Assembly (NCBI GenBank): GCA_014654775.1 | Contig: JACVZW010000018.1 | Location: 1-64,000 of the forward strand | Direction: 5' to 3' | Origin: Paracoccaceae bacterium | Lineage (GTDB): Bacteria > Pseudomonadota > Alphaproteobacteria > Rhodobacterales > Rhodobacteraceae | Length of the DNA: 64,000 nt | Shown: one piece after another, positions 1 to 64,000 of the stretch | How positions within the stretch are numbered: position 1 is the first letter of the stretch | Layout of the letters: every line of letters starts with the position of its first letter | Program-made: the position numbers and the translations under genes | Notes under the pieces: model-generated | What the model was told of the DNA's origin: nothing | What the model saw: the letters and a program-made list of their open reading frames with translations, nothing else | The model's database searches: none

Positions 1-57
1 GCGCGAATGGAGGCCGGGGAGGCCGTCTGAGGCGGCGCGCCTGTGGCAGGCCGGGCA

Positions 58-128
58 GGGGGCTGTCTGCCCCCTCTTGGCGCTGCGCGCCAATTCACCC
101 CCGAGGATATTTTTTGGACAGAAGATGG
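58..128. repeat. Dispersed intergenic element, copy 1
   Basis: This stretch has a GC hairpin (gggggc...gccccc type) followed by a run of C, then GAGGATATTTTTTGGACAGA. The same layout, C-run then GGAGTATTTGGGCCAAGATA, is seen at 38145-38190. I remember similar 'ccccgg-agtattt-gg-caaga' elements as common in Rhodobacterales genomes, but I could not check this. The remainder of 1-174 holds no gene I can support; CGTTAACCTTAACG at 140-153 recurs inverted at 39821-39834. Confidence 0.45.
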
Positions 129-174
129 GAGGGGCGGGGCGTTAACCTTAACGGGGGGTGGCAGGGGAGGGTGG

Positions 175-1158
175 CTAGCGCACCCAGAGGCCCGCGCGTT
201 TGATCGCGTTGCGGATGGCCTGTTCCTTGCGCGGCAGGTTGGCGCGGTCGAAGAGGGCGCGCACCTCTGCCCCCTGTCCCTTGTAGAGCATTTTCTTGAA
301 GGGCGGGTATTGGGTGAGGATCGCCGCTACCTTGGGGTCGGCGGCGGCGGCTTGCATCGCGGCGACGGCGGCGTCGCTTTCGCGGGCGAAGAAAAGCGGC
401 AGGATGCGCCAGTGGCAGGTGAGGGGGCCATCCAGCCCGGCAAGATCAGGCCCCGGGCGGCCACCGCCCAAGGCATGGATCACGAGGGGCAGCGCCACCT
501 GATCGAGCCAAGGGTCGAGGGATTGGCAGGCGAGTTGAGGGCCGGGGTCCCGGGCGATTTCGGTGGCATATTTCAGGAAGAGCGCGCCGAAGCGGCGGGG
601 GCTGTCATGGAAGAACCAGCCTGCGTTGAAATAGAGGTAGCGCTGCCAGTATTCGTCGGGCTGGGAGAGGTCGAGGCTGCTGTCGAAGTCGAGGCCGAAG
701 CGGCGGTAGAGGCTGCCCCAGATTTCGGAGTAGCCCGGACCGTAGAGTTCGATCTGCGGCCAAGTGCCTTCGCGCTTCATCGAAGCGGAAGGTCTGGTGA
801 AGTCGGGCGTCAGGGTGGCGATGTCGCCCGTGATGATCGTGTCGGTGTCGAGAAAAAGGAAGGGTTCGTCGGGGATGTGCGCCAGCGCCTCGATCTTGTT
901 GCCATGGGGGTAGCGGGCGCCAAAGGCGCGGCTGTCGAAGGGGAGGATTTCGGCCCCAAGATCCTTGAGGAGCGTCAGCGTGGCGGGATCGGTGATCTGG
1001 GGGTTTTCCTTGCCCCAGAGCGGGCCGGGGCGGGGGGTGGCGATCAAGAGGCGGCCTTGGAAGCCTGGCGCGTGCTTGCGCAGGGAGGCAGCGAGGAGGA
1101 CGGCTTCGTATTGCAGCCGTCCGGCCTGACCGATGCAGAGGATGTTGAACGCGGGCAA
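175..1158 (-). CDS. Glycosyltransferase-like hypothetical protein
   Basis: This 327-aa soluble protein has no signal peptide or membrane segment. The N-terminus (FNILCIGQAG, then a strand-helix-strand pattern) and the acidic motif LFLDTDTII, with DTDT at residues 104-107, resemble nucleotide-diphospho-sugar (GT-A type) transferases, where a DxD motif binds the metal and sugar nucleotide. I cannot name a specific family or substrate. It starts 19 bp after the stop of the dimethylarginine hydrolase gene on the same strand, so the two are probably co-transcribed. The C-terminus is basic (KRAGLWVR). The glycosyltransferase assignment is an inference from one motif and the general fold pattern. 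Confidence 0.75.
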   Translation of the reverse strand: MPAFNILCIGQAGRLQYEAVLLAASLRKHAPGFQGRLLIATPRPGPLWGKENPQITDPATLTLLKDLGAEILPFDSRAFGARYPHGNKIEALAHIPDEPFLFLDTDTIITGDIATLTPDFTRPSASMKREGTWPQIELYGPGYSEIWGSLYRRFGLDFDSSLDLSQPDEYWQRYLYFNAGWFFHDSPRRFGALFLKYATEIARDPGPQLACQSLDPWLDQVALPLVIHALGGGRPGPDLAGLDGPLTCHWRILPLFFARESDAAVAAMQAAAADPKVAAILTQYPPFKKMLYKGQGAEVRALFDRANLPRKEQAIRNAIKRAGLWVR

Positions 1159-1177
1159 CTCGGAACGCTTTCGATGG

Positions 1178-1975
1178 TCAGGAGGGGGTGAAACGGAGGG
1201 AAAGGCAGGACATGCCGCCGTCGAGCTTGGCGCATTCGGAATTGCCGATCTCGGCCACGGTGAAGCCTGCGGCCTCGATCCGGGACTTCGTGCCGGGGAA
1301 GCCTGCGGGCATCAGGACGACATCGTTGAAGCGGATCGTGTTGGCGGCGGCCTCTTCGCCCGGGGCGGTGTGGATGAGGCGGTAGCCGTCGAAGCAGCCG
1401 GAGGCGGAGAGGCGTTCGGTGGAGAGGATCGTATCGGCGTCCAGAAGCGAGCAGTCGGTCTTGAAGTGCAGCACGCCGGGGGGGGTGTGCACTTCGCGCA
1501 GGGCATGGCCCCAGCCGGTGACGATGGCGCGCAGTTCTGCGATGCCCGCGGCATCGGTGCGGGCGGATTGACCGACGAGGATTTCGCGGCCCGTCACGAG
1601 GATATCGCCGCCTTCGATGGTGCCGGGGCCTTCGATGCGGGCGAGGGTGGTGTAGAGGGCGCGGAGATGGGGTTCCATTTCCGCCGCCTCGCCCAGACGG
1701 GTGGGGGCGCCGGGGCGCATGATGATGGCGCCTTGGGGCAGGCAGAGGGCGGTGTCTTCTACGAAGACGGAGTCGGGGAAGGCGTCCAGCGCGGGGAGTT
1801 CGATCACCGTCGCGCCAGTGGCGCGGAGGGTGGCGATATAAGCCGCGTGATGCGCCTCCATCGTGGCGAGGTCGGGCGTGCCGGTATCGACGGCGCGCAG
1901 GCCATGGGTGATGGAGGCCGCAGGGCGGCGGGTGATGGCATGGGTGAAGCGGAAGGAGGCGTCTGTGGTCATCAT
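1178..1975 (-). CDS. ddaH: Dimethylarginine dimethylaminohydrolase (DDAH)
   Basis: Predicted to hydrolyse NG,NG-dimethyl-L-arginine to citrulline and dimethylamine, as a cytoplasmic member of the guanidino-group hydrolase (amidinotransferase) superfamily. The 265-aa protein carries the family signatures: DSVFVEDTA (about 69-76), TIEGGD (about 120-124), GVLHFKTDCS with the catalytic His near residue 170, and the C-terminal GGMSCLSLR with the nucleophilic Cys near residue 257. The start is the first of two adjacent ATG codons (MMTTDASF); the longer open frame upstream overlaps a plus-strand gene and has no family similarity. The glycosyltransferase-like gene follows closely downstream. Arginine deiminase is the alternative, but the length fits DDAH better. 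Confidence 0.88.
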   Translation of the reverse strand: MMTTDASFRFTHAITRRPAASITHGLRAVDTGTPDLATMEAHHAAYIATLRATGATVIELPALDAFPDSVFVEDTALCLPQGAIIMRPGAPTRLGEAAEMEPHLRALYTTLARIEGPGTIEGGDILVTGREILVGQSARTDAAGIAELRAIVTGWGHALREVHTPPGVLHFKTDCSLLDADTILSTERLSASGCFDGYRLIHTAPGEEAAANTIRFNDVVLMPAGFPGTKSRIEAAGFTVAEIGNSECAKLDGGMSCLSLRFTPS

Positions 1976-2098
1976 GGGGCAGAAGTAGCAGAGGATCGGG
2001 TGCGGGGCGACAGGGGAATTGCACCTCTGGGGCCCTGTGTGAGAGGCTTTGGCCGATGCTGCGGCCCATCGGGGCGGCGTGGTTGGGGAGGGACGGGC

Positions 2099-2476
2099 AT
2101 GGGCGTCTGGCGTGGGGCGGTCGGAGTAACTGCTGGTGCTGTGGTCGGGGCGATGGTCGTGGGCTGCGTCCCGTCGATCGAGGGGGCGTGGCGGATCACG
2201 GCGGAGTGCCCGCCGCAGAGCCATTTCGGCGCGATCACCATCGAGGCGCAGGCCGAGGTGGAGGAGCGCGCGCGGGGGGAGTATTTCGGAACCGTCACCA
2301 ACACTCTGGGCGAGCGCGGGCAGTTTGCGGCGCAGATGGAGCGGTCGAACCTGCGGGTACAGACGGCTTGGGATGGGCAGTTGCCGACCGAGGCATTGCT
2401 CGTGGCCGATCCGGGCGGGCGGTCGTTTCAGGGCATCGACAGCAACGGCTGTGACCTGACGGTGGTGCGGCCCTGA
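2099..2476 (+). CDS. Small putative lipoprotein
   Basis: This 125-aa protein starts at an ATG behind a GGGAGG-type ribosome site. The N-terminus MGVWRGAVGVTAG continues into a hydrophobic stretch ending in VVGC, a plausible lipobox with Cys near residue 23, so it is probably a lipoprotein. The mature part is a short, mostly beta-type domain (HFGAITIEA, FGTVTNTLG). I do not recognise the family. It is divergent from ddaH (gap 1976-2098) and ends just before a tRNA gene on the other strand. The long open frame extending upstream of 2099 is only an antisense shadow of ddaH. Confidence 0.7.
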   Translation: MGVWRGAVGVTAGAVVGAMVVGCVPSIEGAWRITAECPPQSHFGAITIEAQAEVEERARGEYFGTVTNTLGERGQFAAQMERSNLRVQTAWDGQLPTEALLVADPGGRSFQGIDSNGCDLTVVRP

Positions 2477-2492
2477 GGTTTTTGTGTGGGAG

Positions 2493-2576
2493 TGGTGGGC
2501 GACCCTGGAATCGAACCAGGCATGGGTCTCCCCGGCGGAGTTACAGTCCGCTGCCGCACCTTGCAGCTCGTCGCCC
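2493..2576 (-). tRNA. tRNA-Tyr (GTA)
   Basis: Read on the minus strand, the acceptor stem gggcgac pairs with gtcgccc and CCA is encoded. The anticodon arm is GCGGA-CTGTAAC-TCCGC, giving anticodon GTA. The T arm (ctggttcgattccag) is canonical, and a long variable arm is present as expected for a type II tRNA such as tRNA-Tyr. Confidence 0.95.
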
Positions 2577-2667
2577 GACGCGAGGCGGGGGATAGCCGAG
2601 GGGGGCAGGGGCGTCAAGGAGGAAAGCGGCGGGAAAACGCGCTTGCATCCGGGGCGGTTCGGGGGAC

Positions 2668-3489
2668 ATGGATGCGGGGATGCGAGAAGGGGATGCGGGT
2701 ATGAAGAGCGGGGCCAAGAAACCCACATGGGTGATCGACAAGGAGCGCGCGAAGCGGGCCGAGGCGAAGGAGACGGTCTGGCTGTTCGGTATCCATGCGG
2801 TGCGGGACGCGCTGGTCAATCCGGCGCGCGAGAAGCTGCGGCTGGTGGTGACGAAGAACGCCCATGACCGGCTGGAGGCGGCGATTGCCGAAAGCGGGAT
2901 GGAGGCGGAGATCGTCGATCCGCGCAAGTTCGACGTGCCCATCGACGAGGGGTCGGTGCATCAGGGCGCGGCGCTGGAGGCGCGGCCATTGAACTGGGGC
3001 AAGCTGGCGGATGTGGCGATTTCCGGCGCAGGGGCACCCTTGGTCGTGCTGCTGGATCGGGTGACGGACCCGCATAATGTGGGGGCGGTGCTGCGGTCGG
3101 CGGAGGTGTTCGGTGCGCGGGCAGTGATCGCGCCGCGGCATCATTCGGCACCCGAGACGGGGGCGCTGGCCAAGACGGCGAGCGGGGCGCTGGAGCGGCA
3201 GCCCTATCTGCGGGTGACGAATCTGGCCGATGCGATGGTTGAGTTGAAGGAGATGGGGTTTGTTCTGATCGGCCTTGATGGCGATGGGACCCTGCCCTTG
3301 GCCGAGGCCATCGCGTCGGTTGGCACGCGGCCCGTGGGCCTTGTGCTGGGGGCCGAAGGGCCGGGGCTGCGCGACAAGACGCGCGAGACCTGTGATATGA
3401 TCGCGCGTATCCCCTATGCGGGGGGCTTTGGGTCGCTGAACGTGTCGAACGCGGCGGCGGTCGGGCTTTATGCGGCGTCGCAGCGCTAG
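2668..3489 (+). CDS. rlmB: 23S rRNA 2'-O-methyltransferase RlmB (TrmH/SpoU family)
   Basis: SPOUT-class RNA methyltransferase expected to methylate the ribose of G2251 in 23S rRNA. The N-terminal substrate-binding domain starts at VWLFGIHAVRDALVNP. The catalytic SpoU domain shows all three motifs: LDRVTDPHNVGAVLRSAEVFG, LGAEGPGL and SLNVSNAAAVGLYA, which form the trefoil-knot SAM site. The length (about 262-273 aa) is typical. The start is either ATG 2668 or ATG 2701 (MKSGAKK); the latter gives a more usual N-terminus. A strong intrinsic terminator follows after about 130 bp. tRNA-Tyr lies just upstream on the other strand. Confidence 0.92.
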   Translation: MDAGMREGDAGMKSGAKKPTWVIDKERAKRAEAKETVWLFGIHAVRDALVNPAREKLRLVVTKNAHDRLEAAIAESGMEAEIVDPRKFDVPIDEGSVHQGAALEARPLNWGKLADVAISGAGAPLVVLLDRVTDPHNVGAVLRSAEVFGARAVIAPRHHSAPETGALAKTASGALERQPYLRVTNLADAMVELKEMGFVLIGLDGDGTLPLAEAIASVGTRPVGLVLGAEGPGLRDKTRETCDMIARIPYAGGFGSLNVSNAAAVGLYAASQR

Positions 3490-3622
3490 ATGGGCCAAGA
3501 GGGGGACGTGTTCACGAATCTGGGAACAGGTCTTAAATCCGGGACTGCGCCATCTATGTCACAGGGTAGGGAGCGGGTTCGGAACACCCGCGTCTCGTTC
3601 ACTGTCCCTCGTTCCGCGACTT

Positions 3623-3655
3623 GGCGCCCGGCCGCAGAGGCCCGGGCGCCTTTTT
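3623..3655 (+). terminator. Rho-independent terminator after rlmB
   Basis: A GC-rich inverted repeat, left arm GGCGCCCGGCC (3623-3633) and right arm GGCCCGGGCGCC (3639-3650) with one bulge, is followed directly by TTTTT. It lies between rlmB and the next gene. A smaller hairpin (GCGGGT...ACCCGC) lies upstream near 3574-3592. Confidence 0.8.
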
Positions 3656-3670
3656 CTTTGGGGTTGAGCC

Positions 3671-4084
3671 ATGACCGATGACGATATCCGCCGCATTCTG
3701 ACCGAGGTGCGCACCATCGCGCTGGTGGGCTGGTCGCCGAAAGCCGAACGGCCGAGCCATCGGGTCGCGGCCTTTCTGAAGGGCAAGGGGTTCCGGGTGA
3801 TCCCGGTCAATCCGGGGCAGGCGGGGGTGGAGGCGCTGGGCGAGGTGGTGCGGGCGTCCCTGTCCGAGATCGGGGAACCGGTGGATATGGTGGATATCTT
3901 CCGGCGCAGCGAAGAGGCGGGCGCGGTGGTGGATGAGGCGCTGGCAGTGCTGCCGGGGCTGAAGGCGGTGTGGATGCAGCTGGGCGTGGAAGATGCGGCT
4001 GCGGCGGCGCGGGCCGAGGCGCGGGGCGTGGCGGCGGTGATGGATCGCTGCCCGGCGATCGAGATGCCCAGATTGGGGATGTAA
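3671..4084 (+). CDS. CoA-binding protein (YccU-like)
   Basis: This 137-aa cytoplasmic protein is a stand-alone CoA-binding domain with a Rossmann fold, similar to the N-terminal part of succinyl-CoA synthetase alpha. It shows the phosphate/CoA-binding start TIALVGWSPKAERPSHRVAAFL, then FRVIPVNPG, VDIFRRSEEAG and the end motif KAVWMQLGVEDAAAAARAEARGVAAVMDRCPAIE, which is characteristic of this family. The biochemical role is not established for the family. It is preceded by the rlmB terminator, so it probably has its own promoter. Confidence 0.88.
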   Translation: MTDDDIRRILTEVRTIALVGWSPKAERPSHRVAAFLKGKGFRVIPVNPGQAGVEALGEVVRASLSEIGEPVDMVDIFRRSEEAGAVVDEALAVLPGLKAVWMQLGVEDAAAAARAEARGVAAVMDRCPAIEMPRLGM

Positions 4085-4354
4085 GCGGGCGCGTGCTGTC
4101 TGCATCGCATTCTGACGTTTCCGTGATACAACAAGAAAGTGTGTTGTTTGCGGTTTCGTGGGCCCCCATGTGCACAGACAGCGTGTGCGAGTGTTTGTGG
4201 TTTGATCAGGCCTGAAAGGGCTTGCCGGGGGGCCTTGCCCCCGTCCTGATCCGACGGAGTGACGCACCGCCATGACGGACTGCGTCGCCCGTGGAGTGGC
4301 CTTGTCGCCATGCCTCTGGCCTCGCGGAGTGCGGGAACGAGTTCAGGAGGCGAT

Positions 4355-5413
4355 ATGTCACGAGTGACGGGTGCGGCGGCGGGGATGGTACGGAACGGAA
4401 CCGCCGGGAATGACGAGATCGACGGGGGGGCTGGCAATGATCGCCTCTTCGGTCTGGGCGGGAATGACGAAATTGATGGCGGCGCGGGCAACGATCTGAT
4501 CGATGGCGGCGACGGCGCCGATGATCTGGATGGCGAGCTTGGCGATGACAGCCTGTCGGGCGGGGTGGGGAACGACCTCTTGAACGGCGGTGCGGGCAAT
4601 GACCTGCTGACGGGCGGTGCCGGGGCGGATGTCTTTGAATTCTATCGCGGCAGCGGGCGCGACGTGATCACCGATTTCGCCAATGGGCAGGACCGGATCG
4701 AGATCGACGGTCTGAGTCGGACCGGGGCAGAGGCGCTGATCAGCGCGGCGCAGCAGGTGGGCAATGACGTGGTGCTGACGCTTGCCGCCGACAGGAGCAT
4801 CACCTTGCAGGCGTTCCGCCTGTCCGATCTGGACCTGTCCGATTTCCGCGACCTTGAGTCGGGGCCCGGGACAGTGCCGCCACCCGTAACGCCGCCCATC
4901 GGTCCGGTGCCCGGGCGCGAGATTGATGGCACGAACGGGGCGGATGTGCTGATCGGCACGGCCGGGAATGACGACATGGACGGTCGGCGCGGCAATGATC
5001 AATTGCGCGGCGGGGCGGGCAATGACGACATGGATGGCGACGACGGCAATGACAGCCTGCTGGGCGAGGATGGCCGCGACGACATCGATGGTGGTCGCGG
5101 GAACGACGTTCTGGATGGCGGGGCGGGCAATGACACCTTGGACGGTGGTCGGGGCAACGATCTGCTGACCGGCGGGGCCGGGGCGGATATCTTCGAGTTC
5201 CGCCGCGGGGATGGCAACGACCGGATCACCGATTTCACAAATGGGGTGGACCGGATCGAGTTGGACGGGTTCAGCGCGCGCGCCTTGACCGGCATCCTGA
5301 ACGGGGCGCGGCAGGTGGGGTCCGATGTGGTGCTGAGCCTGCCGTCGAATGCCTCGATCACCCTTGCCGACATGCAGTTGTCGCAACTGGATCGGTCGGA
5401 CTTTCTGCTGTGA
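4355..5413 (+). CDS. RTX (hemolysin-type Ca-binding repeat) protein with internal duplication
   Basis: This 352-aa protein consists of two similar halves, each a block of glycine- and aspartate-rich nonapeptides (GGxGNDxhx, such as GGAGNDLIDGGDGADDLDGE) followed by a closing module: GADVFEFYRGSGRDVITDF in half 1 and GADIFEFRRGDGNDRITDF in half 2. The halves are joined by a Pro-rich linker (about residues 170-188). Such repeats bind calcium as a parallel beta-roll after export, usually by type I secretion through an uncleaved C-terminal signal. No catalytic domain is present. The start at 4355 is chosen because AGGAGG lies at 4345-4350; an upstream GTG at 4259 in the same frame lacks a site. 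No type I transporter gene is nearby. The 4085-4354 gap holds no other gene. Confidence 0.85.
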   Translation: MSRVTGAAAGMVRNGTAGNDEIDGGAGNDRLFGLGGNDEIDGGAGNDLIDGGDGADDLDGELGDDSLSGGVGNDLLNGGAGNDLLTGGAGADVFEFYRGSGRDVITDFANGQDRIEIDGLSRTGAEALISAAQQVGNDVVLTLAADRSITLQAFRLSDLDLSDFRDLESGPGTVPPPVTPPIGPVPGREIDGTNGADVLIGTAGNDDMDGRRGNDQLRGGAGNDDMDGDDGNDSLLGEDGRDDIDGGRGNDVLDGGAGNDTLDGGRGNDLLTGGAGADIFEFRRGDGNDRITDFTNGVDRIELDGFSARALTGILNGARQVGSDVVLSLPSNASITLADMQLSQLDRSDFLL

Positions 5414-5571
5414 ACCGGCGGCGGGGGGCGGTGATGACGGCCCCCTGCCCAACCATGGATATTCCCGGGCAGCACCTTGGGGGGAGAGGTCTTCTGCGGA
5501 TTTGGCGGTGGAAACTGGTGCGATTTCCGTTGGGGGCGTCCTTTGTCGCCGCTGTGGTGCGAGGGGCCGCC

Positions 5572-5961
5572 TTACGCGCCGATGGACAGCCAGCGGGCGA
5601 TGGCCCAGCCCGTGGCCGCCAATGCCGCGATCCATAGGGCGATGATGACGATGGCGCCGGCGCGGCTGATGGGGCGCGCGCGCTGATCGGCGCGGGCGCG
5701 GAATTCGGTCATGAGATCGGGCGGTATCAGGCGGATGGCCAGCAGGATGCCCAAGGGGACGATCAGCAGATCGTCGATAAGGCCGAGGACGGGGATTGCG
5801 TCGGGAATGAGGTCTATCGGGCTGAGCGCGTAGGCCGCGACGGCGGCGGCGATGATCTTGGCCAGAGGCGGGGTGCGCGGGTCGCGGGCGGCCAGCCAGA
5901 GCGCCACGACATCGCGCTTCAGGCGACGCGCCCAATCCTTGACGCCGTAAGCCGGGGACAT
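5572..5961 (-). CDS. YkvA-like DUF1232 membrane protein
   Basis: This 129-aa protein contains the DUF1232 core: PPLAKIIAAAVAAYALSPIDLIPDAIPVLGLIDDLLIVPLGI, in which the SPIDLIPD motif is diagnostic. A second hydrophobic segment near the C-terminus (AIVIIALWIAALAATGWAIA) is probably a membrane helix. The function of the family is unknown. The start ATG at 5961 has GAAAGGG a few bases upstream. It follows hisE on the same strand with a 37-bp gap and may be the last gene of the his operon. Confidence 0.85.
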   Translation of the reverse strand: MSPAYGVKDWARRLKRDVVALWLAARDPRTPPLAKIIAAAVAAYALSPIDLIPDAIPVLGLIDDLLIVPLGILLAIRLIPPDLMTEFRARADQRARPISRAGAIVIIALWIAALAATGWAIARWLSIGA

Positions 5962-5998
5962 CGGGTGACCCTTTCCCGGCAGAGCCGTCTCCCGCCGT

Positions 5999-6310
5999 TC
6001 AGCCCCGCGCGGCCTTTTCGGCGATGCCGGAGGTGCCGTCGCGGCGGTCAAGTTCGGCCAGCACATCCTCCAGCGTCACGTCGCGGGCGGCGAGCATGAC
6101 GAGGAGGTGGTAGAGGACATCTGCCGCCTCATAGGTCAGTTTCTCGCGGTCGCCCTTGACCGCTTCGATCACCGCTTCGATGGCCTCTTCGCCGAACTTC
6201 TCGGCGCATTTCTCGGGGCCTTTGGACAGGAGTTTGGCCGTCCACGAGGTTTCGGGATCAGCCCCCTTGCGGGCAGCGATTGTGGTGGCGAGGCGGTGAA
6301 GGGCGGTCAT
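5999..6310 (-). CDS. hisE: Phosphoribosyl-ATP pyrophosphohydrolase HisE
   Basis: Second step of histidine synthesis: hydrolyses phosphoribosyl-ATP to phosphoribosyl-AMP and pyrophosphate. The 103-aa protein is a stand-alone HisE (not fused to HisI), with the all-alpha MazG-like pyrophosphatase core: [29 protein letters not shown] and [19 protein letters not shown], whose acidic residues bind Mg. The gene overlaps the end of hisF by 4 bp, showing translational coupling. The hisI, hisG and hisD genes are not in this window. Confidence 0.95.
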
Positions 6311-7077
6311 GTCAGCCTCATCGGGATGCCGGCTGCGGCCATGTGCTCCTTGGCCTGCCGGATGGTGTAGTCGCCGAAGTGGAAGATGGAGGCGGCGAGG
6401 ACGGCGGAGGCCCCGCCAATGGTGACGCCTTCGACAAGGTGATCGAGCGTGCCGACGCCGCCGGAGGCGATGACGGGGATGGGGACGGCATCCACGATGG
6501 CGCGGGTGAGGGGCAGGTTGAAGCCCGCCCGCGTGCCGTCACGATCCATGGAGGTGAGGAGGATTTCCCCTGCGCCTTTGGCGGCAACGGTGCGGGCGAA
6601 GTCCACGGCATCAATGCCCGTGGGTTTGCGCCCGCCATGGGTGAAAATCTCCCATTTTCCGGGGGCAACGGTCTTGGCATCAATGGCGACGACGATGCAC
6701 TGGCTGCCGAAGCGGTCGGCGCTGCGCGCGACCACGTCGGGGTCGGCGACGGCGGCGGAGTTGAAGCTGACCTTGTCGGCGCCTGCGAGGAGAAGGGCGC
6801 GGACATCCTCGGGCGTGCGGACGCCGCCGCCCACGGTGAGGGGCATGAAGCATTGTTCCGCCGTGCGGGTGACGAGGTCGAACATCGTGCCGCGGTTTTC
6901 ATGTGTGGCGTGGATGTCGAGGAAGCAAAGCTCATCCGCGCCTGCGGCGTCATAGGCGCGCGCGGCCTCCACCGGGTCGCCGGCATCGCGGAGGTCGACG
7001 AAATTCACGCCTTTGACCACGCGGCCATCGGCGACGTCGAGGCAGGGGATGATGCGGGTCTTGAGCATGGGCGTCAC
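6307..7077 (-). CDS. hisF: Imidazole glycerol phosphate synthase, cyclase subunit HisF
   Basis: A (beta/alpha)8-barrel that uses ammonia supplied by HisH to convert PRFAR to imidazole glycerol phosphate and AICAR. The 256-aa protein shows the family motifs [21 protein letters not shown] (catalytic Asp), [42 protein letters not shown] (second catalytic Asp) and [13 protein letters not shown]. The start may be 7077 (MTPMLK) or the internal ATG at 7068 (MLKTR). hisE overlaps its end. hisA lies about 1.3 kb upstream on the same strand. Confidence 0.96.
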
Positions 7078-7142
7078 CGGAAAGGTTGCGGCCTTCTACC
7101 CGTGCGGGGCAGAAAGGGCCAGTGGGTTGCTGGGGTGCCGCG

Positions 7143-8036
7143 ATGCGGGAAGCCGTAAGCTATCTGGTGGCATCGCTGTCTCTGGGCTGGATCGCGGTCT
7201 GGGCGAGCGAGAACCTGTTTTGGACGACGCCCGCGCCCGACCTGCGGCTTATGGACCTTGGGTTCATGTGGCTGGCCTATTCCGTGGCGGCAGGGGCGGC
7301 GCTGTCTGCGGTGATCTGGTCGGGGCTTCGGGGGTGGCGGGCGGCCTTTCTGGGCGGGGCGCTGTTGGGGTTCCAGATCGAGGGCGCGGTGGTGGGCACG
7401 ATGTATGAGGCCTTTCCGCTGCAACTGGTCTGGACGCCTTTGGCATGGCACGCGCTGATTTCCGGACTTTGCGTGCTGGGGGGCGGGCTGGCGCTGGCGC
7501 GCGGGGCCTTGGCGCGGCAGGTGGCGGGGCTGCTGGCGCTGGGACTGTTTGGGGCGGTCTGGGGGCTTTACTGGCCGCTGGAGGGGAAGCCGCTGGCGGG
7601 CCCGGCGGGGCTGTTTGTCTATCTCGGGCTGGCGGGGTTTGGGGCCGGAGTGGCGCTGGGCGTACTGTCGCGGCTGCCGATCTTGCGCTGGGGGCGGTGG
7701 TGGCTGTGGCTGGCACCGGGGGTGATGGCAGCGCTATGGGTGGTGGGGACGGTGCTGTCTCCGTCGCCCCTGCGTCTTGCCGGGCCGGGGATGGTGGCGG
7801 TGACCGTCTGGGCCATGGGACGGCTGGGGCAAGGCGGCGGTGCGGTCTTTGGGGCGCCCGCGCCATGGCGGCGCTGTCTTCTGGTCGTGCTGGCCCCGGC
7901 TCTGACGGCGCTGTTGGTGGTGCCGGGATGGGCGGCTTTCGGCGGGGTCGGGGTGAACGGGCCCGTGGCTCTCGGGACAGGGGCGGCGGGACTGGGTCTG
8001 TGGCTGTGGCTTTTCTGGCGGGCGGCGCGGGGGTGA
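7143..8036 (+). CDS. Multi-pass membrane protein, unknown function
   Basis: This 297-aa, very hydrophobic protein has about eight predicted membrane segments (for example LVASLSLGWIAVWAS, FMWLAYSVAAGAALSAVIW, WHALISGLCVLGGGLALA, WWLWLAPGVMAALWVVGTVL). I recognise no transporter or enzyme motif. It lies on the plus strand opposite the his genes and starts 65 bp from the hisF start. The start ATG at 7143 begins MREAVSYL; longer frames upstream run into the hisF start region. It converges with the next gene, ending 3 bp from its stop. Confidence 0.7.
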   Translation: MREAVSYLVASLSLGWIAVWASENLFWTTPAPDLRLMDLGFMWLAYSVAAGAALSAVIWSGLRGWRAAFLGGALLGFQIEGAVVGTMYEAFPLQLVWTPLAWHALISGLCVLGGGLALARGALARQVAGLLALGLFGAVWGLYWPLEGKPLAGPAGLFVYLGLAGFGAGVALGVLSRLPILRWGRWWLWLAPGVMAALWVVGTVLSPSPLRLAGPGMVAVTVWAMGRLGQGGGAVFGAPAPWRRCLLVVLAPALTALLVVPGWAAFGGVGVNGPVALGTGAAGLGLWLWLFWRAARG

Positions 8037-8039
8037 CGT

Positions 8040-8321
8040 TCAGCGCCGCAGGCGGCGGAGCAGGTCGACCAGCGCGAGGAAGAGCAGCAGGACCGCCAGC
8101 GCGGCGGCTATGGGGAGGGTGACGAGGCCGAGCCAATGAAGCGTGAGCGAAGTGGTGAGTGCCTCGGCCCAGTCGACGCCGAGGAGGCGGCAGGTGTCGA
8201 AGGTCCCGCCATCCGGGATGCAGCCCGCCGCGCGGGCAAGAAGCACGGCTGCCACGGCCAGAAGGACGGGCAGCAGGCAGAACAGCAGAAGGGCACCAAG
8301 GACGGCATAGGCGACGCGCAT
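8040..8321 (-). CDS. Small membrane protein, unknown function
   Basis: This 93-aa protein has two clear membrane segments, residues about 5-30 (YAVLGALLLFCLLPVLLAVA) and 60-88 (LVTLPIAAALAVLLLFLALV), joined by a loop with two cysteines (GCIPDGGTFDTCRLLGVDW), and a basic end (LLRRLRR). I do not recognise the family. It lies between hisA and hisF on the his strand, and may be carried in the his transcription unit. Its stop is 3 bp from the stop of the convergent membrane protein. Confidence 0.65.
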   Translation of the reverse strand: MRVAYAVLGALLLFCLLPVLLAVAAVLLARAAGCIPDGGTFDTCRLLGVDWAEALTTSLTLHWLGLVTLPIAAALAVLLLFLALVDLLRRLRR

Positions 8322-8422
8322 GCGCGCAGGATAGCGGCTTTGGGCCGGATTGTCTCGCGCTGCGGAAGGGCTGTTCGGGGAAGGGCCGGGTTCCCGGGGC
8401 GCGCCCGGGACGGACTGTCCGG

Positions 8423-9142
8423 TCAGGCCTTGAGCGCTGTCAGGGCCGAGGCAAGGTCGATCGCGCCGTCATAGAGGGCGCGGCCAGAGATGGCGCCCGC
8501 GATGACGCCCGTGTCGCGCAGCGCGATGAGATCTTCCATCCGACTGACGCCACCCGAGGCGATGACGGGGATGGTGACGGCGCGGGCCAATGCTTCGGTC
8601 GCCTCGAGATTGGGTCCCTGCATGGCGCCGTCGCGGTCGATATCGGTGTAGATGAGGGCCGCGACCCCTGCATCCTCAAAACTGCGGGCAAGGTCGGTGG
8701 CCATCACCTCTGTCTCCTCGGCCCAGCCCTTGGTGGCAACGCGGCCCTTGCGGGCATCGATGCCGACGGCGACGCGACCGGGGAAGGCGCGCGCGGCCTC
8801 GCGCACCAGCGCGGGGTTCTCCACCGCGACCGTGCCAAGGATGACGCGGGCCAGACCCTTTTCCAGCCACATCGCGATGGTGGCCATGTCGCGGATGCCG
8901 CCACCGAGCTGGGCCGGAACGGTGACGCGGGCGAGGATCGCCTCCACCGCTGCGCCATTGACGGGGGTGCCCGCGAAAGCACCGTTGAGGTCCACCAGAT
9001 GCAGCCAGTCGCAGCCCGCCGCTTCGAACTTCGCGGCCTGCGCGGCAGGGTCGTCGCCAAAGACGGTGGCGGCGGACATCTCGCCGCGCAGAAGGCGGAC
9101 GCATTGGCCGTCCTTCAGGTCGATGGCGGGGTAGAGGATCAT
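8423..9142 (-). CDS. hisA: HisA isomerase (ProFAR isomerase)
   Basis: 1-(5-phosphoribosyl)-5-[(5-phosphoribosylamino)methylideneamino]imidazole-4-carboxamide isomerase, the Amadori-type step before HisFH. The 239-aa barrel begins [20 protein letters not shown] (catalytic Asp at position 8) and continues with [62 protein letters not shown] (catalytic Asp) and [13 protein letters not shown]. The start at 9142 is the only one giving the family N-terminus; the longer open frame upstream is antisense to other genes. A plus-strand DUF2147 gene separates it from hisH. Confidence 0.96.
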
Positions 9143-9310
9143 GGTCTGGCCTCCGTCTGGGTCGCGGTCATCCGGGTTGCGGGGGCTTTGGCACGGGGCG
9201 GCGGGCAGGGCAAGGGGGCCATCGGGGGCGCGCGACCCAACGTCAGGCTTGATCGGCGCGCAGGCTTCGCGATGATGCGACGGAGAGGCGTATCTGGGAG
9301 GAGTTGCCTG

Positions 9311-9706
9311 ATGAAGCGGATGATGATTGCGGCCGTGCTGGGTCTGGGACTGGCGGGAGCGGCCCATGCCTCGGACCCGGTGGAAGGGGTCTGGATGACG
9401 AAGCCGGATGACAACGGCAATTTCGGCCATATCGAGATCAAGCCCTGCGGGCCGGCTTTCTGCGGCACGCTGATCCGGGCCTTTGACAATACTGGGGCCG
9501 AGGTCGAGAGCCCCAATGTGGGCAAACAGATCGTCTGGGACATGATGGCCGCAGGTGATGGCGCCTATGAGGATGGCAAGGTCTGGTCGCCGGATCGGGA
9601 CAAGACCTACAACTCCAAGATGGAGCTGTCGGGCGACGGGCTTTCGGTCAAGGGGTGCGTTCTGGGCATCTGCCGGGATGGCGGCACCTGGACGCGGGTG
9701 AAGTGA
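9311..9706 (+). CDS. DUF2147 exported protein
   Basis: This 131-aa protein has a cleavable signal peptide ([20 protein letters not shown], cleavage after AHA) and a DUF2147 domain: [78 protein letters not shown]2147 forms a small lipocalin-like barrel and is usually periplasmic; its function is unknown. Four cysteines in the mature part could form disulfides. A GGGAGGAG site precedes the ATG at 9311. The gene is divergent from hisA, with an intrinsic terminator 20 bp after its stop. Confidence 0.88.
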
Positions 9707-9722
9707 CTTAGACGACCCGTTG

Positions 9723-9754
9723 AAAAGGGCGCGGACGGTGTCCGCGCCCTTTTT
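9723..9754. terminator. Bidirectional intrinsic terminator
   Basis: An 11-bp perfect stem (AGGGCGCGGAC, 9726-9736, with GTCCGCGCCCT, 9740-9750) has a 3-nt loop and is flanked by AAAA on the left and TTTTT on the right. It can terminate both the DUF2147 gene and the convergent lipoprotein gene. Confidence 0.85.
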
Positions 9755-9774
9755 CATCTGCGGTGCGGAATGGA

Positions 9775-10068
9775 TCAGCAGGCGATCCGGCCCCGTCTTT
9801 CGCCGCTGTCGCCCTGAAAGCTTTCGATCCGAGCAGGGCAGCCGGTGGCCTGTTCGACCGCGCGCAGCATCTGTTCGGGGATTGCGCGGCGTTCGCGCGG
9901 GCCTGCATAGCCGTGGCGGATGACCTGCACGCGGCTTTCGCGGCGCAGGACGGTGAAGGCGCGACCGTCGACCGTCACCTCCGTTCCGGTCGCTCCGAAG
10001 AATTCCGGCGATGGCGAGGCACAGGCCGTCAGCAGCAGGAGAAGCGGAAGCACGCGGGGAAGGGACAT
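9775..10068 (-). CDS. Small putative lipoprotein
   Basis: This 97-aa protein begins [18 protein letters not shown], a classical lipoprotein signal with lipobox LTAC (Cys near residue 16). The mature part ([70 protein letters not shown]) is a short charged domain I cannot assign; similar small proteins are common in Rhodobacteraceae. I prefer ATG 10068 to the GTG at 10074 because AGGTG lies 5 nt upstream of the ATG. It sits between hisH and hisA on the his strand and shares the bidirectional terminator. Confidence 0.7.
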
Positions 10069-10229
10069 GGGCACACCTGTTTACCGGCAAGGCACGGCCA
10101 CAGGATGCGCTTCGTGCGCCCTGCGTGCAACGATTCAGGCTGGGGCGCCGGCAAAGGCGCTGGCGGTTTCACCTTGGCCCATCGACTCGTTCTCGCGGTT
10201 TGACGCGGGCAGGCTGCCGGGCCAGGGCC

Positions 10230-10868
10230 CTAGGGGGCCCAGCGCAGGAAGTTGCCGATCAGGCGCAGGCCCATGGCCTGCGATTTCTCGGGGTGGAACT
10301 GGGTGCCGAGAATCGTGTCGCGCCCGATGATGGCGGTGATCGCCCCGCCATAGTCCACATGGGCCAAAAGATGGGCCGGGTCCGCGACACGGAACTGGTA
10401 GCTGTGGACGAAATAGGCGTGATCGCCCGTGCTGATCCCTGCCAGAACAGGGTGAGGACGGTCGAGGATGAGGTCGTTCCAGCCCATATGCGGCACTTTC
10501 AGCGCGGGGTCGGCCGGGGTGATGCGCTGCACCTCGCCCCCGATCCAGTCGAAACCCGGCGTGTCTTCGTATTCGCGGCCCCATGTGGCCAGCATCTGCA
10601 TGCCGACGCAGATGCCGAGAAAGGGTTTGCCCTGCGCGACGCCGTCCGAGATCGCTTCGAAGAGGCCGCCATAGCTGCCCAACGCGCGGCGGCAGGCGGG
10701 GAAGGCCCCGTCGCCGGGCAGGACGATCCGGTCGGCGCGGGCGACATCCTCGGGCCGGGAGGACACAAGGATGTCGCCCCCGTCCACCTCTGCCGCCATG
10801 CGCTGGAAGGCCTTTTCGGCGGAATGGAGATTGCCGCTGTCATAATCGACGAGAACGGTCAGGGGCAT
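10230..10868 (-). CDS. hisH: Imidazole glycerol phosphate synthase, glutaminase subunit HisH
   Basis: Class I glutamine amidotransferase that supplies ammonia to HisF. The 212-aa protein has the nucleophile motif GICVGMQ (Cys about residue 87) and the C-terminal catalytic pair in GTQFHPEKSQ, plus the oxyanion-hole region VLPGDGAF. The N-terminus VLVDYDSGNLHSAEKAF is typical. It lies downstream of hisB on the same strand, separated by 136 bp holding three AT-rich palindromes, which may act on the transcript between the two genes. Confidence 0.96.
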   Translation of the reverse strand: MPLTVLVDYDSGNLHSAEKAFQRMAAEVDGGDILVSSRPEDVARADRIVLPGDGAFPACRRALGSYGGLFEAISDGVAQGKPFLGICVGMQMLATWGREYEDTPGFDWIGGEVQRITPADPALKVPHMGWNDLILDRPHPVLAGISTGDHAYFVHSYQFRVADPAHLLAHVDYGGAITAIIGRDTILGTQFHPEKSQAMGLRLIGNFLRWAP

Positions 10869-10888
10869 CGCGTGGCTCCGGCGGGGGC

Positions 10889-10991
10889 GAAGAATTTTCG
10901 GATGAAAATTCTTCGGGAGTGGAGAGAAGAATTTTCGGATGAAAATTCTTCGGGGCGGTGGGGGGGCGAAGAATTTTCGTGAAAATTCTTC
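10889..10991. repeat. Three AT-rich palindromes between hisB and hisH
   Basis: Three copies of an inverted repeat with arms GAAGAATTTTC and GAAAATTCTTC lie at 10889-10914, 10926-10951 (spacer GGAT in both) and 10968-10991 (spacer GT). The 11-bp arms are perfect and stand out from the GC-rich surroundings. They could form hairpins in the his transcript or bind a protein. Confidence 0.9.
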
Positions 10992-11004
10992 GCGCCGCCT
11001 GTGG

Positions 11005-11592
11005 TCAGAGGGCGCCCTTGGTGGAGGGCAGCGCGTCGCCCAACCGGGGATCGCGTTCGACCGCCATACGCAGGGCGCGGGCCACGGCCTTGAAAGCGGC
11101 TTCGGCGATATGGTGGCTGTTCACGCCATGGACGAGGTCCACATGCAGCGTGATCCCGCCATGCGTCGCCAGCGCCTGAAAGAACTCGCGCACCAGTTCG
11201 GTGTCGAAGCTACCGATTTTCTGGGTTGGGAAGGGCAGATTCCAGACGAGGAACGGCCGCCCCGACAGATCGAGCGCGCAATTGACCTGCGCGTCGTCCA
11301 TGGCGAGGACGAAATGGCCGTAGCGCCGAATGCCGCGCTTGTCGCCCAAGGCGCGCGTGAGGGCTTGGCCCAAGGCGATGCCGCAATCTTCGACCGTGTG
11401 GTGGTCGTCGATGTGCAGGTCGCCATCGGCCTTGACCGTGAGGTCGATCAGGGAATGGCGCGAAAGCTGATCGAGCATGTGGTCGAAGAAGCCGACGCCG
11501 GTGTGATTGTCATAGGTCCCCGTCCCGTCGAGGGCGACGGTGACGGCGATTTCGGTTTCGGCGGTCTGGCGATGGATCTCGGCCTTGCGCAT
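11005..11592 (-). CDS. hisB: Imidazoleglycerol-phosphate dehydratase HisB
   Basis: Dehydrates imidazole glycerol phosphate to imidazole acetol phosphate. The 195-aa monofunctional enzyme shows the duplicated metal-binding histidine motifs: [60 protein letters not shown], which bind two Mn ions. It lacks the phosphatase domain found in enterobacterial HisB. It is the first gene of the minus-strand his group seen here. The manganese-type transporter genes lie immediately upstream on the same strand, 66 bp away. Confidence 0.96.
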
Positions 11593-11658
11593 CGGCGGGC
11601 TCCCTGACGTGTCGGGGCCTTATATGGGCTGGGGCGGGCTTTGGGAAGCGGGGGGTGT

Positions 11659-12579
11659 TCAGGCCGCGCGGGAGAGTGGCAGGCGGCGCGGGCCGAAGGC
11701 AGCGGCCAGTGCGAGGAAGAGGCCGGAGAGGGCAGCGATGCTGCCTGCGGCCGAGACGGCAAAGGGCAGGCCCATCAGCAGCGGCAGGTAGCCTGCGGCC
11801 AGCGTGCCCAAGACGGCGGCGGTAGCGGCGATCAGGAGGGACAGCCCCATCTGGCGCGGCAGGCTGTCGGTCATCAGCCGCGCCGTGGCGGGGGGGCAGA
11901 CGAGCATGGCAATGGTCAGGATCGACCCCACGGCCGAAAAGGCGGCGACGGCGGCCAGCGCCGTGAGGCCTGTCAGCGCGGCCGACAGCAGGCGGACGGG
12001 GATGCCTTGAGTGGCGGCGAAGCCTTCGTCGAAGGTGGCGATGACGAGGGGCCGCCAGAGCGCGGCGATGAGGCCGAGGACGGCGGCGCAGATCAGCGCC
12101 AGTTGCGGCAATTCTGGCGGCAGGCCCGCCAGCGCGGCAGGGTCTAGAAGCGAGGACCAGTCGGTGGCATCGATCCAGATCAACGCCTCGAGCGAGCCGT
12201 AAAGGGCATGTTCCACGTCGAGGTGGGTGGCGGAGGCGCCTGAGAGTTCAAGGAGCAGGACCCCTGCCGCGAACATGGTGGTGAAGGTCGCCCCCATCGC
12301 CGCGCCGGGATCGGCGCTGGTGGTGCGGCGGATCGCTTCGATCATCAGGGCCGAGAGCGCGGCGGCGGCGAGGGCGCCTGCCAGCATCACAGGGGGCGCG
12401 GCGGACCCGGTAAGGAGGAAGGCCGCGACGAGGCCGGGCAGGACGACATGCGAGATGGCGTCGCCCAGAAGCGCCTGACGGCGCAGCAGCAGGAAATTGC
12501 CGGGGGCGGCACAGGCCAGCGCCGCCAGCGTTGCGATGACGAGGGGGGGCAGGGTCAGCGGGACGAATTCGGACCCCAT
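11659..12579 (-). CDS. sitD: Mn/Zn-type ABC transporter permease (SitD-like)
   Basis: This 306-aa inner-membrane permease of the ABC-3 family (ZnuB/MntB/SitD) has about eight to nine hydrophobic segments and the conserved PGNFLLLRRQALLGDAISHVVLPGLVAAFLL and SVGSILTIAMLVCPPATARLM-type motifs. It forms a four-gene operon sitA-sitB-sitC-sitD on the minus strand, its start overlapping the stop of sitC by 1 bp. Two consecutive permease genes are the hallmark of Sit/Yfe-type manganese (and iron) importers, as opposed to the one-permease Znu systems. Confidence 0.88.
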   Translation of the reverse strand: MGSEFVPLTLPPLVIATLAALACAAPGNFLLLRRQALLGDAISHVVLPGLVAAFLLTGSAAPPVMLAGALAAAALSALMIEAIRRTTSADPGAAMGATFTTMFAAGVLLLELSGASATHLDVEHALYGSLEALIWIDATDWSSLLDPAALAGLPPELPQLALICAAVLGLIAALWRPLVIATFDEGFAATQGIPVRLLSAALTGLTALAAVAAFSAVGSILTIAMLVCPPATARLMTDSLPRQMGLSLLIAATAAVLGTLAAGYLPLLMGLPFAVSAAGSIAALSGLFLALAAAFGPRRLPLSRAA

Positions 12580-13505
12580 CAGCGCCGCCCCGAAATGGCG
12601 GCACGGCGCAGGCGGGCGCGGGCGACGGTCTGGGCGAGGATGCCCTTGCGAGGCGCGATCAGGGCCGACAGTGCGAAGGCTGTGAAGGTGATCAGGACGA
12701 TGGCGGGGCCGGTGGGCAGATCGGGCAGCGCGACCGAGAGCGCCGCGCCCAAATAGCCCGCCACAGCCCCGATGGCCCCGGCCAGAAGCGCCACCGTCTC
12801 CATCCGGTCGGACCAGAGGCGGGCGGCGAGCGCCGGGATGATCAGAAGCGCCACGATCAGGATCAGCCCAACCACATGCAGGCCAAGAAGCACGCAGGCG
12901 AGGGTGAGGAGAAGCAGCGCGCGGTCCGTGAGATCGGTGTTCACCCCCATGAGCCGGGCATGGCCGGGGTCAAAGGCCGTCATGATCAGAGGGCGGCGCA
13001 GCAGCAGGAGGAGGCCCAGCGTCAGAGCGGCGCCAATCGCGAGCGTGATCGCATCCCCTCGCAGCATCCCGGCAGTGGAGCCGAGGAGGACGGAATCAAG
13101 CCCTGCGGGGCGGCCAAGCGCGAGATTCTGGATCACCGTCATCAGGACGATGCCTGCACCGTAAAAGCTGGCCAGTGTCGCGCCGATGGCCGCATCCTCG
13201 GGCAGGCGGGTGCGTGACAGGCTGTCGAGCCATGCCAGCCCCAAGACGGCGGAGAGGCCTGCGCCGATCATGAGACCCGCGAGGTTGCGCCCGTCGCCCC
13301 CGGCGGCGGCCATGAGGAGGAAGGCCACGGCGATGCCGGGCAGGGTGGCATGGGCCATCGCATCGGAGGTGAGCGCGCGGCGGCGGAGCGTGACGAAAGC
13401 CCCGGTGCAGCCGGCTGCTAGCCCGAGAAGGGCCGCGCCCAGTCCTACGAGCGCAGCGTTATAGCCGGCATTCAGGATCAGCGCATTCAGGACGGCGTCG
13501 AGCAT
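12579..13505 (-). CDS. sitC: Mn/Zn-type ABC transporter permease (SitC-like)
   Basis: A 308-aa ABC-3 family permease with about eight membrane segments. The motif GCTGAFVTLRRRALTSDAMAHATLPGIAVAFLL is the conserved region facing the ATPase, and LLLTLACVLLGLHVVGLILIVALLIIPALAARLW the conserved C-terminal half. It is paralogous to the following gene, and the two probably form a heterodimeric channel. The overlap with sitD and a 33-bp gap to sitB support one transcript. Confidence 0.88.
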   Translation of the reverse strand: MLDAVLNALILNAGYNAALVGLGAALLGLAAGCTGAFVTLRRRALTSDAMAHATLPGIAVAFLLMAAAGGDGRNLAGLMIGAGLSAVLGLAWLDSLSRTRLPEDAAIGATLASFYGAGIVLMTVIQNLALGRPAGLDSVLLGSTAGMLRGDAITLAIGAALTLGLLLLLRRPLIMTAFDPGHARLMGVNTDLTDRALLLLTLACVLLGLHVVGLILIVALLIIPALAARLWSDRMETVALLAGAIGAVAGYLGAALSVALPDLPTGPAIVLITFTAFALSALIAPRKGILAQTVARARLRRAAISGRR

Positions 13506-13538
13506 GGTCTGGCCGGGGGCCGGTTCCTTCGCGGGGCG

Positions 13539-14300
13539 TCAGGCGGGGATGGCGGTGAGAAGCTGATGACCATAGGCCTCGGCCACGGCGGCGCGGCGGA
13601 AGGTGCTAGCGGTCGGGCCTTCGGCGATGGCGCGGCGATTCATCAGGAGGACGCGGTCGAAATAGGCGGTCACAGTGGAAAGATCGTGATGCACGGCGAT
13701 AATCGTGCGGCCCTCGGCGCGCAGGCCGTGCAGGACGGAGATGATCGCAGCCTCGGTCGCCGCATCGACGCCTGCGAAGGGTTCGTCGAGGATGACGAGA
13801 TCGGCGCCTTGCGCCAATGCGCGGGCTAGGAAGACGCGCTGCTGCTGGCCGCCCGAAAGCGCGCCGATCTGGCGGGTGGCGAAATCGGCCATGCCGAGGC
13901 GGTCAAGCTGGGCCATGGCTTCGGAGCGCAGACCGGGGGTGAGGCGGCCAAAGAGCCCCGTGCGGCGGTAGAGGCCCATCTGCACCACATCGATGACGCG
14001 GGCGGGAAATTCCCAATCAACGGCGGCGCGCTGAGGCACATAGGCGATGCGGGGCATGGAGCGGGCGACAGGATCGCCGAAGGCGCGCACCTCGCCCGTG
14101 ACGGCGGGGATAAGGCCGAGCGCAGCTTTCAGCAGCGTGGATTTTCCGGCACCGTTGGGGCCCATGACGGCTGTCATCGACCCCTTCGGAAACCGGGCAC
14201 TGACCGTGGCGACTACCGGGACTGAACCGTAGGCCACGGTCAGGCCTGAGATGGCGAGCGCCGTTTCCGGCATGGGGATTGGGGTTGGGCCCGCCATCAT
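13539..14300 (-). CDS. sitB: Mn/Zn-type ABC transporter ATP-binding protein (SitB-like)
   Basis: A 253-aa ABC ATPase with Walker A MGPNGAGKSTLLKAAL, signature LSGGQQQRVFLARALAQG, Walker B LVILDEPFAGVDAATE and the switch His in IIAVHHDLSTV. Length and sequence fit the MntB/SitB branch. The start may lie a few codons downstream of 14300 (MPETALAIS). It lies 9 bp downstream of the binding-protein gene. It energises uptake by the SitC/SitD permeases. Confidence 0.9.
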   Translation of the reverse strand: MMAGPTPIPMPETALAISGLTVAYGSVPVVATVSARFPKGSMTAVMGPNGAGKSTLLKAALGLIPAVTGEVRAFGDPVARSMPRIAYVPQRAAVDWEFPARVIDVVQMGLYRRTGLFGRLTPGLRSEAMAQLDRLGMADFATRQIGALSGGQQQRVFLARALAQGADLVILDEPFAGVDAATEAAIISVLHGLRAEGRTIIAVHHDLSTVTAYFDRVLLMNRRAIAEGPTASTFRRAAVAEAYGHQLLTAIPA

Positions 14301-14309
14301 GTGCCTGTG

Positions 14310-15251
14310 TTAAGTTCCTGCGTTAAGACGTCCGGCCATGCCGCGTTCGGGGGCATCCCCACCGAGTGCGCGGGCAATGGCGGTGATGTTGTGATCGATC
14401 ATGCCCGGATAGGTGCCTTCATAGGTTCCCTCCGGCCCCATCGCATCGGAGAAGAGTTCGGCACCGATGGTGACGTAATGGCCCCGCGCCCCGGCCCCTT
14501 CGATGAGGGCGCGGATCGCGCGGTCGGAGACGGAGCTTTCGACGAAGACCGCCGGGATCTGATTGTCGACGAGGAGGGTGACCAGTTCCTCGATCCGGGC
14601 GAGGCCCGCTTCGGAGTCGGTCGAGATGCCTTGGATCCCTTCGACCCGCCAGTCATAGGCGCGGCCGAAATAGCCGAAGGCGTCATGGGCGGTGACGAGG
14701 ATGCGCCGGCTTTCCTGCACGCTGCCGAGGGCCTTGCGGGCGTAGACGTCAAGCTGGGCGATTTCCTGCAGATAGGTGGTCGCGTTGTCGCCAGTATCCA
14801 CCCCGGCGCTTGTCAGAGCGGCATCGACGGCGCGGACCACGTCGGACCACAGGCGCGGGTCGAACCAGACATGGGGATCGGGGCGATCCGCATATTCGGG
14901 ATCGGCGATCAGCTGGTCCTGGGCGAGCGTTTCGGCCACGGCCTTGACCGTGGTCTTGCGGGCGAGATCTTCCATCACCTCGGTGAACTGCGCCTCAAGG
15001 TTGAGGCCATGCCAGAGGATGACATCGGCCCGCGACAGGGCGAGGATATCGGTGCGGGTCGGGCGGTGACCGTGCGGGTCCATCCCGGGCCCCATGAGGG
15101 CCTGCACCTGCCCACCGGACAGACGCCGTGCGGCATCGGCAATCATGCCCGTGGTGGTGACGATGGTCGGGGCGGCGCTGGCCGCGAAGGCGGGGCTGCC
15201 CGCGAAGGGCGCGAGGGCAAGGCATCCAAGCAAGGAACGGCGGTCGATCAT
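14310..15251 (-). CDS. sitA: Mn-type ABC transporter substrate-binding protein (SitA-like)
   Basis: Periplasmic metal-binding protein of cluster A-I. The 313-aa precursor begins MIDRRSLLGCLALAPFAGSPAFAA, a signal peptide with an RR-SLLG motif that could direct Tat export, though Sec is also possible. Metal ligands are recognisable: GMDPHGHRPTRTDI, ADVILWHGLNLE, DPHVWFDPRLW, AHDAFGYFGRAYDW, and an acidic region (VFVESSVSD). The lack of a long His-rich loop argues for Mn or Fe rather than Zn. The start at 15251 is chosen for the signal peptide; the frame continues upstream through the promoter region. Two Mur/Fur-like boxes lie upstream. Confidence 0.88.
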   Translation of the reverse strand: MIDRRSLLGCLALAPFAGSPAFAASAAPTIVTTTGMIADAARRLSGGQVQALMGPGMDPHGHRPTRTDILALSRADVILWHGLNLEAQFTEVMEDLARKTTVKAVAETLAQDQLIADPEYADRPDPHVWFDPRLWSDVVRAVDAALTSAGVDTGDNATTYLQEIAQLDVYARKALGSVQESRRILVTAHDAFGYFGRAYDWRVEGIQGISTDSEAGLARIEELVTLLVDNQIPAVFVESSVSDRAIRALIEGAGARGHYVTIGAELFSDAMGPEGTYEGTYPGMIDHNITAIARALGGDAPERGMAGRLNAGT

Positions 15252-15311
15252 GGCAATCGGCTTTCGATACGGTGCAGGGGTGGGTGAACACTTTGTCATG
15301 AGCAGAGGATG

Positions 15312-15355
15312 TGCGAACCATTCGCAGAAGTCAACGGGAATGAGAAGCATTCGCA
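15312..15355. promoter_or_regulatory. Two Mur/Fur-type operator boxes upstream of sitA
   Basis: TGCGAACCATTCGCA (15312-15326) is an almost perfect 7-1-7 (perfect 6-3-6) inverted repeat. TGAGAAGCATTCGCA (15341-15355) shares its right half. They lie 61-104 bp upstream of the sitA start. Fur-family sites are 7-1-7 inverted repeats, and the manganese regulator Mur controls sit operons in Rhizobiales and Rhodobacter, so manganese-dependent repression is the likely role. The regulator gene is not in the window. Confidence 0.6.
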
Positions 15356-15526
15356 AGAATGTGAGCGGATAGGCGCGAGGCGCCCGCAAAATTCATGCTT
15401 TGATTGTATGTGGTGCGAATTTCGATGGCGGACAGATTTTTTTACGGACTCGCCTCAAACGGGACTTTCGTATGCCGTCTACCTCTTTCGTATGAGCCCG
15501 GAATTCAGCCGGGACAGGAGGCCCCG

Positions 15527-16534
15527 ATGCGCATTGTATGTGTTGATGATGATCCAATCTTCTTGTCGATCCTTGGCGAATATCTGCGAGAGCTTGATCC
15601 GATCTCGGTGACCACCTTCGGCGATCCGGAGCGGGTGGCAAAGTTGGCAGCCGAGGGCACGCTGCTGGCGGATGTGCTGCTTTTGGACATGGAGATGCCC
15701 GGGATGGACGGCACCACGCTCTGCGCGGCGCTGCGGGCGACGGAGCTGCATCGGGCGACCCCCATCATCATGATTTCCTCGGTCACCGCGCGGGATCGGG
15801 TGAAGGGGGCCTTGGCGGCGGGGGCGAACGAATTCCTGCACAAGCCTTTGGACAAGATGGAACTCGGGGCGCGGCTGTCGATGGTGGCGCAGGTTCTGGA
15901 CGAGCGGGCCAAGTCCGCGGCGATGGCGGCGGACATGGGCAGCCTGCGGGATCAGGCGGATTTCTCCTTCCGATTCGAGGACCCGGTGCTGCCGGGATCC
16001 GACGTGGCGCTGATGGATTATCTGGCGCTGGAGAACCACCTGCTGGGCCTTGGCTGGGCGGGGCTGCCGGGGACGGTTGCGCTGGGTTTCCGGCTGCGCA
16101 ACGCGCCTTGGGCCTATGCTCATCTGGACCGGATGGAGTATTGCGATTTCCTGTCCGAGACGGCGGCGATGATCGTGCAGCAGATGAAGGGAGTCCGCTT
16201 CCGCATGGCCTATGCCGGGGCGGGGGATTTCGTGACGGTGCTGGAGCGCGGACAGCGGGTGGAGATGGCCGACCTACAGGCCGGACTGCAGGCGGCACGC
16301 GGTCCGATGTGGGCGGCCTATCGGGCGCTGGGTCTGCCGGCGCCGGAGGTTGCGGTCGGCCCGGTGGTGCAGGCGCCGCTGATCGGGGCCTCGGCGTCGC
16401 GGCTGCTGCGGACGGTGCGGCTGCGGCTGGATGCGCATGCCCCCCTGATGCACGTAGGAAGCTGGGAGGCGATGCCGTCAGGACTGATGGCCCCGGGCGC
16501 GGGCGCAGGGCGGATTTCCGCCACCCTTCACTGA
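15527..16534 (+). CDS. Response regulator with uncharacterised C-terminal domain
   Basis: This 335-aa protein has an N-terminal receiver domain: acidic pocket VDDDP (7-9), phosphoacceptor Asp54 in VLLLDMEMPGMDG, Ser/Thr switch in IIMISS and Lys106 in FLHKPLD. The part from about residue 125 on does not contain a recognisable DNA-binding motif. AYAGAGDFVTVLERG around residue 230 weakly recalls a degenerate GGDEF motif, but the catalytic residues are absent. No kinase gene is adjacent. AGGAGG at 15516-15521 fixes the start at 15527. It is divergent from sitA; a shared intergenic region of 275 bp carries the Mur-like boxes. Confidence 0.82.
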   Translation: MRIVCVDDDPIFLSILGEYLRELDPISVTTFGDPERVAKLAAEGTLLADVLLLDMEMPGMDGTTLCAALRATELHRATPIIMISSVTARDRVKGALAAGANEFLHKPLDKMELGARLSMVAQVLDERAKSAAMAADMGSLRDQADFSFRFEDPVLPGSDVALMDYLALENHLLGLGWAGLPGTVALGFRLRNAPWAYAHLDRMEYCDFLSETAAMIVQQMKGVRFRMAYAGAGDFVTVLERGQRVEMADLQAGLQAARGPMWAAYRALGLPAPEVAVGPVVQAPLIGASASRLLRTVRLRLDAHAPLMHVGSWEAMPSGLMAPGAGAGRISATLH

Positions 16535-16657
16535 GGGCGCAGGCCCTGCTTGACGCGCGGAGCATGGTCATGCCCTGCTGGTGCCACAAACAGAGGGCAT
16601 CAGCCCCAGACCACCCGGGAGAGGCATTGCCCGGGCCGCCGAGCAGAGGATGACGGG

Positions 16658-16996
16658 ATGAAGCAATATTTTGGGGTGCTGTGCCTTGGCGCAGCTGTCG
16701 CTCTGGGCATTGGTCCGGCAGGGGCGGCCGAACTGGTGTCACGCTGGGGCGTGGTCGCCATGGAGCCTGCCGCCTCGGGCGCAGGGCTGTCGGTTCGGGT
16801 GGAAAGCGTGCATGGCTGGGTCTGCGAGGGGCATTACGCCCATCCTGCGCGGGACGGGGCGGCCGTTGGCTTTCCGCTGACTTGTTCGGATGATGTGGAG
16901 GGCGAGGCGTTGATGTCGGTCGAGGAGGGCGTCGCGGTGATGGCCTTCAACCGCGACGACGGCACCCATGGCAGCGCCAAGCTGCGGGTGGAATGA
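16658..16996 (+). CDS. Small exported protein, unknown function
   Basis: This 112-aa protein begins MKQYFGVLCLGAAVALGIGPAGAAE, a typical Sec signal peptide, so the mature protein of about 88 residues is periplasmic or secreted. It contains two cysteines (WVCEGHY, PLTCSDD) that could form one disulfide. I do not recognise the family. It follows the response regulator by 123 bp without a clear terminator between them. Confidence 0.65.
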   Translation: MKQYFGVLCLGAAVALGIGPAGAAELVSRWGVVAMEPAASGAGLSVRVESVHGWVCEGHYAHPARDGAAVGFPLTCSDDVEGEALMSVEEGVAVMAFNRDDGTHGSAKLRVE

Positions 16997-17099
16997 TCCA
17001 GACGACACTGCGGGGAGACAGGGGGAACAGCCCGTGTTTTCTTATGTCCCTTGGGCTGGCCTTTGGACCTGTTGGTGACATTCCCACAGTTTTGAAGAC

Positions 17100-17174
17100 T
17101 GGAGCGGGCGATGAGATTCGAACTCACGACCCTAACCTTGGCAAGGTTATGCTCTACCCCTGAGCTACGCCCGC
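17100..17174 (-). tRNA. tRNA-Gly (GCC), copy 1
   Basis: On the minus strand the acceptor gcgggcg pairs with cgcccgc and CCA is encoded. The anticodon arm is AACCT-TGCCA-AGGTT with anticodon GCC. The T loop gttcgaatc is canonical. It is identical over its 72-nt body to the copy at 17286-17360. Confidence 0.95.
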
Positions 17175-17285
17175 ACTCCGTGGGGCGGGTGATAGTCCGG
17201 GGCGGGGATGGGCGCAAGGAGAAAAACGGATGGGCAGAAATGCGCAAGGCCGCCCCGAGGGGCGGCCTTCTGCCTTTGGTCCGAC

Positions 17286-17360
17286 TGGAGCGGGCGATGA
17301 GATTCGAACTCACGACCCTAACCTTGGCAAGGTTATGCTCTACCCCTGAGCTACGCCCGC
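17286..17360 (-). tRNA. tRNA-Gly (GCC), copy 2
   Basis: Identical in sequence to the neighbouring tRNA-Gly copy, with encoded CCA and anticodon GCC. The two copies are 111 bp apart and probably transcribed together from the right. Between them lies a hairpin, AGGCCGCCCC / GGGGCGGCCT (17248-17270). Confidence 0.95.
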
Positions 17361-17459
17361 GCCGGTTGGACGAGGGGTGATCTATAAAAGCCGCGCGTGG
17401 GGTTCAAGGGGTAAAGTGCGCAGTGGCGCGGAAAAGTTGGGACAGCACGATGCCGGGGT

Positions 17460-17558
17460 GGATGGGCAGGATTGCCCATCCTACGGGGTGAGGGGGGGAT
17501 GGGCAGGATTGCCCATCCTACGGGGCGGTGGCGGGTAGGATGGGCCGTCGGCCCATCC
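17460..17558. repeat. Three GTAGGATGGGC palindromic elements
   Basis: Two elements read GGATGGGCA-GGAT-TGCCCATCC followed by CTACGG (17460-17486 and 17497-17523). A third in the opposite orientation reads GTAGGATGGGCC-GTC-GGCCCATCC (17535-17558). The same family occurs at 36145-36212 and 54601-54627. They lie between tRNA-Gly and the pyc stop codon. The rest of 17361-17562 holds no gene. Confidence 0.9.
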
Positions 17559-17562
17559 CCGG

Positions 17563-20500
17563 TCATTCCAGTTCGATCAGCAGGTCCTTGGCTTCGATCT
17601 GGCTGCCCGCGTTGACATGGAGTGCCTTCACCACCGCCTCGCGGTCGGCATGCAGGCCGGTTTCCATCTTCATCGCCTCGATTGTCAGCAAGAGATCGCC
17701 CGCACGGACCTTCGAGCCGACGCTGACCGCGACGGACGCGATGGAGCCGGGCATCGGCGCGCCGATATGGGCGGGGTTGCCCTCGGCGGCCTTGGGCCGC
17801 GCCGCCGTCTTCGCCTTCACGGCGCGGTTCGGGACGCGGATCACGCGGGGCTGGCCGTTCAGTTCGAAGAAGACCTTGACCTCGCCATCCTCGGTCGTCT
17901 CGCCCACGGCCTGCAGGCGGATTTCCAGCTGCTTGCCGGGGTCGATCTCGGCCGTGATCTCTTCGCCCGGTTCCATGCCGTAGAAGAAGATCCTGGTGGG
18001 CAGGGCGCGGACAGGGCCGTAGAGGCGGTGACGGCCCATGTAATCGAGGAAAACCTTGGGATACATCAGATAGCCGTTGAGATCCTCGTCATCGACCGAC
18101 TTGCCGCCGAGTTCGGCGGAAAGCTTTGCCCGCGTCTCTTCCAGATCGACGGGGGGCAGGGTCTTGCCGGGGCGTTCGGTCAGCGGCGTCTCGCCCTTGA
18201 GCACCTTCTTCAGGATGCCGTCGGGCCAGCCGCCATGGGGTTGGCCGAGATTGCCCTTGAGCATGTCGACGACTGAATCGGGGAAGGCCACGTCGGTGTT
18301 CGGGTCTTCGACCTGAGCACGGGTCAGGCCTTGGGCCACCATCATCAGCGCCATATCGCCCACCACCTTGGACGAGGGCGTCACCTTCACGATGTCACCG
18401 AACATCTGGTTGGCATCGGCATAGGCCTGCGCCACTTCGGGCCAACGCTCTTCGAGCCCGAGCGAGCGGGCCTGCGCCTTGAGGTTGGTGAACTGACCCC
18501 CCGGCATTTCGTGCAGGTAAACTTCAGAGGCGGGGGCAGGAAGGCCGGATTCGAAGGCGGCATATTGCACGCGGACATGTTCCCAGTAGTTGGAGATGTC
18601 GCGGATCGCCTTGATGTCGAGCCCGGTGTCGCGGTCGGTGTGGCGCAGCGCCTCGACGATCGCGCCGAGGCAGGGCTGCGAGGTGCCGCCCGAGAAGGCA
18701 TCCATCGCGGAGTCGATCGCATCCACCCCAGCCTCGCAAGCGGCGAGGATGGTGGCCACGCCGCCCCCTGCCGTGTCATGGGTGTGGAAATGGATGGGAA
18801 GCCCGATTTCCTGCTTCAGTGTCTTGACCAGCACCCGGGCCGCGGCTGGCTTAAGGAGCCCCGCCATGTCCTTCAGGCCGAGCACATGGGCGCCCGCCGA
18901 CTTCAGTTCTTTGGCGCGATCGACATAGTACTTGATGTCGTACTTGGCGCGGTTCGGGTCGAGGATGTCGCCGGTGTAGCAGATTGATCCTTCGCAGACC
19001 TTGTTCGCCTCGATCACCGCGTCCATCGCGACGCGCATGTTCTCGACCCAGTTGAGGCTGTCGAAGACGCGGAAGACGTCCACCCCTGACTTGGCGGCCT
19101 GCAACACGAAGGCCCGGACCACGTTGTCGGGATAATTGGTGTAGCCAACGCCGTTGGAGGCGCGCAGCAGCATTTGCGTCATGACATTGGGCATGGCGGC
19201 GCGGAGGTCGCGCAGGCGCTGCCACGGGCATTCCTGAAGGAAGCGGTAGGCCACGTCGAAGGTGGCCCCGCCCCAGCATTCCACGGAAAAGAGCTGCGGC
19301 AGGTTCGCGGCATAGGCGGGCGCCACGCGCACCATGTCGATGGACCGCATGCGCGTGGCCAAAAGCGATTGGTGACCGTCCCGCATCGTGGTGTCGGTGA
19401 CCAGAAGCTTCTTCTGCGCTTTCATCCAGTCGGCCACGGCCTGCGGGCCCTTCTGTTCCAGCAGGTTGCGGGTGCCGGTGGCAGGCGTTTCGGTCAGGAG
19501 CCGGGGCGGTTTGGGCATCTTCGCCTCGGCCGGGGGGCGCGGGCGGGCCACCGTTTCGGGATGCCCGTTCACGGTGATGTCGGCGATATAGGTGAGGATT
19601 TTGGTCGCCCGATCGCGGCGTTTCTTGAAGGCGAAAAGCTCGGGCGTCGTGTCGATGAACTTGGTCGTGTAGCTGTCGTCAAGGAAGGTCGGGTGTTTGA
19701 GCAGGTTGATGACGAATTCGATATTCGTCGCCACCCCCCGGATGCGGAATTCGCGCAGGGCGCGGTCCATCCGCGCGATGGCCTTTTCCGGCGTCTGGGC
19801 ATGGGCCGTGACCTTCACCAGCAGCGAGTCGTAATAGCGGGTGATGACGCCGCCCGCATAGGCCGTGCCGCCGTCAAGGCGGATGCCGTTCCCGGTGGCG
19901 GAGCGGTAGGCGGTGAGCCGCCCATAATCCGGGATGAAGTTGTTCAGCGGGTCCTCGGTCGTGACCCGGCATTGCACGGCATGGCCGTTCAGTTTCACAT
20001 CCGCCTGCGAGGCCACGCCGGTGGCTTCGGACAACGACTTGCCTTCTTCGATCAGGATCTGCGCCTGCACGATGTCGATCCCCGTCACCTCTTCGGTCAC
20101 GGTATGTTCGACCTGCACGCGGGGGTTCACTTCGATGAAGTAGAATTTGCCCGAATCCATATCCATCAGGAATTCGACGGTGCCCGCGCATTCGTAATCG
20201 ACATGCTGGGTGATGCGCTTGGCCATGTCGCAGACCTCTTCGCGCTGGGCCTGCGTCAGGTAAGGGGCGGGGGCGCGTTCGACGACTTTCTGGTTGCGGC
20301 GCTGGACAGTGCAGTCCCGCTCCCACAGGTGCCAGACATTGCCCTGCTTGTCGCCGAGGATCTGCACCTCGACATGGCGGGCGCGCTGGATCATCTTTTC
20401 CAGATAGCCTTCGCCATTGCCGAAGGCGGCCTCAGCCTCGCGCCGGCCTTCGCGGACCTTCAATTCCAACTCATCTTCCGACAGGATCGGGCGCATGCCG

Positions 20501-21006
20501 CGCCCGCCGCCGCCCCAAGACGCCTTGAGCATCAAGGGATAGCCCACTTCGGCGGCCTGCTTCTTGATCAGCGCCATGTCTTCGCCCAGCACTTCGGTGG
20601 CCGGGATGACAGGGACGCCCGCCTCGACCGCCACGCGGCGGGCGGAGGCCTTGTCGCCAAGCGCGCGCATGGTTTCGGCGCGGGGGCCGATGAAGGTGAT
20701 GCCCGCCTGATCGCAGGCTTCGACGAAATCGGGGTTCTCGGACAGGAGGCCATAGCCCGGATGGATCGCATCCGCCCCCGACATCTTGGCCACGCGGATG
20801 ATTTCCGCGATCGAAAGATAGGCGCCCACCGGCGAGAGGCCCTCGCCGATGCGATAGGCCTCATCCGCCTTGAAGCGGTGGAGGGACAACTTGTCCTCCT
20901 CGGCGAAGACGGCGACGGTCTTCTTCCCCATCTCATTGGCGGCGCGCATAACGCGAATGGCGATCTCGCCCCGGTTGGCGACGAGGATCTTGCGGAATTC
21001 TGGCAT
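17563..21006 (-). CDS. pyc: Pyruvate carboxylase
   Basis: Biotin-dependent enzyme carboxylating pyruvate to oxaloacetate with ATP and bicarbonate, an anaplerotic step. The 1147-aa single-chain enzyme has an N-terminal biotin carboxylase (KILVANRGEIAIRVMRAA, ATP-grasp with SWGGGGRGMRPI and EVNPRVQVEHTVTEEV), a central carboxyltransferase TIM barrel (TTMRDGHQSLLATRMRSIDM, FHTHDTAGG), a PYC allosteric/linker domain and a C-terminal biotinyl domain with TIEAMKMETGL carrying the biotinyl lysine. The start MPEFRKILVANRG at 21006 matches the family; the frame extends further upstream without support. The stop lies just after the GTAGGATGGGC elements. Confidence 0.97.
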   Translation of the reverse strand: MPEFRKILVANRGEIAIRVMRAANEMGKKTVAVFAEEDKLSLHRFKADEAYRIGEGLSPVGAYLSIAEIIRVAKMSGADAIHPGYGLLSENPDFVEACDQAGITFIGPRAETMRALGDKASARRVAVEAGVPVIPATEVLGEDMALIKKQAAEVGYPLMLKASWGGGGRGMRPILSEDELELKVREGRREAEAAFGNGEGYLEKMIQRARHVEVQILGDKQGNVWHLWERDCTVQRRNQKVVERAPAPYLTQAQREEVCDMAKRITQHVDYECAGTVEFLMDMDSGKFYFIEVNPRVQVEHTVTEEVTGIDIVQAQILIEEGKSLSEATGVASQADVKLNGHAVQCRVTTEDPLNNFIPDYGRLTAYRSATGNGIRLDGGTAYAGGVITRYYDSLLVKVTAHAQTPEKAIARMDRALREFRIRGVATNIEFVINLLKHPTFLDDSYTTKFIDTTPELFAFKKRRDRATKILTYIADITVNGHPETVARPRPPAEAKMPKPPRLLTETPATGTRNLLEQKGPQAVADWMKAQKKLLVTDTTMRDGHQSLLATRMRSIDMVRVAPAYAANLPQLFSVECWGGATFDVAYRFLQECPWQRLRDLRAAMPNVMTQMLLRASNGVGYTNYPDNVVRAFVLQAAKSGVDVFRVFDSLNWVENMRVAMDAVIEANKVCEGSICYTGDILDPNRAKYDIKYYVDRAKELKSAGAHVLGLKDMAGLLKPAAARVLVKTLKQEIGLPIHFHTHDTAGGGVATILAACEAGVDAIDSAMDAFSGGTSQPCLGAIVEALRHTDRDTGLDIKAIRDISNYWEHVRVQYAAFESGLPAPASEVYLHEMPGGQFTNLKAQARSLGLEERWPEVAQAYADANQMFGDIVKVTPSSKVVGDMALMMVAQGLTRAQVEDPNTDVAFPDSVVDMLKGNLGQPHGGWPDGILKKVLKGETPLTERPGKTLPPVDLEETRAKLSAELGGKSVDDEDLNGYLMYPKVFLDYMGRHRLYGPVRALPTRIFFYGMEPGEEITAEIDPGKQLEIRLQAVGETTEDGEVKVFFELNGQPRVIRVPNRAVKAKTAARPKAAEGNPAHIGAPMPGSIASVAVSVGSKVRAGDLLLTIEAMKMETGLHADREAVVKALHVNAGSQIEAKDLLIELE

Positions 21007-21092
21007 CGGTCTCTCCGGCAGTCGGAAGGTCAGGCGGGCTTTTCCGTCATCTCCGGGTGCGGGAACCGGTGTAGACGGCGTCATCCTAGGCC

Positions 21093-21107
21093 TGCTGCAA
21101 TGCAGCG
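21093..21107. promoter_or_regulatory. TGC-rich inverted repeat upstream of pyc
   Basis: TGCTGC-AAT-GCAGCG is an inverted repeat of the form CTGC-N3-GCAG, 87-101 bp upstream of the pyc start. The same architecture, TGCTGC-CAT-GCAGCA, occurs upstream of the DUF1127 gene at 25943-25957. It resembles the TGC-rich sites bound by PhaR in Paracoccus as I remember them; that link is only a suggestion. Confidence 0.4.
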
Positions 21108-21130
21108 CAAGGGCAGGAACCGGCTGAATG

Positions 21131-21175
21131 TGCAAATTTTGCGAAATATGCAGGCGCGGATTTGCGGCTGCAAAG
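21131..21175. promoter_or_regulatory. Cluster of TTTGCRAA-like half-sites between pyc and uvrD
   Basis: This AT-rich stretch contains TGCAAATTTTGCGAAATATGC and then ATTTGCGGCTGCAAAG. These resemble the TTTGCAAA motifs of ScfR/RamB-type regulators of acyl-CoA and anaplerotic genes (PccR in Rhodobacter). It lies 125-169 bp upstream of pyc, so control of pyc is plausible. The assignment is an inference. Confidence 0.35.
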
Positions 21176-21208
21176 CGGATGGGGTGGTTGCGGGGAAAAG
21201 TTGCGCCG

Positions 21209-21223
21209 GAACATTTGCGGAAC
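21209..21223 (+). promoter_or_regulatory. LexA (SOS) box upstream of uvrD
   Basis: GAAC-ATTTGCG-GAAC is exactly GAAC-N7-GAAC, the reverse complement of GTTC-N7-GTTC, the direct-repeat LexA box of alphaproteobacteria. It lies 37 bp before the helicase start codon, a usual position for SOS control. Confidence 0.75.
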
Positions 21224-21260
21224 CTTTTCCTTTGCCGCCGATGACGCTAGGGTCTCGCGC

Positions 21261-23813
21261 ATGAACGGATGGGATGAGGATCAGGGGGCAGAGGCGGCGG
21301 TGGTGCCGCTGTCGCAGCGGGCCATGATGGCCGCGCGGCCTGCGCCTTACTTGGATGATCTGAACCCCGCGCAGCGCGAGGCAGTGGAGGCGCTGGACGG
21401 CCCCGTCCTGATGCTGGCAGGGGCGGGGACTGGCAAAACCAAGGCGTTGACGGCGCGGATTGTGCATCTGTTGCGTATGGGCAAGGCGCGGCCGAACGAG
21501 ATCCTCGCCGTGACCTTCACCAACAAGGCGGCGCGCGAGATGAAGCTGCGTGTGGGCCGGATGCTGGGCGAAGTGGCGGAGGGGATGCCATGGATGGGCA
21601 CCTTCCATTCGCTGTCGGTCAAGATCCTGCGGCGGCATGCGGAACTGGCGGGGTTGAAGTCGAACTTCACCATTCTGGATACGGATGACCAGATCCGGTT
21701 GCTGAAGCAGCTGATCGTGGCGGCGAATATCGACGAAAAGCGCTGGCCCGCGCGGATGCTGGCGGGGATGATCGACGGCTGGAAGAACCGCGCCCTGACG
21801 CCGGAGCGGGTGCCGTCAAGCGAGGCGGGCGGCTATGCCAATCGCGGGACGGAGCTTTATGCCCAGTATCAGGAACGGCTGCGGACGCTGAATGCCTGCG
21901 ATTTCGGCGATCTGCTGCTGCATTGCGTGGTGATCTTCCAATCCCATCCCGATGTGCTGGCGCAGTATCAGCGCTGGTTCCGCTATATCCTTGTCGACGA
22001 GTATCAGGACACCAACGTCTGCCAGTACCTGTGGCTGCGGCTGTTGGCGCAGGCGCATCGCAACATCTGCTGCGTGGGGGATGACGACCAGTCGATCTAT
22101 GGCTGGCGTGGCGCGGAGGTGGGCAACATCCTGCGGTTCGAGCAGGATTTCCCCGGCGCGCATGTGGTGCGGCTGGAGCAGAATTACCGGTCGACGCCGC
22201 ATATCCTTGCCGCCGCGTCGGGCGTGATCGCGGGGAATGCCGGACGGCTGGGCAAGACGCTGTGGACCGATCTGAAGGAGGGCGAGAAGGTCCGCCTGAT
22301 CGGCCATTGGGATGGTGAGGAAGAGGCGCGCTGGATCGGGGAAGAGATCGAGGCACTGATGCGCGGGGGGCGGGGGCTTGATCCGGTGGGACTGGACGGG
22401 CAGGCGATCCTTGTGCGGGCGTCGCATCAGATGCGGGCCTTCGAGGACCGTTTCCTGACGATCGGGTTGCCCTACCGGGTGATCGGGGGGCCACGGTTCT
22501 ATGAGCGGCAGGAAATCCGGGACGCGATGGCCTATTTCCGGCTGGCCGTGTCGCCCGAGGATGATCTTGCGTTCGAGCGGGTGGTGAATGTTCCCAAGCG
22601 CGGCCTTGGCGACAAGGCGCAGGCGGATATCCAGCGCGCGGCGCGGCTGGCGGGCGTTTCCCTGCACGAGGGCGCGCGGGAGCTGGTGGCCAATGGCGGG
22701 ATCGGCGGCAAGGGCGCGGGGCAGTTGCGCGCCTTTGTGGAAGGGATCGACCGCTGGCATTGGTTTGTGGTGAATGAGGGTAATTCAATAGAGCTTGATC
22801 GGCTCGGTACCCGACTTTCTGCGCTCAAGGCAGAACGCGATAGCTTGATGGAGGAGTTGGCGAGCCTAGAAGAGGGCGATCCATCCGTTGCAAGTATAAA
22901 GATGAGTTTGGCGCGGTTGGACTCAGTTATCTCCGTTTGCAAGCGCGATTACGACATCTTGGACGGCAACCACATGTTGTTGGCCGAGATGATCCTTGAG
23001 GAGTCGGGCTATACGGAGATGTGGCAGAACGACAAGACGCCCGAGGCGCCCGGGCGGCTTGAGAACCTGAAGGAACTGGTCAAGGCCTTGGAGCAGTTCG
23101 ACAATCTGCAAGGCTTCCTCGAACATGTCGCGCTGATCATGGACAACGAGACGGAGGAGGCGGGCGAGAAGGTCAGCATCATGACGCTGCACGCCGCCAA
23201 GGGGTTGGAGTTTCCCATCGTCTTCCTGCCGGGCTGGGAGGATGGGCTGTTCCCCAGCCAGCGCAGCATGGATGAGAGCGGGCTGAAAGGGTTGGAAGAG
23301 GAGCGGCGGCTGGCCTATGTGGGCATCACGCGGGCCGAGGAGTTGTGCACGATTTCCTTTGCGTCGAACCGCCGGGTCTATGGCCAATGGCAGAGCCAGT
23401 TGCCGAGCCGCTTCATCGACGAATTGCCGCAGGCCCATGTCGAGGTGCTGACGCCGCCGGGGCTTTATGGCGGGGGCTTTGGGGCGGCGGCTCCCTTTGC
23501 GGTGTCGTCAAGCATGGATGAGCGGGTGTCGAAGGCGGACGTCTACAACTCGCCCGGGTGGAAGCGGATGCAGGACCGCGTGCAAACGCGGGGCGTGTCG
23601 CAGCCACGCGAGGCGCGCGGGGTGGTGATTGATGCCACCGCGCTGTCGGCTTTCAGCGAGGGGGACCGGGTGTTCCACCGCAAATTCGGGTATGGGATCG
23701 TGATCGGCATTGAGGGTGACAAGCTGGAGATTGATTTCTCCAAGGCCGGGATCAAGAAGGTCGTGGCGGGGTTCGTCGTCGATGCGGATGACGCGGATGA
23801 GGTGCCGTTCTGA
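21261..23813 (+). CDS. uvrD: UvrD/PcrA-type DNA helicase with an internal insertion
   Basis: Superfamily 1A 3'-5' DNA helicase for excision and mismatch repair. The 850-aa protein has all motifs: Walker A LAGAGTGKTKALTARI, LVDEYQDTN (II), VGDDDQSIYGWRGAEV (III), VRLEQNYRSTPHI (IV), SIMTLHAAKGLEFPIVFLPGWEDGLFP (V) and EEERRLAYVGITRAEELC (VI), and a C-terminal Tudor-like domain (GDRVFHRKFGYGIVIGI). Between GIDRWHWF and HMLLAEMILEESGY, about residues 503-573, is an extra 65-70 residues not expected in this family: rich in Leu, Glu and Ser, probably helical or coiled-coil. Its DNA is only about 51% GC (22781-22980, my count). The frame stays open. A LexA box precedes the gene. Confidence 0.93.
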   Translation: MNGWDEDQGAEAAVVPLSQRAMMAARPAPYLDDLNPAQREAVEALDGPVLMLAGAGTGKTKALTARIVHLLRMGKARPNEILAVTFTNKAAREMKLRVGRMLGEVAEGMPWMGTFHSLSVKILRRHAELAGLKSNFTILDTDDQIRLLKQLIVAANIDEKRWPARMLAGMIDGWKNRALTPERVPSSEAGGYANRGTELYAQYQERLRTLNACDFGDLLLHCVVIFQSHPDVLAQYQRWFRYILVDEYQDTNVCQYLWLRLLAQAHRNICCVGDDDQSIYGWRGAEVGNILRFEQDFPGAHVVRLEQNYRSTPHILAAASGVIAGNAGRLGKTLWTDLKEGEKVRLIGHWDGEEEARWIGEEIEALMRGGRGLDPVGLDGQAILVRASHQMRAFEDRFLTIGLPYRVIGGPRFYERQEIRDAMAYFRLAVSPEDDLAFERVVNVPKRGLGDKAQADIQRAARLAGVSLHEGARELVANGGIGGKGAGQLRAFVEGIDRWHWFVVNEGNSIELDRLGTRLSALKAERDSLMEELASLEEGDPSVASIKMSLARLDSVISVCKRDYDILDGNHMLLAEMILEESGYTEMWQNDKTPEAPGRLENLKELVKALEQFDNLQGFLEHVALIMDNETEEAGEKVSIMTLHAAKGLEFPIVFLPGWEDGLFPSQRSMDESGLKGLEEERRLAYVGITRAEELCTISFASNRRVYGQWQSQLPSRFIDELPQAHVEVLTPPGLYGGGFGAAAPFAVSSSMDERVSKADVYNSPGWKRMQDRVQTRGVSQPREARGVVIDATALSAFSEGDRVFHRKFGYGIVIGIEGDKLEIDFSKAGIKKVVAGFVVDADDADEVPF

Positions 23814-23840
23814 GGGATGCGGGTCCCGGCCTTGGGAAGG

Positions 23841-24983
23841 CTAGGCCGCCCGGCGTTCGAGGACCCAGATCGTGAGGCCCGCCAGCAGCCCCCAGAAGGC
23901 CGCCCCGATCCCTGCGAAGGCCACGCCCGCGCCCGTGACGGCAAGGGTCATCGTGGCGGCAAAGCGCTGGTCGGGTGTAGCGAAGGCCCCTGTCAGTGCG
24001 CCCATCAGCGGCCCGAGCAGCGCCAACGCCACCAATGCGGTCATCAGGGCGGGGGGAAGTGCGGCAAGGATCGCGATGACCACCGGCCCCGTCAGGCCGA
24101 GGATCACCCAGACCCCGGCATAGGCGAGGCCCACCTTCCAGCGCTGCGCCCGATCGGGATGCACGTCGTCCCCCATGCAGATGGCGGCCGTGATGGCGGC
24201 CATGTTCACCGTATGCGCGCCGATCAGGGCGGTGCTGGCCGAGATCAGGCCTGTCACTGTCAGGGCGGGGGCCACGGGTGGTTCATACCCCGCCGCGCGC
24301 ATCGTGGCGAAGCCGGGCAGGTTTTGCGAGGCCATGGTGACGAGGTAGAGCGGCAGGCCAAGGCCGATCAGCGCCGCCCAGTGAAACTCGGGTGCGATGA
24401 AGGTGGGTGTGGGCGGGATTGGCGGCAGGGGTGGCAGGGTCGCGGCGCCGCTGGCGAAGGCGGTGGCAAGGCCTGCAGCCAGCGCGGCAAGGACGGCCAT
24501 GGCGGGGTTCTTCAGCCGGACGAGGGCGAAGAGCCCGACCATCGGGGCCACCAGAAAGGGCGCGGCCTGTGCCGCGCCCGCGCCTTTCAGGACGAAGGGC
24601 AGAAGGACGCCCGCCAGCATGGCGGCGGCGATGCCGTCGGGGATCTTTGCGACCAGCGTGCCAAGGGGGCGGATCAGGCCCGTGGCCGCGATCAGAAGAC
24701 CCGCCAGCAGGAAGGCCGCCACGCCTTCGGCCATGCCATAGCCCGAGGAGGCGGCGATCAGCGCCGCGCCGGGGGTGGACCAGGCCAGCACGACCGGCAC
24801 GCGGTAGAGAGTGGAGAGCAGCGCGCTGCCTGTCGCCTTGGCAAAGCAGACGCCCATCACCCAGCTTGCCGTCTGGTCTGCCGTCGCCCCCAGCGCTTGC
24901 GCGGCGGCGAGGACGAGGGCGATGGTGGAACCGTAGCCCACGAGTGCGGCGACGAGGGCAGCGGAAATCAGGGAGGGGCGCAT
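23841..24983 (-). CDS. benE: BenE-family benzoate:H+ symporter-like transporter
   Basis: This 380-aa inner-membrane protein has about 10-12 membrane segments and matches the BenE family: ALVGYGSTIALVLAAAQALGA, TLYRVPVVLAWSTPGAALIA, GIAAAMLAGVLLPFVLKG, FHWAALIGLGLPLYLVTMASQNLPGFATMRAAGYEPP, MGDDVHPDRAQRWKVGLAYAGVWVILGL. The family is named for proton-coupled benzoate uptake, but many members have unknown substrates, and no benzoate catabolic genes lie nearby. The start ATG at 24983 is preferred; an in-frame extension further upstream would run into the small-RNA array. It converges with uvrD (27-bp gap). Confidence 0.85.
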   Translation of the reverse strand: MRPSLISAALVAALVGYGSTIALVLAAAQALGATADQTASWVMGVCFAKATGSALLSTLYRVPVVLAWSTPGAALIAASSGYGMAEGVAAFLLAGLLIAATGLIRPLGTLVAKIPDGIAAAMLAGVLLPFVLKGAGAAQAAPFLVAPMVGLFALVRLKNPAMAVLAALAAGLATAFASGAATLPPLPPIPPTPTFIAPEFHWAALIGLGLPLYLVTMASQNLPGFATMRAAGYEPPVAPALTVTGLISASTALIGAHTVNMAAITAAICMGDDVHPDRAQRWKVGLAYAGVWVILGLTGPVVIAILAALPPALMTALVALALLGPLMGALTGAFATPDQRFAATMTLAVTGAGVAFAGIGAAFWGLLAGLTIWVLERRAA

Positions 24984-25056
24984 CGGGCCTGCCGGGTGGG
25001 AGCGGTTGGCGCGGACTATCGGCGGGGGGCGCGGGGGATGCAAGCGGGGGCTTGAG

Positions 25057-25171
25057 ATGAAAAACGGCGACGCCCGAGGGAGGAGGGCGCCGCCGCGTTC
25101 TTGCGTCCCGGCCAAGGGAGGAGGAGAGGCCGGTCGCTTTCCCGGCCCGGCCGAGGGAGGAGAAGAGGCCG
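25057..25171 (-). ncRNA. CcsR-like unit 5 with terminator hairpin
   Basis: Two hairpins with CCGGCC-type stems (25148-25171 and 25108-25133) are followed by a third, an 11-bp stem with one mismatch (25065-25075 with 25085-25095), which is immediately followed on the minus strand by TTTTT. The last hairpin thus doubles as intrinsic terminator while its loop still contains the motif. benE starts 74 bp further on the same strand. Confidence 0.78.
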
Positions 25172-25201
25172 AGTCCGAAACCTGTTACCGGCGGGCGGGG
25201 C

Positions 25202-25270
25202 GCGGCGATCCCCGGGAGGAGGTGGGGATCGCCGCTGGTCCGATGGCCCTCAGGGAGGAGGAGGAGGGCC
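25202..25270 (-). ncRNA. CcsR-like unit 4
   Basis: Hairpins: GGCCCTC 25245-25251 with GAGGGCC 25264-25270, and a perfect 12-bp stem 25202-25213 with 25224-25235. The loop of the latter is exactly the 9-nt motif plus one base. Between units 3 and 4 lies another small hairpin (GGGGCA/TGCCCC near 25285-25301) without the motif. Confidence 0.8.
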
Positions 25271-25310
25271 TGTCGCACGCCGTCGGGGCAGTTTTGCCCC
25301 GGAAAGGGTC

Positions 25311-25379
25311 GCGGCGATCCCCGGGAGGAGGTGGAGATCGCCGCTGGTCCGATGGCCCTCAGGGAGGAGGAGGAGGGCC
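25311..25379 (-). ncRNA. CcsR-like unit 3
   Basis: Hairpins: GGCCCTC 25354-25360 with GAGGGCC 25373-25379, and GCGGCGATCCCC 25311-25322 with 25333-25344 (12 bp, one mismatch). It is nearly identical to unit 4 across about 77 bp (25311-25387 against 25202-25278), so the two look like a recent tandem duplication. Confidence 0.8.
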
Positions 25380-25420
25380 TGTCGCACATCGTTGGAGCGG
25401 TTGCGCCCCGGAAGAAGGGT

Positions 25421-25490
25421 GCGGCGATCCCAGGGAGGAGGAGGGGATCGCCGCTTTTCCGCATGTCCCCAGGGAGGAGGAGGGGGACGT
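25421..25490 (-). ncRNA. CcsR-like unit 2
   Basis: Hairpins: GTCCCC 25465-25470 with GGGGAC 25483-25488, extendable by two pairs, and GCGGCGATCCC 25421-25431 with GGGATCGCCGC 25444-25454 (11 bp). The motif spacing is 39 bp. The spacer between units 1 and 2 contains a separate small inverted repeat (AGAAGC 25502-25507 with GCTTCT) without the motif. Confidence 0.8.
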
Positions 25491-25539
25491 CGGACCTGTC
25501 AGAGAAGCATACGCAGCGCGGCTGCTTCTGGATCAAAGT

Positions 25540-25608
25540 GCGGCGGCGCCAGGGAGGAGGAGAAGCGCCGCCGCTTTTGCTATGAACCCCGGGAGGAGGT
25601 GGGGTTCA
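25540..25608 (-). ncRNA. CcsR-like unit 1 (nearest DUF1127)
   Basis: The first hairpin is 8 bp (TGAACCCC 25583-25590 with GGGGTTCA 25601-25608) and lies 10 bp after the DUF1127 stop codon. The second is 10 bp (GCGGCGGCGC 25540-25549 with GCGCCGCCGC 25565-25574). Both loops carry the anti-Shine-Dalgarno motif. The motifs are 39 bp apart. Confidence 0.8.
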
Positions 25609-25618
25609 GCAAGAAACC

Positions 25619-25834
25619 TTATTTGCCGAAGGCCGCTTCGCGGGCCACGGCGGGGATGTCGGTGCGGGCGATGCCGAGATCGGCAAGCTCGCGGTCGGAA
25701 AGCTGCACCAGCTCGCGGACGGTCTGGTTGTACACGGCGCGGCGGGCGATCTGCAGCTTGAACTGGGCGAAGACGCCCGAGATGCGGTCAGCCAGCGAGA
25801 AGGACGCGGCGCGGGAGGAGTTGACATAAGCCAT
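25619..25834 (-). CDS. DUF1127 small protein (CcaF1-like)
   Basis: This 71-aa basic protein has the DUF1127 (YjiS-like) domain at its C-terminus: RRAVYNQTVRELVQLSDRELADLGIARTDIPAVAREAAFGK, with the diagnostic L(S)DRELADLGIAR core. The N-terminus (MAYVNSSRAASFSLADRISGVFAQFKLQ) is an amphipathic helix. In Rhodobacter sphaeroides the DUF1127 protein CcaF1, encoded upstream of the CcsR RNAs, binds RNA and affects sRNA maturation; the identical gene order here suggests the same role. The start ATG at 25834 has GAGG 9 nt upstream; a longer frame upstream is out of character. Gene and RNAs are probably one transcript. Confidence 0.9.
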   Translation of the reverse strand: MAYVNSSRAASFSLADRISGVFAQFKLQIARRAVYNQTVRELVQLSDRELADLGIARTDIPAVAREAAFGK

Positions 25835-25942
25835 TTCGATCAGCCTCAGTTTGTTACATCTGTTCTCAGGACAACGTTCTGTCGCGCTGTTACCGGAAAC
25901 ATGGGGCAAATGCTGCACCTGCACAATAGACGCGGTCTGCAA

Positions 25943-25957
25943 TGCTGCCATGCAGCA
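25943..25957. promoter_or_regulatory. Inverted repeat upstream of DUF1127-CcsR unit
   Basis: TGCTGC-CAT-GCAGCA is a perfect 6-3-6 inverted repeat 109 bp upstream of the DUF1127 start, in the 260-bp region shared with the divergent mrp gene. It has the same form as the site upstream of pyc. I could not assign a heat-shock-type promoter with confidence. Confidence 0.45.
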
Positions 25958-26094
25958 ATCGCATGGCTGACAGTCACAGAAATGTCATTGATTTCATGGG
26001 TTTCGATGAAAACCTGAGCAAATGGTCAACTCGGCCTTGTCGAGTGCCGAAAAGATGACGAGGTTTGCCGAAACCTTGGGCAGGAGTAGAACGA

Positions 26095-27171
26095 ATGACG
26101 GTTACCAAAGAGGAAATCCTGCGGGCGCTTTCCGGGGTCGCTTTGCCCGGTGGGGGCGATCTGGTGTCACGCGATCTGATTCGCGCGCTGACCGTTGACG
26201 GGGGGGTGGTGCGCTTTGTCATCGAGGCGGAAAGCCCCGAGGCGGCCCGCGCGCTGGGTCCTGTGCAGGGCGCGGCGGAGGCGGCGGTGAAGCGGTTGGC
26301 GGGTGTCGAGACGGTGCAGGTGGTGATGACGGCGCATGGTCCGGCGGCCAAGCCTGCAGCGCCGCCCACGTTGAAGATCGGGCAGCATCCGACGCCCCAG
26401 CAGGGCGGGCCGCAGAAGGTGTCGGGGGTGGACCGGATTATCGCGGTCGCCTCTGGCAAGGGGGGCGTGGGGAAGTCGACCGTCTCGTCCAATCTGGCGG
26501 TGGCGCTGGCGCGGCAGGGGCGGAAGGTGGGCCTTCTGGATGCCGATATCTATGGGCCGAGCCAGCCGCGGATGATGGGGGTGTCGAAGCGCCCCGCCAG
26601 CCCGGATGGGAAGATTATCGAGCCTTTGCAGGCACATGGCGTCACGATGATGTCGATTGGCCTGATGCTGAAGGAGGATGAGGCGGTCATCTGGCGGGGC
26701 CCGATGATCATGGGGGCGTTGCAGCAGCTTTTGGGGCAGGTGGCTTGGGGGAAGCTGGATATCCTGATCATCGACCTGCCGCCGGGGACGGGGGATATCC
26801 AGCTGACCTTGGCGCAAAGAACGCAACTGACCGGGGCGCTGGTGGTATCGACGCCGCAGGACGTGGCCCTTTTGGATGCGCGTAAAGCGCTGGATATGTT
26901 CAGCAAATTGAAGGTGCCGGTGCTGGGGCTGATCGAGAACATGTCGACCTTCTGCTGCCCGAACTGTGGACATGAGACGCAGATCTTTGGTCATGGCGGG
27001 GTGAAGGCGGAGGCGGCCAAGCTGGGCCTGCCCTTCCTTGGCGAATTGCCTTTGGCGCTTTCGGTGCGGCAGGCGGGGGATGCGGGCGTGCCGATCGCGG
27101 CGACCGATGCACCGGAAGCCGAGGCCTATGCGCGGCTGGCGAAGGGGCTGATCGCGGGCGGAATGGCGTAA
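26095..27171 (+). CDS. mrp: Mrp/ApbC-type Fe-S cluster carrier ATPase
   Basis: P-loop NTPase that carries and delivers [4Fe-4S] clusters. The 358-aa protein has an N-terminal MIP18-like domain (residues 1-80, [29 protein letters not shown]), a Pro/Ala linker, and the Mrp ATPase with the deviant Walker [52 protein letters not shown], and the cluster-binding CxxC in [10 protein letters not shown]. The start at 26095 follows CAGGAG by 9 bases. It is divergent from the DUF1127-CcsR unit. Confidence 0.95.
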
Positions 27172-27209
27172 GATTTGCGTTTCGGCGCAAGGGGTTGGCC
27201 CACAACAGG

Positions 27210-27251
27210 TGTGCCGAGATCTGTGCCGCCTTTTGTGCAGCAAAGTGTACA
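27210..27251 (+). repeat. Array of four TGTGC-type repeats with 12-bp period, copy A
   Basis: TGTGCCG starts at 27210 and 27222, TGTGCAG at 27234 and TGTACAT at 27246, an exact 12-bp spacing. A matching array occurs at 39757-39799. It lies just after mrp and 180 bp before the 66-aa gene. GGTTAATGG follows at 27285-27293. Confidence 0.85.
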
Positions 27252-27430
27252 TACAAATTTGGGCAGAGTGGGGTGCCTGATTTTGGTTAATGGTGCGCGT
27301 ATGCACAGAAGGCCGGCGGCGGCCGGTGGATGACCGATCGGGGGGCTGGACGGGGCGCGCATGGCTTCCCACATCCTTCTCAGTCTGTCATCGCCCCTGT
27401 GCGACAGGGGCAGGGCAAGAGGACCCGACC

Positions 27431-27631
27431 ATGAGCATTGACCTGCCGCCGATCCCCGACCTAGCCGCGATCATCGCGCCGCAGGACATCGAGAAGAAAA
27501 AGCGTGGCGGGAGCGGCCGCGCGGCGGCCATCGCCATCGGCACGGTGCTGATCCTGTCGGATGGATCGGAATGCGTGGTCGCCGGTTTTGACGCGGCGGG
27601 CAATCCGATCTGCCATCCGCTGCAGAACTGA
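27431..27631 (+). CDS. Small conserved-looking hypothetical protein
   Basis: This 66-aa protein (MSIDLPPIPDLAAIIAPQDIEKKKRGG, then AAAIAIGTVLILSDGSECVVAGFDAAGNPICHPLQN) has a proline-rich N-terminus, a basic middle and a beta-type C-terminus. No signal peptide is clear, and I do not know the family. The codon usage (G/C in third positions) matches the neighbours. The repeat array of 12-bp period lies upstream and the long mraZ leader downstream. Confidence 0.6.
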   Translation: MSIDLPPIPDLAAIIAPQDIEKKKRGGSGRAAAIAIGTVLILSDGSECVVAGFDAAGNPICHPLQN

Positions 27632-27747
27632 CCTTCGGACAGAGCGGATCGGCCCCCCGGATGGGGTAGGCAGCGGCGCGCGGTGATCCCGCGACCCGGC
27701 AGAACGGGTATGACCCGCCGGGTGGCCTATCCATCCGCCCCGCCGGA

Positions 27748-27772
27748 TGGGACGGGATGGGATGGGTTGGGA
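27748..27772 (+). promoter_or_regulatory. MraZ-type box: three TGGGA repeats, 10-bp period
   Basis: TGGGA occurs at 27748, 27758 and 27768, each separated by 5 nt. MraZ is known to bind TGGGN repeats with 5-nt spacers in front of its own operon. The cluster lies 631 bp upstream of mraZ, unusually far. Confidence 0.55.
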
Positions 27773-27798
27773 CAGCCCTTTCCGACGAATCAATTGCA

Positions 27799-27813
27799 TG
27801 GGAAATCGTGGGA
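27799..27813 (+). promoter_or_regulatory. MraZ-type box: two TGGGA repeats, 10-bp period
   Basis: TGGGAAATCG followed by TGGGA (27799 and 27809). It is preceded by TTGCA, giving TTGCATGGGA, which recurs at 28079-28088 in the candidate promoter nearer to mraZ. Confidence 0.5.
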
Positions 27814-27838
27814 GAAGCCCGTCCGCTGGCCTGAATCG

Positions 27839-27870
27839 GGGGCTTCTGCGCCGGATTCCGGCCCCTTTTT
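27839..27870 (+). terminator. Possible intrinsic terminator in the mraZ leader region
   Basis: GGGGC (27839-27843) pairs with GCCCC (27861-27865) around a 17-nt loop that contains a smaller CCGG-ATT-CCGG hairpin, followed by TTTTT. It may end transcription from the 66-aa gene or of a leader transcript. Confidence 0.5.
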
Positions 27871-27911
27871 GACCTGTATCTCGGTCTCTCTGGGGGTCTG
27901 TGCAAAAAAGT

Positions 27912-27926
27912 TGGGATCGGGTGGGA
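27912..27926 (+). promoter_or_regulatory. MraZ-type box: two TGGGA repeats, 10-bp period
   Basis: TGGGATCGGG followed by TGGGAAATCGGG (27912 and 27922), again with exact 10-bp phasing. The core TGGGAAATCG is shared with the box at 27799 and, on the minus strand, with the inverted repeat at 28082-28100. Confidence 0.5.
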
Positions 27927-28078
27927 AATCGGGCCACTCACTGACGATCACTATATGTTGTGATTGTTTGAGGCATAACCGCCTATTTGTGGCGGGTTGG
28001 CTGTGGATAACTTTACCAGATGCTGTGTTGGGATATGGGTTTGAACAAGATATGCCCAAAGTCTCCCTCATTTTCCCG

Positions 28079-28109
28079 TTGCATGGGACGATTTCCCATG
28101 GCACATAAG
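28079..28109 (+). promoter_or_regulatory. Candidate promoter with inverted-repeat operator upstream of mraZ
   Basis: A -35-like TTGCAT (28079-28084) and a -10-like CACATA (28102-28107) are spaced by 17 bp. The spacer is filled by the inverted repeat CATGGGA/TCCCATG (28082-28100), whose half-sites are the MraZ core TGGGA in opposed orientation. A protein bound there would block the promoter. Predicted transcription start is near 28115. Confidence 0.45.
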
Positions 28110-28114
28110 GGACA

Positions 28115-28327
28115 CGAAGATGAGAGCGGGCAAAACGAAAGCAGGGGCGGCTCAAGACCCCGAACAGGCGAAAGCAGGCTTCATACAGGCACCCGCCTTC
28201 ATCGAAACCAGAGATCCGGCGCGCGAGCGAGCAGACATCTCCCCCAGGTGGCGCGCGTAGCTGGACGCCCAGCGATGGGACAGGCGGCGGATCGAGCAGT
28301 GGCAGCAGCTCGATCCGCCGTTTCCGT
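28115..28327 (+). ncRNA. UpsM-like leader RNA of mraZ
   Basis: A transcript from the candidate promoter would reach after about 210 nt a strong intrinsic-terminator hairpin: CGGCGGATCGAGC (28285-28297) with GCTCGATCCGCCG (28308-28320), 13 perfect pairs, 10-nt loop, then TTTCCGTTT. In Rhodobacter sphaeroides the abundant RNA UpsM (about 206 nt) arises by partial termination in the mraZ 5' leader. Position, length and terminator agree, but I judged by architecture, not by sequence comparison. Confidence 0.5.
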
Positions 28328-28329
28328 TT
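28285..28329 (+). terminator. 13-bp hairpin with T-rich tail in front of mraZ
   Basis: The perfect 13-bp stem described for the UpsM-like RNA is followed by TTTCCGTTTC. The tail is not a pure T-run, which would fit partial termination and read-through into mraZ. Confidence 0.7.
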
Positions 28330-28402
28330 CAGGGTCCGGGTTTGCCGGACAGGGGCCTGACGGAGCAGGGCAAGAAGCTGCGCGAAGGAGGCCGGAAGGC
28401 CC

Positions 28403-28912
28403 ATGTCGGAGGCGTTCAGAGGCGAGTTCACCCAGAAGGTGGACGGTAAGGCGCGGGTGTCGATCCCGGCGGCCTTTCGCCGTGTTCTGGAGGCCGGAGA
28501 CCCGGACAGCATCCGCAAGCGCATCGTGATCGTCTATGGCGACGAGCGCCGCAAATACGCCGATTGCTATACCGTCGCGGGCGCGCAGCGCCTTGAGGCG
28601 ATGATCCGCAAGCTGCCGTTGGGGTCGCCCCAGCGCCGCCTGCTGGAGCGCAATGTCATCACCCTGTCCGTCACGGTCGAGATCGATGACGACGGGCGGA
28701 TCGTCCTGCCGCCGAAGGTGCGGGAAAAAACCGGGCTGTCCGCGAGCGACGCGGGCGAGGCGGTCTTTGCCGGGGCGCTGGACACGTTCCAGATCTGGAA
28801 GCCCGAGACATATGAGGCCGAGATCCTGCGCGCGGCGGAAGAGGATCTGGCGGCACTGCCTGCGGATATGGACATCCTGTCGCTTTTGGGCGGCGACGCG
28901 CCGGAGGTCTGA
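28403..28912 (+). CDS. mraZ: MraZ, transcriptional regulator of the dcw cluster
   Basis: This 169-aa protein contains two SpoVT/AbrB-like MraZ domains: FRGEFTQKVDGKARVSIPAAFRRVL (residues 5-29) and VEIDDDGRIVLPPKVREKTGL (about 92-112). MraZ forms ring oligomers that bind TGGGN direct repeats upstream of its own operon and represses it. GAAGGAGG precedes the ATG by 10 nt. It is the first gene of the division and cell-wall cluster and is preceded by an exceptionally long (771 bp) non-coding region with several TGGGA clusters. Confidence 0.95.
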   Translation: MSEAFRGEFTQKVDGKARVSIPAAFRRVLEAGDPDSIRKRIVIVYGDERRKYADCYTVAGAQRLEAMIRKLPLGSPQRRLLERNVITLSVTVEIDDDGRIVLPPKVREKTGLSASDAGEAVFAGALDTFQIWKPETYEAEILRAAEEDLAALPADMDILSLLGGDAPEV

Positions 28913-28915
28913 GCC

Positions 28916-29920
28916 TTGGAAGTCCGCGATCAGGAGATCGGTCGCATCCCCCACATCCCGGTGCTGCTTGGCCCGCTTCTGGCGGCTGTCGCCCCGGTGG
29001 AGGGCGACTGGCTGGACGGCACATTCGGTGCGGGCGGTTATGCGCGGGGTTTGCTGGAGGCGGGTGCTTCGCGGGTGACAGGGGTGGATCGGGACCCGCT
29101 GGCGTTGCAGATGGCAGGGTCTTGGGCGGGAGAGTATGGCGACCGGCTGCGGCTGGTGGCGGGGAATTTCGCGGAACTGGACGTGCATGCAGGCGGGCCG
29201 CTGGACGGGGTCGTGCTGGACCTTGGCGTGTCGTCGATGCAGTTGGACCGGGCAGAGCGGGGGTTTTCCTTTCAGAAGGACGGACCCCTCGACATGCGGA
29301 TGAGCCAAGAGGGCGAAAGTGCCGCCGATCTGGTGAACGGGGCGGCGGAAGGGCTGCTGGCGGATATCCTGTATCATTACGGCGAAGAGCGGGCCTCGCG
29401 CCGGATCGCGCGGGCGATCGTGGAGGCGCGCTCGGTGGCGCCGATCACCACCACGCTGCGGTTGGCCGAGATCGTGGCGAAATGCCTGCCGCGCCCGAAG
29501 CCGGGGCAGAGCCATCCCGCGACGCGGAGCTTTCAGGCGATCCGCATCGCGGTGAATACGGAGTTTGACAGTCTGGCCGAAGGGTTGCAGGCCGCCGAGC
29601 GTGCGCTGAAGCCCGGCGGGCGGCTGGCGGTGGTGACGTTCCATTCCCTTGAGGACCGGATCGTGAAGCGGTTCTTCCAGATCGCGAGCGGGGCGGAGGC
29701 CAATGCCAACCGCTACGCCCCGGCGCGCGCCGACCAATCGGCGCGGTTCGAGATGATCACCAAAAAGGCGGTCGCGCCCGATGAGGGCGAGTTGGCCGCC
29801 AATCCGCGCGCCCGCAGCGCCAAGCTGCGCGTGGCGCGGCGGACCCATGTTCCCGCAGCCCGGATCGCGCCCGCCGCGCTGGGCCTGCCAGAGTTTCAGC
29901 CCAAGAAAGGACGCCGCTGA
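28916..29920 (+). CDS. rsmH: 16S rRNA m4C1402 methyltransferase RsmH
   Basis: SAM-dependent methyltransferase modifying N4 of C1402 in 16S rRNA. The 334-aa protein shows [32 protein letters not shown] (SAM site), [58 protein letters not shown] and [21 protein letters not shown]. No ATG or GTG lies near the required N-terminus; the start appears to be TTG at 28916 (Met-Glu-Val-Arg), 3 bp after mraZ. Its stop overlaps the ftsL start (TGATG). Confidence 0.94.
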
Positions 29921-30330
29921 TGCGCCCTGTGTTCTTTGTCCTCTCGTTCCTTGTCGTGATGGGTCTGGCCTTCTGGGCCTATCGCGAGAATTACGCCACG
30001 CAGGCCGCGCTGCGGGAGATGACCCAGTTGCAGAACGAGATCGCCAGCTTGCGCGAGGCGCTGACGCTGCAGCGGGCCGAATGGGCCTATTTGAACCGGC
30101 CCGAGCGGTTGCGCGAGTTGGCGACGCTGAATTTCGACCGGTTGGGGCTGTTGCCGCTGGAACCCGTGCAGTTTGGGGCGGCGGCGCAGGTGTCCTATCC
30201 GGCGCCGACCATCCTGCCGGGGATGGAAGGCTTTCCCGATATCGATGCGCCGGTCGCGGTGACCGGCCAGACGGATTCCGAGACCGGGGCGGGGAATGCC
30301 GCCTCTTCTGTTGACGGACAATTCCCATGA
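29920..30330 (+). CDS. ftsL: Cell division protein FtsL
   Basis: Bitopic divisome protein of 136 aa: a short N-terminus, one membrane helix (residues 3-20, PVFFVLSFLVVMGLAFWAY) and a periplasmic coiled coil (about 28-62, AALREMTQLQNEIASLREALTLQRAEWAYLN). It pairs with FtsB/DivIC and FtsQ to activate FtsWI. Assignment rests on topology and position between rsmH and ftsI, since FtsL sequences diverge. The ftsI start overlaps its stop (ATGA). Confidence 0.9.
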   Translation: MRPVFFVLSFLVVMGLAFWAYRENYATQAALREMTQLQNEIASLREALTLQRAEWAYLNRPERLRELATLNFDRLGLLPLEPVQFGAAAQVSYPAPTILPGMEGFPDIDAPVAVTGQTDSETGAGNAASSVDGQFP

Positions 30331-32114
30331 TCCGCACGCCCCTGCGCCCGCTGGCCCGTATCCTGTCCGCCCGTCAGAAGGGCGAGAATCCCGACACGAT
30401 CGAGCGCGAGAACCTGCGCCTGCGCCATGAGGAGATCCGCGACAAATCTCGCGCCCGGGCCGAGGTGCGGCTGTTGTTCCTGAGCCTTGGTTTTCTGGCG
30501 GCCTTTGCCACCATCGGGGCGCGGATGGGGCTTTTGGCCGCGACCGAGCCGATGGAGCCGCGCACGGCGGCGGCGGGGGCGGAAATTGTGGCGACGCGGG
30601 CCGATATCACGGATCGCAACGGGCGCATTCTGGCGACCAACATGCAGACCTATTCGCTTTATGCGCAGCCTAAGGACATGGTCGATCCGGGCCGGGTGGC
30701 GCGGGAATTGGCGAAGATCTTCCCCGAAATCGATCCCGTCGCGCTGGAGCGGCGGTTGACCGACGGGCGGTCCTTCTTGTGGATCCGCCGGGTTATGAGC
30801 CCCGAGCAGATGCAGCGGGTCCATGAGATCGGCGATCCGGGCCTGTTGTTCGGGCCGCGCGAGATGCGGCTTTATCCCAACGGGCAGTTGGCCGCGCATG
30901 TGCTGGGCGGGGCGAGTTTCGGGGCGGAGGGCGTGTCGAGCGCCGAGGTGATCGGGACGGCGGGGATCGAGAAGGCGCTGGATGCGCGGCTGCGCGATCC
31001 GGCGCAATCGGGCACGCCCCTTGCGCTGTCCATCGATCTGACGCTGCAGGCGACGATCGAAGAGGTGCTGGCCACGGGCAAGACCATGCTGAACGCCAAG
31101 GGCGCGGCGGCGATCCTGATGGATGTGCGGACGGGGGAGATCCTGTCGCTGGCCTCGCTGCCCGCGTTCGATCCGAATGACCGGCCCAATCCGCTGGTGA
31201 AGGGCGATCCGGGTGACAGCCCGCTCTTTAACCGGGCTGTGCAGGGTGTGTATGAACTGGGGTCGACCTTCAAGATTTTCACCGTGGCCAATGCGTTGAA
31301 CCTTGGGCTGGTGGAGATGGAGACGATGGTGGATGCCAATGCGCCCAAGCGCTGGGGCCGGTTCACCATCAAGGAATTCCAGAACAAGAATTACGGGCCG
31401 CTGCTGTCGGTCGAGGATGTCATCGTGAAGTCGTCGAACGTCGGCACGGCCAATCTTGCCCTTATGATCGGGGCGGAGCGGCAGGCGGCGTTTTTCCAGT
31501 CGCTGGGGTTCTTCCAGCCCACCACGATCGAGTTGGTGGAGGCGCCGGGGGCGCGGCCCATCGTGCCCAAGCGATGGCCCGACATCACGACGATCACGAC
31601 GAGCTATGGGCACGGCATTTCGGCCAGCCCGATGCATCTGGCGGTGGCCTATGCGGCGATTGCCAATGGCGGGGTGATGGTGACGCCGACGCTGCTGCAG
31701 GGCGGTGTGCCGCAGAACGGGCCGCGCGTCATGTCGGAAGAGACGGCGCGGGATTCGGTGAACATGCTGCGCAGCGTGGTGGCGCAGGGCACCGCGACCC
31801 TGAGTGATGTGCCGGGCTATCAGGTGGCGGGCAAGACCGGGACGGCGGAAAAGCCCAATGCGCAGGGCGGCTATGACACCGACAAGGTGGTGAACACCTT
31901 CGCGAGTCTCTTTCCCGCCGATGATCCGAAATACGTGCTGGTGGTGACGCTGGACGAGCCGGTGGAGACATCGGGCAGCGAGCCGCGCCGCACAGCGGGC
32001 TGGACGGCGGTGCCGGTGGCGGGCGAGATCATCCGCCGCACCGCGCCGCTGATGGGGTTGCGACCGGTGGTTGAACCGCCTCCGGTCGATGAGCTAACAG
32101 CCGTCTCGAACTGA
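30327..32114 (+). CDS. ftsI: Peptidoglycan transpeptidase FtsI (PBP3)
   Basis: Class B penicillin-binding protein that cross-links septal peptidoglycan. The 595-aa protein has an N-terminal membrane anchor (about 50-70, LLFLSLGFLAAFATIGARMGLLAA), a pedestal domain (ATRADITDRNGRILATN) and the transpeptidase domain with the catalytic ELGSTFKIFT (SxxK), SSNVGT (SxN) and VAGKTGTAEK (KTG) motifs. It works with FtsW, which is 10 kb downstream in this cluster. It overlaps ftsL by 4 bp. Confidence 0.96.
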   Translation: MIRTPLRPLARILSARQKGENPDTIERENLRLRHEEIRDKSRARAEVRLLFLSLGFLAAFATIGARMGLLAATEPMEPRTAAAGAEIVATRADITDRNGRILATNMQTYSLYAQPKDMVDPGRVARELAKIFPEIDPVALERRLTDGRSFLWIRRVMSPEQMQRVHEIGDPGLLFGPREMRLYPNGQLAAHVLGGASFGAEGVSSAEVIGTAGIEKALDARLRDPAQSGTPLALSIDLTLQATIEEVLATGKTMLNAKGAAAILMDVRTGEILSLASLPAFDPNDRPNPLVKGDPGDSPLFNRAVQGVYELGSTFKIFTVANALNLGLVEMETMVDANAPKRWGRFTIKEFQNKNYGPLLSVEDVIVKSSNVGTANLALMIGAERQAAFFQSLGFFQPTTIELVEAPGARPIVPKRWPDITTITTSYGHGISASPMHLAVAYAAIANGGVMVTPTLLQGGVPQNGPRVMSEETARDSVNMLRSVVAQGTATLSDVPGYQVAGKTGTAEKPNAQGGYDTDKVVNTFASLFPADDPKYVLVVTLDEPVETSGSEPRRTAGWTAVPVAGEIIRRTAPLMGLRPVVEPPPVDELTAVSN

Positions 32115-32129
32115 GACGGGGGCGCGGGG

Positions 32130-33611
32130 ATGGCCGGGGTGCGGAAACTGTCGGAACTCGGTCTGACGGCGCGGGGCGGGGTGGACCCCTTGATCGCGGG
32201 CGTGACGGTGGACAGCCGGGCGGTGAAGCCCGGCTTTCTGTTTGCCGCGCTGCCCGGCGCGCGGATGCATGGGGCCGAATTCATCGGGCCCGCGCTGCGG
32301 ATGGGGGCGGCGGCGGTTTTGACCGACGCCGAAGGCGCGCGTCTGGCGGGCGAGGCTCTGGCCGGATCGGATGCGGCGCTGGTGCTGGCCGAAGATGCGC
32401 GGGAGGCCCTGTCGGGGGCGGCGGCGCTGTGGTTCGGGGCGCAGCCCGCCACGATGGTGGCGGTGACCGGGACGAACGGGAAGACATCCGTCGCGACATT
32501 CACCCGGCAGATTTGGGCCGCGCTGGGCCATGAGGCCATCAATATCGGCACGACCGGGGTGGAGGGGGCGTGGTCTGCGCCGTCGTCGCATACCACACCC
32601 GATGCGATCACCCTGAATGCGATGCTGGCGCAGGCGGCCGCGGCGGGGGTCACCCATGCGGCGATGGAGGCATCTTCGCACGGGCTTGATCAGCGGCGGA
32701 TGGATGGGGTGCGGCTGGCGGCGGCTGGTTTCACCAATTTCACGCAGGATCATCTGGATTATCACGGCACGATGGAGGCCTATTTCGCCGCCAAGGCGGA
32801 GTTGTTTGGCCGCGTCCTGCCGCCCGAGGCCGTGGCGGTGGTGAACCTGAACGACCCTCACGGCGCGCGGATGGCCGAGGTGGCGGCGGCGCGGGGGCAG
32901 CGGGTGATCACCGTGGGCCATGGCGCGGGTTGCGATCTGCGGATCACCGGGCAGAGGGCCGAGGCGACGGGGCAGGAGGTGCGCTTTGTCTGGCAAGGCG
33001 TGCAGGCGCATCAGGTGAAGCTGGCGCTGATCGGCGGGTTTCAGGCGGAGAATGTGGCGCTGGCCGCCGGGCTTGTGATCGCGGCGGGGGAGGCCCCGGC
33101 CGAGGTCTTTGCCGTGCTGGGCAAGTTGACGGGGGTGCGCGGGCGCATGCAACTGGCCGCGACGCGCCGGAATGGGGCGGCGGTCTTCGTGGATTATGCC
33201 CATACGCCGGATGCGATTGCGACGGCTTTGCGCGCGCTGCGGCCCCATGTGATGGGGCGGATCATCATCGTCCTTGGCGCGGGCGGGGACCGGGATCGCA
33301 CGAAGCGGCCCCTGATGGGGGCGGCGGCGCGGGAGTTCGCCGATGTGCTTTATGTCACCGACGACAATCCGCGCAGCGAGGAGCCGGCGGCGATCCGGGC
33401 CGAGATCATGGCCGCCTGTCCGGAGGCCAATGAGGTGGGCGACCGGGCAGAGGCCATCCTGCGCGGCGTGGATGCTTTGGGGCCGGGCGATGCGTTGCTG
33501 ATCGCGGGCAAGGGGCATGAGACGGGGCAGATCATCAAGGGCGATGTCTACCCCTTTGACGACGTGGAACAGGCAAGCATCGCTGTGGCGGCGCTGGACG
33601 GGGTGATATGA
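32130..33611 (+). CDS. murE: UDP-MurNAc-L-Ala-D-Glu:meso-DAP ligase MurE
   Basis: Adds the third amino acid to the muropeptide. The 493-aa ligase has the three Mur domains: N-terminal UDP-binding (VTVDSRAVKPGFLFAALPG), ATP-binding VTGTNGKTSVATF with VTHAAMEASSHGLDQRR, and the C-terminal domain with the DNPRSEEP motif, which marks specificity for meso-diaminopimelate. The overlap ATGA with murF indicates coupling. Confidence 0.96.
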   Translation: MAGVRKLSELGLTARGGVDPLIAGVTVDSRAVKPGFLFAALPGARMHGAEFIGPALRMGAAAVLTDAEGARLAGEALAGSDAALVLAEDAREALSGAAALWFGAQPATMVAVTGTNGKTSVATFTRQIWAALGHEAINIGTTGVEGAWSAPSSHTTPDAITLNAMLAQAAAAGVTHAAMEASSHGLDQRRMDGVRLAAAGFTNFTQDHLDYHGTMEAYFAAKAELFGRVLPPEAVAVVNLNDPHGARMAEVAAARGQRVITVGHGAGCDLRITGQRAEATGQEVRFVWQGVQAHQVKLALIGGFQAENVALAAGLVIAAGEAPAEVFAVLGKLTGVRGRMQLAATRRNGAAVFVDYAHTPDAIATALRALRPHVMGRIIIVLGAGGDRDRTKRPLMGAAAREFADVLYVTDDNPRSEEPAAIRAEIMAACPEANEVGDRAEAILRGVDALGPGDALLIAGKGHETGQIIKGDVYPFDDVEQASIAVAALDGVI

Positions 33612-35053
33612 TGGTGCTTTGGCGGTCCGAGGATGCGGCGGGGGCAACGGGCGGGCGGGTGACCAAACCCTTTGCCGCGACGGGGGTATCAATCGACACG
33701 CGCACCCTGCGGCCGGGGGATCTGTTCGTGGCGCTGAAGGACCTGCGCGACGGGCATGATTTCGTGGCGGCGGCGTTGGCCAAGGGCGCGGCGGCGGCCT
33801 TGGTGTCCCGTGTGCCGGAGGGTGTGTCCGAGGACGCGCCGCTGCTGATCGTGCCCGATGTGCTGCGGGCGCTGGAAGATCTGGGTCGGGCAGCGCGGGC
33901 GCGGACGAAGGCGCGCGTGGTGGGGATCACCGGGTCGGTCGGCAAAACCTCGACCAAAGAGATGCTGCGCGCGGTTCTGGGCGGGCAGGGGCGCGTGCAT
34001 GCGGCCGAGGCCAGCTACAACAACCATTGGGGCGTGCCCCTGACGCTGGCCCGGATGCCGGAGGACACGGAATTCGCGGTGATCGAGATCGGGATGAACC
34101 ATCCCGGCGAGATCGCGCCCTTGGCGCGGATGGCCGATCTGGATGTGGCGATGATCACGACGGTCGCGCCCGCGCATCTGGAGGCCTTCGACAGCGTGGA
34201 AGGGATCGCGCGGGAGAAGGCGTCGATCCTTGACGGGCTGCGGGCAGGCGGCGTGGCTGTTCTGAACGCCGATATCGACACCGCGCCGATCCTGCGCGCG
34301 AAGGCCCTTGCGGTGGGTGCGCGGGTGGTGGGCTTTGGCGCGGTTGAGGCGGCGGAATGGCGCATCCTGTCGGTCAGCCTATCGGACGAGGCGACGGTGG
34401 TGCGCGCCACGCGGCGGGGCGAGGCGCTGCTTTTCAAGGTGCTGTCGCCGGGGCGGCATTTCGCGGCCAATGCCCTTGGCGCGCTGGCGGTGGCCGAGGC
34501 GCTGGGTTGTGACCCGGCCATTGCCGCCTGCGATATCGGTCGCTGGTCGCCGCCTGCAGGGCGGGGCACGCGCGAGCGGATCGTGATGGATGCGTTGGAG
34601 GAGACGGGGTTCGACCTGATCGACGATGCCTTCAACGCCAATCCGGCCAGCATGGCGGCGGCGCTGGATGTGCTGATCGCGGCGGTGCCGGAAAACGGGA
34701 TCGGGCGGCTGGCGGCGGGGCGGCGGATCGCGGTGCTGGGCGACATGCTGGAACTGGGACCGCAAGAGGGGGCGCTGCACGCCGCCATCGCGCGGCATCC
34801 GGGGCTGGAGAAGATCGCGGTGATCCATTGCGTCGGGCCACGGATGCGCGCGCTGTGGCAGGCTTTGCCGCGGGCGCAACGGGGCGATTGGGTCGAGACG
34901 GCGGCAGAGTTGGCGCCACGCGCCCGGGCGCTGATCGATGCCGGGGATATCGTGCTGGTGAAGGGATCGAAGGGGTCCAAGGTGAGTCTGGTTGTTGACG
35001 GCTTGCGCAAACTGGGGCAGGCGGTGGCGCCGAAGAACGAGGGGACCGAGTAA
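33608..35053 (+). CDS. murF: UDP-MurNAc-tripeptide:D-Ala-D-Ala ligase MurF
   Basis: Adds the D-Ala-D-Ala dipeptide to complete the pentapeptide. The 481-aa protein shows [18 protein letters not shown], the ATP motif [49 protein letters not shown] and a C-terminal [18 protein letters not shown], all standard. It overlaps murE by 4 bp and mraY by 1 bp (TAATG). Confidence 0.96.
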
Positions 35054-36135
35054 TGTTCTACTGGCTGACCGCCTTTTCCGACGGGGGCGATTTCTTCAAC
35101 CTGTTCCGCTATCAGACGGTGCGGGCCGGGGGGGCCTTCCTGACGGCGCTGATCTTCGGTTTCGTCTTTGGGCGGCCGCTGATCGATCTTTTGCGCAGGA
35201 AGCAAAAGAAGGGCCAGCCGATCCGCGATGACGGTCCGGCGGGCCATTTCGCCAAGGCGGGCACGCCGACGATGGGGGGGCTTTTGATCCTCTCGGCGCT
35301 GGTGGTGTCGACGCTGCTCTGGGCGCGATGGGACAACCCTTATGTCTGGATCGTGCTGCTGGTGACGCTGGCCTTCGGGCTGATCGGGTTCGCCGACGAC
35401 TATGCGAAGGTGACCAAGCAGAACACCAAGGGCGTGTCGGGGCGGGTGCGGTTCGGCGCGGGGCTGGTGATTGCGGCGCTGGCGACCTATGCGGCGTCGA
35501 GCTTCCATCCCGGCGCGCTCACCAATCAACTGGCCTTTCCCTTCTTCAAGGACCTGCTTCTGAACCTGTGGTGGTTCTTCATCCCTTTCGGGATGGTGGT
35601 GATCGTGGGGGCCGCCAATGCGGTGAACCTGACGGATGGTCTGGACGGGCTGGCGATCATGCCGGTAATGATCGCGGCAGGCACCTTCGGGGTGATCGCC
35701 TATGTGGTGGGGAACGCCAATTACACCGAGTATCTGGGCGTGCATTTCGTGCCCGGCACCGGGGAATTGCTGATCTTCTGCGCGGCGCTGTTCGGCGGCG
35801 GCATGGGGTTCCTGTGGTACAATGCGCCACCTGCGGCGGTGTTCATGGGGGATACCGGGTCGCTGGCTTTGGGCGGCGCGCTGGGGGCCATCGCGGTCTG
35901 CACCAAGCATGAGATCGTGCTGGCCATCGTGGGCGGGCTGTTCGTGGTGGAGGCGATGAGCGTGATCATCCAGGTCGCCTATTTCAAGCGGACGGGGAAG
36001 CGCGTCTTCCTGATGGCACCGATCCACCACCATTTCGAAAAGAAGGGCTGGGCCGAGCCGCAGATCGTGATCCGGTTCTGGATCATCTCGCTGATCCTTG
36101 CGCTGATCGGGTTGGCGACGCTGAAGGTTCGGTGA
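35053..36135 (+). CDS. mraY: Phospho-MurNAc-pentapeptide transferase MraY
   Basis: Integral membrane enzyme that makes lipid I from UDP-MurNAc-pentapeptide and undecaprenyl phosphate. The 360-aa protein has about ten membrane helices and the catalytic motifs [29 protein letters not shown] (Asp pair), [27 protein letters not shown] and [15 protein letters not shown]. It ends the first block of the dcw cluster; palindromic GTAGGATGGGC elements and two reversed genes separate it from murD. Confidence 0.97.
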
Positions 36136-36144
36136 GCTTCGGAA

Positions 36145-36212
36145 GGATGGGCCGGATGGCCCATCCTACGGGGACGGCTGCCGGGTAGGATGGGCAGTAT
36201 TGCCCATCCTAC
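36145..36212. repeat. Two GTAGGATGGGC palindromic elements after mraY
   Basis: Element 1: GGATGGGCC-GGAT-GGCCCATCC plus CTACGG (36145-36172). Element 2: 12-bp arms GTAGGATGGGCA (36185-36196) and TGCCCATCCTAC (36201-36212) with spacer GTAT. On the minus strand the TAG stop codon of the RraA-like gene is the first TAG of element 2. Confidence 0.92.
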
Positions 36213-36883
36213 GGCGTGCCGCGCCCCCGGAAGGGCGCGGGCAGGCCGAAGGCCTGCGCGGCGCTGCTGGTCTGCAGCGCCTCGGTCCAGCGGTCTTCGA
36301 GGGCGAGCTTGGCGCGGGCGGGGGCTAGGCCTGCTTCCCATGTTGCAGGGGGCAGGCAGACCAGACCGTCATCATCGCCAAGGATCAGATCGCCGGGATG
36401 AACCGTGATGCCGCCGAAGGGGACGGGGCCGTTCACGGATCCCGTCTCGGCCCCGGTCGGCCCACGCGGGGTGATGTGGCGGGCAAAGGCGGCGAAATCG
36501 TCCCATTGCCCAAGGGTGCCCACATCCCGGATCGCGCCGTCGACGATGACGCCCGCTGCACCCTTGCCGCGCAGATGGCCGGACAGGATGTCGCCGATCA
36601 TCGCGTGATCGCGATGCCCGCGCGCGGCGATGACCAGCACCTCGCCCCTTTGCACAAGATCGAGCGCGTGCAGCACTGCGCCGAAATCAGGGGCGTGGCA
36701 ATCGACTGTGACGGCGCGGCCCATGAGGCGGGGCTGCCGACCGGATGGGCGGAGGGGGCGGATGTCGGGGTCGATCTGACATGCGCCCGGGACCGTGTCC
36801 ACCGCGACGGCGACGGGCATCGCGGCCCATGCCGACAGGTCGGGGGCGGGGGGAAGGTCGCTGCGGTGGAGGGTGACGGGCAT
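36209..36883 (-). CDS. RraA-like protein (HMG/CHA aldolase-like)
   Basis: This 224-aa protein belongs to the RraA/dimethylmenaquinone-methyltransferase-like family, whose members include 4-hydroxy-4-methyl-2-oxoglutarate (and carboxymethyl oxaloacetate) aldolases and the RNase E inhibitor RraA. Seen motifs: GRAVTVDCHAPDF, MIGDILSGHLRGKGAAGVIVDGAIRDVGTLG (active-site region) and HPGDLILGDDDGLVCLPP. The motif set fits an aldolase better than the shorter RraA. ATG 36883 is preferred to the GTG before it; its ATG overlaps the stop of the upstream aminotransferase gene (TGATG). Its stop codon is supplied by a palindromic repeat. Confidence 0.85.
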   Translation of the reverse strand: MPVTLHRSDLPPAPDLSAWAAMPVAVAVDTVPGACQIDPDIRPLRPSGRQPRLMGRAVTVDCHAPDFGAVLHALDLVQRGEVLVIAARGHRDHAMIGDILSGHLRGKGAAGVIVDGAIRDVGTLGQWDDFAAFARHITPRGPTGAETGSVNGPVPFGGITVHPGDLILGDDDGLVCLPPATWEAGLAPARAKLALEDRWTEALQTSSAAQAFGLPAPFRGRGTP

Positions 36884-38079
36884 CACATATGCTTTCTCAA
36901 ACAGGCGCCGAGGGCGGTGATGCCCTGACGGATGCGGTCTTCGGATTGGGCGGAGAAGTTGATGCGGGCATGGTTTTCGCGGGCTTGCGTGGCGAAGAAA
37001 CTGCCGCCCGGCACATAGGCCACGCGGGCCTTGGGCAGCGCATGGTCGCGCAGGAAGGCGGTGGCATCAAAGCCGTCGGGAAAGCGCGCCCAAGTGAAGA
37101 GGCCGCCCTGCGGATCGGTGGTGGTGATGTCCTGCGGGAAATGCTGGCGGATGGCGTCGAGCATCACCTCTTTCTTCCGGGCATAGGCGGTGCGGAGGGT
37201 GGCGACATGTGCCCAGAGGTTGTGCCGGTCCAGAAAGAGGGAGGTGGCGGCCATGTTGAGGGTGGAGGTCTGGGTGTCTGCCGCGACCTTGAGGAGGGAG
37301 AGTTTTTCCAGCAGCGGCGGGGCCGCGATGGCCCAGCCGAGCCGCAGCGCGGGGACGAGGATCTTGGAGAAACTGCCAAGGTGGATGACGCGGCCCTCGG
37401 TATCGAGGGATTTCAGCGTGGGCAGGCTGTCGCCTGCGAAGCGGATATGGCGGTAGGGCGTGTCCTCCAGCACGATCAGGTCGTGGCGATTGGCCAGTTC
37501 GATCAGGCGCCGGCGGCGGGGCAGGGAGAGGGTCGCACCGGTCGGGTTCTGGAAATCCGGCACGGTGTAGAGGAGGCGGGCATCCGGCGTGGCCTTGAGC
37601 GTGGTGTCGAGTGCGTCCATGTCCATCCCGTCCGTGTCCATCGGGATGGCCTTGTAGCGGGGTTGACTGGGGGCGAAGGCGATGAGCGCGCCAAGGAAGG
37701 TGGGGTCTTCGACGAGGATCGTCTCGCCGGGGTTGACGAGCATCTTGGCCGCGAAGTCGAGGCCCTGCTGGGAGCCTTGCAGGATCAGCACGTCTTCGGG
37801 GCGGGTGGGGGTGCCATCCTGCGTCATCAGCGCGGCGATCTGGGCGCGCAGGCGGGGCAGGCCGTCGGAAGGGGCGTATTGCAGCGGATCGCCCGAGGGA
37901 TCGGCGATGGCATCGCGGAAGACGCCCTGCAGCAGATCCTTGGGGAAGAGGGTGGCGTCGGGATAGCCGCCGCCGAAGGAGAGGATCGCAGGATCTGCCC
38001 CCAGCGCGAGCAGGTCGCGGATGGCGGAGGGGCGGACCTGATCCATCCTCTGGGCGAAGGGGGGAAGGGTGTTCGGCAT
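36883..38079 (-). CDS. PLP-dependent aminotransferase, class I/II
   Basis: This 398-aa fold-type I enzyme resembles the 2-aminoadipate/kynurenine and MocR-type aminotransferases. It shows ILSFGGGYPDATLFP, LQYAPSDGLPRLRAQIA, VLILQGSQQGLDF, YTVPDFQNPTGATL (Asn/Asp binding of the cofactor), ILVEDTPYRHIRF-type sequence LIVLEDTPYRH, and the Schiff-base lysine in HLGSFSKILVPALRLGW. The substrate is unknown. The start MPNTLPP at 38079 is chosen over a longer frame lacking similarity. It overlaps the RraA-like gene by one base, so the pair is one operon inserted in reverse inside the dcw cluster. Confidence 0.88.
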   Translation of the reverse strand: MPNTLPPFAQRMDQVRPSAIRDLLALGADPAILSFGGGYPDATLFPKDLLQGVFRDAIADPSGDPLQYAPSDGLPRLRAQIAALMTQDGTPTRPEDVLILQGSQQGLDFAAKMLVNPGETILVEDPTFLGALIAFAPSQPRYKAIPMDTDGMDMDALDTTLKATPDARLLYTVPDFQNPTGATLSLPRRRRLIELANRHDLIVLEDTPYRHIRFAGDSLPTLKSLDTEGRVIHLGSFSKILVPALRLGWAIAAPPLLEKLSLLKVAADTQTSTLNMAATSLFLDRHNLWAHVATLRTAYARKKEVMLDAIRQHFPQDITTTDPQGGLFTWARFPDGFDATAFLRDHALPKARVAYVPGGSFFATQARENHARINFSAQSEDRIRQGITALGACLRKHM

Positions 38080-38144
38080 GGCGGCAGGAGATACCGGAAC
38101 GGGGCGGGGCGCAAGCGGAAGGCGTTGTGCGGGGCGGAGTCCGC

Positions 38145-38190
38145 CGGGGGCGCTGCCCCCGGACCCCCGGAGTATTTGGGCCAAGATAAA
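38145..38190. repeat. Dispersed intergenic element, copy 2
   Basis: GGGGGCGCTGCCCCC hairpin followed by GGACCCCCGGAGTATTTGGG and CCAAGATAAAG. It matches the layout of 58-128. It lies upstream of murD, between divergent genes. Confidence 0.45.
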
Positions 38191-38309
38191 GCAAGGGCGG
38201 GGCGAAGACCGGGTCGAATGCCGGGGTCTGGGTCAGACGGCGGCGGGGTGGGGTTTTCCTTTGCGCGGCTTTCTCCTATCCCAAGAGGAGGAATGGGCGG
38301 AGGCATGTG

Positions 38310-39731
38310 ATGATCCCGGTTCAGGGCTATCAAGGGCGGAAGGTGGCAGTGCTGGGCCTGGGCCGGTCGGGGCTGGCCACGGCGCGGGCGCTGCTGGCCG
38401 GGGGGGCGGAGGCCCTGCTTTGGGATGACAGTCCGGAAGCGCGGGGGAAGGCCGAGGCGGAAGGGTTCGCGACCGTCGATCTGACACGGCATGGCGCGCT
38501 GGAGGGCGTGGCGCTTTTGGTGACGAGCCCCGGCATCCCGCATCTTTATCCCGCCCCACACAAGGTGATCGCGCGGGCGATGGAGGCGGGCGTGCCGGTG
38601 GACAATGACATCGGGCTGTTCTTCCGCAGCTATGCGACGAAGGATTGGGACGGCTTCGATCAGGCGCCGCGGGTGGTGGCGGTGACGGGGTCGAACGGGA
38701 AATCCACGACGACGGCCTTGATCCGGCATATCCTTGATGAGGCGGGGCGGCCGGTGCAGATGGCGGGGAATATCGGGCGGGGGGTCCTTGACCTTGATCC
38801 GGCGCAGGATGGCGAGGTGGTGGTGCTGGAACTGTCCTCGTACCAGACCGAGCTGGCCCGCGCTTTGACCCCGGATGTTGCTGTTTTCACGAACCTTTCT
38901 CCCGATCATCTGGATCGGCATGGCGGCATGGGGGGCTATTTCGCGGCCAAGCGGCGGCTGTTCGCGGAAGGGGGCCCTGACCGGGCCGTGGTGGGCGTGG
39001 ATGAGGCGGAGGGGCGGTTTCTGGCCGATCAGATGGCCCAAGGGGCGGAGGATGACCGGGTGATCCGGGTGTCTTCGGGCACCAAGCTGGAGGGGTTCGG
39101 CTGGTCGGTCTTCGCGCGCAAGGGGTTTCTGGCGGAGTGGCGCAAGGGGCGGCAGGTGGCGGCGATAGACCTGCGGGAAATCAAGGGCTTGCCCGGGGCG
39201 CATAACCATCAGAATGCCTGCGCGGCCTATGCGGCCTGCCGCACGTTGGGGCTTGGGCCGAAGGAGATCGAAGCGGCGTTGCGCAGTTTCGCGGGCCTGC
39301 CGCATCGCAGCCAGTTGGTCGGCGAGCGGGGTGGGGTGCGGTTCGTCAATGACAGCAAGGCCACGAATGTGGACTCTGCGGCCAAGGCGCTGCAAGCCTT
39401 TGAAAAGATACGCTGGATTGCCGGGGGCATGGGCAAGGAGGGTGGCATCGCCGCTTTGCAGCCGCTGCTGGGATCGGTGGTGAAGGCCTATCTCATCGGC
39501 CATTCGGCGCGGGATTTTGCTTTGCAGATCGGGGACTTGCCGCACGAGATCTGCGAGACGATGGAGCGGGCCGTGGCGCGGGCGGCGGAAGAGGCGCAGG
39601 CGGGGGAGGTGGTGCTGCTGGCCCCGGCGGCGGCGAGTTTCGACCAGTATCCGAATTTCGAAAAGCGCGGCGAGGATTTCATGGCGCGGGTGGCGGCGGT
39701 TCTGGGCCAAGGCCCTGCGGACGCTGGATAA
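38310..39731 (+). CDS. murD: UDP-MurNAc-L-Ala:D-Glu ligase MurD
   Basis: Adds D-glutamate to UDP-MurNAc-L-Ala. The 473-aa protein has the N-terminal Rossmann domain ([22 protein letters not shown]), the ATP motif [70 protein letters not shown] and [12 protein letters not shown]. The ATG at 38310 lies 6 nt after GGAGG; a GTG at 38307 is also possible. It is isolated from the rest of the cluster by reversed genes on both sides. Confidence 0.95.
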
Positions 39732-39756
39732 ATTCGGGGTTTTCGCCCGAAACGGC

Positions 39757-39799
39757 TGTGCCGGATGTTGTGCCGCGACTTGTGCAGCAAACTGTGGCC
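39757..39799 (+). repeat. Array of four TGTG-type repeats with 12-bp period, copy B
   Basis: TGTGCCG at 39757 and 39769, TGTGCAG at 39781 and TGTGGCC at 39793 have exact 12-bp spacing, as in the array at 27210. GGTTAACGG follows at 39827-39835. Apart from these, the 417-bp gap 39732-40148 shows no gene or element I can support. Confidence 0.85.
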
Positions 39800-40148
39800 A
39801 CGCACGGCGGGCTTACGGGGCGTTAAGGTTAACGGAATGGGGTGAGTCGCAGGGGGATGGCGATGGGTGCCCCCCGTGGGACTGCGCTTCGGGGCTGTGT
39901 CGCGGAGGGGGCTTTCCTGCGGCTGGGCCTTCGGTGCCGTGACCTTGGGGCGGCGGCTCAGGACGGCTTTCGCGGCCGCCTCGCTGATCGATGCGACATT
40001 CGTGCGGGGACAGCGTCCGCTTGAAGGCCGGTTCGGCGGCCCCGGGCCGAAGGAAGACGGGCGGGGCAAAGGCCTTGACCTGCAGTCCAGAGGCGGCAGG
40101 GGACCCATGTCCCGGCGCCGTTCCGGGCATCGACCTGCCGGGCGCAGG

Positions 40149-40499
40149 TCAGATGAGCGCGATGCGCTCGCGTTGCGAGGGATCGGGATAGGGGCGGTAG
40201 AGGCCGATCTCGACGCTTGCGATCATGGCATGCATCTTTTCGTAGAGCTCCACCGCATCGGCATCGGCATCTGCGAGCGCGGTGAAGGCATCATCCAACG
40301 CGGCCAGACCCTTGATTTCGATCTCTAGGACGAAGTCGGTGTGCCGACCGGAGGCAAGTCCGAACTTGCGGCGCATCAGACGCCAGCCAGAGACCAGTTG
40401 GAGATCGACGAGATGGTCGAGCCAAAGCCCGACGGAATGCGCGAAGGACAGCGCGCGGGCCTCGGTTCTAAGCTCGATCAAGCAGTGGTAAACGTTCAC
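40149..40499 (-). CDS. DUF6614 family protein
   Basis: This 116-aa protein (VNVYHCLIELRTEARALSFAHSVGLWLDHLVDLQLVSGWRLMRRKFGLAS, then FVLEIEIKGLAALDDAF and IGLYRPYPDPSQRERIALI) matches what I remember of DUF6614, a small ferredoxin-like alpha+beta family common in Rhodobacteraceae with unknown function. The start is a GTG at 40499 with GGAGAG upstream. It follows the broken transglutaminase-like gene on the same strand, inside the murD-ftsW interruption. Confidence 0.75.
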   Translation of the reverse strand: MNVYHCLIELRTEARALSFAHSVGLWLDHLVDLQLVSGWRLMRRKFGLASGRHTDFVLEIEIKGLAALDDAFTALADADADAVELYEKMHAMIASVEIGLYRPYPDPSQRERIALI

Positions 40500-40663
40500 C
40501 GTGTCTCTCCATATGGAATGCGCGCCCAATCTTGGTGGGTGCTGCGCATCTTGCCGACCCAATACCTACCTTTGTCCTAATACGACCGGCCCACCCCTCT
40601 CGTTAGTCAGCCCCGGCTTCTGGTCGTTTCGGCCTTGGAGGGTGGCGGGCAGATTCAGCGTGA

Positions 40664-40870
40664 TTGCAGATGGTTGGCGGGCGATCTGCGGCCATCGCAG
40701 CGCGGGGGGAAAGGAATGGTCTGCCGCATGTCCTTGCCGCTCTGGCCGCGATGATTGTGGAGGCTGCCGTCAGTCGTCCGTTGCCCCGCTTGACCGTGCA
40801 ATTCATCGCCTGCCGTCGCGACGGGCCGAAAACGGCCCAAATCAGTCGATTGGAAATGACAGAACCTATG
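40664..40870 (+). pseudogene. Possible remnant of a thioesterase-like gene
   Basis: The plus-strand frame from 40664 reads RNGLPHVLAALAAMIVEAA, then LPRLTVQFIACRRDG and TAQISRLEMTEP, which resembles the helix-strand core of hot-dog acyl-CoA thioesterases (typically NGG-x-LAALA...LTVQF-x-PxRDG). Upstream, FSVIADGW in another frame could be the start of the same domain, implying a frameshift. No intact gene is present. It lies in the 366-bp gap between DUF6614 and the broken transglutaminase-like gene. Confidence 0.3.
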
Positions 40871-41720
40871 GGATCACGCCAAGCGCACGACCGGTGGTTA
40901 CCCCCAAAATCGCGGTTCCGTCTTTGCGCACCCACATGGGACGTGACGGGGTGGGCAATCGGATGTCGATGCCGCGCCACGGATAGACATGGTCGCGCCC
41001 GTAGGCGAGTGCGAACCGTCGTCCGGGCACCGGGTTCATCATGGCCGTGATGTCGGAGCGACCTGCCTTCTTGAAATGGGTGATGTCCCAATCTTGGATC
41101 ACAGCTTCATGGCGGGTTCGCACCCAGCAATGCATGCCACTGGCGATGCCGTCAGGTTTGTCATCGAAGAAATAGCATGTGAGGTATGCGGCTTCGTAAT
41201 GCGCGGCCCGAAACGATGCCGTCAGGTAAGTGTTGATATCTATACAATTCCCGACCATGCAGGCGACGATGGGCACGGCATCATGGTCATGATATCAGCG
41301 CTCTTCGATGGGGATTTCGCCATATTCGAACCGTGCATTCGTATCGGCAACAATGGCCGCGATCCCCGGCAGACCGCCGCCCGCTCGCGCGGCGATGCTG
41401 CGCGCCGCGTTGGCCAAGGCGGCGGCTGCGGTGGTGACTGCGGTGCCTTCCGGACGATATGCGTCGGCGGGAAGTGCCGAACCGCTTGACGTGAAGATAT
41501 GCGATAGCCGTGCGCGGGACTTTGGTGCAGGCGGCTCTAGCACAGCCGCCCGTTGCCCGGAGCGCGGTTCGGCAACGATGGTCACGCCCCAGTCTTTCGG
41601 CGCCTCGAATGCTTGAAACCTCTGGAATTCCGTGTCGATCCCGAGGGGGGCAATCAAGGCGATGGCGTCATGCATCGCGGCGCAATCGGTCAGTTCGACC
41701 GTAATCCTTTGAACTGGCAT
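40866..41720 (-). pseudogene. Transglutaminase-like gene interrupted by in-frame TGA
   Basis: From ATG 41720 one frame runs to the stop at 40866 with a single TGA at 41297-41295, leaving 141 codons before and 142 after. The first part has an N-terminal domain (MPVQRITVELTDCAAMHDAIAL) and ends in NARFEYGEIPIEER. The continuation YHDHDAVPIVACMVGNCIDINTYL, then GMHCWVRTRH and QDWDITH, supplies the Cys, His and Asp of a transglutaminase-like cysteine protease core. Since the first part ends with the typical helix before the Cys motif, the two parts are one ancestral gene of 284 codons, and TGA probably replaces TGG. Codon use is less GC-rich than in neighbours. Confidence 0.75.
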
Positions 41721-42152
41721 AGCGGAGTGTCCCGAGAGTAGCGCCTTCGCGCGTCGTGCCACGGTTTTGTGACCGACGGGTGACGTCTGTTGGCGGCTGA
41801 AGACCGTTGGCCTGTGACGTGGAACGTCAAGCCCGGGCTGCTGGCGGGCTCTCGCTTTGCGTCGCTGGCCCGGGTGATATGGGCCTGCGCGTGAGGGAGG
41901 TGTGCGACGATCCTGTGAGCCTTGGATGGGTCCGAACATGCCACGCCTGCGCCGGAGCGGGCGGTGGAGAAGGCGACCGCTTGCGGCGTGGCGCGGACGA
42001 CCGGGTGCCCTGCCGTCTGACCCCGCCTGCCCTGCGTCGTCGGGGGGGCGGGGGCCGCCTTTGCACTGGCCTCGCGCGGGAAAGTCGGCTAGACTTTTCC
42101 GTAAGCCCGGAAAAACGGGCATCGAGCGGTGCAGGCGACAGGCGGTTCAACC

Positions 42153-43319
42153 ATGACTGAGATGGTCTATGGCTCCATGCCCTCACGGGTGACGGAGCCT
42201 GTTCTTCCCCGTTGGTGGCGGACGATCGACAAATGGTCGATGACCTGTGTGCTGATCCTGTTCGGGATCGGCTTGCTGCTGGGACTTGCGGCGAGCGTGC
42301 CGCTGGCGAGCAGGAACGGGTTGGAACCCTTCTTCTATGTGCAGCGGCAGGCCTTCTTTGGCGGCGTCGCGCTGGCCGTGATGGTGGGCGTGTCGATGAT
42401 GAGCCCCGCGATGGTGCGGCGGTTGGGCATCCTTGGCTTTGTGCTGGCTTTCCTTGCGCTGTGTGCGTTGCCCTTTGTGGGGACGGATTTCGGCAAGGGG
42501 GCGGTGCGGTGGTTCTCGCTTGGTTTCGCGTCGGTGCAGCCGTCGGAGTTTCTGAAGCCTGCCTTCATCCTTGTGGTCGCGTGGCTGATGGCGGCGAGCT
42601 TTGATCTGAACGGGCCGCCGGGAAAATCGGTGAGTTTCCTGATCTGCATGGTGATCGTGGCGCTGCTGGCGATGCAGCCGGATTTCGGGCAGGCGGCGCT
42701 GGTGCTGTTTGGCTGGGGCGTGGTCTATTTCGTGGCGGGCGCGCCAATGACCCTGATTGCCATTGTGGTGGGCATGGTCGCGGTCGGGGGCTTTGCCGCC
42801 TATGAGAGCAGCGAGCATTTCGCGCGGCGGATCGACGGGTTCCTGACGCCGGACCTCGATCCGCGCACGCAGCTGGGCTATGCCACCAATGCCATTCAGG
42901 AGGGCGGGTTCTTCGGGGTGGGTGTGGGCGCGGGGCAAGTGAAGTGGTCGCTGCCCGATGCGCATACGGACTTCATCATTGCGGTTGCGGCTGAGGAATA
43001 TGGGCTGGTCCTCGTCCTGCTGATCATCGCGCTTTACACCACGATCGTGGTGCGGTCGCTGATGCGGCTGACGAAGGAGCGGGACCCGTTCATCCGGCTG
43101 GCGGGGACGGGGCTGGCCTGCATTTTTGGCGTGCAGGCGATGATCAATATGGGGGTCGCGGTGCGGCTTTTGCCCGCGAAGGGGATGACGTTGCCCTTCG
43201 TGAGCTATGGCGGGTCGTCGGTCATCGCGGCGGGGATCACGGTGGGGGCGCTGCTGGCGATGACGCGGATGCGACCGCAGGGCACGATGGGCGATATCTT
43301 CGGGCGGAGCGGGCGCTGA
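42153..43319 (+). CDS. ftsW: Septal peptidoglycan glycosyltransferase FtsW
   Basis: SEDS-family polymerase that extends glycan strands at the septum together with FtsI. The 388-aa protein has about ten membrane helices and the family motifs [24 protein letters not shown] (with the catalytic Asp in the following extracellular loop region), [31 protein letters not shown] and [13 protein letters not shown]. The ATG at 42153 gives MTEMVYGSM. The 432-bp gap before it (41721-42152) holds no gene I can support; a partial inverted repeat (GGAAAGTC/GACTTTTCC near 42079-42101) may be regulatory. Its stop overlaps murG. Confidence 0.95.
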
Positions 43320-44416
43320 TGGCGGGGCCCTTGCTGTTGATCGCGGCGGGGGGAACGGGGGGGCACATGTTCCCCGCTCAGGCCTTGGCCGAGGCGATGG
43401 TGCGCAAGGGCTGGCGGGTGAAGCTGTCGACGGATGCGCGGGGCGCGCGCTATGCGGGCGGTTTTCCCCATGTGGTGCAGGTGGAGGAGGTGGCGTCGGC
43501 CACCTTTGCCCGTGGGGGCGCGGTGGCCAAGTTGGCGGTGCCGTTCCGGATTTTTGGCGGTGTTCTGTCGGCGGTCTGGGGGATGCTGCGGGACAGGCCT
43601 GCGGTGGTGGTGGGCTTTGGCGGCTATCCCACGATCCCGGCGCTGGCGGCGGCATGGGTGCTGCGGCGGCCAAGGATGATCCATGAACAGAACGGCGTGT
43701 TGGGGCGGGTGAACCGTCTTTTTGCGCGGCGGGTGGACAAGGTGGCCTGCGGGACATGGCCCACCGACCTGCCCGAGGGCGTGGAGGGCATCCATACCGG
43801 AAACCCCGTGCGGGCGGCGGTGCTGGACCGGGCGGCGGCGGGGTATATCCCGCCGGGCGATTATCCGATGAGCCTTTTGGTGATCGGCGGGTCGCAGGGC
43901 GCGAAGGTGCTGTCGGATGTGGTGCCAGCGGCGGTGGCGGCGCTGCCGGACGGGATCAAGCGCTATCTGCGCGTGGCGCAGCAGGCGCGGGAAGAGGATA
44001 TGGCGCGGGTCGTCGCGGCCTATGAGGCGGCGGGCATCATGGCGGAGGTGGAGCCCTTCTTCCGCGACATCCCGCGCAGGCTGTCGGAGGCGCAACTGGT
44101 GGTCAGCCGGTCGGGGGCATCCTCGGTCGCGGATATCAGCGTGATTGGCCGGCCATCGGTCCTGATCCCCTTTGCGGCGGCGACGGGGGATCATCAGACG
44201 GCCAATGCGCGCGGGCTGGTTGACGCAGGGGCAGCGGTGCTGATCCCGGAAAAGCTGCTTGACCCTGCCGCCTTGGCCGCGCAAGTGGGGGCCATTCTGG
44301 CCTCGCCCGATGCGGCGGTGGCGATGGCGCAGCATGCGCTGGGGCAGGGCCGCCCCGATGCGACCGAGCGGCTGGTGGCGCTGGTCGAGGATTTGGCGAA
44401 GGGAATTTCAACATGA
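43319..44416 (+). CDS. murG: Lipid II synthase MurG
   Basis: Membrane-associated GT-B glycosyltransferase that adds GlcNAc to lipid I. The 365-aa protein has the N-terminal [58 protein letters not shown] and the C-terminal [16 protein letters not shown] and [36 protein letters not shown] for the UDP-GlcNAc site. TGATG overlap with ftsW and ATGA overlap with murC indicate coupled translation. Confidence 0.96.
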
Positions 44417-45837
44417 ACGCGGCGACGAAGCTTCCCATGGAGTTGGGTCCGATCCATTTCGTGGGGATCGGCGGGATCGGGATGTCGGGGATCGCCGAAG
44501 TGCTGATGACGCTGGGCTATCGGGTGCAGGGGTCGGACAGCAAGGCGAGCAAGATCACGGACCGGCTGGTGGGCCTTGGCGCGGTGTTCTTCGAAGGCCA
44601 GCGGGCCGAGAATATCGGCGAGGCGGCGGTGGTGGTGATCTCTTCCGCCATCAAGAAGGGCAACCCGGAGTTGGAAGAGGCGCGGCGGCGCAAGCTGCCG
44701 GTGGTGCGGCGGGCCGAGATGCTGGCCGAGTTGATGCGGCTGAAGTCGAACATCGCGATTGCCGGGACGCATGGGAAGACCACGACCACGACGATGGTGG
44801 CGACGCTGTTGGACAAGGGCGGCTTTGATCCCACGGTCATCAATGGCGGCGTGATCCATGCCTATGGATCGAATGCGCGGGCCGGGGCGGGTGAGTGGAT
44901 GGTGGTGGAGGCGGATGAGAGCGACGGGTCCTTCAACCGCCTGCCCGCGACCATCGCCATCGTCACCAATATCGACCCCGAGCATATGGAGCATTGGGGA
45001 TCTTTCGATGCGCTGCGGAAGGGGTTCCTTGATTTCGTGTCGAACATTCCCTTCTACGGGCTGGCCGTCTGCTGCACCGATCATCCCGAGGTGCAGGCAC
45101 TGGTGGGCAAGGTGACCGATCGGCGGATCGTGACCTTCGGCTTCAACGCGCAGGCCGATGTGCGGGCGGTGAACCTGTCCTATCGGAATGGAAAGGCGAT
45201 GTTCGACGTTCTTCTTCAGAATGAAGGGGAGGGCGCGATGATCGAGGGCTGCACGTTGCCGATGCCGGGGGACCATAACGTGTCGAACGCCCTGTCGGCG
45301 ATTGCCGTGGCGCGGCATCTGGGGATGAAAAAGGACGAGATCCGCGAGGCTTTGGCGGGTTTCGGCGGGGTGAACCGGCGCTTTACCCGGGTGGGCGAGG
45401 TGAACGGCGTCACCATCATCGACGATTACGGCCACCATCCGGTGGAGATCGCGGCCGTGCTGAAGGCGGCGCGGCAGGCGGTGGCGGGCAATCCCGGCGC
45501 GCGGATCATCGCGGTGCATCAGCCGCATCGCTATACGCGACTGAGCAATCTGTTCGAGGAGTTCTGCACCTGCTTCAACGAGGCGGATGTGGTGGCGATT
45601 GCCGAGGTCTATGCGGCGGGCGAGGACCCCATTCCGGGGGCGAGCCGGGATGACCTGATTTCAGGCCTTATTGCGCATGGGCACAGGCATGCGCGGGGGA
45701 TCACGGACGAGGCCGATCTGGCGCGGCTGGTGAAGGAACAGGCGCGGCCCGGCGACATGGTCGTCTGTCTGGGCGCGGGCACGATCAGCGCATGGGCGAA
45801 CAACCTGCCCGGCCGTCTGATGGGGGCTGCGGCATGA
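44413..45837 (+). CDS. murC: UDP-MurNAc:L-Ala ligase MurC
   Basis: Adds L-alanine to UDP-MurNAc, the first peptide step. The 474-aa protein shows [21 protein letters not shown] motif [80 protein letters not shown] and [21 protein letters not shown]. It overlaps murG and the following DUF2484 gene by 4 bp each. Confidence 0.97.
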
Positions 45838-46091
45838 ACTGGGCGCTGGGGGCGGCCTTTGCCTGGCTGATCGTGGCGAATGTGGCGGCGATGCTGCCGA
45901 GCCGGGATCACCATTGGCGGCGGGCCTTCGCGCTGATCATCGTGGGCATCCCGATCCTTGGCTGGGTGACGTGGACGGCGGGCCCGATCTGGGGCATGGT
46001 GGTGTTGGCGGCGGGCGCGAGTGTGTTGCGCTGGCCGGTGATTTATCTGGTGCGCTGGCTGCGGCGGAAGGGTGCCGAGCCTGCGGAGTGA
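45834..46091 (+). CDS. DUF2484 family membrane protein
   Basis: This 85-aa protein has three hydrophobic segments ([54 protein letters not shown]) and a basic C-terminus ([12 protein letters not shown]). It matches DUF2484, which I know as a Rhodobacterales family placed between murC and murB. Its start overlaps the murC stop (ATGA), so it is translated with the mur genes, but its role is unknown. Confidence 0.85.
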
Positions 46092-46189
46092 TGCGTGAAC
46101 GTCATGTCGGTGTGTTGACGGACTGTCTGGCAGTTGCCCGGACACCCCGTTGCGTGCATCGGGCGCGCGACCCTAGCTGGGGATATGGC

Positions 46190-46453
46190 GTGGAAATCCT
46201 CTTTATCGTGCTGGCTGTGATCGTGCCGGGCGTGCTGATGTTCTTCGTGGCGGATGCGATCAGCAATGTTACGGCGGGATGGATGACGGTGCTGGGGGTC
46301 AGCGGTGCCTTGGCGGTCATTGGGATTTACGACATGCAGGCCAACGGGTCGGACACCGCGGCTCTTGGATCGAGCCTCATCGGGCTGTTCGGGTTCTTGC
46401 CTGCGGCCGTGTCTGCGCTTATCGGAGGGGCGCTCGGTATCCGGAAGGCGTGA
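46190..46453 (+). CDS. Small membrane protein, unknown function
   Basis: This 87-aa protein ([50 protein letters not shown], then [28 protein letters not shown]) has three hydrophobic segments. The start is probably GTG 46190, with GGGGA upstream; no ATG gives a sensible N-terminus. I do not recognise the family. It lies between DUF2484 and murB, with 98 bp before and 61 bp after. Confidence 0.65.
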
Positions 46454-46514
46454 GGCGCGGGTCCGGTCGGGCAGAGGAGCGGTGTTTGCCCGAGCGGGAA
46501 GGGAGTGCCTGAAG

Positions 46515-47450
46515 GTGAGGTCCGAGCGCGGTATCCCTGAGACCCGCGGCACGCTGAGTGCGGGTCGCCCCTTGGCCGATCTGACATGGCTGCGGGTGGG
46601 CGGTCCGGCGGATATGCTGTTCCAGCCTGCGGATGAGGCCGATCTGGCGGGGTTCCTGCGGGATCTTGATCCGTCCGTGACGGTGTTCCCGATGGGGGTC
46701 GGGTCGAACCTGATCGTGCGGGATGGCGGGATACGGGCGGTGGTGATCCGGCTGGGGCGGGGGTTCAATTCCATTTCGGTTGACGGGGATACCGTCACGG
46801 CAGGGGCGGCGGCGCTGGATGCGCATGTGGCCCGGCGGGCGGCGGAGGCGGGGCTGGACCTGACCTTCCTGCGCACGATCCCCGGCAGCATCGGCGGCGC
46901 GGTGCGGATGAATGCGGGCTGCTACGGGTCCTATGTGGCGGATCATCTGGTGGAGGTCCGGGCGGTGACGCGGGCGGGGGATGTCGTGACGATCCCGGCG
47001 GCGGCGCTGGAGCTGCGCTATCGGCAATCGACGCTGCCCGAGGGGTGGGTGATCGTGGAGGCCACCTTCCGGGCGGGGCCGGGTGAGCCTGCCGCGCTGG
47101 AGGCGAAGATGGCCGATCAGATCGCCAAGCGTGATGCGAGCCAGCCGACGAAGGAGCGGTCGGCCGGGTCCACCTTCCGCAATCCGCTGGGGCGGTCATC
47201 GACTGGCAAGGCGGATGACACGCATGAATTGAAGGCGTGGAAGGTGATCGACGAGGCCGGGATGCGCGGCGCGCGGCGGGGCGGCGCGCAGATGAGTGAG
47301 ATGCATTCCAACTTCCTGATCAACGCGGGTGGGGCCACGGCGGCCGATCTGGAAGGATTGGGCGAAGAGGTGCGAAAAAGGGTTTTCCAACACAGCGGGA
47401 TCACGCTAGAATGGGAAATCATGCGCGTCGGTGAACCGGCGGCAGAATAA
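46515..47450 (+). CDS. murB: UDP-N-acetylenolpyruvoylglucosamine reductase MurB
   Basis: FAD enzyme that reduces UDP-GlcNAc-enolpyruvate to UDP-MurNAc. The 311-aa protein has the FAD-binding motifs [61 protein letters not shown] and YRQSTLP, and the catalytic region [11 protein letters not shown], with [14 protein letters not shown]. It belongs to the type with an R-x-S-T loop. The start is GTG 46515, 9 nt after GGGAG. Confidence 0.94.
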
Positions 47451-47487
47451 AGATAATCCGGGCGACAGACCCGGGGTTTGAGGCGAA

Positions 47488-48408
47488 ATGGCGGGCGGTT
47501 CGGGCAGAAGCGTCCCCCTTGTGGCGGTGTTGAAGGGTGGGCTTTCCGCAGAGCGGGAGGTCTCTCTCGTTTCAGGGCGCGAATGCGCCAAGGCATTGCG
47601 TGAGGCGGGATATGAGGCGGTGGAGGTCGATTGCGGCCTCGATCTGGCTGCGCGCCTTACCGAGATTTCCCCTGATGTCTGTTTCAACGCCCTGCATGGC
47701 CGCTGGGGCGAGGATGGCTGCGTGCAGGGGATGCTGGAATGGATGCGCCTTCCCTACACGCATTCGGGTGTGCTGGCATCAAGCCTGGCGATGGACAAGC
47801 AGAAGGCCAAGGAAGCCTATCGCGCGGCGGGGTTGCCCATCGTGGAGAGTGTGGTGGTGGCCCGCGAGGCGGTAGAGGCGGGGCATGTGATGCCTGCGCC
47901 CTATGTCGTGAAGCCGGTGGCGGAAGGGTCTTCCGTCGGGGTCTATATCGTGCATCCCGGATCGAACGCGCCGCGCCTGTCGGCCGAGATGCCCGCCACG
48001 GTGATGGTGGAGGCCTATGTACCGGGGCGGGAATTGACCGTCAGCGTGCTGGGGGACCGGGCGCTCTGCGTGACCGATATCATCACCGATGGCTGGTACG
48101 ACTATGACGCCAAATACAAGCCGGGCGGCAGCCGCCATGTGGTGCCTGCCGAACTGCCGGAGGAGATCACCGAAGCCTGCCTCGACTATGCGCTGCGGGC
48201 GCATCGGGCGCTGGGCTGCCGGGGGCTGAGCCGGACGGATTTCCGCTGGGACGAGGCGCGGGGTCTGGCTGGGCTGATCCTTCTGGAGACGAACACCCAG
48301 CCGGGGATGACGCCCACCTCGCTGAGCCCGGAACATGCGGCGCAGGTCGGGATGAGTTTTGCGGATCTGTGCCGTTGGATCGTGGAGGACGCGTCATGCA
48401 ATCGCTGA
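47488..48408 (+). CDS. ddl: D-alanine--D-alanine ligase
   Basis: ATP-grasp ligase that makes the D-Ala-D-Ala dipeptide used by MurF. The 306-aa protein has [88 protein letters not shown] and [18 protein letters not shown], covering substrate, ATP and Mg sites. It overlaps ftsQ by 13 bp. Confidence 0.96.
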
Positions 48409-49298
48409 GGCCCGAGCCGCGTGTCTATGAACGGCAGGGGCGCCGCGATCCGGCGCCGACGCGCTGGCAATATCGGATGCAGCGGCTGTGGCTGACGCCC
48501 TATTTCCGCGTGCTCGCGCGGGTGGGGCTGCCGGTGTTCCTGATCTCGGCGGCGGTTGGTCTTTATGCCGGGGACGAGGGGCGCCGCGCGGCGCTGGTGG
48601 GCAGCTTTACCGAGTTGAAGGAGAAGTTCCAGAACCGCCCGGAATTCATGGTGAAGCTGGTCTCGGTCGATGGGGCCTCGTCGGAACTGGCCGAGGCGAT
48701 CCGGTCGCGGCTGGGGATCAAGCTGCCGCTGTCGTCCTTCGACATCGATCTGGCGGCGGTGCAGGCGCGTGTGGAAGAGCTGGATGCCGTCGCGCGGGCC
48801 GAATTGCGGGTGCGGTCGGGCGGGGTGCTGCAGGTGCAGATCACCGAGCGGATGCCCGTCGTGCTGTGGCGCGTGGGCGACCGGCTGGAGATGCTGGACG
48901 AAGCGGGCCATCGCGTGGCGGGGCTTGCGGCGCGGACGGATCGGCCGGACCTGCCGCTGATTGCGGGCGAGGGGGCCGATCTGGCCACGGGCGAGGCGCT
49001 GGAACTGTTTGCGGCGGCGCAGCCGATCCTGCCGCGTGTGCGAGGGTTGGTGCGGATGGGCGAGCGGCGCTGGGACCTGATCCTTGATCGCAACCAGCGC
49101 ATCCTGCTGCCCGAGACGGATGCCGTGGCGGCGATGGAGCGGCTGATCGCGCTGGACCGGGCAGAAGACCTGTTGGCGCGCGACGTGCTGAGCGTCGATC
49201 TGAGAAATGACAAAAGACCCACCCTGCGGCTGGCGCCATTTGCGCTGAATGAGCACCGCAAGGCGATGGGCATTGATGTGAGCGGGAGTGAACTATGA
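48396..49298 (+). CDS. ftsQ: Cell division protein FtsQ
   Basis: Bitopic divisome scaffold of 300 aa: a 40-residue basic cytoplasmic part ([20 protein letters not shown]), one membrane helix (about 42-58, [17 protein letters not shown]), a POTRA domain (about 75-145, [54 protein letters not shown]) and a beta domain ([13 protein letters not shown]). It binds FtsL/FtsB. The ATG at 48396 lies within the end of ddl, and its end overlaps ftsA. Confidence 0.93.
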
Positions 49299-50629
49299 CA
49301 GGCCTTTACGAATCCCAGCGGGCGATGCGGCATATGCGGCGGGCGGCGATGCAGCGCGGCGTGGTGGCGGTGCTGGATGTCGGCACCACCAAGATCGCCT
49401 GTCTGATCCTGCGGTTCGACGGGCCAGAGCGGCTGCGCGAAGTGGATGGCGTGGGGCCGATGGCGGGGCAGTCCTCGTTCCGGGTGATCGGAGCGGCGAC
49501 GACGCGGTCGCGCGGCGTGCGCTTCGGCGAGATTTCGGTGATGAACGAGACGGAGCGCGCGATCCGCACGGCGGTGCAGGCGGCGCAGAAGATGGCCAAT
49601 GTGCGGGTGGATCATGTGATCGCCTGTTTCAGCGGGGCGGAGCCGCGCAGCTATGGGCTGGCGGGGGAGTGGGACCTGCAGGATTCCGTGGTGACTGAGC
49701 AGGATGTGGCGCGCGTGCTGGCGGCCTGCGATGTGCCCGACCTTGGGCCGGGACGCGAGGTGCTCCATGCGCAGCCGGTGAATTTCGCGCTGGATCATCG
49801 CACGGGTCTGGGCGATCCGCGCGGGCAGATCGGCAACCGGCTGGCCTGCGACATGCATCTTCTGTCGGTGGATGGATCGGTGGTGCAGAACCTGCTGTAC
49901 TGCATCAAGCGCTGTGACCTCGAACTCGCGGGGATCGCGTCTTCGGCCTATGTGTCGGGGATTTCCTCGCTGGTGGAGGATGAGCAGGAACTGGGCGCGG
50001 CCTGCATCGACATGGGCGGCGGGTCGACCGGCATCTCGATCTTTATGAAAAAGCACATGATCTATGCCGACAGCGTGCGGATGGGCGGGGATCATGTGAC
50101 CTCGGACATTTCCAAGGGGCTGCAGATCCCGCTGGCGGTTGCCGAGAAGATCAAGACCAAGCATGGCGGCATCCACGCCACCAGCATGGACGACCGCGAG
50201 ATGATCGAGATCGGCGGGGAAAGCGGCGATTGGGAGAAGGATCGCCGTCAGATCAGCCGGACCGAGCTGATCGGCATCATGCGGCCACGGGTGGAAGAGA
50301 TCCTCGAAGAGGCGCGGGCGCGGCTGGATGCGGCGGGGTTCGATCATCTGCCGAGCCAGCAGATCGTGTTGACCGGGGGCGGAAGCCAGATCCCCGGCCT
50401 TGACGGGTTGGCAGCGCGCATCCTTGGCCAGCAGGTGCGGCTGGGCCGTCCGCTGCGGGTGCAGGGCCTGCCGCAAGCTGCCACGGGCGCGGCCTTTGCC
50501 AGCGCGGTGGGGCTGTGTCTGTTCGCCGCCCATCCGCAGGACGAGTGGTGGGACTTCGAAATTCCGAGTGAGCGCTATCCGGCGCGTTCGTTGAAGCGGG
50601 CCTTCAAATGGTTCAAGGACAACTGGTAA
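49295..50629 (+). CDS. ftsA: Cell division protein FtsA
   Basis: Actin-like ATPase that anchors FtsZ to the membrane. The 444-aa protein has VAVLDVGTTKIACLIL (phosphate 1), a 1C subdomain, AACIDMGGGSTGISIFMKKH (phosphate 2), VLTGGGSQIPGLDGLAARIL (adenosine motif) and a C-terminal amphipathic membrane-targeting helix (YPARSLKRAFKWFKDNW). It overlaps ftsQ by 4 bp. The gap to ftsZ (207 bp) may contain a separate ftsZ promoter. Confidence 0.95.
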   Translation: MTGLYESQRAMRHMRRAAMQRGVVAVLDVGTTKIACLILRFDGPERLREVDGVGPMAGQSSFRVIGAATTRSRGVRFGEISVMNETERAIRTAVQAAQKMANVRVDHVIACFSGAEPRSYGLAGEWDLQDSVVTEQDVARVLAACDVPDLGPGREVLHAQPVNFALDHRTGLGDPRGQIGNRLACDMHLLSVDGSVVQNLLYCIKRCDLELAGIASSAYVSGISSLVEDEQELGAACIDMGGGSTGISIFMKKHMIYADSVRMGGDHVTSDISKGLQIPLAVAEKIKTKHGGIHATSMDDREMIEIGGESGDWEKDRRQISRTELIGIMRPRVEEILEEARARLDAAGFDHLPSQQIVLTGGGSQIPGLDGLAARILGQQVRLGRPLRVQGLPQAATGAAFASAVGLCLFAAHPQDEWWDFEIPSERYPARSLKRAFKWFKDNW

Positions 50630-50836
50630 CTGCAAGATGCTGTGTCTGTGGCGAAATCCCGCTTATTGACGCGGTCGATATCCCATATTTTGTAGCGTTT
50701 TTGCGTTTTTCGCGTGACCTGAGGCGGCCTTGTGGATAGAATCGTGGATAAATTTGGATTCCTGCGCCCGGGACAGGCGCGAATAACAGCCGGACGGCAA
50801 AAAACGGCGGCACAACGAACAGCAGGCGGAGTGGCA

Positions 50837-52489
50837 ATGACCCTGAATCTCATGATGACCTCGCAGCAGGATGAGCTGAAGCCGCGTATCACCGTGTTCG
50901 GTGTGGGTGGTGCTGGTGGTAACGCCGTGAACAACATGATCGACAAGAACCTGGAAGGGGTCGAGTTCGTTGTGGCCAACACGGATGCGCAGGCGCTGAA
51001 GCACAGCCGAGCGCATGCGCGCATCCAGATGGGTCTGAAGGTCACCGAGGGTCTTGGCGCGGGAGCGCGGCCGACGGTCGGGGCTGCGGCTGCGGAAGAG
51101 ACGATCGAGGAGATCGTGGATCATCTGGCAGGCGCACATATGTGCTTTATCACCGCGGGGATGGGCGGCGGCACCGGGACGGGTGCGGCGCCGATCATCG
51201 CGCAGGCGGCGCGCGAATTGGGCGTGCTGACGGTGGGTGTGGTGACCAAGCCCTTCCAGTTCGAAGGGGCCAAGCGGATGAAGCAGGCCGAGGAGGGGAT
51301 CGAGTCCCTTCAGAAGGTTGTGGATACGCTGATCATCATCCCGAACCAGAACCTGTTCCGTCTGGCCAATGAGCGGACCACCTTCACCGAGGCCTTCGCG
51401 ATGGCCGATGACGTTCTGTATCAGGGCGTGAAGGGTGTGACCGATCTGATGGTGCGGCCGGGCCTGATCAACCTCGACTTCGCCGACGTGCGCGCGGTGA
51501 TGGACGAGATGGGCAAGGCCATGATGGGCACGGGCGAGGCAACGGGCGAAGATCGCGCGGTGCAGGCGGCCGAGAAGGCGATTGCCAACCCGCTGTTGGA
51601 CGAGATTTCGCTGAACGGCGCGAAGGGCGTGCTGATCAACATCACCGGCGGCTATGACCTGACCCTGTTCGAACTGGACGAAGCGGCCAACATCATCCGC
51701 GAGAAGGTGGACCCGGACGCGAATATCATCGTGGGGTCGACGCTGGACGAGAATATGGGCGGCGCGATCCGTGTGTCGGTCGTGGCGACTGGCATCGACG
51801 TGACGAAGTCGGCCAAGCAGGAAGCGCCGGTGGCGCGCCGGTCGATGGCGGCCCCGCTGGCCCATGCGCCGGAACCGCGCCGCGAGGTGCCGCAGCCGGT
51901 GCAGGCCGTGGCGCCGGTGGCGCAGCCCGCGCCGCAGCCGGCCCCGGAACCCGCGCCGATGATGATGGAACCTGTCGCGATGGCCCCGGCCCCGCAGGCA
52001 GCGCCGTCGCTGTTCGACGCCGCCCCGGCCTTCGAGGCGATGCCGGAAGACGAGATGATGGATGATGTGCCGCCCCCGGCCTATCGTCCGCAGCCCGCCG
52101 CAGCGCAGCCGCGCCCGCAGGCCCCGGCAATGGATCAGGATGCGGCGGCCTTCGTCGCCCCGCGTCCGCGTGCGCCGGGAACCCCGTCGCCCGAGGCCAT
52201 CGCGCGTCTGCAAGCCGCCGTCAGCAAAGCGCCGGGCGCAGCCCCCGCGCAGCGTCCGATGGCTGCACAGCCGCGCGTTTCGGCCCCAGCGCCGAAGCCC
52301 GCCGCCGAGGCCCCGCGTCCGCGCTTTGGCATCGGGTCGCTGATCAATCGCATGGCCGGAGGCGGCCATTCCGAGCCGCAGCCGCAGCGCGCCCAGCCGC
52401 AAGTTCAGGGCTATGATGACGAGCCGGAGATGAGCGCGGATCAGGAGCGGATCGAGATTCCGGCCTTCCTGCGGCGTCAAGCCAACTGA
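50837..52489 (+). CDS. ftsZ: Cell division protein FtsZ
   Basis: Tubulin-like GTPase that forms the Z ring. The 550-aa protein begins with [19 protein letters not shown], has the tubulin signature [21 protein letters not shown] and the T7 loop region [12 protein letters not shown] long Pro/Ala/Gln-rich linker (about 325-535) separates the GTPase core from the conserved C-terminal peptide [14 protein letters not shown], which binds FtsA. The linker length is typical for Rhodobacteraceae. ATG 50837 gives the usual MTLNLMM start; the frame continues upstream without similarity. It is followed by an intrinsic terminator. Confidence 0.97.
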
Positions 52490-52512
52490 TACAGGCTGTA
52501 ACAAACGCGGAG

Positions 52513-52545
52513 GCCCGGATGGAAACATCCGGGCTTTTCCTTTTT
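52513..52545 (+). terminator. Rho-independent terminator after ftsZ
   Basis: GCCCGGATG (52513-52521) pairs with CATCCGGGC (52526-52534) around a GAAA tetraloop, followed by TTTTCCTTTTT. It marks the end of the dcw transcript; lpxC begins about 165 bp later with its own promoter region. Confidence 0.9.
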
Positions 52546-52709
52546 CATCAATGACTTGGGTCATGAGGCCTGCTGTCACACTTCGTCACAAAGAGTGAGT
52601 TGAGTTCGCAAGTGCAGCAAATTAGCTAAAAGACGCGAAACCGTGGGGGCTTCGCCACGCATGGCCGGACCTGTCCGACAGGCGGAAGAACGACCGGGAA
52701 AGACCTGAC

Positions 52710-53630
52710 TTGCAACACACCCTTACCTCGTCCGTGACCTTTACAGGGCTGGGCCTGCATGGCGGCACGCCGGTGCGCATGGTCGTGAAACCTGCGCCGT
52801 CGGGGCATGGGATCGTCTTTCTGCGGACGGATATGGCCGAGGCGGAGGCGCGGGTGCCCGCGCAGTGGGATGCCGTGGTGCCGTCGAAGCTGTGCACCCT
52901 GATCGCCAATGATGCGGGCGTGTCTGTATCCACCATCGAGCATGTGATGGCGGCCCTTGCGGGGTGCGCGATCCACAATGCGCTGATCGAGATCGACGGG
53001 CCGGAAGTGCCGATCCTTGACGGATCGGCCGTGCCGTTCGTGGAGGCCTTCCTTGCCGCAGGCACGGTGGCGCAGGATGCCCCGGTGCGGGCGATCCGCG
53101 TGCTGCGCGCGGTCGAGGTGCGGGATGGCGAGGCTGTCGCGCGGCTGGAACCGGCCGAGACGCTGGAGATGAGTTTCGAGATCGACTTCGACGTGCCGGC
53201 CATCGGTCGGCAGGCAAAGCGGCTGAACCTTGCCAACGGGGCCTTCGTGCGGGAACTCTCGGACAGCCGCACCTTCTGCCGTCAGGTGGATGTGGATGCG
53301 ATGCGGGCCAATGGCCTTGCGCTGGGCGGGACCTACGAGAATGCGGTCGTCTTTGAAGGCGACCGGGTGCTGAGCCCCGGCGGGTTGCGGCACGAGGATG
53401 AGCCCGTGCGGCACAAGATGCTGGACGCGATGGGGGATCTGGCGCTGGCCGGAGCGCCGATCCTTGGGCGGTACACGGGCATGCGGGCAGGGCATGCGCT
53501 GACCAATCGGCTGCTGCGGGCGCTGTTCGCCGACAGCACGGCGTGGTGCGTGGTGGATGTGGGTGGTTCGGCGGGGCGTATGCTGCCGGGCATCGGCGTG
53601 CATGCGGCGGATTTGCCGAGCCGCGCCTGA
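52710..53630 (+). CDS. lpxC: UDP-3-O-acyl-N-acetylglucosamine deacetylase LpxC
   Basis: Zn-dependent deacetylase, the committed step of lipid A synthesis. The 306-aa protein has the zinc and catalytic motifs STIEHVMAALAG (first His), EIDGPEVPILDGSAVPF, and HKMLDAMGDLALAG plus MRAGHALTNRL (His, Asp, His). The family N-terminus (M-Q-H-T-L-T-S-S-V-T-F-T-G-L-G-L-H) demands a TTG start at 52710; no ATG is available nearby. The 220 bp before it hold the ftsZ terminator and the lpxC promoter region. Confidence 0.95.
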   Translation: MQHTLTSSVTFTGLGLHGGTPVRMVVKPAPSGHGIVFLRTDMAEAEARVPAQWDAVVPSKLCTLIANDAGVSVSTIEHVMAALAGCAIHNALIEIDGPEVPILDGSAVPFVEAFLAAGTVAQDAPVRAIRVLRAVEVRDGEAVARLEPAETLEMSFEIDFDVPAIGRQAKRLNLANGAFVRELSDSRTFCRQVDVDAMRANGLALGGTYENAVVFEGDRVLSPGGLRHEDEPVRHKMLDAMGDLALAGAPILGRYTGMRAGHALTNRLLRALFADSTAWCVVDVGGSAGRMLPGIGVHAADLPSRA

Positions 53631-53753
53631 CCCCGCGCGGGGACGCGAAAGCCGTTTTGCGCCCCGGATTTTTCTGTGCTAGGACGACTGCAAGAACACC
53701 GGCGCTGCGGGCTGACCTGCGGCGGTCAAGGACTGACGTGGGGTAGGCGGAAG

Positions 53754-54590
53754 ATGGCAGTCGTGAAGTCGGGCGCGCGATTCCTGGGCGTGATGCTGCT
53801 TGGCTTCGGTCTTGCGGCATGCGGCGGACAGCAGGAGCGGCCGCTGGACAGCTATACCGCGGAAGAGATCTTTCAGATGGGCGAATTGCGGCTGGAAGCG
53901 TCGCGCCGCCCGGATGATGCCATCCGCTACTTCCAAGAGGTGGAGCGGCTTTATCCCTATTCGCAAGTGGCCAAGCGCGCGCTGATCATGCAGGCCTTCA
54001 GCTATCACAAGGCGAAGAAATACGAAGAGGCGCGGGCGGCGGCGCAACGCTATTTGGACTTCTATCCCGGCGACGAGGATGCGCCCTATGCGCTGTATCT
54101 GATGGCGCTGAGCTATTACGACCAGATCGACGATGTGGGCCGCGATCAGGGCGTGACCTTCCAAGCGCTACAGGGCATGCGCGATGTGATCGAGACCTAT
54201 CCCGACAGCGACTATGCGCGGTCGGCCATGCTGAAATTCGAGCTGGCCTTCGACCATCTGGCGGGCAAGGAGATGGAAATCGGGCGCTATTACCTGAAGC
54301 GCGGCAACTACACGGCGGCGATCAACCGGTTCCGCAGCGTGGTGCAGGATTTCCAGACCACGACGCATACGGCCGAGGCGCTGCACCGTTTGGTGGAGGC
54401 CTATCTGGCGCTGGGCTTCACGCAAGAAGCGCAGACGGCGGGGGCGATCCTTGGGTATAACTACCAGTCGTCGCCTTTCTATGACGACAGCTTCCGTCTG
54501 CTGCAGGGCCGGGGTCTGAACCCTGAGGCGGTGGGCGACAGCTGGCTGCGGGCGGTCTATCGCCAGATGATCAAGGGCGAATGGTTGTAA
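53754..54590 (+). CDS. bamD: Outer-membrane assembly lipoprotein BamD
   Basis: Essential lipoprotein of the BAM complex, which inserts beta-barrel proteins in the outer membrane. The 278-aa precursor has signal sequence MAVVKSGARFLGVMLLGFGLAAC with lipobox LAAC (Cys 23) and then five TPR-like repeats: YTAEEIFQMGELRLEASRRPDDAIRYFQEVERLYPYSQ, AYSYHKAKKYEEA-type repeats and YYLKRGNYTAAINRFRSVVQDF. The lpxC-bamD-recN order is common in this family. RBS AGGCGG precedes the ATG. Confidence 0.94.
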   Translation: MAVVKSGARFLGVMLLGFGLAACGGQQERPLDSYTAEEIFQMGELRLEASRRPDDAIRYFQEVERLYPYSQVAKRALIMQAFSYHKAKKYEEARAAAQRYLDFYPGDEDAPYALYLMALSYYDQIDDVGRDQGVTFQALQGMRDVIETYPDSDYARSAMLKFELAFDHLAGKEMEIGRYYLKRGNYTAAINRFRSVVQDFQTTTHTAEALHRLVEAYLALGFTQEAQTAGAILGYNYQSSPFYDDSFRLLQGRGLNPEAVGDSWLRAVYRQMIKGEWL

Positions 54591-54600
54591 CCTTTGGGGG

Positions 54601-54627
54601 GGATGGGCGGATCGCCCATCCTACGGC
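54601..54627. repeat. GTAGGATGGGC palindromic element before recN
   Basis: GGATGGGCG-GAT-CGCCCATCC plus CTACGG. It lies between the bamD stop (54590) and the recN start (54634), occupying nearly the entire intergenic space and the usual ribosome-site position of recN. Confidence 0.92.
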
Positions 54628-54633
54628 TGGCGC

Positions 54634-56280
54634 GTGCTGCGGACGCTCGAAATCCGGGATGTGCTGATCATCGACCGGCTGGACCTTGAGTTCCGGCCGG
54701 GTCTGAACGTGCTGACCGGCGAGACGGGGGCGGGCAAGTCGATCCTGCTGGATGCGCTGGGCTTTGTGCTGGGCTGGCGGGGCCGGGCGGAACTGGTGCG
54801 GCAGGGGGCGGCGCAGGGCAGCGTGACGGCGGTCTTCGATCTGCCGCCGGGCCATGCGGGGCGCGCCGTGCTGGAGGAGGCCGGGATCGAGGTGGAGGAA
54901 GGCGAGGTCATCCTGCGCCGGATCAACACGGTGGATGGGCGCAAGACGGCCTGGGTCAATGATCGCCGTGTGTCGGGCGAGGTGTTGCGGGACCTGTCGG
55001 AGACGCTGGTGGAACTGCATGGGCAGCATGATGACCGGGGGTTGTTGAACCCGCGCGGGCATCGGGCGCTGCTGGATGCCTTTGCTGGGGTGGATCTGAG
55101 CGCTGTCCGTGCGGCGTGGCGGGCGCAGGCGGTGGCGCGGGCCGATCTGGCGGCGGCAGAAGAGGCTTTGGCGGCGGCGCGGAAGGAAGAGGACTTCTTG
55201 CGCCATGCGGTGGCGGAGTTGGATCGGTTGAACCCGGAGCCGGGGGAGGAGGCGACGCTGGATGCCCGCCGCCGGATGATGCAGGGGGCGGAGAAGATCC
55301 GCGCCGACATCGCGCGGGCGCATCAGGCGCTGTCCGATCAGGGCGCGGAGGGGATGATGCGGGACGCTGTCCGCTGGCTGGACGGGGCGGCGGAGCGGGC
55401 CGAGGGGCGGCTGGAGGGGGCGCTGGCGGCGCTGGACCGGGCGCTGATCGAGTTGGGTGAGGCGCAGCAGGGGGTGGAGGAGTGCCTTGCGGCGCTGGAC
55501 TTCAATCCGTCGGAACTGGAGGCGCTGGAGGAGCGGCTGTTCGCGATCCGGGCGATGGCGCGCAAGCATGGCGTGCTGGCGGATGAGTTGGGCGTGTTGG
55601 CGGGCGATTTGCGGGCGCGGCTGGCGGCCTTGGACAGTGGCGAGGCGGGGATTGCCGCCAAGGCCAAGGCAGTGGTGCAGGCCGAAGCCGCCTTTGCGGC
55701 GGAGGCGGGCCGCCTGAGCGCGGCGCGCAGCGCGGCGGCGGTGCGGCTGGATGCGGCGATGGCGGCGGAACTGGCGCCGTTGAAGATGGAGCGGGCGGTT
55801 TTTGCGACCGAGGTCGCGGCGGGTGAGCCGGGGCCGGACGGGGTGGATGCGGTGACCTTTACCGTGGCCACCAATCCGGGCGCGCCGTCGGGGCCGTTGA
55901 ACCGGATCGCGTCGGGCGGGGAGTTGAGCCGGTTCCTGCTGGCGCTGAAGGTGTGCCTGACGGGGAATGCGCCGGGGCTGACGATGATCTTCGACGAGAT
56001 CGACCGGGGCGTGGGTGGGGCCACGGCGGATGCGGTGGGGCGGCGGTTGAAGGCGCTGGCGGAGGGGTGTCAGGTTCTGGTCGTGACCCATTCGCCGCAG
56101 GTGGCGGCGCTGGGGGGCGCGCATTGGCGGGTGGAGAAGCGGGTGGCGGGGGACGTAACGCTGTCCACCGTGACGCCCTTGTCCGAGGCCGAGCGGGTGG
56201 AGGAAGTGGCGCGCATGTTGGCGGGCGACACCGTCACCGATGCGGCGCGGCAGGCGGCGCGGGCGCTGCTGTCCGCCTAA
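54634..56280 (+). CDS. recN: DNA repair protein RecN
   Basis: SMC-like ATPase for double-strand break repair. The 548-aa protein has Walker A LTGETGAGKSILLDALGF, LVELHGQHDDRGLL, long central helices (coiled coil, about 155-350), signature IASGGELSRFLLALKVCL and Walker B LTMIFDEIDRGVGGATADAVG, with VTHSPQVAALGGAHWRVEK. The start is GTG 54634 (Met-Leu-Arg-Thr-Leu-Glu-Ile-Arg), the standard family N-terminus. The palindromic repeat lies immediately upstream. No LexA box is visible before it. Confidence 0.95.
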   Translation: MLRTLEIRDVLIIDRLDLEFRPGLNVLTGETGAGKSILLDALGFVLGWRGRAELVRQGAAQGSVTAVFDLPPGHAGRAVLEEAGIEVEEGEVILRRINTVDGRKTAWVNDRRVSGEVLRDLSETLVELHGQHDDRGLLNPRGHRALLDAFAGVDLSAVRAAWRAQAVARADLAAAEEALAAARKEEDFLRHAVAELDRLNPEPGEEATLDARRRMMQGAEKIRADIARAHQALSDQGAEGMMRDAVRWLDGAAERAEGRLEGALAALDRALIELGEAQQGVEECLAALDFNPSELEALEERLFAIRAMARKHGVLADELGVLAGDLRARLAALDSGEAGIAAKAKAVVQAEAAFAAEAGRLSAARSAAAVRLDAAMAAELAPLKMERAVFATEVAAGEPGPDGVDAVTFTVATNPGAPSGPLNRIASGGELSRFLLALKVCLTGNAPGLTMIFDEIDRGVGGATADAVGRRLKALAEGCQVLVVTHSPQVAALGGAHWRVEKRVAGDVTLSTVTPLSEAERVEEVARMLAGDTVTDAARQAARALLSA

Positions 56281-56354
56281 GCGGATTGCACGCGCGACGG
56301 ATGTATTCCTATGCGTTTTAGTGATGAGCCTTGCGTCTGATGCATGGCGGCTTT

Positions 56355-56390
56355 TGCGCTGCGGCATCTACTATGCTGCGCTGCGGCATC
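56355..56390 (+). repeat. 14-bp direct repeat with 22-bp spacing
   Basis: TGCGCTGCGGCATC occurs at 56355-56368 and 56377-56390, each followed by a -10-like sequence (TACTAT, CTATCT). It lies 38-73 bp upstream of the DUF3563 gene and probably belongs to its promoter or operator. Confidence 0.7.
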
Positions 56391-56427
56391 CTATCTTTCG
56401 GGCATCGGAAGAAAAGGAGACAGTGCC

Positions 56428-56583
56428 ATGTTCGAGCAAGTGAAGAAATTCGTCCGGGCCTTCCACCTTCCCAGCGCGGAAGAGCTGGAGCGGGAATACC
56501 TGAACGGTGCGGCCAATCGCGTGGACCTTGAGTTCCGCCAGCGGCAGGTCGATCGCGGGATGTTCCGCAATATGGGGGCCTGA
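56428..56583 (+). CDS. DUF3563-like small protein
   Basis: This 51-aa protein (MFEQVKKFVRAFHLPSAEELEREYLNG, then VDLEFRQRQVDRGMFRNMGA) carries the short DUF3563 pattern: amphipathic helix, then SAEELEREYL and a VDLExRQRQxDRG motif. The family has unknown function. GGAG lies 8 nt before the ATG. A 22-bp direct repeat and a terminator flank it, suggesting a single-gene transcript. It is divergent in orientation from the DUF1638 operon. Confidence 0.75.
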   Translation: MFEQVKKFVRAFHLPSAEELEREYLNGAANRVDLEFRQRQVDRGMFRNMGA

Positions 56584-56598
56584 GGGCCTTCTGGACGT

Positions 56599-56624
56599 GG
56601 TGCGTGCGAGCACGCACCCTACGG
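56599..56624. repeat. GTAGGGTGCGTGC-type palindrome
   Basis: GGTGCGTGC-GA-GCACGCACC followed by CTACGG. The arm differs from the GTAGGATGGGC family, but the outer CCTACGG is the same. It lies after the DUF3563 gene. Confidence 0.85.
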
Positions 56625-56634
56625 ATGACAAGTG

Positions 56635-56668
56635 GCCGCCTCGGTTCGGGGCGGCTTTCGTCTTTTTC
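56635..56668 (+). terminator. Intrinsic terminator after DUF3563
   Basis: GCCGCC (56635-56640) pairs with GGCGGC (56650-56655), followed by TTTCGTCTTTTT. It is convergent with the DUF1638 gene end. Confidence 0.65.
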
Positions 56669-57344
56669 AGGGGGCGTTCTGCGGGCTGAGCGCGGCAAGA
56701 GCGGGGGTGAGGTCGCCATAGCCTGTGAAGCGGCGTTCATAGGCAAGGCCGAGTCGATCGGCGCAGGCACGGGCCTTGGTATCCAGCGCGGGGTCGTTGG
56801 TCTGGGCCTGATAGACCAGCTTGGTGTAATTGCCGAAATACATGTCACGCAACTCGGGGTGCCGGTCGAGGCCCATGGGCCGCCAGACGAAGGCATCGAA
56901 TTGCCGGACGAGGAAATCGGTCAGGTAGAAGGCGGTGAATTCCTCTTCCGCCTTGGCGGCGAAGGCGGCGTTGCCTTCAAAGAACGAATAGCAATGCGGG
57001 CCTTCGACCATTTCGACGCCGAGTTCTTTGCACTTTTGCTGCAGGAGGCCGCCTGTGCCGCAATCAGCATAGACAATGAAAAGGCGGTCGTAGTCGGCGC
57101 GGTGCTGGGTGACCGCGGCCTCCACCGCGGCAGGGATGCGGTCGGGCCAGAGGTGGAGGTTGGCGGGCAGGCATTGCAGATCGAGATGGTTCCAGCCGTT
57201 CGCCCGTTTCAGCGCGAGGATTTCATGAGCCAGCGCCCCGCAAGCGATGAGCAGGATGCGTCCCGATGGCCCATCATGAGCGGCGGGGGAGAGCCCCTGT
57301 TCGGTGAGCGTGTCGTCGTCAGGCAGCGCCACCGGGTCCGGCAT
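56667..57344 (-). CDS. DUF1638 protein
   Basis: This 225-aa cytoplasmic protein matches DUF1638: ILLIACGALAHEILALKRANGWNHLDLQCLPANLHLWPDRI, DRLFIVYADCGTGGLLQQKCKELGVEMVEGPHCYSFFEGN, DTFLVRQFDAF-type (TDFLVRQFDAFVWRPMGLD) and LRDMYFGNYTKLVYQAQ. Family members occur beside corrinoid methyltransferase genes and carry conserved cysteines (CGALAHE, ADCGTGG) that may bind a metal; no reaction is established. The start ATG overlaps the stop of a 52-aa gene (TAATG), and a corrinoid protein gene lies upstream in the same unit. Confidence 0.85.
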   Translation of the reverse strand: MPDPVALPDDDTLTEQGLSPAAHDGPSGRILLIACGALAHEILALKRANGWNHLDLQCLPANLHLWPDRIPAAVEAAVTQHRADYDRLFIVYADCGTGGLLQQKCKELGVEMVEGPHCYSFFEGNAAFAAKAEEEFTAFYLTDFLVRQFDAFVWRPMGLDRHPELRDMYFGNYTKLVYQAQTNDPALDTKARACADRLGLAYERRFTGYGDLTPALAALSPQNAP

Positions 57345-57502
57345 TAGCGCCACTGGCGCGCGCCGAGGATGAGGCTGCCCGCCAGCGCGGCAAGGCCGAG
57401 GGCGACGAGCGGCAGGTCGGCCCAGACGGCAAGGCTGACGGTCGCCCCCGCCGCAAGGATGACGAAAGCGATCAGCATCAGGAAATGGGTAAGGGGCATC
57501 AT
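57344..57502 (-). CDS. 52-aa membrane protein in the corrinoid operon
   Basis: A short frame, MMPLTHFLMLIAFVILAAG, then ATVSLAVWADLPLVALGLAALAGSLILGARQWR, contains two membrane segments. Its TAA stop overlaps the DUF1638 start by one base, and it follows the corrinoid-protein gene by 126 bp on the same strand. Third positions are mostly G or C as in real genes. I know no family; the coupling is the main support. Confidence 0.65.
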   Translation of the reverse strand: MMPLTHFLMLIAFVILAAGATVSLAVWADLPLVALGLAALAGSLILGARQWR

Positions 57503-57628
57503 GGGCGACATCCTTTCCCGGTGAAGATGGCGCGGCGCGCGGCGCTTGCCAAGTCCCTGTCGCGGAAGGGTGATCGGGGATGGGTCCCGGTCGGCCCTCC
57601 CCCGCCGAGCGGGGGAGGGGGAGGCGCG

Positions 57629-58327
57629 TCAGGCGCCGAGTTGGTTGTGCTTGCGCGCGACGAACTGCTTGGCGGTTTCCACCGCCACGGCCGCATCGCG
57701 GCAATAGGCATCGGCCCCAATGGCGCGGCCGAATTCCTCATTCAGCGGCGCGCCGCCGACGAGGACGATGTAGTCGTCGCGCAGGCCCTTTTCCTTCATC
57801 GTGTCGATCACGACTTTCATATAGGGCATGGTCGTGGTCAGGAGCGCCGACATGCCGAGGATGTCGGGCTGTTCGCGTTCCAGCGCCTCGAGATACTTTT
57901 CGACGGCGTTGTTGATGCCGAGGTCGACCACTTCGAAGCCTGCGCCTTCCATCATCATGGCGACGAGGTTCTTGCCGATGTCGTGGATGTCGCCCTTCAC
58001 GGTGCCGATGACCATCTTGCCCATGCGCGGCGCGCCGGTTTCGGCCAGAAGCGGCTTGAGGATGAACATGCCGGCCTTCATCGCATTCGCGGAGAGCAGC
58101 ACTTCGGGCACGAAGAGAATGCCGTCGCGGAAGTCGTTGCCGACGATGGTCATGCCCGCGACGAGCGCCTTGGTGAGCACGTCATAGGGCGCCCAGCCGC
58201 GTTCGATGAGGATGTTGACGCCTTCCTCGATCTCTTCCTTCAGGCCGTCATAGAGGTCGTCATGCATCTGCAGGACGAGTTCGTCGTCGGAGAGTTCGGA
58301 AAGGATGATCTCGTCTTCGTCGGCCAT
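57629..58327 (-). CDS. Corrinoid (B12)-binding protein
   Basis: This 232-aa protein has the MtaC/MtbC-like layout: a four-helix cap (residues about 10-95, LYDGLKEEIEEGVNILIERGWAPYDVLTKALVAGMTIVGNDF and LFVPEVLLSANAMKAGMFILKPLL) and a Rossmann B12-binding domain with GTVKGDIHDIGKNLVAMMMEGAGFEV, whose D-x-H-x-x-G provides the Co-ligating His, plus GMSALLTTTMPYM and VLVGGAPLNEEF. Such proteins carry methyl groups between a substrate-specific methyltransferase and another acceptor. The partner methyltransferase is not in the window. It is followed by the 52-aa and DUF1638 genes. Confidence 0.92.
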   Translation of the reverse strand: MADEDEIILSELSDDELVLQMHDDLYDGLKEEIEEGVNILIERGWAPYDVLTKALVAGMTIVGNDFRDGILFVPEVLLSANAMKAGMFILKPLLAETGAPRMGKMVIGTVKGDIHDIGKNLVAMMMEGAGFEVVDLGINNAVEKYLEALEREQPDILGMSALLTTTMPYMKVVIDTMKEKGLRDDYIVLVGGAPLNEEFGRAIGADAYCRDAAVAVETAKQFVARKHNQLGA

Positions 58328-58459
58328 TGGGTCGGTCCCTTCGGGATAACTATGCGCAGTCTGCATGGGCTGAAAGCGTCATGCGGACTTTTCGGATTAC
58401 GACATGCCCCGGATGAAAGCCGACAGCAAGGGGTCGCAAGCGAATTGTGAGTGACAAAT

Positions 58460-58474
58460 GTTCTTGGTATGTTC
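58460..58474 (+). promoter_or_regulatory. LexA (SOS) box upstream of radical SAM gene
   Basis: GTTC-TTGGTAT-GTTC is a perfect GTTC-N7-GTTC direct repeat, the alphaproteobacterial LexA site. It ends 12 bp before the ATG at 58487, overlapping the expected promoter or ribosome-binding region. Confidence 0.78.
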
Positions 58475-58486
58475 TAGTTTGGCGGT

Positions 58487-59569
58487 ATGGCGGAGGGTGA
58501 CGGGATATTGCCGGGGCGGCGGCTGCGGGCGCGAGGGACCCTGTCCAATGCGGCGGGGCGGTTCGAGGCGCATGTCGTGGAGGCCGTCGCCGATGGCTGG
58601 GAGGCGGGGGAGGAGCGGCTGGTCCGCACCGAGGTGCGGCTGGAGCGGGCGCGGTCGGCGCTGAGTTACAACCGGTCGCCGGACCTGCCCTTTGACCGGT
58701 CGGTGAACCCCTATCGTGGCTGCGAGCATGGCTGCATCTACTGCTTCGCGCGGCCGACTCACGCCTTTCTGAACCTGTCGCCGGGGCTGGATTTCGAAAC
58801 CAAGCTGATCGCGCGGCCGGGGATCGGGGAGGTGCTGGCGCGGGAGTTGCGGGCGAAGCGGTATCGGGTCGCGCCCATCGCCATCGGGACGAATACCGAT
58901 CCCTATCAGCCCTGCGAGGCGGAGTTCCGCGTGATGCGCGAGGTGGTGGAGGTGTTGGCGGGGTGCGACCATCCGCTGGCGATCACCACCAAGGGGACGC
59001 TGATCGAACGGGATCTCGATCTGTTGGCGCCGATGGCGGCGAAGGGCCTGCTGCGGGTGGGGGTGTCGGTGACGTCGCTGGATGCGGGCCTGTCGCGCCG
59101 GATGGAACCGCGGGCGGCCCTGCCTGCGCGGCGGTTGGAGGTCATCCGGCGGCTGGCGGCGGCGGGGGTGCCGGTGCGGGTGATGGTGGCCCCGGTGGTG
59201 CCGGGGCTGACGGATCACGAGCTGGAGGGGATTTTAGCGGCGGCGAAGGACGCAGGGGCGGTGGGGGCGACGTGGGTCATGCTGCGCCTGCCGCTGGAGG
59301 TGGCAGGGCTTTGGCGCGACTGGCTGGCACGGGCGGAACCGGGGCGGGCGGCCAAGGTGATGGCACGGGTGCGCGAGGCGCGGGGCGGCAAGGAGTACGA
59401 TGCCGACTGGGGCAGGCGGATGCGGGGCGAGGGGCTGTTTGCCGAGTTGATCGCGGCGCGCTTTGCCAAGGCGGTGGCGCGGCTTGGGCTGGAAGAGGCC
59501 TTGCCGCCGCTTCGCTGCGATCTGTTCCGGCCTCCGGCGCGGGCAGGGGACCAGTTGAGCCTGTTCTAG
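58487..59569 (+). CDS. PA0069-family radical SAM protein (SplB-like)
   Basis: This 360-aa protein has the radical SAM cluster motif in NPYRGCEHGCIYCFARPTHAF (CxxxCxxC, about residues 78-85) and is similar to PA0069/Rv2578c, distant relatives of spore photoproduct lyase. Other motifs: FETKLIARPG, PIAIGTNTDPYQPCEAEF, LAITTKGTLIERDLDLL, and VSVTSLDAGLSRRMEPRAALPARRLEVIRRLAAAGVPV. Substrate unknown; the LexA box 12 bp upstream suggests a DNA-damage role. Its TAG stop overlaps the purD stop on the other strand by 4 bp (CTAG). Confidence 0.9.
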   Translation: MAEGDGILPGRRLRARGTLSNAAGRFEAHVVEAVADGWEAGEERLVRTEVRLERARSALSYNRSPDLPFDRSVNPYRGCEHGCIYCFARPTHAFLNLSPGLDFETKLIARPGIGEVLARELRAKRYRVAPIAIGTNTDPYQPCEAEFRVMREVVEVLAGCDHPLAITTKGTLIERDLDLLAPMAAKGLLRVGVSVTSLDAGLSRRMEPRAALPARRLEVIRRLAAAGVPVRVMVAPVVPGLTDHELEGILAAAKDAGAVGATWVMLRLPLEVAGLWRDWLARAEPGRAAKVMARVREARGGKEYDADWGRRMRGEGLFAELIAARFAKAVARLGLEEALPPLRCDLFRPPARAGDQLSLF

Positions 59570-60828
59570 AGCGCGCGCCAGCCGATGTCGCGGCGGCAGA
59601 AGCCCTCGGGCCAGTCGATGGCATCGACCATGGCATAGGCTTTCTGTTGCGCTTCGGCGAGGGTCGCGCCGCGGGTGGTGACGTTGAGGACGCGGCCTCC
59701 GCTGGCGGTGATCTGGCCATCCTTGGCGGTGGTGCCCGCGTGGAAGACCATCTGGGAGGAGGTTTCGGGAAGGCCGTCGAGGCCGCCGATCACGCTGCCC
59801 TTGGCGTAGGCGCCGGGATAGCCCTTGCTCGCCATGACGACGGTCAGGGCATAGTCATCCGCCCAATGGACCTGCGCCTGATCCAGCCGCCCTTCGGCAG
59901 TGGCGAGGAGGAGGTCGAGCGCCTGTGCGCCAAGGCGCATCATCAGGACCTGACATTCCGGATCACCGAAGCGGGCGTTGTATTCCACAAGGCGGGCGCG
60001 GCCCTGTTCGATCATCAGCCCGGCATAGAGCACGCCTTGGTAAGGCGTGCCGCGCCGGGCCATTTCGCGGATGGTGGGAAGGACGATCTCGTCCATCGCC
60101 TGCTGCGCGATGGCATCGGTCAGGACGGGGGCGGGGGAATAGGCCCCCATGCCGCCCGTATTGGGGCCGGTATCGCCGTCGCCCACGCGCTTGTGGTCCT
60201 GCGCGGTGCCGATGGGCAGGGCGTTGGTGCCGTCGGTGAGGATGAAGAAGGAGGCCTCTTCTCCGGACATGAACTCCTCGATCACCACTTCGGCCCCGGC
60301 GGCACCGAATTCGCCGCCGAACATGTCGTCGATGGCGGCAAGGGCTTCGTCCGTGGTCATGGCGACGATGACGCCCTTTCCTGCGGCGAGGCCGTCGGCC
60401 TTGACCACGATGGGGGCGCCTTGGGCTGTGACATAGGCGCGGGCGGGGGCGGCTTCGGTGAAGCGGGCATAGGCGGCGGTGGGGGCGGCGCAGGCGTCGC
60501 AGATTTCCTTGGTGAAGGATTTGGAGGCTTCGAGTTTGGCGGCGGCGGCGGAGGGGCCGAAGGTCAGGATGCCCGCCGCGCGGGTGGCATCGGCCACGCC
60601 AGCGGCGAGGGGGGCTTCGGGGCCGATAACGACGAAGTCGATGGCGTTTTCTTCGCAGAAGGTGACGACGGTCGCGCCGGAGAGGATGTCGATATCGGCG
60701 CATTCCGCCAGAAGGGCGACGCCCGCATTGCCGGGGGCGACGATGAGGCGGTCGGTCTTTGGGTTCTGCTTGACCGCCCAGGCGAGGGAGTGTTCGCGGC
60801 CACCGGAGCCGAGGATGAGGATGTTCAT
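59566..60828 (-). CDS. purD: Phosphoribosylamine--glycine ligase PurD
   Basis: ATP-grasp enzyme that makes glycinamide ribonucleotide in purine synthesis. The 420-aa protein shows MNILILGSGGREHSLAWAV, APGNAGVALLAECADIDI, VVIGPEAPLAAG, YVTAQGAPIVVKADGLAAGKGVIVA (ATP-grasp Lys), GDTGPNTGGMGAYSPAPV and LVEYNARFGDPECQVLMMRL. The start at 60828 is the only one with the family N-terminus. It converges with the radical SAM gene. Confidence 0.96.
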   Translation of the reverse strand: MNILILGSGGREHSLAWAVKQNPKTDRLIVAPGNAGVALLAECADIDILSGATVVTFCEENAIDFVVIGPEAPLAAGVADATRAAGILTFGPSAAAAKLEASKSFTKEICDACAAPTAAYARFTEAAPARAYVTAQGAPIVVKADGLAAGKGVIVAMTTDEALAAIDDMFGGEFGAAGAEVVIEEFMSGEEASFFILTDGTNALPIGTAQDHKRVGDGDTGPNTGGMGAYSPAPVLTDAIAQQAMDEIVLPTIREMARRGTPYQGVLYAGLMIEQGRARLVEYNARFGDPECQVLMMRLGAQALDLLLATAEGRLDQAQVHWADDYALTVVMASKGYPGAYAKGSVIGGLDGLPETSSQMVFHAGTTAKDGQITASGGRVLNVTTRGATLAEAQQKAYAMVDAIDWPEGFCRRDIGWRAL

Positions 60829-60893
60829 GGCTGCGCTCCCGCTTGGCCTTTTGCTTCGGGCGTCATAGGGTTCTGGTGTCAGGGAGGCAAGAC

Positions 60894-61163
60894 ATGGAAC
60901 CTGAGGTCGGCGTTTCAACCGGACGTGATTCCGATGCGGTACCGAGGCGGCGGCCAAGCCCGGGATGGGTTCTGCGGGTAGTTGAGCTCTCTGGACTGGG
61001 GCTGGTTATGGTCGGATTGGCCACGTCGCGCTTTTGGCTGGGGGCAATCGGCGCTGCGCTGGTCGTGTTCAGCTACGTGCTGTATCGGCGGCGGCACGGG
61101 GCGTCCCCGCCCGCGAGCAGCGACGGTGGGGCGGATGCAGGATCTGGAGGCGACAGCGCGTGA
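60894..61163 (+). CDS. Small membrane protein upstream of xseA
   Basis: This 89-aa protein has a polar N-terminus, two close hydrophobic segments (VLRVVELSGLGLVMVGLA, FWLGAIGAALVVFSYVLY), a basic RRRHG and a Ser/Gly/Asp tail. I do not recognise it. GGGAGG lies 7 nt before the ATG. Its stop overlaps the GTG start of xseA by 4 bp (GTGA), so the two are co-translated. Confidence 0.68.
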   Translation: MEPEVGVSTGRDSDAVPRRRPSPGWVLRVVELSGLGLVMVGLATSRFWLGAIGAALVVFSYVLYRRRHGASPPASSDGGADAGSGGDSA

Positions 61164-62722
61164 GTGACTTGTTCGAGGACACCCCGGCACAGCAGGGCAA
61201 TCAGCCGGAATACACCGTGTCGGAGCTTTCGGGTGCCGTGAAGCGGGTGATCGAGGGGGAGTTTGGCCTTGTCCGGGTGCGGGGCGAGGTGGGGCGGGTG
61301 TCGCGGCCCGCGTCCGGGCATCTTTACTTCGATCTGAAGGATGATCGCAGCGTGATCGCCGCCATCAGCTGGAAGGGGCAGGTGGCACGGATGCAGGTGC
61401 GCCCGGAAGAGGGGATGGAGGTCGTGGCCACGGGCCGGATGACCACCTTTCCGGGCCAGTCGAAATACCAGCTGATCGTCGAGGATGTGGCGCCTGCGGG
61501 GGCAGGTGCCCTGATGGCGATGCTGGAGAAGCGGCGGGCGGCGCTGGCCGCCGAGGGGCTGTTCGATGCAGACCGCAAGAAGCCGATCCCCTATCTGCCG
61601 GGGGTGATCGGGGTGGTGACCTCGCCATCCGGGGCGGTGATCCGGGATATCCTGCATCGGCTTCGCGACCGCTTTCCGCGCCATGTGCTGATCTGGCCCG
61701 TCGCCGTGCAGGGGCAGGCCTGCGCGCCGGAGGTGGCAGCGGCGATCCGGGGCTTCAATGCGATTGAACCCGGGGGGCCGGTGCCGCGCCCGGACCTGAT
61801 CATCGTGGCGCGGGGTGGCGGGTCGCTGGAGGATCTGTGGGGCTTCAACGAGGAGATCGTGGTGCGGGCGGCGGCGGCGTCGCGCATCCCGCTGATTTCC
61901 GCTGTGGGGCATGAGACGGATACGACGCTGATCGATTTCGCCGCCGACCGCCGCGCGCCCACGCCCACGGCGGCGGCCGAGATGGCGGTGCCGGTGCGTA
62001 TGGAACTCTTGGCGGCGGTGGACGGGTTTGGCGCGCGGGCGATGCGGGCGGTGGTGGCGGGCGTCGGCCTGCGCGGGCAGCGGCTGCGCGATCTGGGCCG
62101 CGCCTTGCCACGAGCGGAGGCCTTGACGCAGGGGCCGGCGCAGCGGCTGGACCTTTGGGCCGGGCGGCTGGGCGCGGGGCTGGGGATGGCGGCGGCGAAG
62201 AAGCGGCGGGTGTTTGAGGCGCGGGCGGGGTTGGTGCGGCCGGAGCTGCTGTTGGGGCTGGTGGCGCATCGGCGGCGCGATCTGGGCGAACGGGCGGCGC
62301 GGCTGGAGGTTATGGCCGAACGGCGTCGGGAGCGGGTGGCCGCGCGGCTGGAGGCGCTGGCAGGGCGGCTGGCGCCGTCGCTGGCGCGGGTGATCGGGGA
62401 TGCGGAGCGTGGGGTGCGCGAGGGGCGCGGCAAGCTGATGCCGCTGGTGGCGCGGCTGGAGGCGGCCCCGGCGGCGCGGCTTGCCGCCTTGGCGCAGCGG
62501 TTGGAAGCGCTGGATCGCACGCGGATGACGATGGGCTATGCCGAGACTCTGCGGCGCGGCTTTGCGGTGGTGCGGGGCGATGGGGCGGTCGTCACCTCGA
62601 AGGTGGCGGCGGAGCGGGCGGCGGCAATCGAGATCGAATTCGCGGATGGGCGGCTGACAGTCGGGACGCGGCCGAAGCCAAAGAAGCCGGGCGAGGGGCC
62701 GGAGCAGGGAAGCCTGTTCTGA
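61160..62722 (+). CDS. xseA: Exodeoxyribonuclease VII large subunit
   Basis: Degrades single-stranded DNA together with XseB. The 520-aa protein has an N-terminal OB fold (YTVSELSGAVKRVIEGEFGLVRVRGEVGRVSRPASGHLYFDLKD), the catalytic region with IGVVTSPSGAVIRDILHRLRDRFP, ARGGGSLEDLWGFNEE and SAVGHETDTTLIDFAADRRAPTPTAAAE, then a long coiled-coil region and a C-terminal closing domain (MGYAETLRRGFAVVRGDGAVV). The start is GTG 61160. No xseB is present in the window. Confidence 0.94.
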   Translation: MSDLFEDTPAQQGNQPEYTVSELSGAVKRVIEGEFGLVRVRGEVGRVSRPASGHLYFDLKDDRSVIAAISWKGQVARMQVRPEEGMEVVATGRMTTFPGQSKYQLIVEDVAPAGAGALMAMLEKRRAALAAEGLFDADRKKPIPYLPGVIGVVTSPSGAVIRDILHRLRDRFPRHVLIWPVAVQGQACAPEVAAAIRGFNAIEPGGPVPRPDLIIVARGGGSLEDLWGFNEEIVVRAAAASRIPLISAVGHETDTTLIDFAADRRAPTPTAAAEMAVPVRMELLAAVDGFGARAMRAVVAGVGLRGQRLRDLGRALPRAEALTQGPAQRLDLWAGRLGAGLGMAAAKKRRVFEARAGLVRPELLLGLVAHRRRDLGERAARLEVMAERRRERVAARLEALAGRLAPSLARVIGDAERGVREGRGKLMPLVARLEAAPAARLAALAQRLEALDRTRMTMGYAETLRRGFAVVRGDGAVVTSKVAAERAAAIEIEFADGRLTVGTRPKPKKPGEGPEQGSLF

Positions 62723-62762
62723 GCCTTTGCCGGTCTAGGGGGCGAAGTCGCCTGCGGCGACC

Positions 62763-62804
62763 AAAAATCTTCGAAGATTTTTGCAAATTTCTTCGAAGAA
62801 ATTT
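62763..62804. repeat. Two perfect 20-bp AT-rich palindromes
   Basis: AAAAATCTTCGAAGATTTTT (62763-62782) and AAATTTCTTCGAAGAAATTT (62785-62804) lie side by side, 40 bp after xseA. Both share the centre CTTCGAAG. They may serve as terminators or protein-binding sites and look related to the GAAGAATTTTC palindromes in the his cluster. Confidence 0.92.
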
Positions 62805-62810
62805 GGTGGG

Positions 62811-63266
62811 TCAGACGCCGACGTCGGGTCCGGGGCAGTTTAGCGGCGTGGTGCTTTGTGCCACTTCCGACAACGAGGTGCCCCCGTCCCCGCCCATGAA
62901 GATGGCGCGCAGGCCGGTGGCCTCGCGGAAGAAGCGCCAGCATTGCGCCTCGGGGTCGTTGTCATAGACGAAGCAGATATTGCCCTGATCTTCGAACCAG
63001 TGGCCGTATTGGCAATCATCCTCGGTGAAGGCCCAGACCACCTTGCGGTCCGGAAGATACTGTTCGGACCCCCAGACCACGCCGTCCTGTGCGTAGGAGA
63101 GGGTCTTGCCTGTGGCATAAGCCTCAAACTCCGCAGCCGTGAGGGGGGCATTGGCGATGGTCTGCGTGCTTTCCGCGAAGGTCGGACCGACGAACCCGGG
63201 GCCCAGAATGGCTGGCCCGGCGAGGGCGAGCAGAACGGCTAGGGCAAGGCGGGCGGGGCGGTGCAT
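62811..63266 (-). CDS. Exported protein, unknown function
   Basis: This 151-aa protein has a signal peptide (MHRPARLALAVLLALAGPAILGPG) and a mature domain with ANAPLTAAEFEAYATGKTLSYAQDGVVWGSEQYLPDRKVVWAFTEDDCQYGHWFEDQGNICFVY and CWRFFREATGL, with four cysteines, probably in disulfides. I have seen similar short exported proteins in Rhodobacteraceae, but know no function. It converges with xseA; the paired palindromes lie between the stop codons. Confidence 0.75.
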   Translation of the reverse strand: MHRPARLALAVLLALAGPAILGPGFVGPTFAESTQTIANAPLTAAEFEAYATGKTLSYAQDGVVWGSEQYLPDRKVVWAFTEDDCQYGHWFEDQGNICFVYDNDPEAQCWRFFREATGLRAIFMGGDGGTSLSEVAQSTTPLNCPGPDVGV

Positions 63267-63320
63267 GGGCGGTATCCTTGATCCGGGGCGACCATGCCAG
63301 ATCGGAAGGGATTTGGCCAG

Positions 63321-64000
63321 TCACGCCGACGGGTCAGTGGGGCGGGGGGCGAGGCGGGCGAGATGGGGTTTCATCAGCCGGTGCCAGAGCGGCGGGATCA
63401 GGGCGATGGCGGCGGCCAGAGGCAAGGGCCAGGGCAAGCGGGGGGCATCTTCGGGCAGGCGCAGGGCCGGGTAGGGGCGCGCGGGATGGGCGTGGTGGTC
63501 AGAATGGCGCGGCGCGTTGAGGAGGAGGGCGGAGGAGAACCAATGCGCCGTGTTCCAGGAGTGGCTTGCATTCACCGGCTCTGGACGCCCATCGGGCAGG
63601 GTGGCGCGGGTGAGGCCGTAATGCTGGACATAGTCCGACAGATGGATCTGAAGCTGGGCATGGGCGGCGATCAGCAACCAGAGCGCGACACCTGTCGGTC
63701 CGGCGAGGCTGGCAGCGAGGGCGAGGGCCGTGGCCGAGATCAGGGCATAAATGAAGTAGGGGTGCGGGCCGGGGTGCGCGCTGCGGCGGCGCAGGTCGTT
63801 TTCGGCCCTGAGCCCGGCGCGGAAGCCACCGAAGGCGGCGCGGGGCAGATAGCGCCAGAAGCCGCGGCCCTTGGGGGCCGAGGCGGGATCAGCAGGCGTG
63901 GCGACATGGCGGTGATGGACGAGGCGGTGGCTGGAGGCGTGGTGGCCAATCAGCATCCAGGCATAGACCGCGATGCCGAGTCGGACCTGCGCGCGGCGGG
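63321..64000 (-). CDS. Alkane 1-monooxygenase-like membrane di-iron enzyme (partial)
   Basis: The gene continues past the right window edge; its N-terminal part is missing. The frame is open to position 64000. It shows the histidine boxes of the AlkB/xylene monooxygenase family: HHASSHRLVHHRHVATPADPASAP and LNAPRHSDHHAHPARPYPALR, with LQIHLSDYVQHYGL and SHSWNTAHWFSSALL between, and two or more membrane segments. It probably hydroxylates an alkane or fatty-acyl chain with O2, but the electron donor is not seen. The first visible ATG is internal (63956). Confidence 0.85.
   Translation of the reverse strand, partial: RRAQVRLGIAVYAWMLIGHHASSHRLVHHRHVATPADPASAPKGRGFWRYLPRAAFGGFRAGLRAENDLRRRSAHPGPHPYFIYALISATALALAASLAGPTGVALWLLIAAHAQLQIHLSDYVQHYGLTRATLPDGRPEPVNASHSWNTAHWFSSALLLNAPRHSDHHAHPARPYPALRLPEDAPRLPWPLPLAAAIALIPPLWHRLMKPHLARLAPRPTDPSA

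Follow-up and report, generated by a model that had tools for sequence, protein, structure and literature searches.

In the window, by which we mean the whole 64,000-nt stretch of DNA analysed, a ccaF1-like DUF1127 gene encoding 71 aa was identified at 25619..25834 on the minus strand (Pfam PF06568, E-value 3.5e-13). This gene, which is conserved among relatives and is presumed to be the first gene of an operon, is followed on the same strand by an array of hairpins whose first loop motif starts 21 nt past the DUF1127 stop codon. Read on the plus strand, the loop motif GGGAGGAG starts at 25591, 25552, 25472, 25433, 25362, 25323, 25253, 25214, 25155, 25116 and 25078, with spacings, from the gene outward, of 39, 80, 39, 71, 39, 70, 39, 59, 39 and 38 bp. 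The minus-strand reading of all eleven loops is CTCCTCCC, and ten of the eleven motifs read GGGAGGAGG, the exception being at 25155. We take the loop motif to contain the anti-Shine-Dalgarno core of the ribosome.

The array consists of five hairpin pairs and a motif-bearing terminator hairpin, all on the minus strand. Pair 1 (CcsR1) lies at 25535..25617, with loops at 25591 and 25552, and is supported by a match to Rfam family RF02791 and by covariation. Pair 2 (25416..25495, loops at 25472 and 25433) gave 49.1 bits with the CcsR1 model, under the family cut-off, and was recognized by folding, while pair 3 (25306..25389, loops at 25362 and 25323) and pair 4 (25197..25280, loops at 25253 and 25214) scored 40.9 and 40.1 bits with the same model. 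The distal pair 5 is diverged and was placed by folding at 25100..25184, with approximate ends and loops at 25155 and 25116. The terminal hairpin (25060..25096, loop at 25078) was identified from its sequence and fold; directly behind it five U are encoded, which appear as A25060-25064 in plus-strand letters. It is a probable intrinsic terminator that has the motif in its own loop, and the terminator scan, which was restricted to loops of 3-8, listed no terminator here. The first-pass annotation had described eleven motif loops in inverted repeats, arranged as five hairpin pairs plus one between the DUF1127 stop and a T-tract; the eleven motifs and all ten spacings were reproduced exactly, both borders were found where it had placed them, each of the eleven motifs sits in the loop of a minus-strand hairpin upon folding, and the eleventh hairpin, the one left over in that scheme, is the probable terminator hairpin.

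The clustering of the motif is far from chance, since GGGAGGAG occurs 16 times in the window, always on the plus strand, against 5.1 occurrences expected from shuffled windows (none of 100 shuffles reached 16), and 11 of the 16 fall within the 521 bp of the array. The whole array stretch also folds 7.5 standard deviations below its shuffles (z -7.5), with none of 100 shuffles being as low. A strong strand bias was seen even outside the array, as the plus strand of the 64-kb window contains CTCCTCC 0 times and GGAGGAG 37 times. A twelfth CTCCTCCC was found at 25813-25820 inside the DUF1127 frame, covering codons 5-8. Folding gave no hairpin loop of the array type at 25813, and this copy could base-pair with the weak GAGG site of the DUF1127 gene itself; a copy at an equal distance (222) is also present in G002, a genome of the same genus.

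We assign the locus, a presumed operon, to the ccaF1-CcsR ("cuckoo") type of bacterial stress RNAs, which is already known, as had been proposed from the loop motif and its place behind a DUF1127 gene. The Rfam CcsR1 model (RF02791) matched pair 1 over its full length with 99.7 bits, well above the cut-off of 65.3, and the Pfam match of the gene agrees with this assignment. Pairs 2 to 4 scored below the cut-off, as did a distal match of 28.9 bits. The related Rfam family ar14 (RF02344, cut-off 58.8) gave three full-length matches in the array with 38.6-55.5 bits and one fragment with 14.6 bits, all below its cut-off, and over 25060-25183, in the region of pair 5, it scored 53.0 bits. By folding, all five pairs have the two stem-loops with CCUCCUCCC loops that characterize a CcsR unit. 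Another candidate CcsR locus, which scored 29.6 bits at C7:230785, was rejected; it has fewer than three CTCCTCCC and lies inside a 309-aa reading frame of the opposite strand.

The stems of pair 1 are maintained by compensatory change. In an alignment of the window with 38 of 80 named loci, which we chose ourselves from the best 80 of at least 531, RNAalifold gave 17 base pairs with two-sided changes in 16 of them, and 94.5% of the stem cells were paired; in 500 shuffles not one of the five measures came up to the observed value, and the slid controls were only 35-48% paired. The earlier expectation that stems are preserved by compensatory changes in relatives thus holds for pair 1, the pair that the covariation count covered, while pairs 2-5 were assessed by folding each of them individually. 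A class-wide search with the CcsR1 model gave matches with E-values of at most 0.001 in 11 of 192 genomes and a score above the Rfam cut-off in just one, the window's own. The model is too narrow to gauge the spread of the family, and loop patterns were therefore used for the surveys.

The arrangement resembles CcsR1-4 and ccaF1 of Rhodobacter sphaeroides (RSP_6037; RF02791) in its DUF1127 gene, its two-hairpin units with CCUCCUCCC loops and its 3′ terminator, but it differs in having five pairs rather than four and in that pairs 2-5 remain under the Rfam cut-off. The motif also occupies the terminator loop here; R. sphaeroides was compared through its published description. The array likewise resembles the cuckoo RNAs of the CIN1 locus (SmelA075 and SmelA099; ar14), with their identical loop, variable stems and varying number of modules, although it has eleven hairpins and the accessible text of PMC3927594 gives three for SmelA075 and four for SmelA099. 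CcsR-like sRNAs with short DUF1127 genes are equated with the CIN1 locus in the part of PMC10253847 that we could consult, and the module number of cuckoo RNAs is already stated to vary in that of PMC3927594.

The number of loops was then compared among relatives. In 2015, Reinkensmeier and Giegerich reportedly described the cuckoo RNAs as a family with two to four hairpins next to one another. CcsR1 is carried by 17 of 19 genomes of the genus, among them Tabrizicola sp. TH137, Rhodobacter ruber, R. kunshanensis and Gemmobacter straminiformis, which are now placed in Paragemmobacter. Past the DUF1127 stop, these 17 arrays have 6-15 loops: six in G010, eight in seven genomes (G002, G003, G008, G011, G013, G014 and G016), nine in G001, ten in G006, G009 and G015, eleven in G000 and G005, 13 in G018 and 15 in G007 and G017, with the loci of G011, G015 and G016 being cut by contig ends and G016 having four further loops on another contig. 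Among the 80 named DUF1127 loci, which are the best of at least 531 and hence the nearest relatives, 70 carry complete arrays with at least two loops; 20 of these have at least eleven loops, and four have only two. Several of the named loci (within L109-L118) come from genomes of the genus set, and the two counts overlap. Eleven loci that were examined closely, mostly picked for high counts and hence showing the upper range and not the average, have 9 to 26 loops. The largest, L237 (G179:C1:334000-338000), has 26 loops behind a DUF1127 gene, largely in the form of three-hairpin repeats that are about 140 bp long and nearly identical. All these counts are lower bounds, as arrays were counted by the exact motif and altered loops are missed; a 109-nt gap in the G001 array, for example, hides one interior loop without an intact motif. 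In a wider family sample, at least one close motif pair was found in 341 of 395 genomes, an upper bound for arrays because the reversed-pattern control also matched in several genomes (3 in the window's own).

The first-pass annotation had suggested that this organism has expanded the family. The published accounts of four CcsRs in R. sphaeroides (PMC10253847) and of two stem-loops in RS0680a (PMC3927594), as far as their accessible text goes, together give about eight loops there, and the eleven loops of the window could by that standard look like an unusual enlargement peculiar to this organism. The comparison of unit numbers across Rhodobacteraceae refutes this, and we give it next to no weight: with 6-15 loops in the genus, at least eleven in 20 of the 70 complete named arrays (best 80 of at least 531) and 26 in one relative, eleven loops is an ordinary array length. 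The array itself is an unremarkable addition to an sRNA family that is already known, and the part worth following is the box upstream of it, described below.

Units and hairpin strengths were compared in 13 of the 17 genomes with arrays (G010, G011, G015 and G016 being left out). Pair 1 is the best conserved unit in the genus, with a mean identity between genomes of 0.94, followed by pair 2 (0.84), interior pairs (0.79) and the last pair (0.76). The similarity of interior pairs to one another is slightly higher in the same genome (0.83) than across genomes (0.79). Neighbouring interior pairs reach an identity of 1.00 in G017; in the window the value is 0.96, with pairs 3 and 4 being 96% identical. 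Pair 4 is probably a recent tandem duplicate, being a near-copy of pair 3, and the simplest reading of these identities is that interior pairs are duplicated in tandem inside an array whose first pair does not change. Loop number ranges from 2 to 26 between relatives, apparently through duplication of interior pairs, with the loops mostly constant and the first pair fixed within the genus. The weaker hairpin comes first in 56 of 64 pairs (first hairpins average -15.8 and second hairpins -23.0 kcal/mol), and each of the 8 pairs departing from this order is the last pair of its array, pair 5 of the window included. The loop motif of the terminator hairpin is degraded in G001, G002, G009 and G014.

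We searched the genome for GGGAGGAG at ribosome-binding positions. The motif was found 3-10 bases ahead of an ATG 34 times, compared with 6 for the reversed pattern, and two related genomes gave 28 vs 3 and 36 vs 6. The 33 distinct start sites include 18 that open a frame of at least 60 aa and 15 that do not; full frames were searched against Pfam, after 70-residue stretches had matched in 2 of 10 cases, and 15 of the 18 candidate target frames had matches. Six candidates are transporter binding proteins (NMT1, DctP, TctC, Peripla_BP_4 twice and SBP_bac_1), and others encode ribosomal protein S8, a CO-dehydrogenase-type flavoprotein and an aldehyde dehydrogenase. Within the window, a DUF2147 gene (9296..9706, plus strand) is a predicted target, with GGGAGGAG 7 bases before its ATG here and likewise in two related genomes. 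Ten sites are found again ahead of the orthologous frame in one or both of the relatives, three of them in both, but recurrence alone proves little, since it also extends to at least three short frames that are probably false (L207/L295, L233/L306 and L236/L273). The genes constitute a candidate list and not a demonstration, as strongly translated genes have strong sites anyway, and the list is based on the 8-base match, with shorter matches outside the count. A start-site control with the canonical AAAGGAGG gave 8 matches vs 3, too few to compare gene classes.

For R. sphaeroides, the accessible parts of the published work (PMC10253847, PMC8625941, PMC8307010 and PMC3320616) report that the operon is cotranscribed from an RpoHI/RpoHII promoter, that RNase E and CcaF1 act in the maturation of the CcsRs and that the CcsRs interact with Hfq; the transcript is processed to separate CcsRs (PMC8625941, PMC10253847), and the FlhR mRNA is a named CcsR target (PMC8307010, PMC8625941). 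The role of CcaF1 is worded differently in the portions available, with raised CcaF1 hindering CcsR maturation in PMC8307010 and CcaF1 promoting it in PMC10253847. By analogy, we consider it likely, with a probability of roughly 0.85, that the window's operon gives a stress transcript that is processed to two-hairpin sRNAs repressing chosen mRNAs. Stress would induce one transcript that encodes the DUF1127 RNA-binding protein, includes the five two-hairpin units and stops at the terminator hairpin, and RNase E, influenced by the DUF1127 protein, would process it to sRNAs of about 70-110 nt. The loops of these sRNAs would present copies of the ribosome's anti-Shine-Dalgarno core and mask the unusually strong GGGAGGAG ribosome-binding sites of selected mRNAs, leading to less translation. 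To judge from the sequence, the weaker first hairpin of most pairs may open to pair while the strong second hairpin may cap the 3′ end, and the dose may be set by copy number, altered through tandem duplication of interior pairs. The natural variants in loop number make the question of dose testable.

Other modes of action can be weighed against this reading. A general translation brake, with the loops rivalling 16S rRNA at all strong Shine-Dalgarno sites under stress, would fit the presumed anti-Shine-Dalgarno core of the loop motif and the enrichment of GGGAGGAG ahead of start codons; we regard it as unlikely, because only 18 of 33 full 8-base sites open a frame of at least 60 aa, shorter matches being uncounted, and because FlhR mRNA is singled out as a CcsR target in the accessible part of PMC8307010. 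The many similar loops on a single presumed transcript, 26 of them in one relative, could also point to one long sponge, an uncut transcript that titrates either Shine-Dalgarno regions or the DUF1127 protein on a large scale, as CsrB does with CsrA. This we hold to be quite improbable here: loci with only two loops exist (the 4 of 70 complete arrays among the best 80 of at least 531), and the processing of the R. sphaeroides transcript to separate CcsRs (PMC8625941, PMC10253847), together with its FlhR target (PMC8307010, PMC8625941), favours small regulators over a long sponge, as far as the accessible text of these papers describes them. Least probable among these modes is that the hairpins serve mainly to process, stabilize or terminate the DUF1127 mRNA and that their loops do not pair in trans. 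The last hairpin is indeed a probable terminator, its loop motif has decayed in the four genomes named above, and G001 has in addition the interior loop without the motif; a mere stabilizer, however, would not need the motif, which detected loops keep while the stems diverge, with the qualification that exact-motif counting under-counts lost loops. We therefore favour processing to two-hairpin sRNAs that act on selected mRNAs.

The region upstream of the DUF1127 gene is strikingly conserved across 16 aligned loci. A candidate promoter, TTGTGC-17-CATGTT, was placed by eye in the most conserved part of this alignment, at 25898..25926 on the minus strand; a sigma-70 scan of the region returned no promoter, this candidate included. 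About 120 bp upstream of the gene, at 25940..25956 (given on the plus strand), lies the LTTR-type box CAATGCTGCCATGCAGC, whose first 15 bases agree at 14 of 15 positions with the published VtlR motif, reported for Brucella as CAATGCAGCCATGCA in the part of PMC12595884 that was accessible. The conserved block was spotted in the alignment before it was compared with the published motif. The 17-bp pattern, modelled on the window's own sequence and searched with one mismatch allowed, occurs a single time in the whole genome, at the array. Exact 17-bp copies were found in 15 of 19 genus genomes, always at the array locus, and two more genus arrays have one-mismatch copies, which places the box at 17 of 17 arrays; one-mismatch copies also occur elsewhere in several genus genomes.

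A test with the published letters at 74 array loci (from the best 80 of at least 531) found the motif upstream with at most two mismatches at 69 and at most three at 72, compared with 1 of 80 shuffled upstream regions and 0 of 75 downstream regions at up to three mismatches in the same set of loci. The box was likewise present within three mismatches at all eleven closely examined loci (9-26 loops), and at 3 of the 6 named loci that have one loop or none, of which two are unusable or cut (best 80 of at least 531). It was absent within three mismatches from all six plasmid DUF1127 loci examined (6 of 40 records, about 3 kb each). One plasmid, pAK2 of Paracoccus sp. AK26 (L343), has a DUF1127 gene and a CTCCTCC array without the upstream box, which argues against a need for the box at every array.

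The box recalls the VtlR/LsrB regulon of Rhizobiales. According to the accessible parts of the respective papers, VtlR controls DUF1127 genes and the sRNA AbcR2 in Brucella (PMC12595884) and AbcR1 in Agrobacterium (PMC7486931), and AbcR sRNAs regulate ABC transporter mRNAs (PMC5461406). Unlike in that regulon, the sRNAs here belong to a different family, and no LysR-like frame was seen beside trxB: the trxB-vtlR arrangement is called well conserved in the class in the available part of PMC7486931, but reading translations by eye within 1.5 kb of trxB in three genus genomes revealed no such frame. LsrB is called unique to Rhizobiales in the portion of PMC11975290 at hand. Among openly available papers, a body of literature with the main CcsR papers outside it, we found none joining VtlR or LsrB with CcsR.

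We tentatively propose, at a little under even odds, that ccaF1-CcsR of Rhodobacteraceae stands under a LysR-type regulator sharing the VtlR/LsrB box, as an old alphaproteobacterial module in which hairpin number (2-26) would be a dose knob that evolves freely. Such a stress module would couple the DUF1127 protein and the anti-Shine-Dalgarno sRNAs to a redox LysR regulator. The box points to a transcriptional regulator of CcsR that goes unmentioned in the accessible parts of the R. sphaeroides CcsR literature, and it would connect two sRNA systems studied apart, in Rhodobacter and in rhizobia.

Three further observations were made. On plasmid pAU20a of Aureimonas sp. AU20 (L345), a DUF1127 gene lies behind a gene annotated as LysR-type and is followed by three GGTCCTCCCCC, a series that is possibly a variant array. 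On pSymB of S. meliloti (L342), two CTCCTCC clusters precede a pair of DUF1127 genes, at a distance of 630-1000 bp, and do not lie behind it. Elsewhere in the window, two tRNA genes with equal Rfam scores were found on the minus strand at 17103-17174 and 17289-17360, their starts 186 bp apart.
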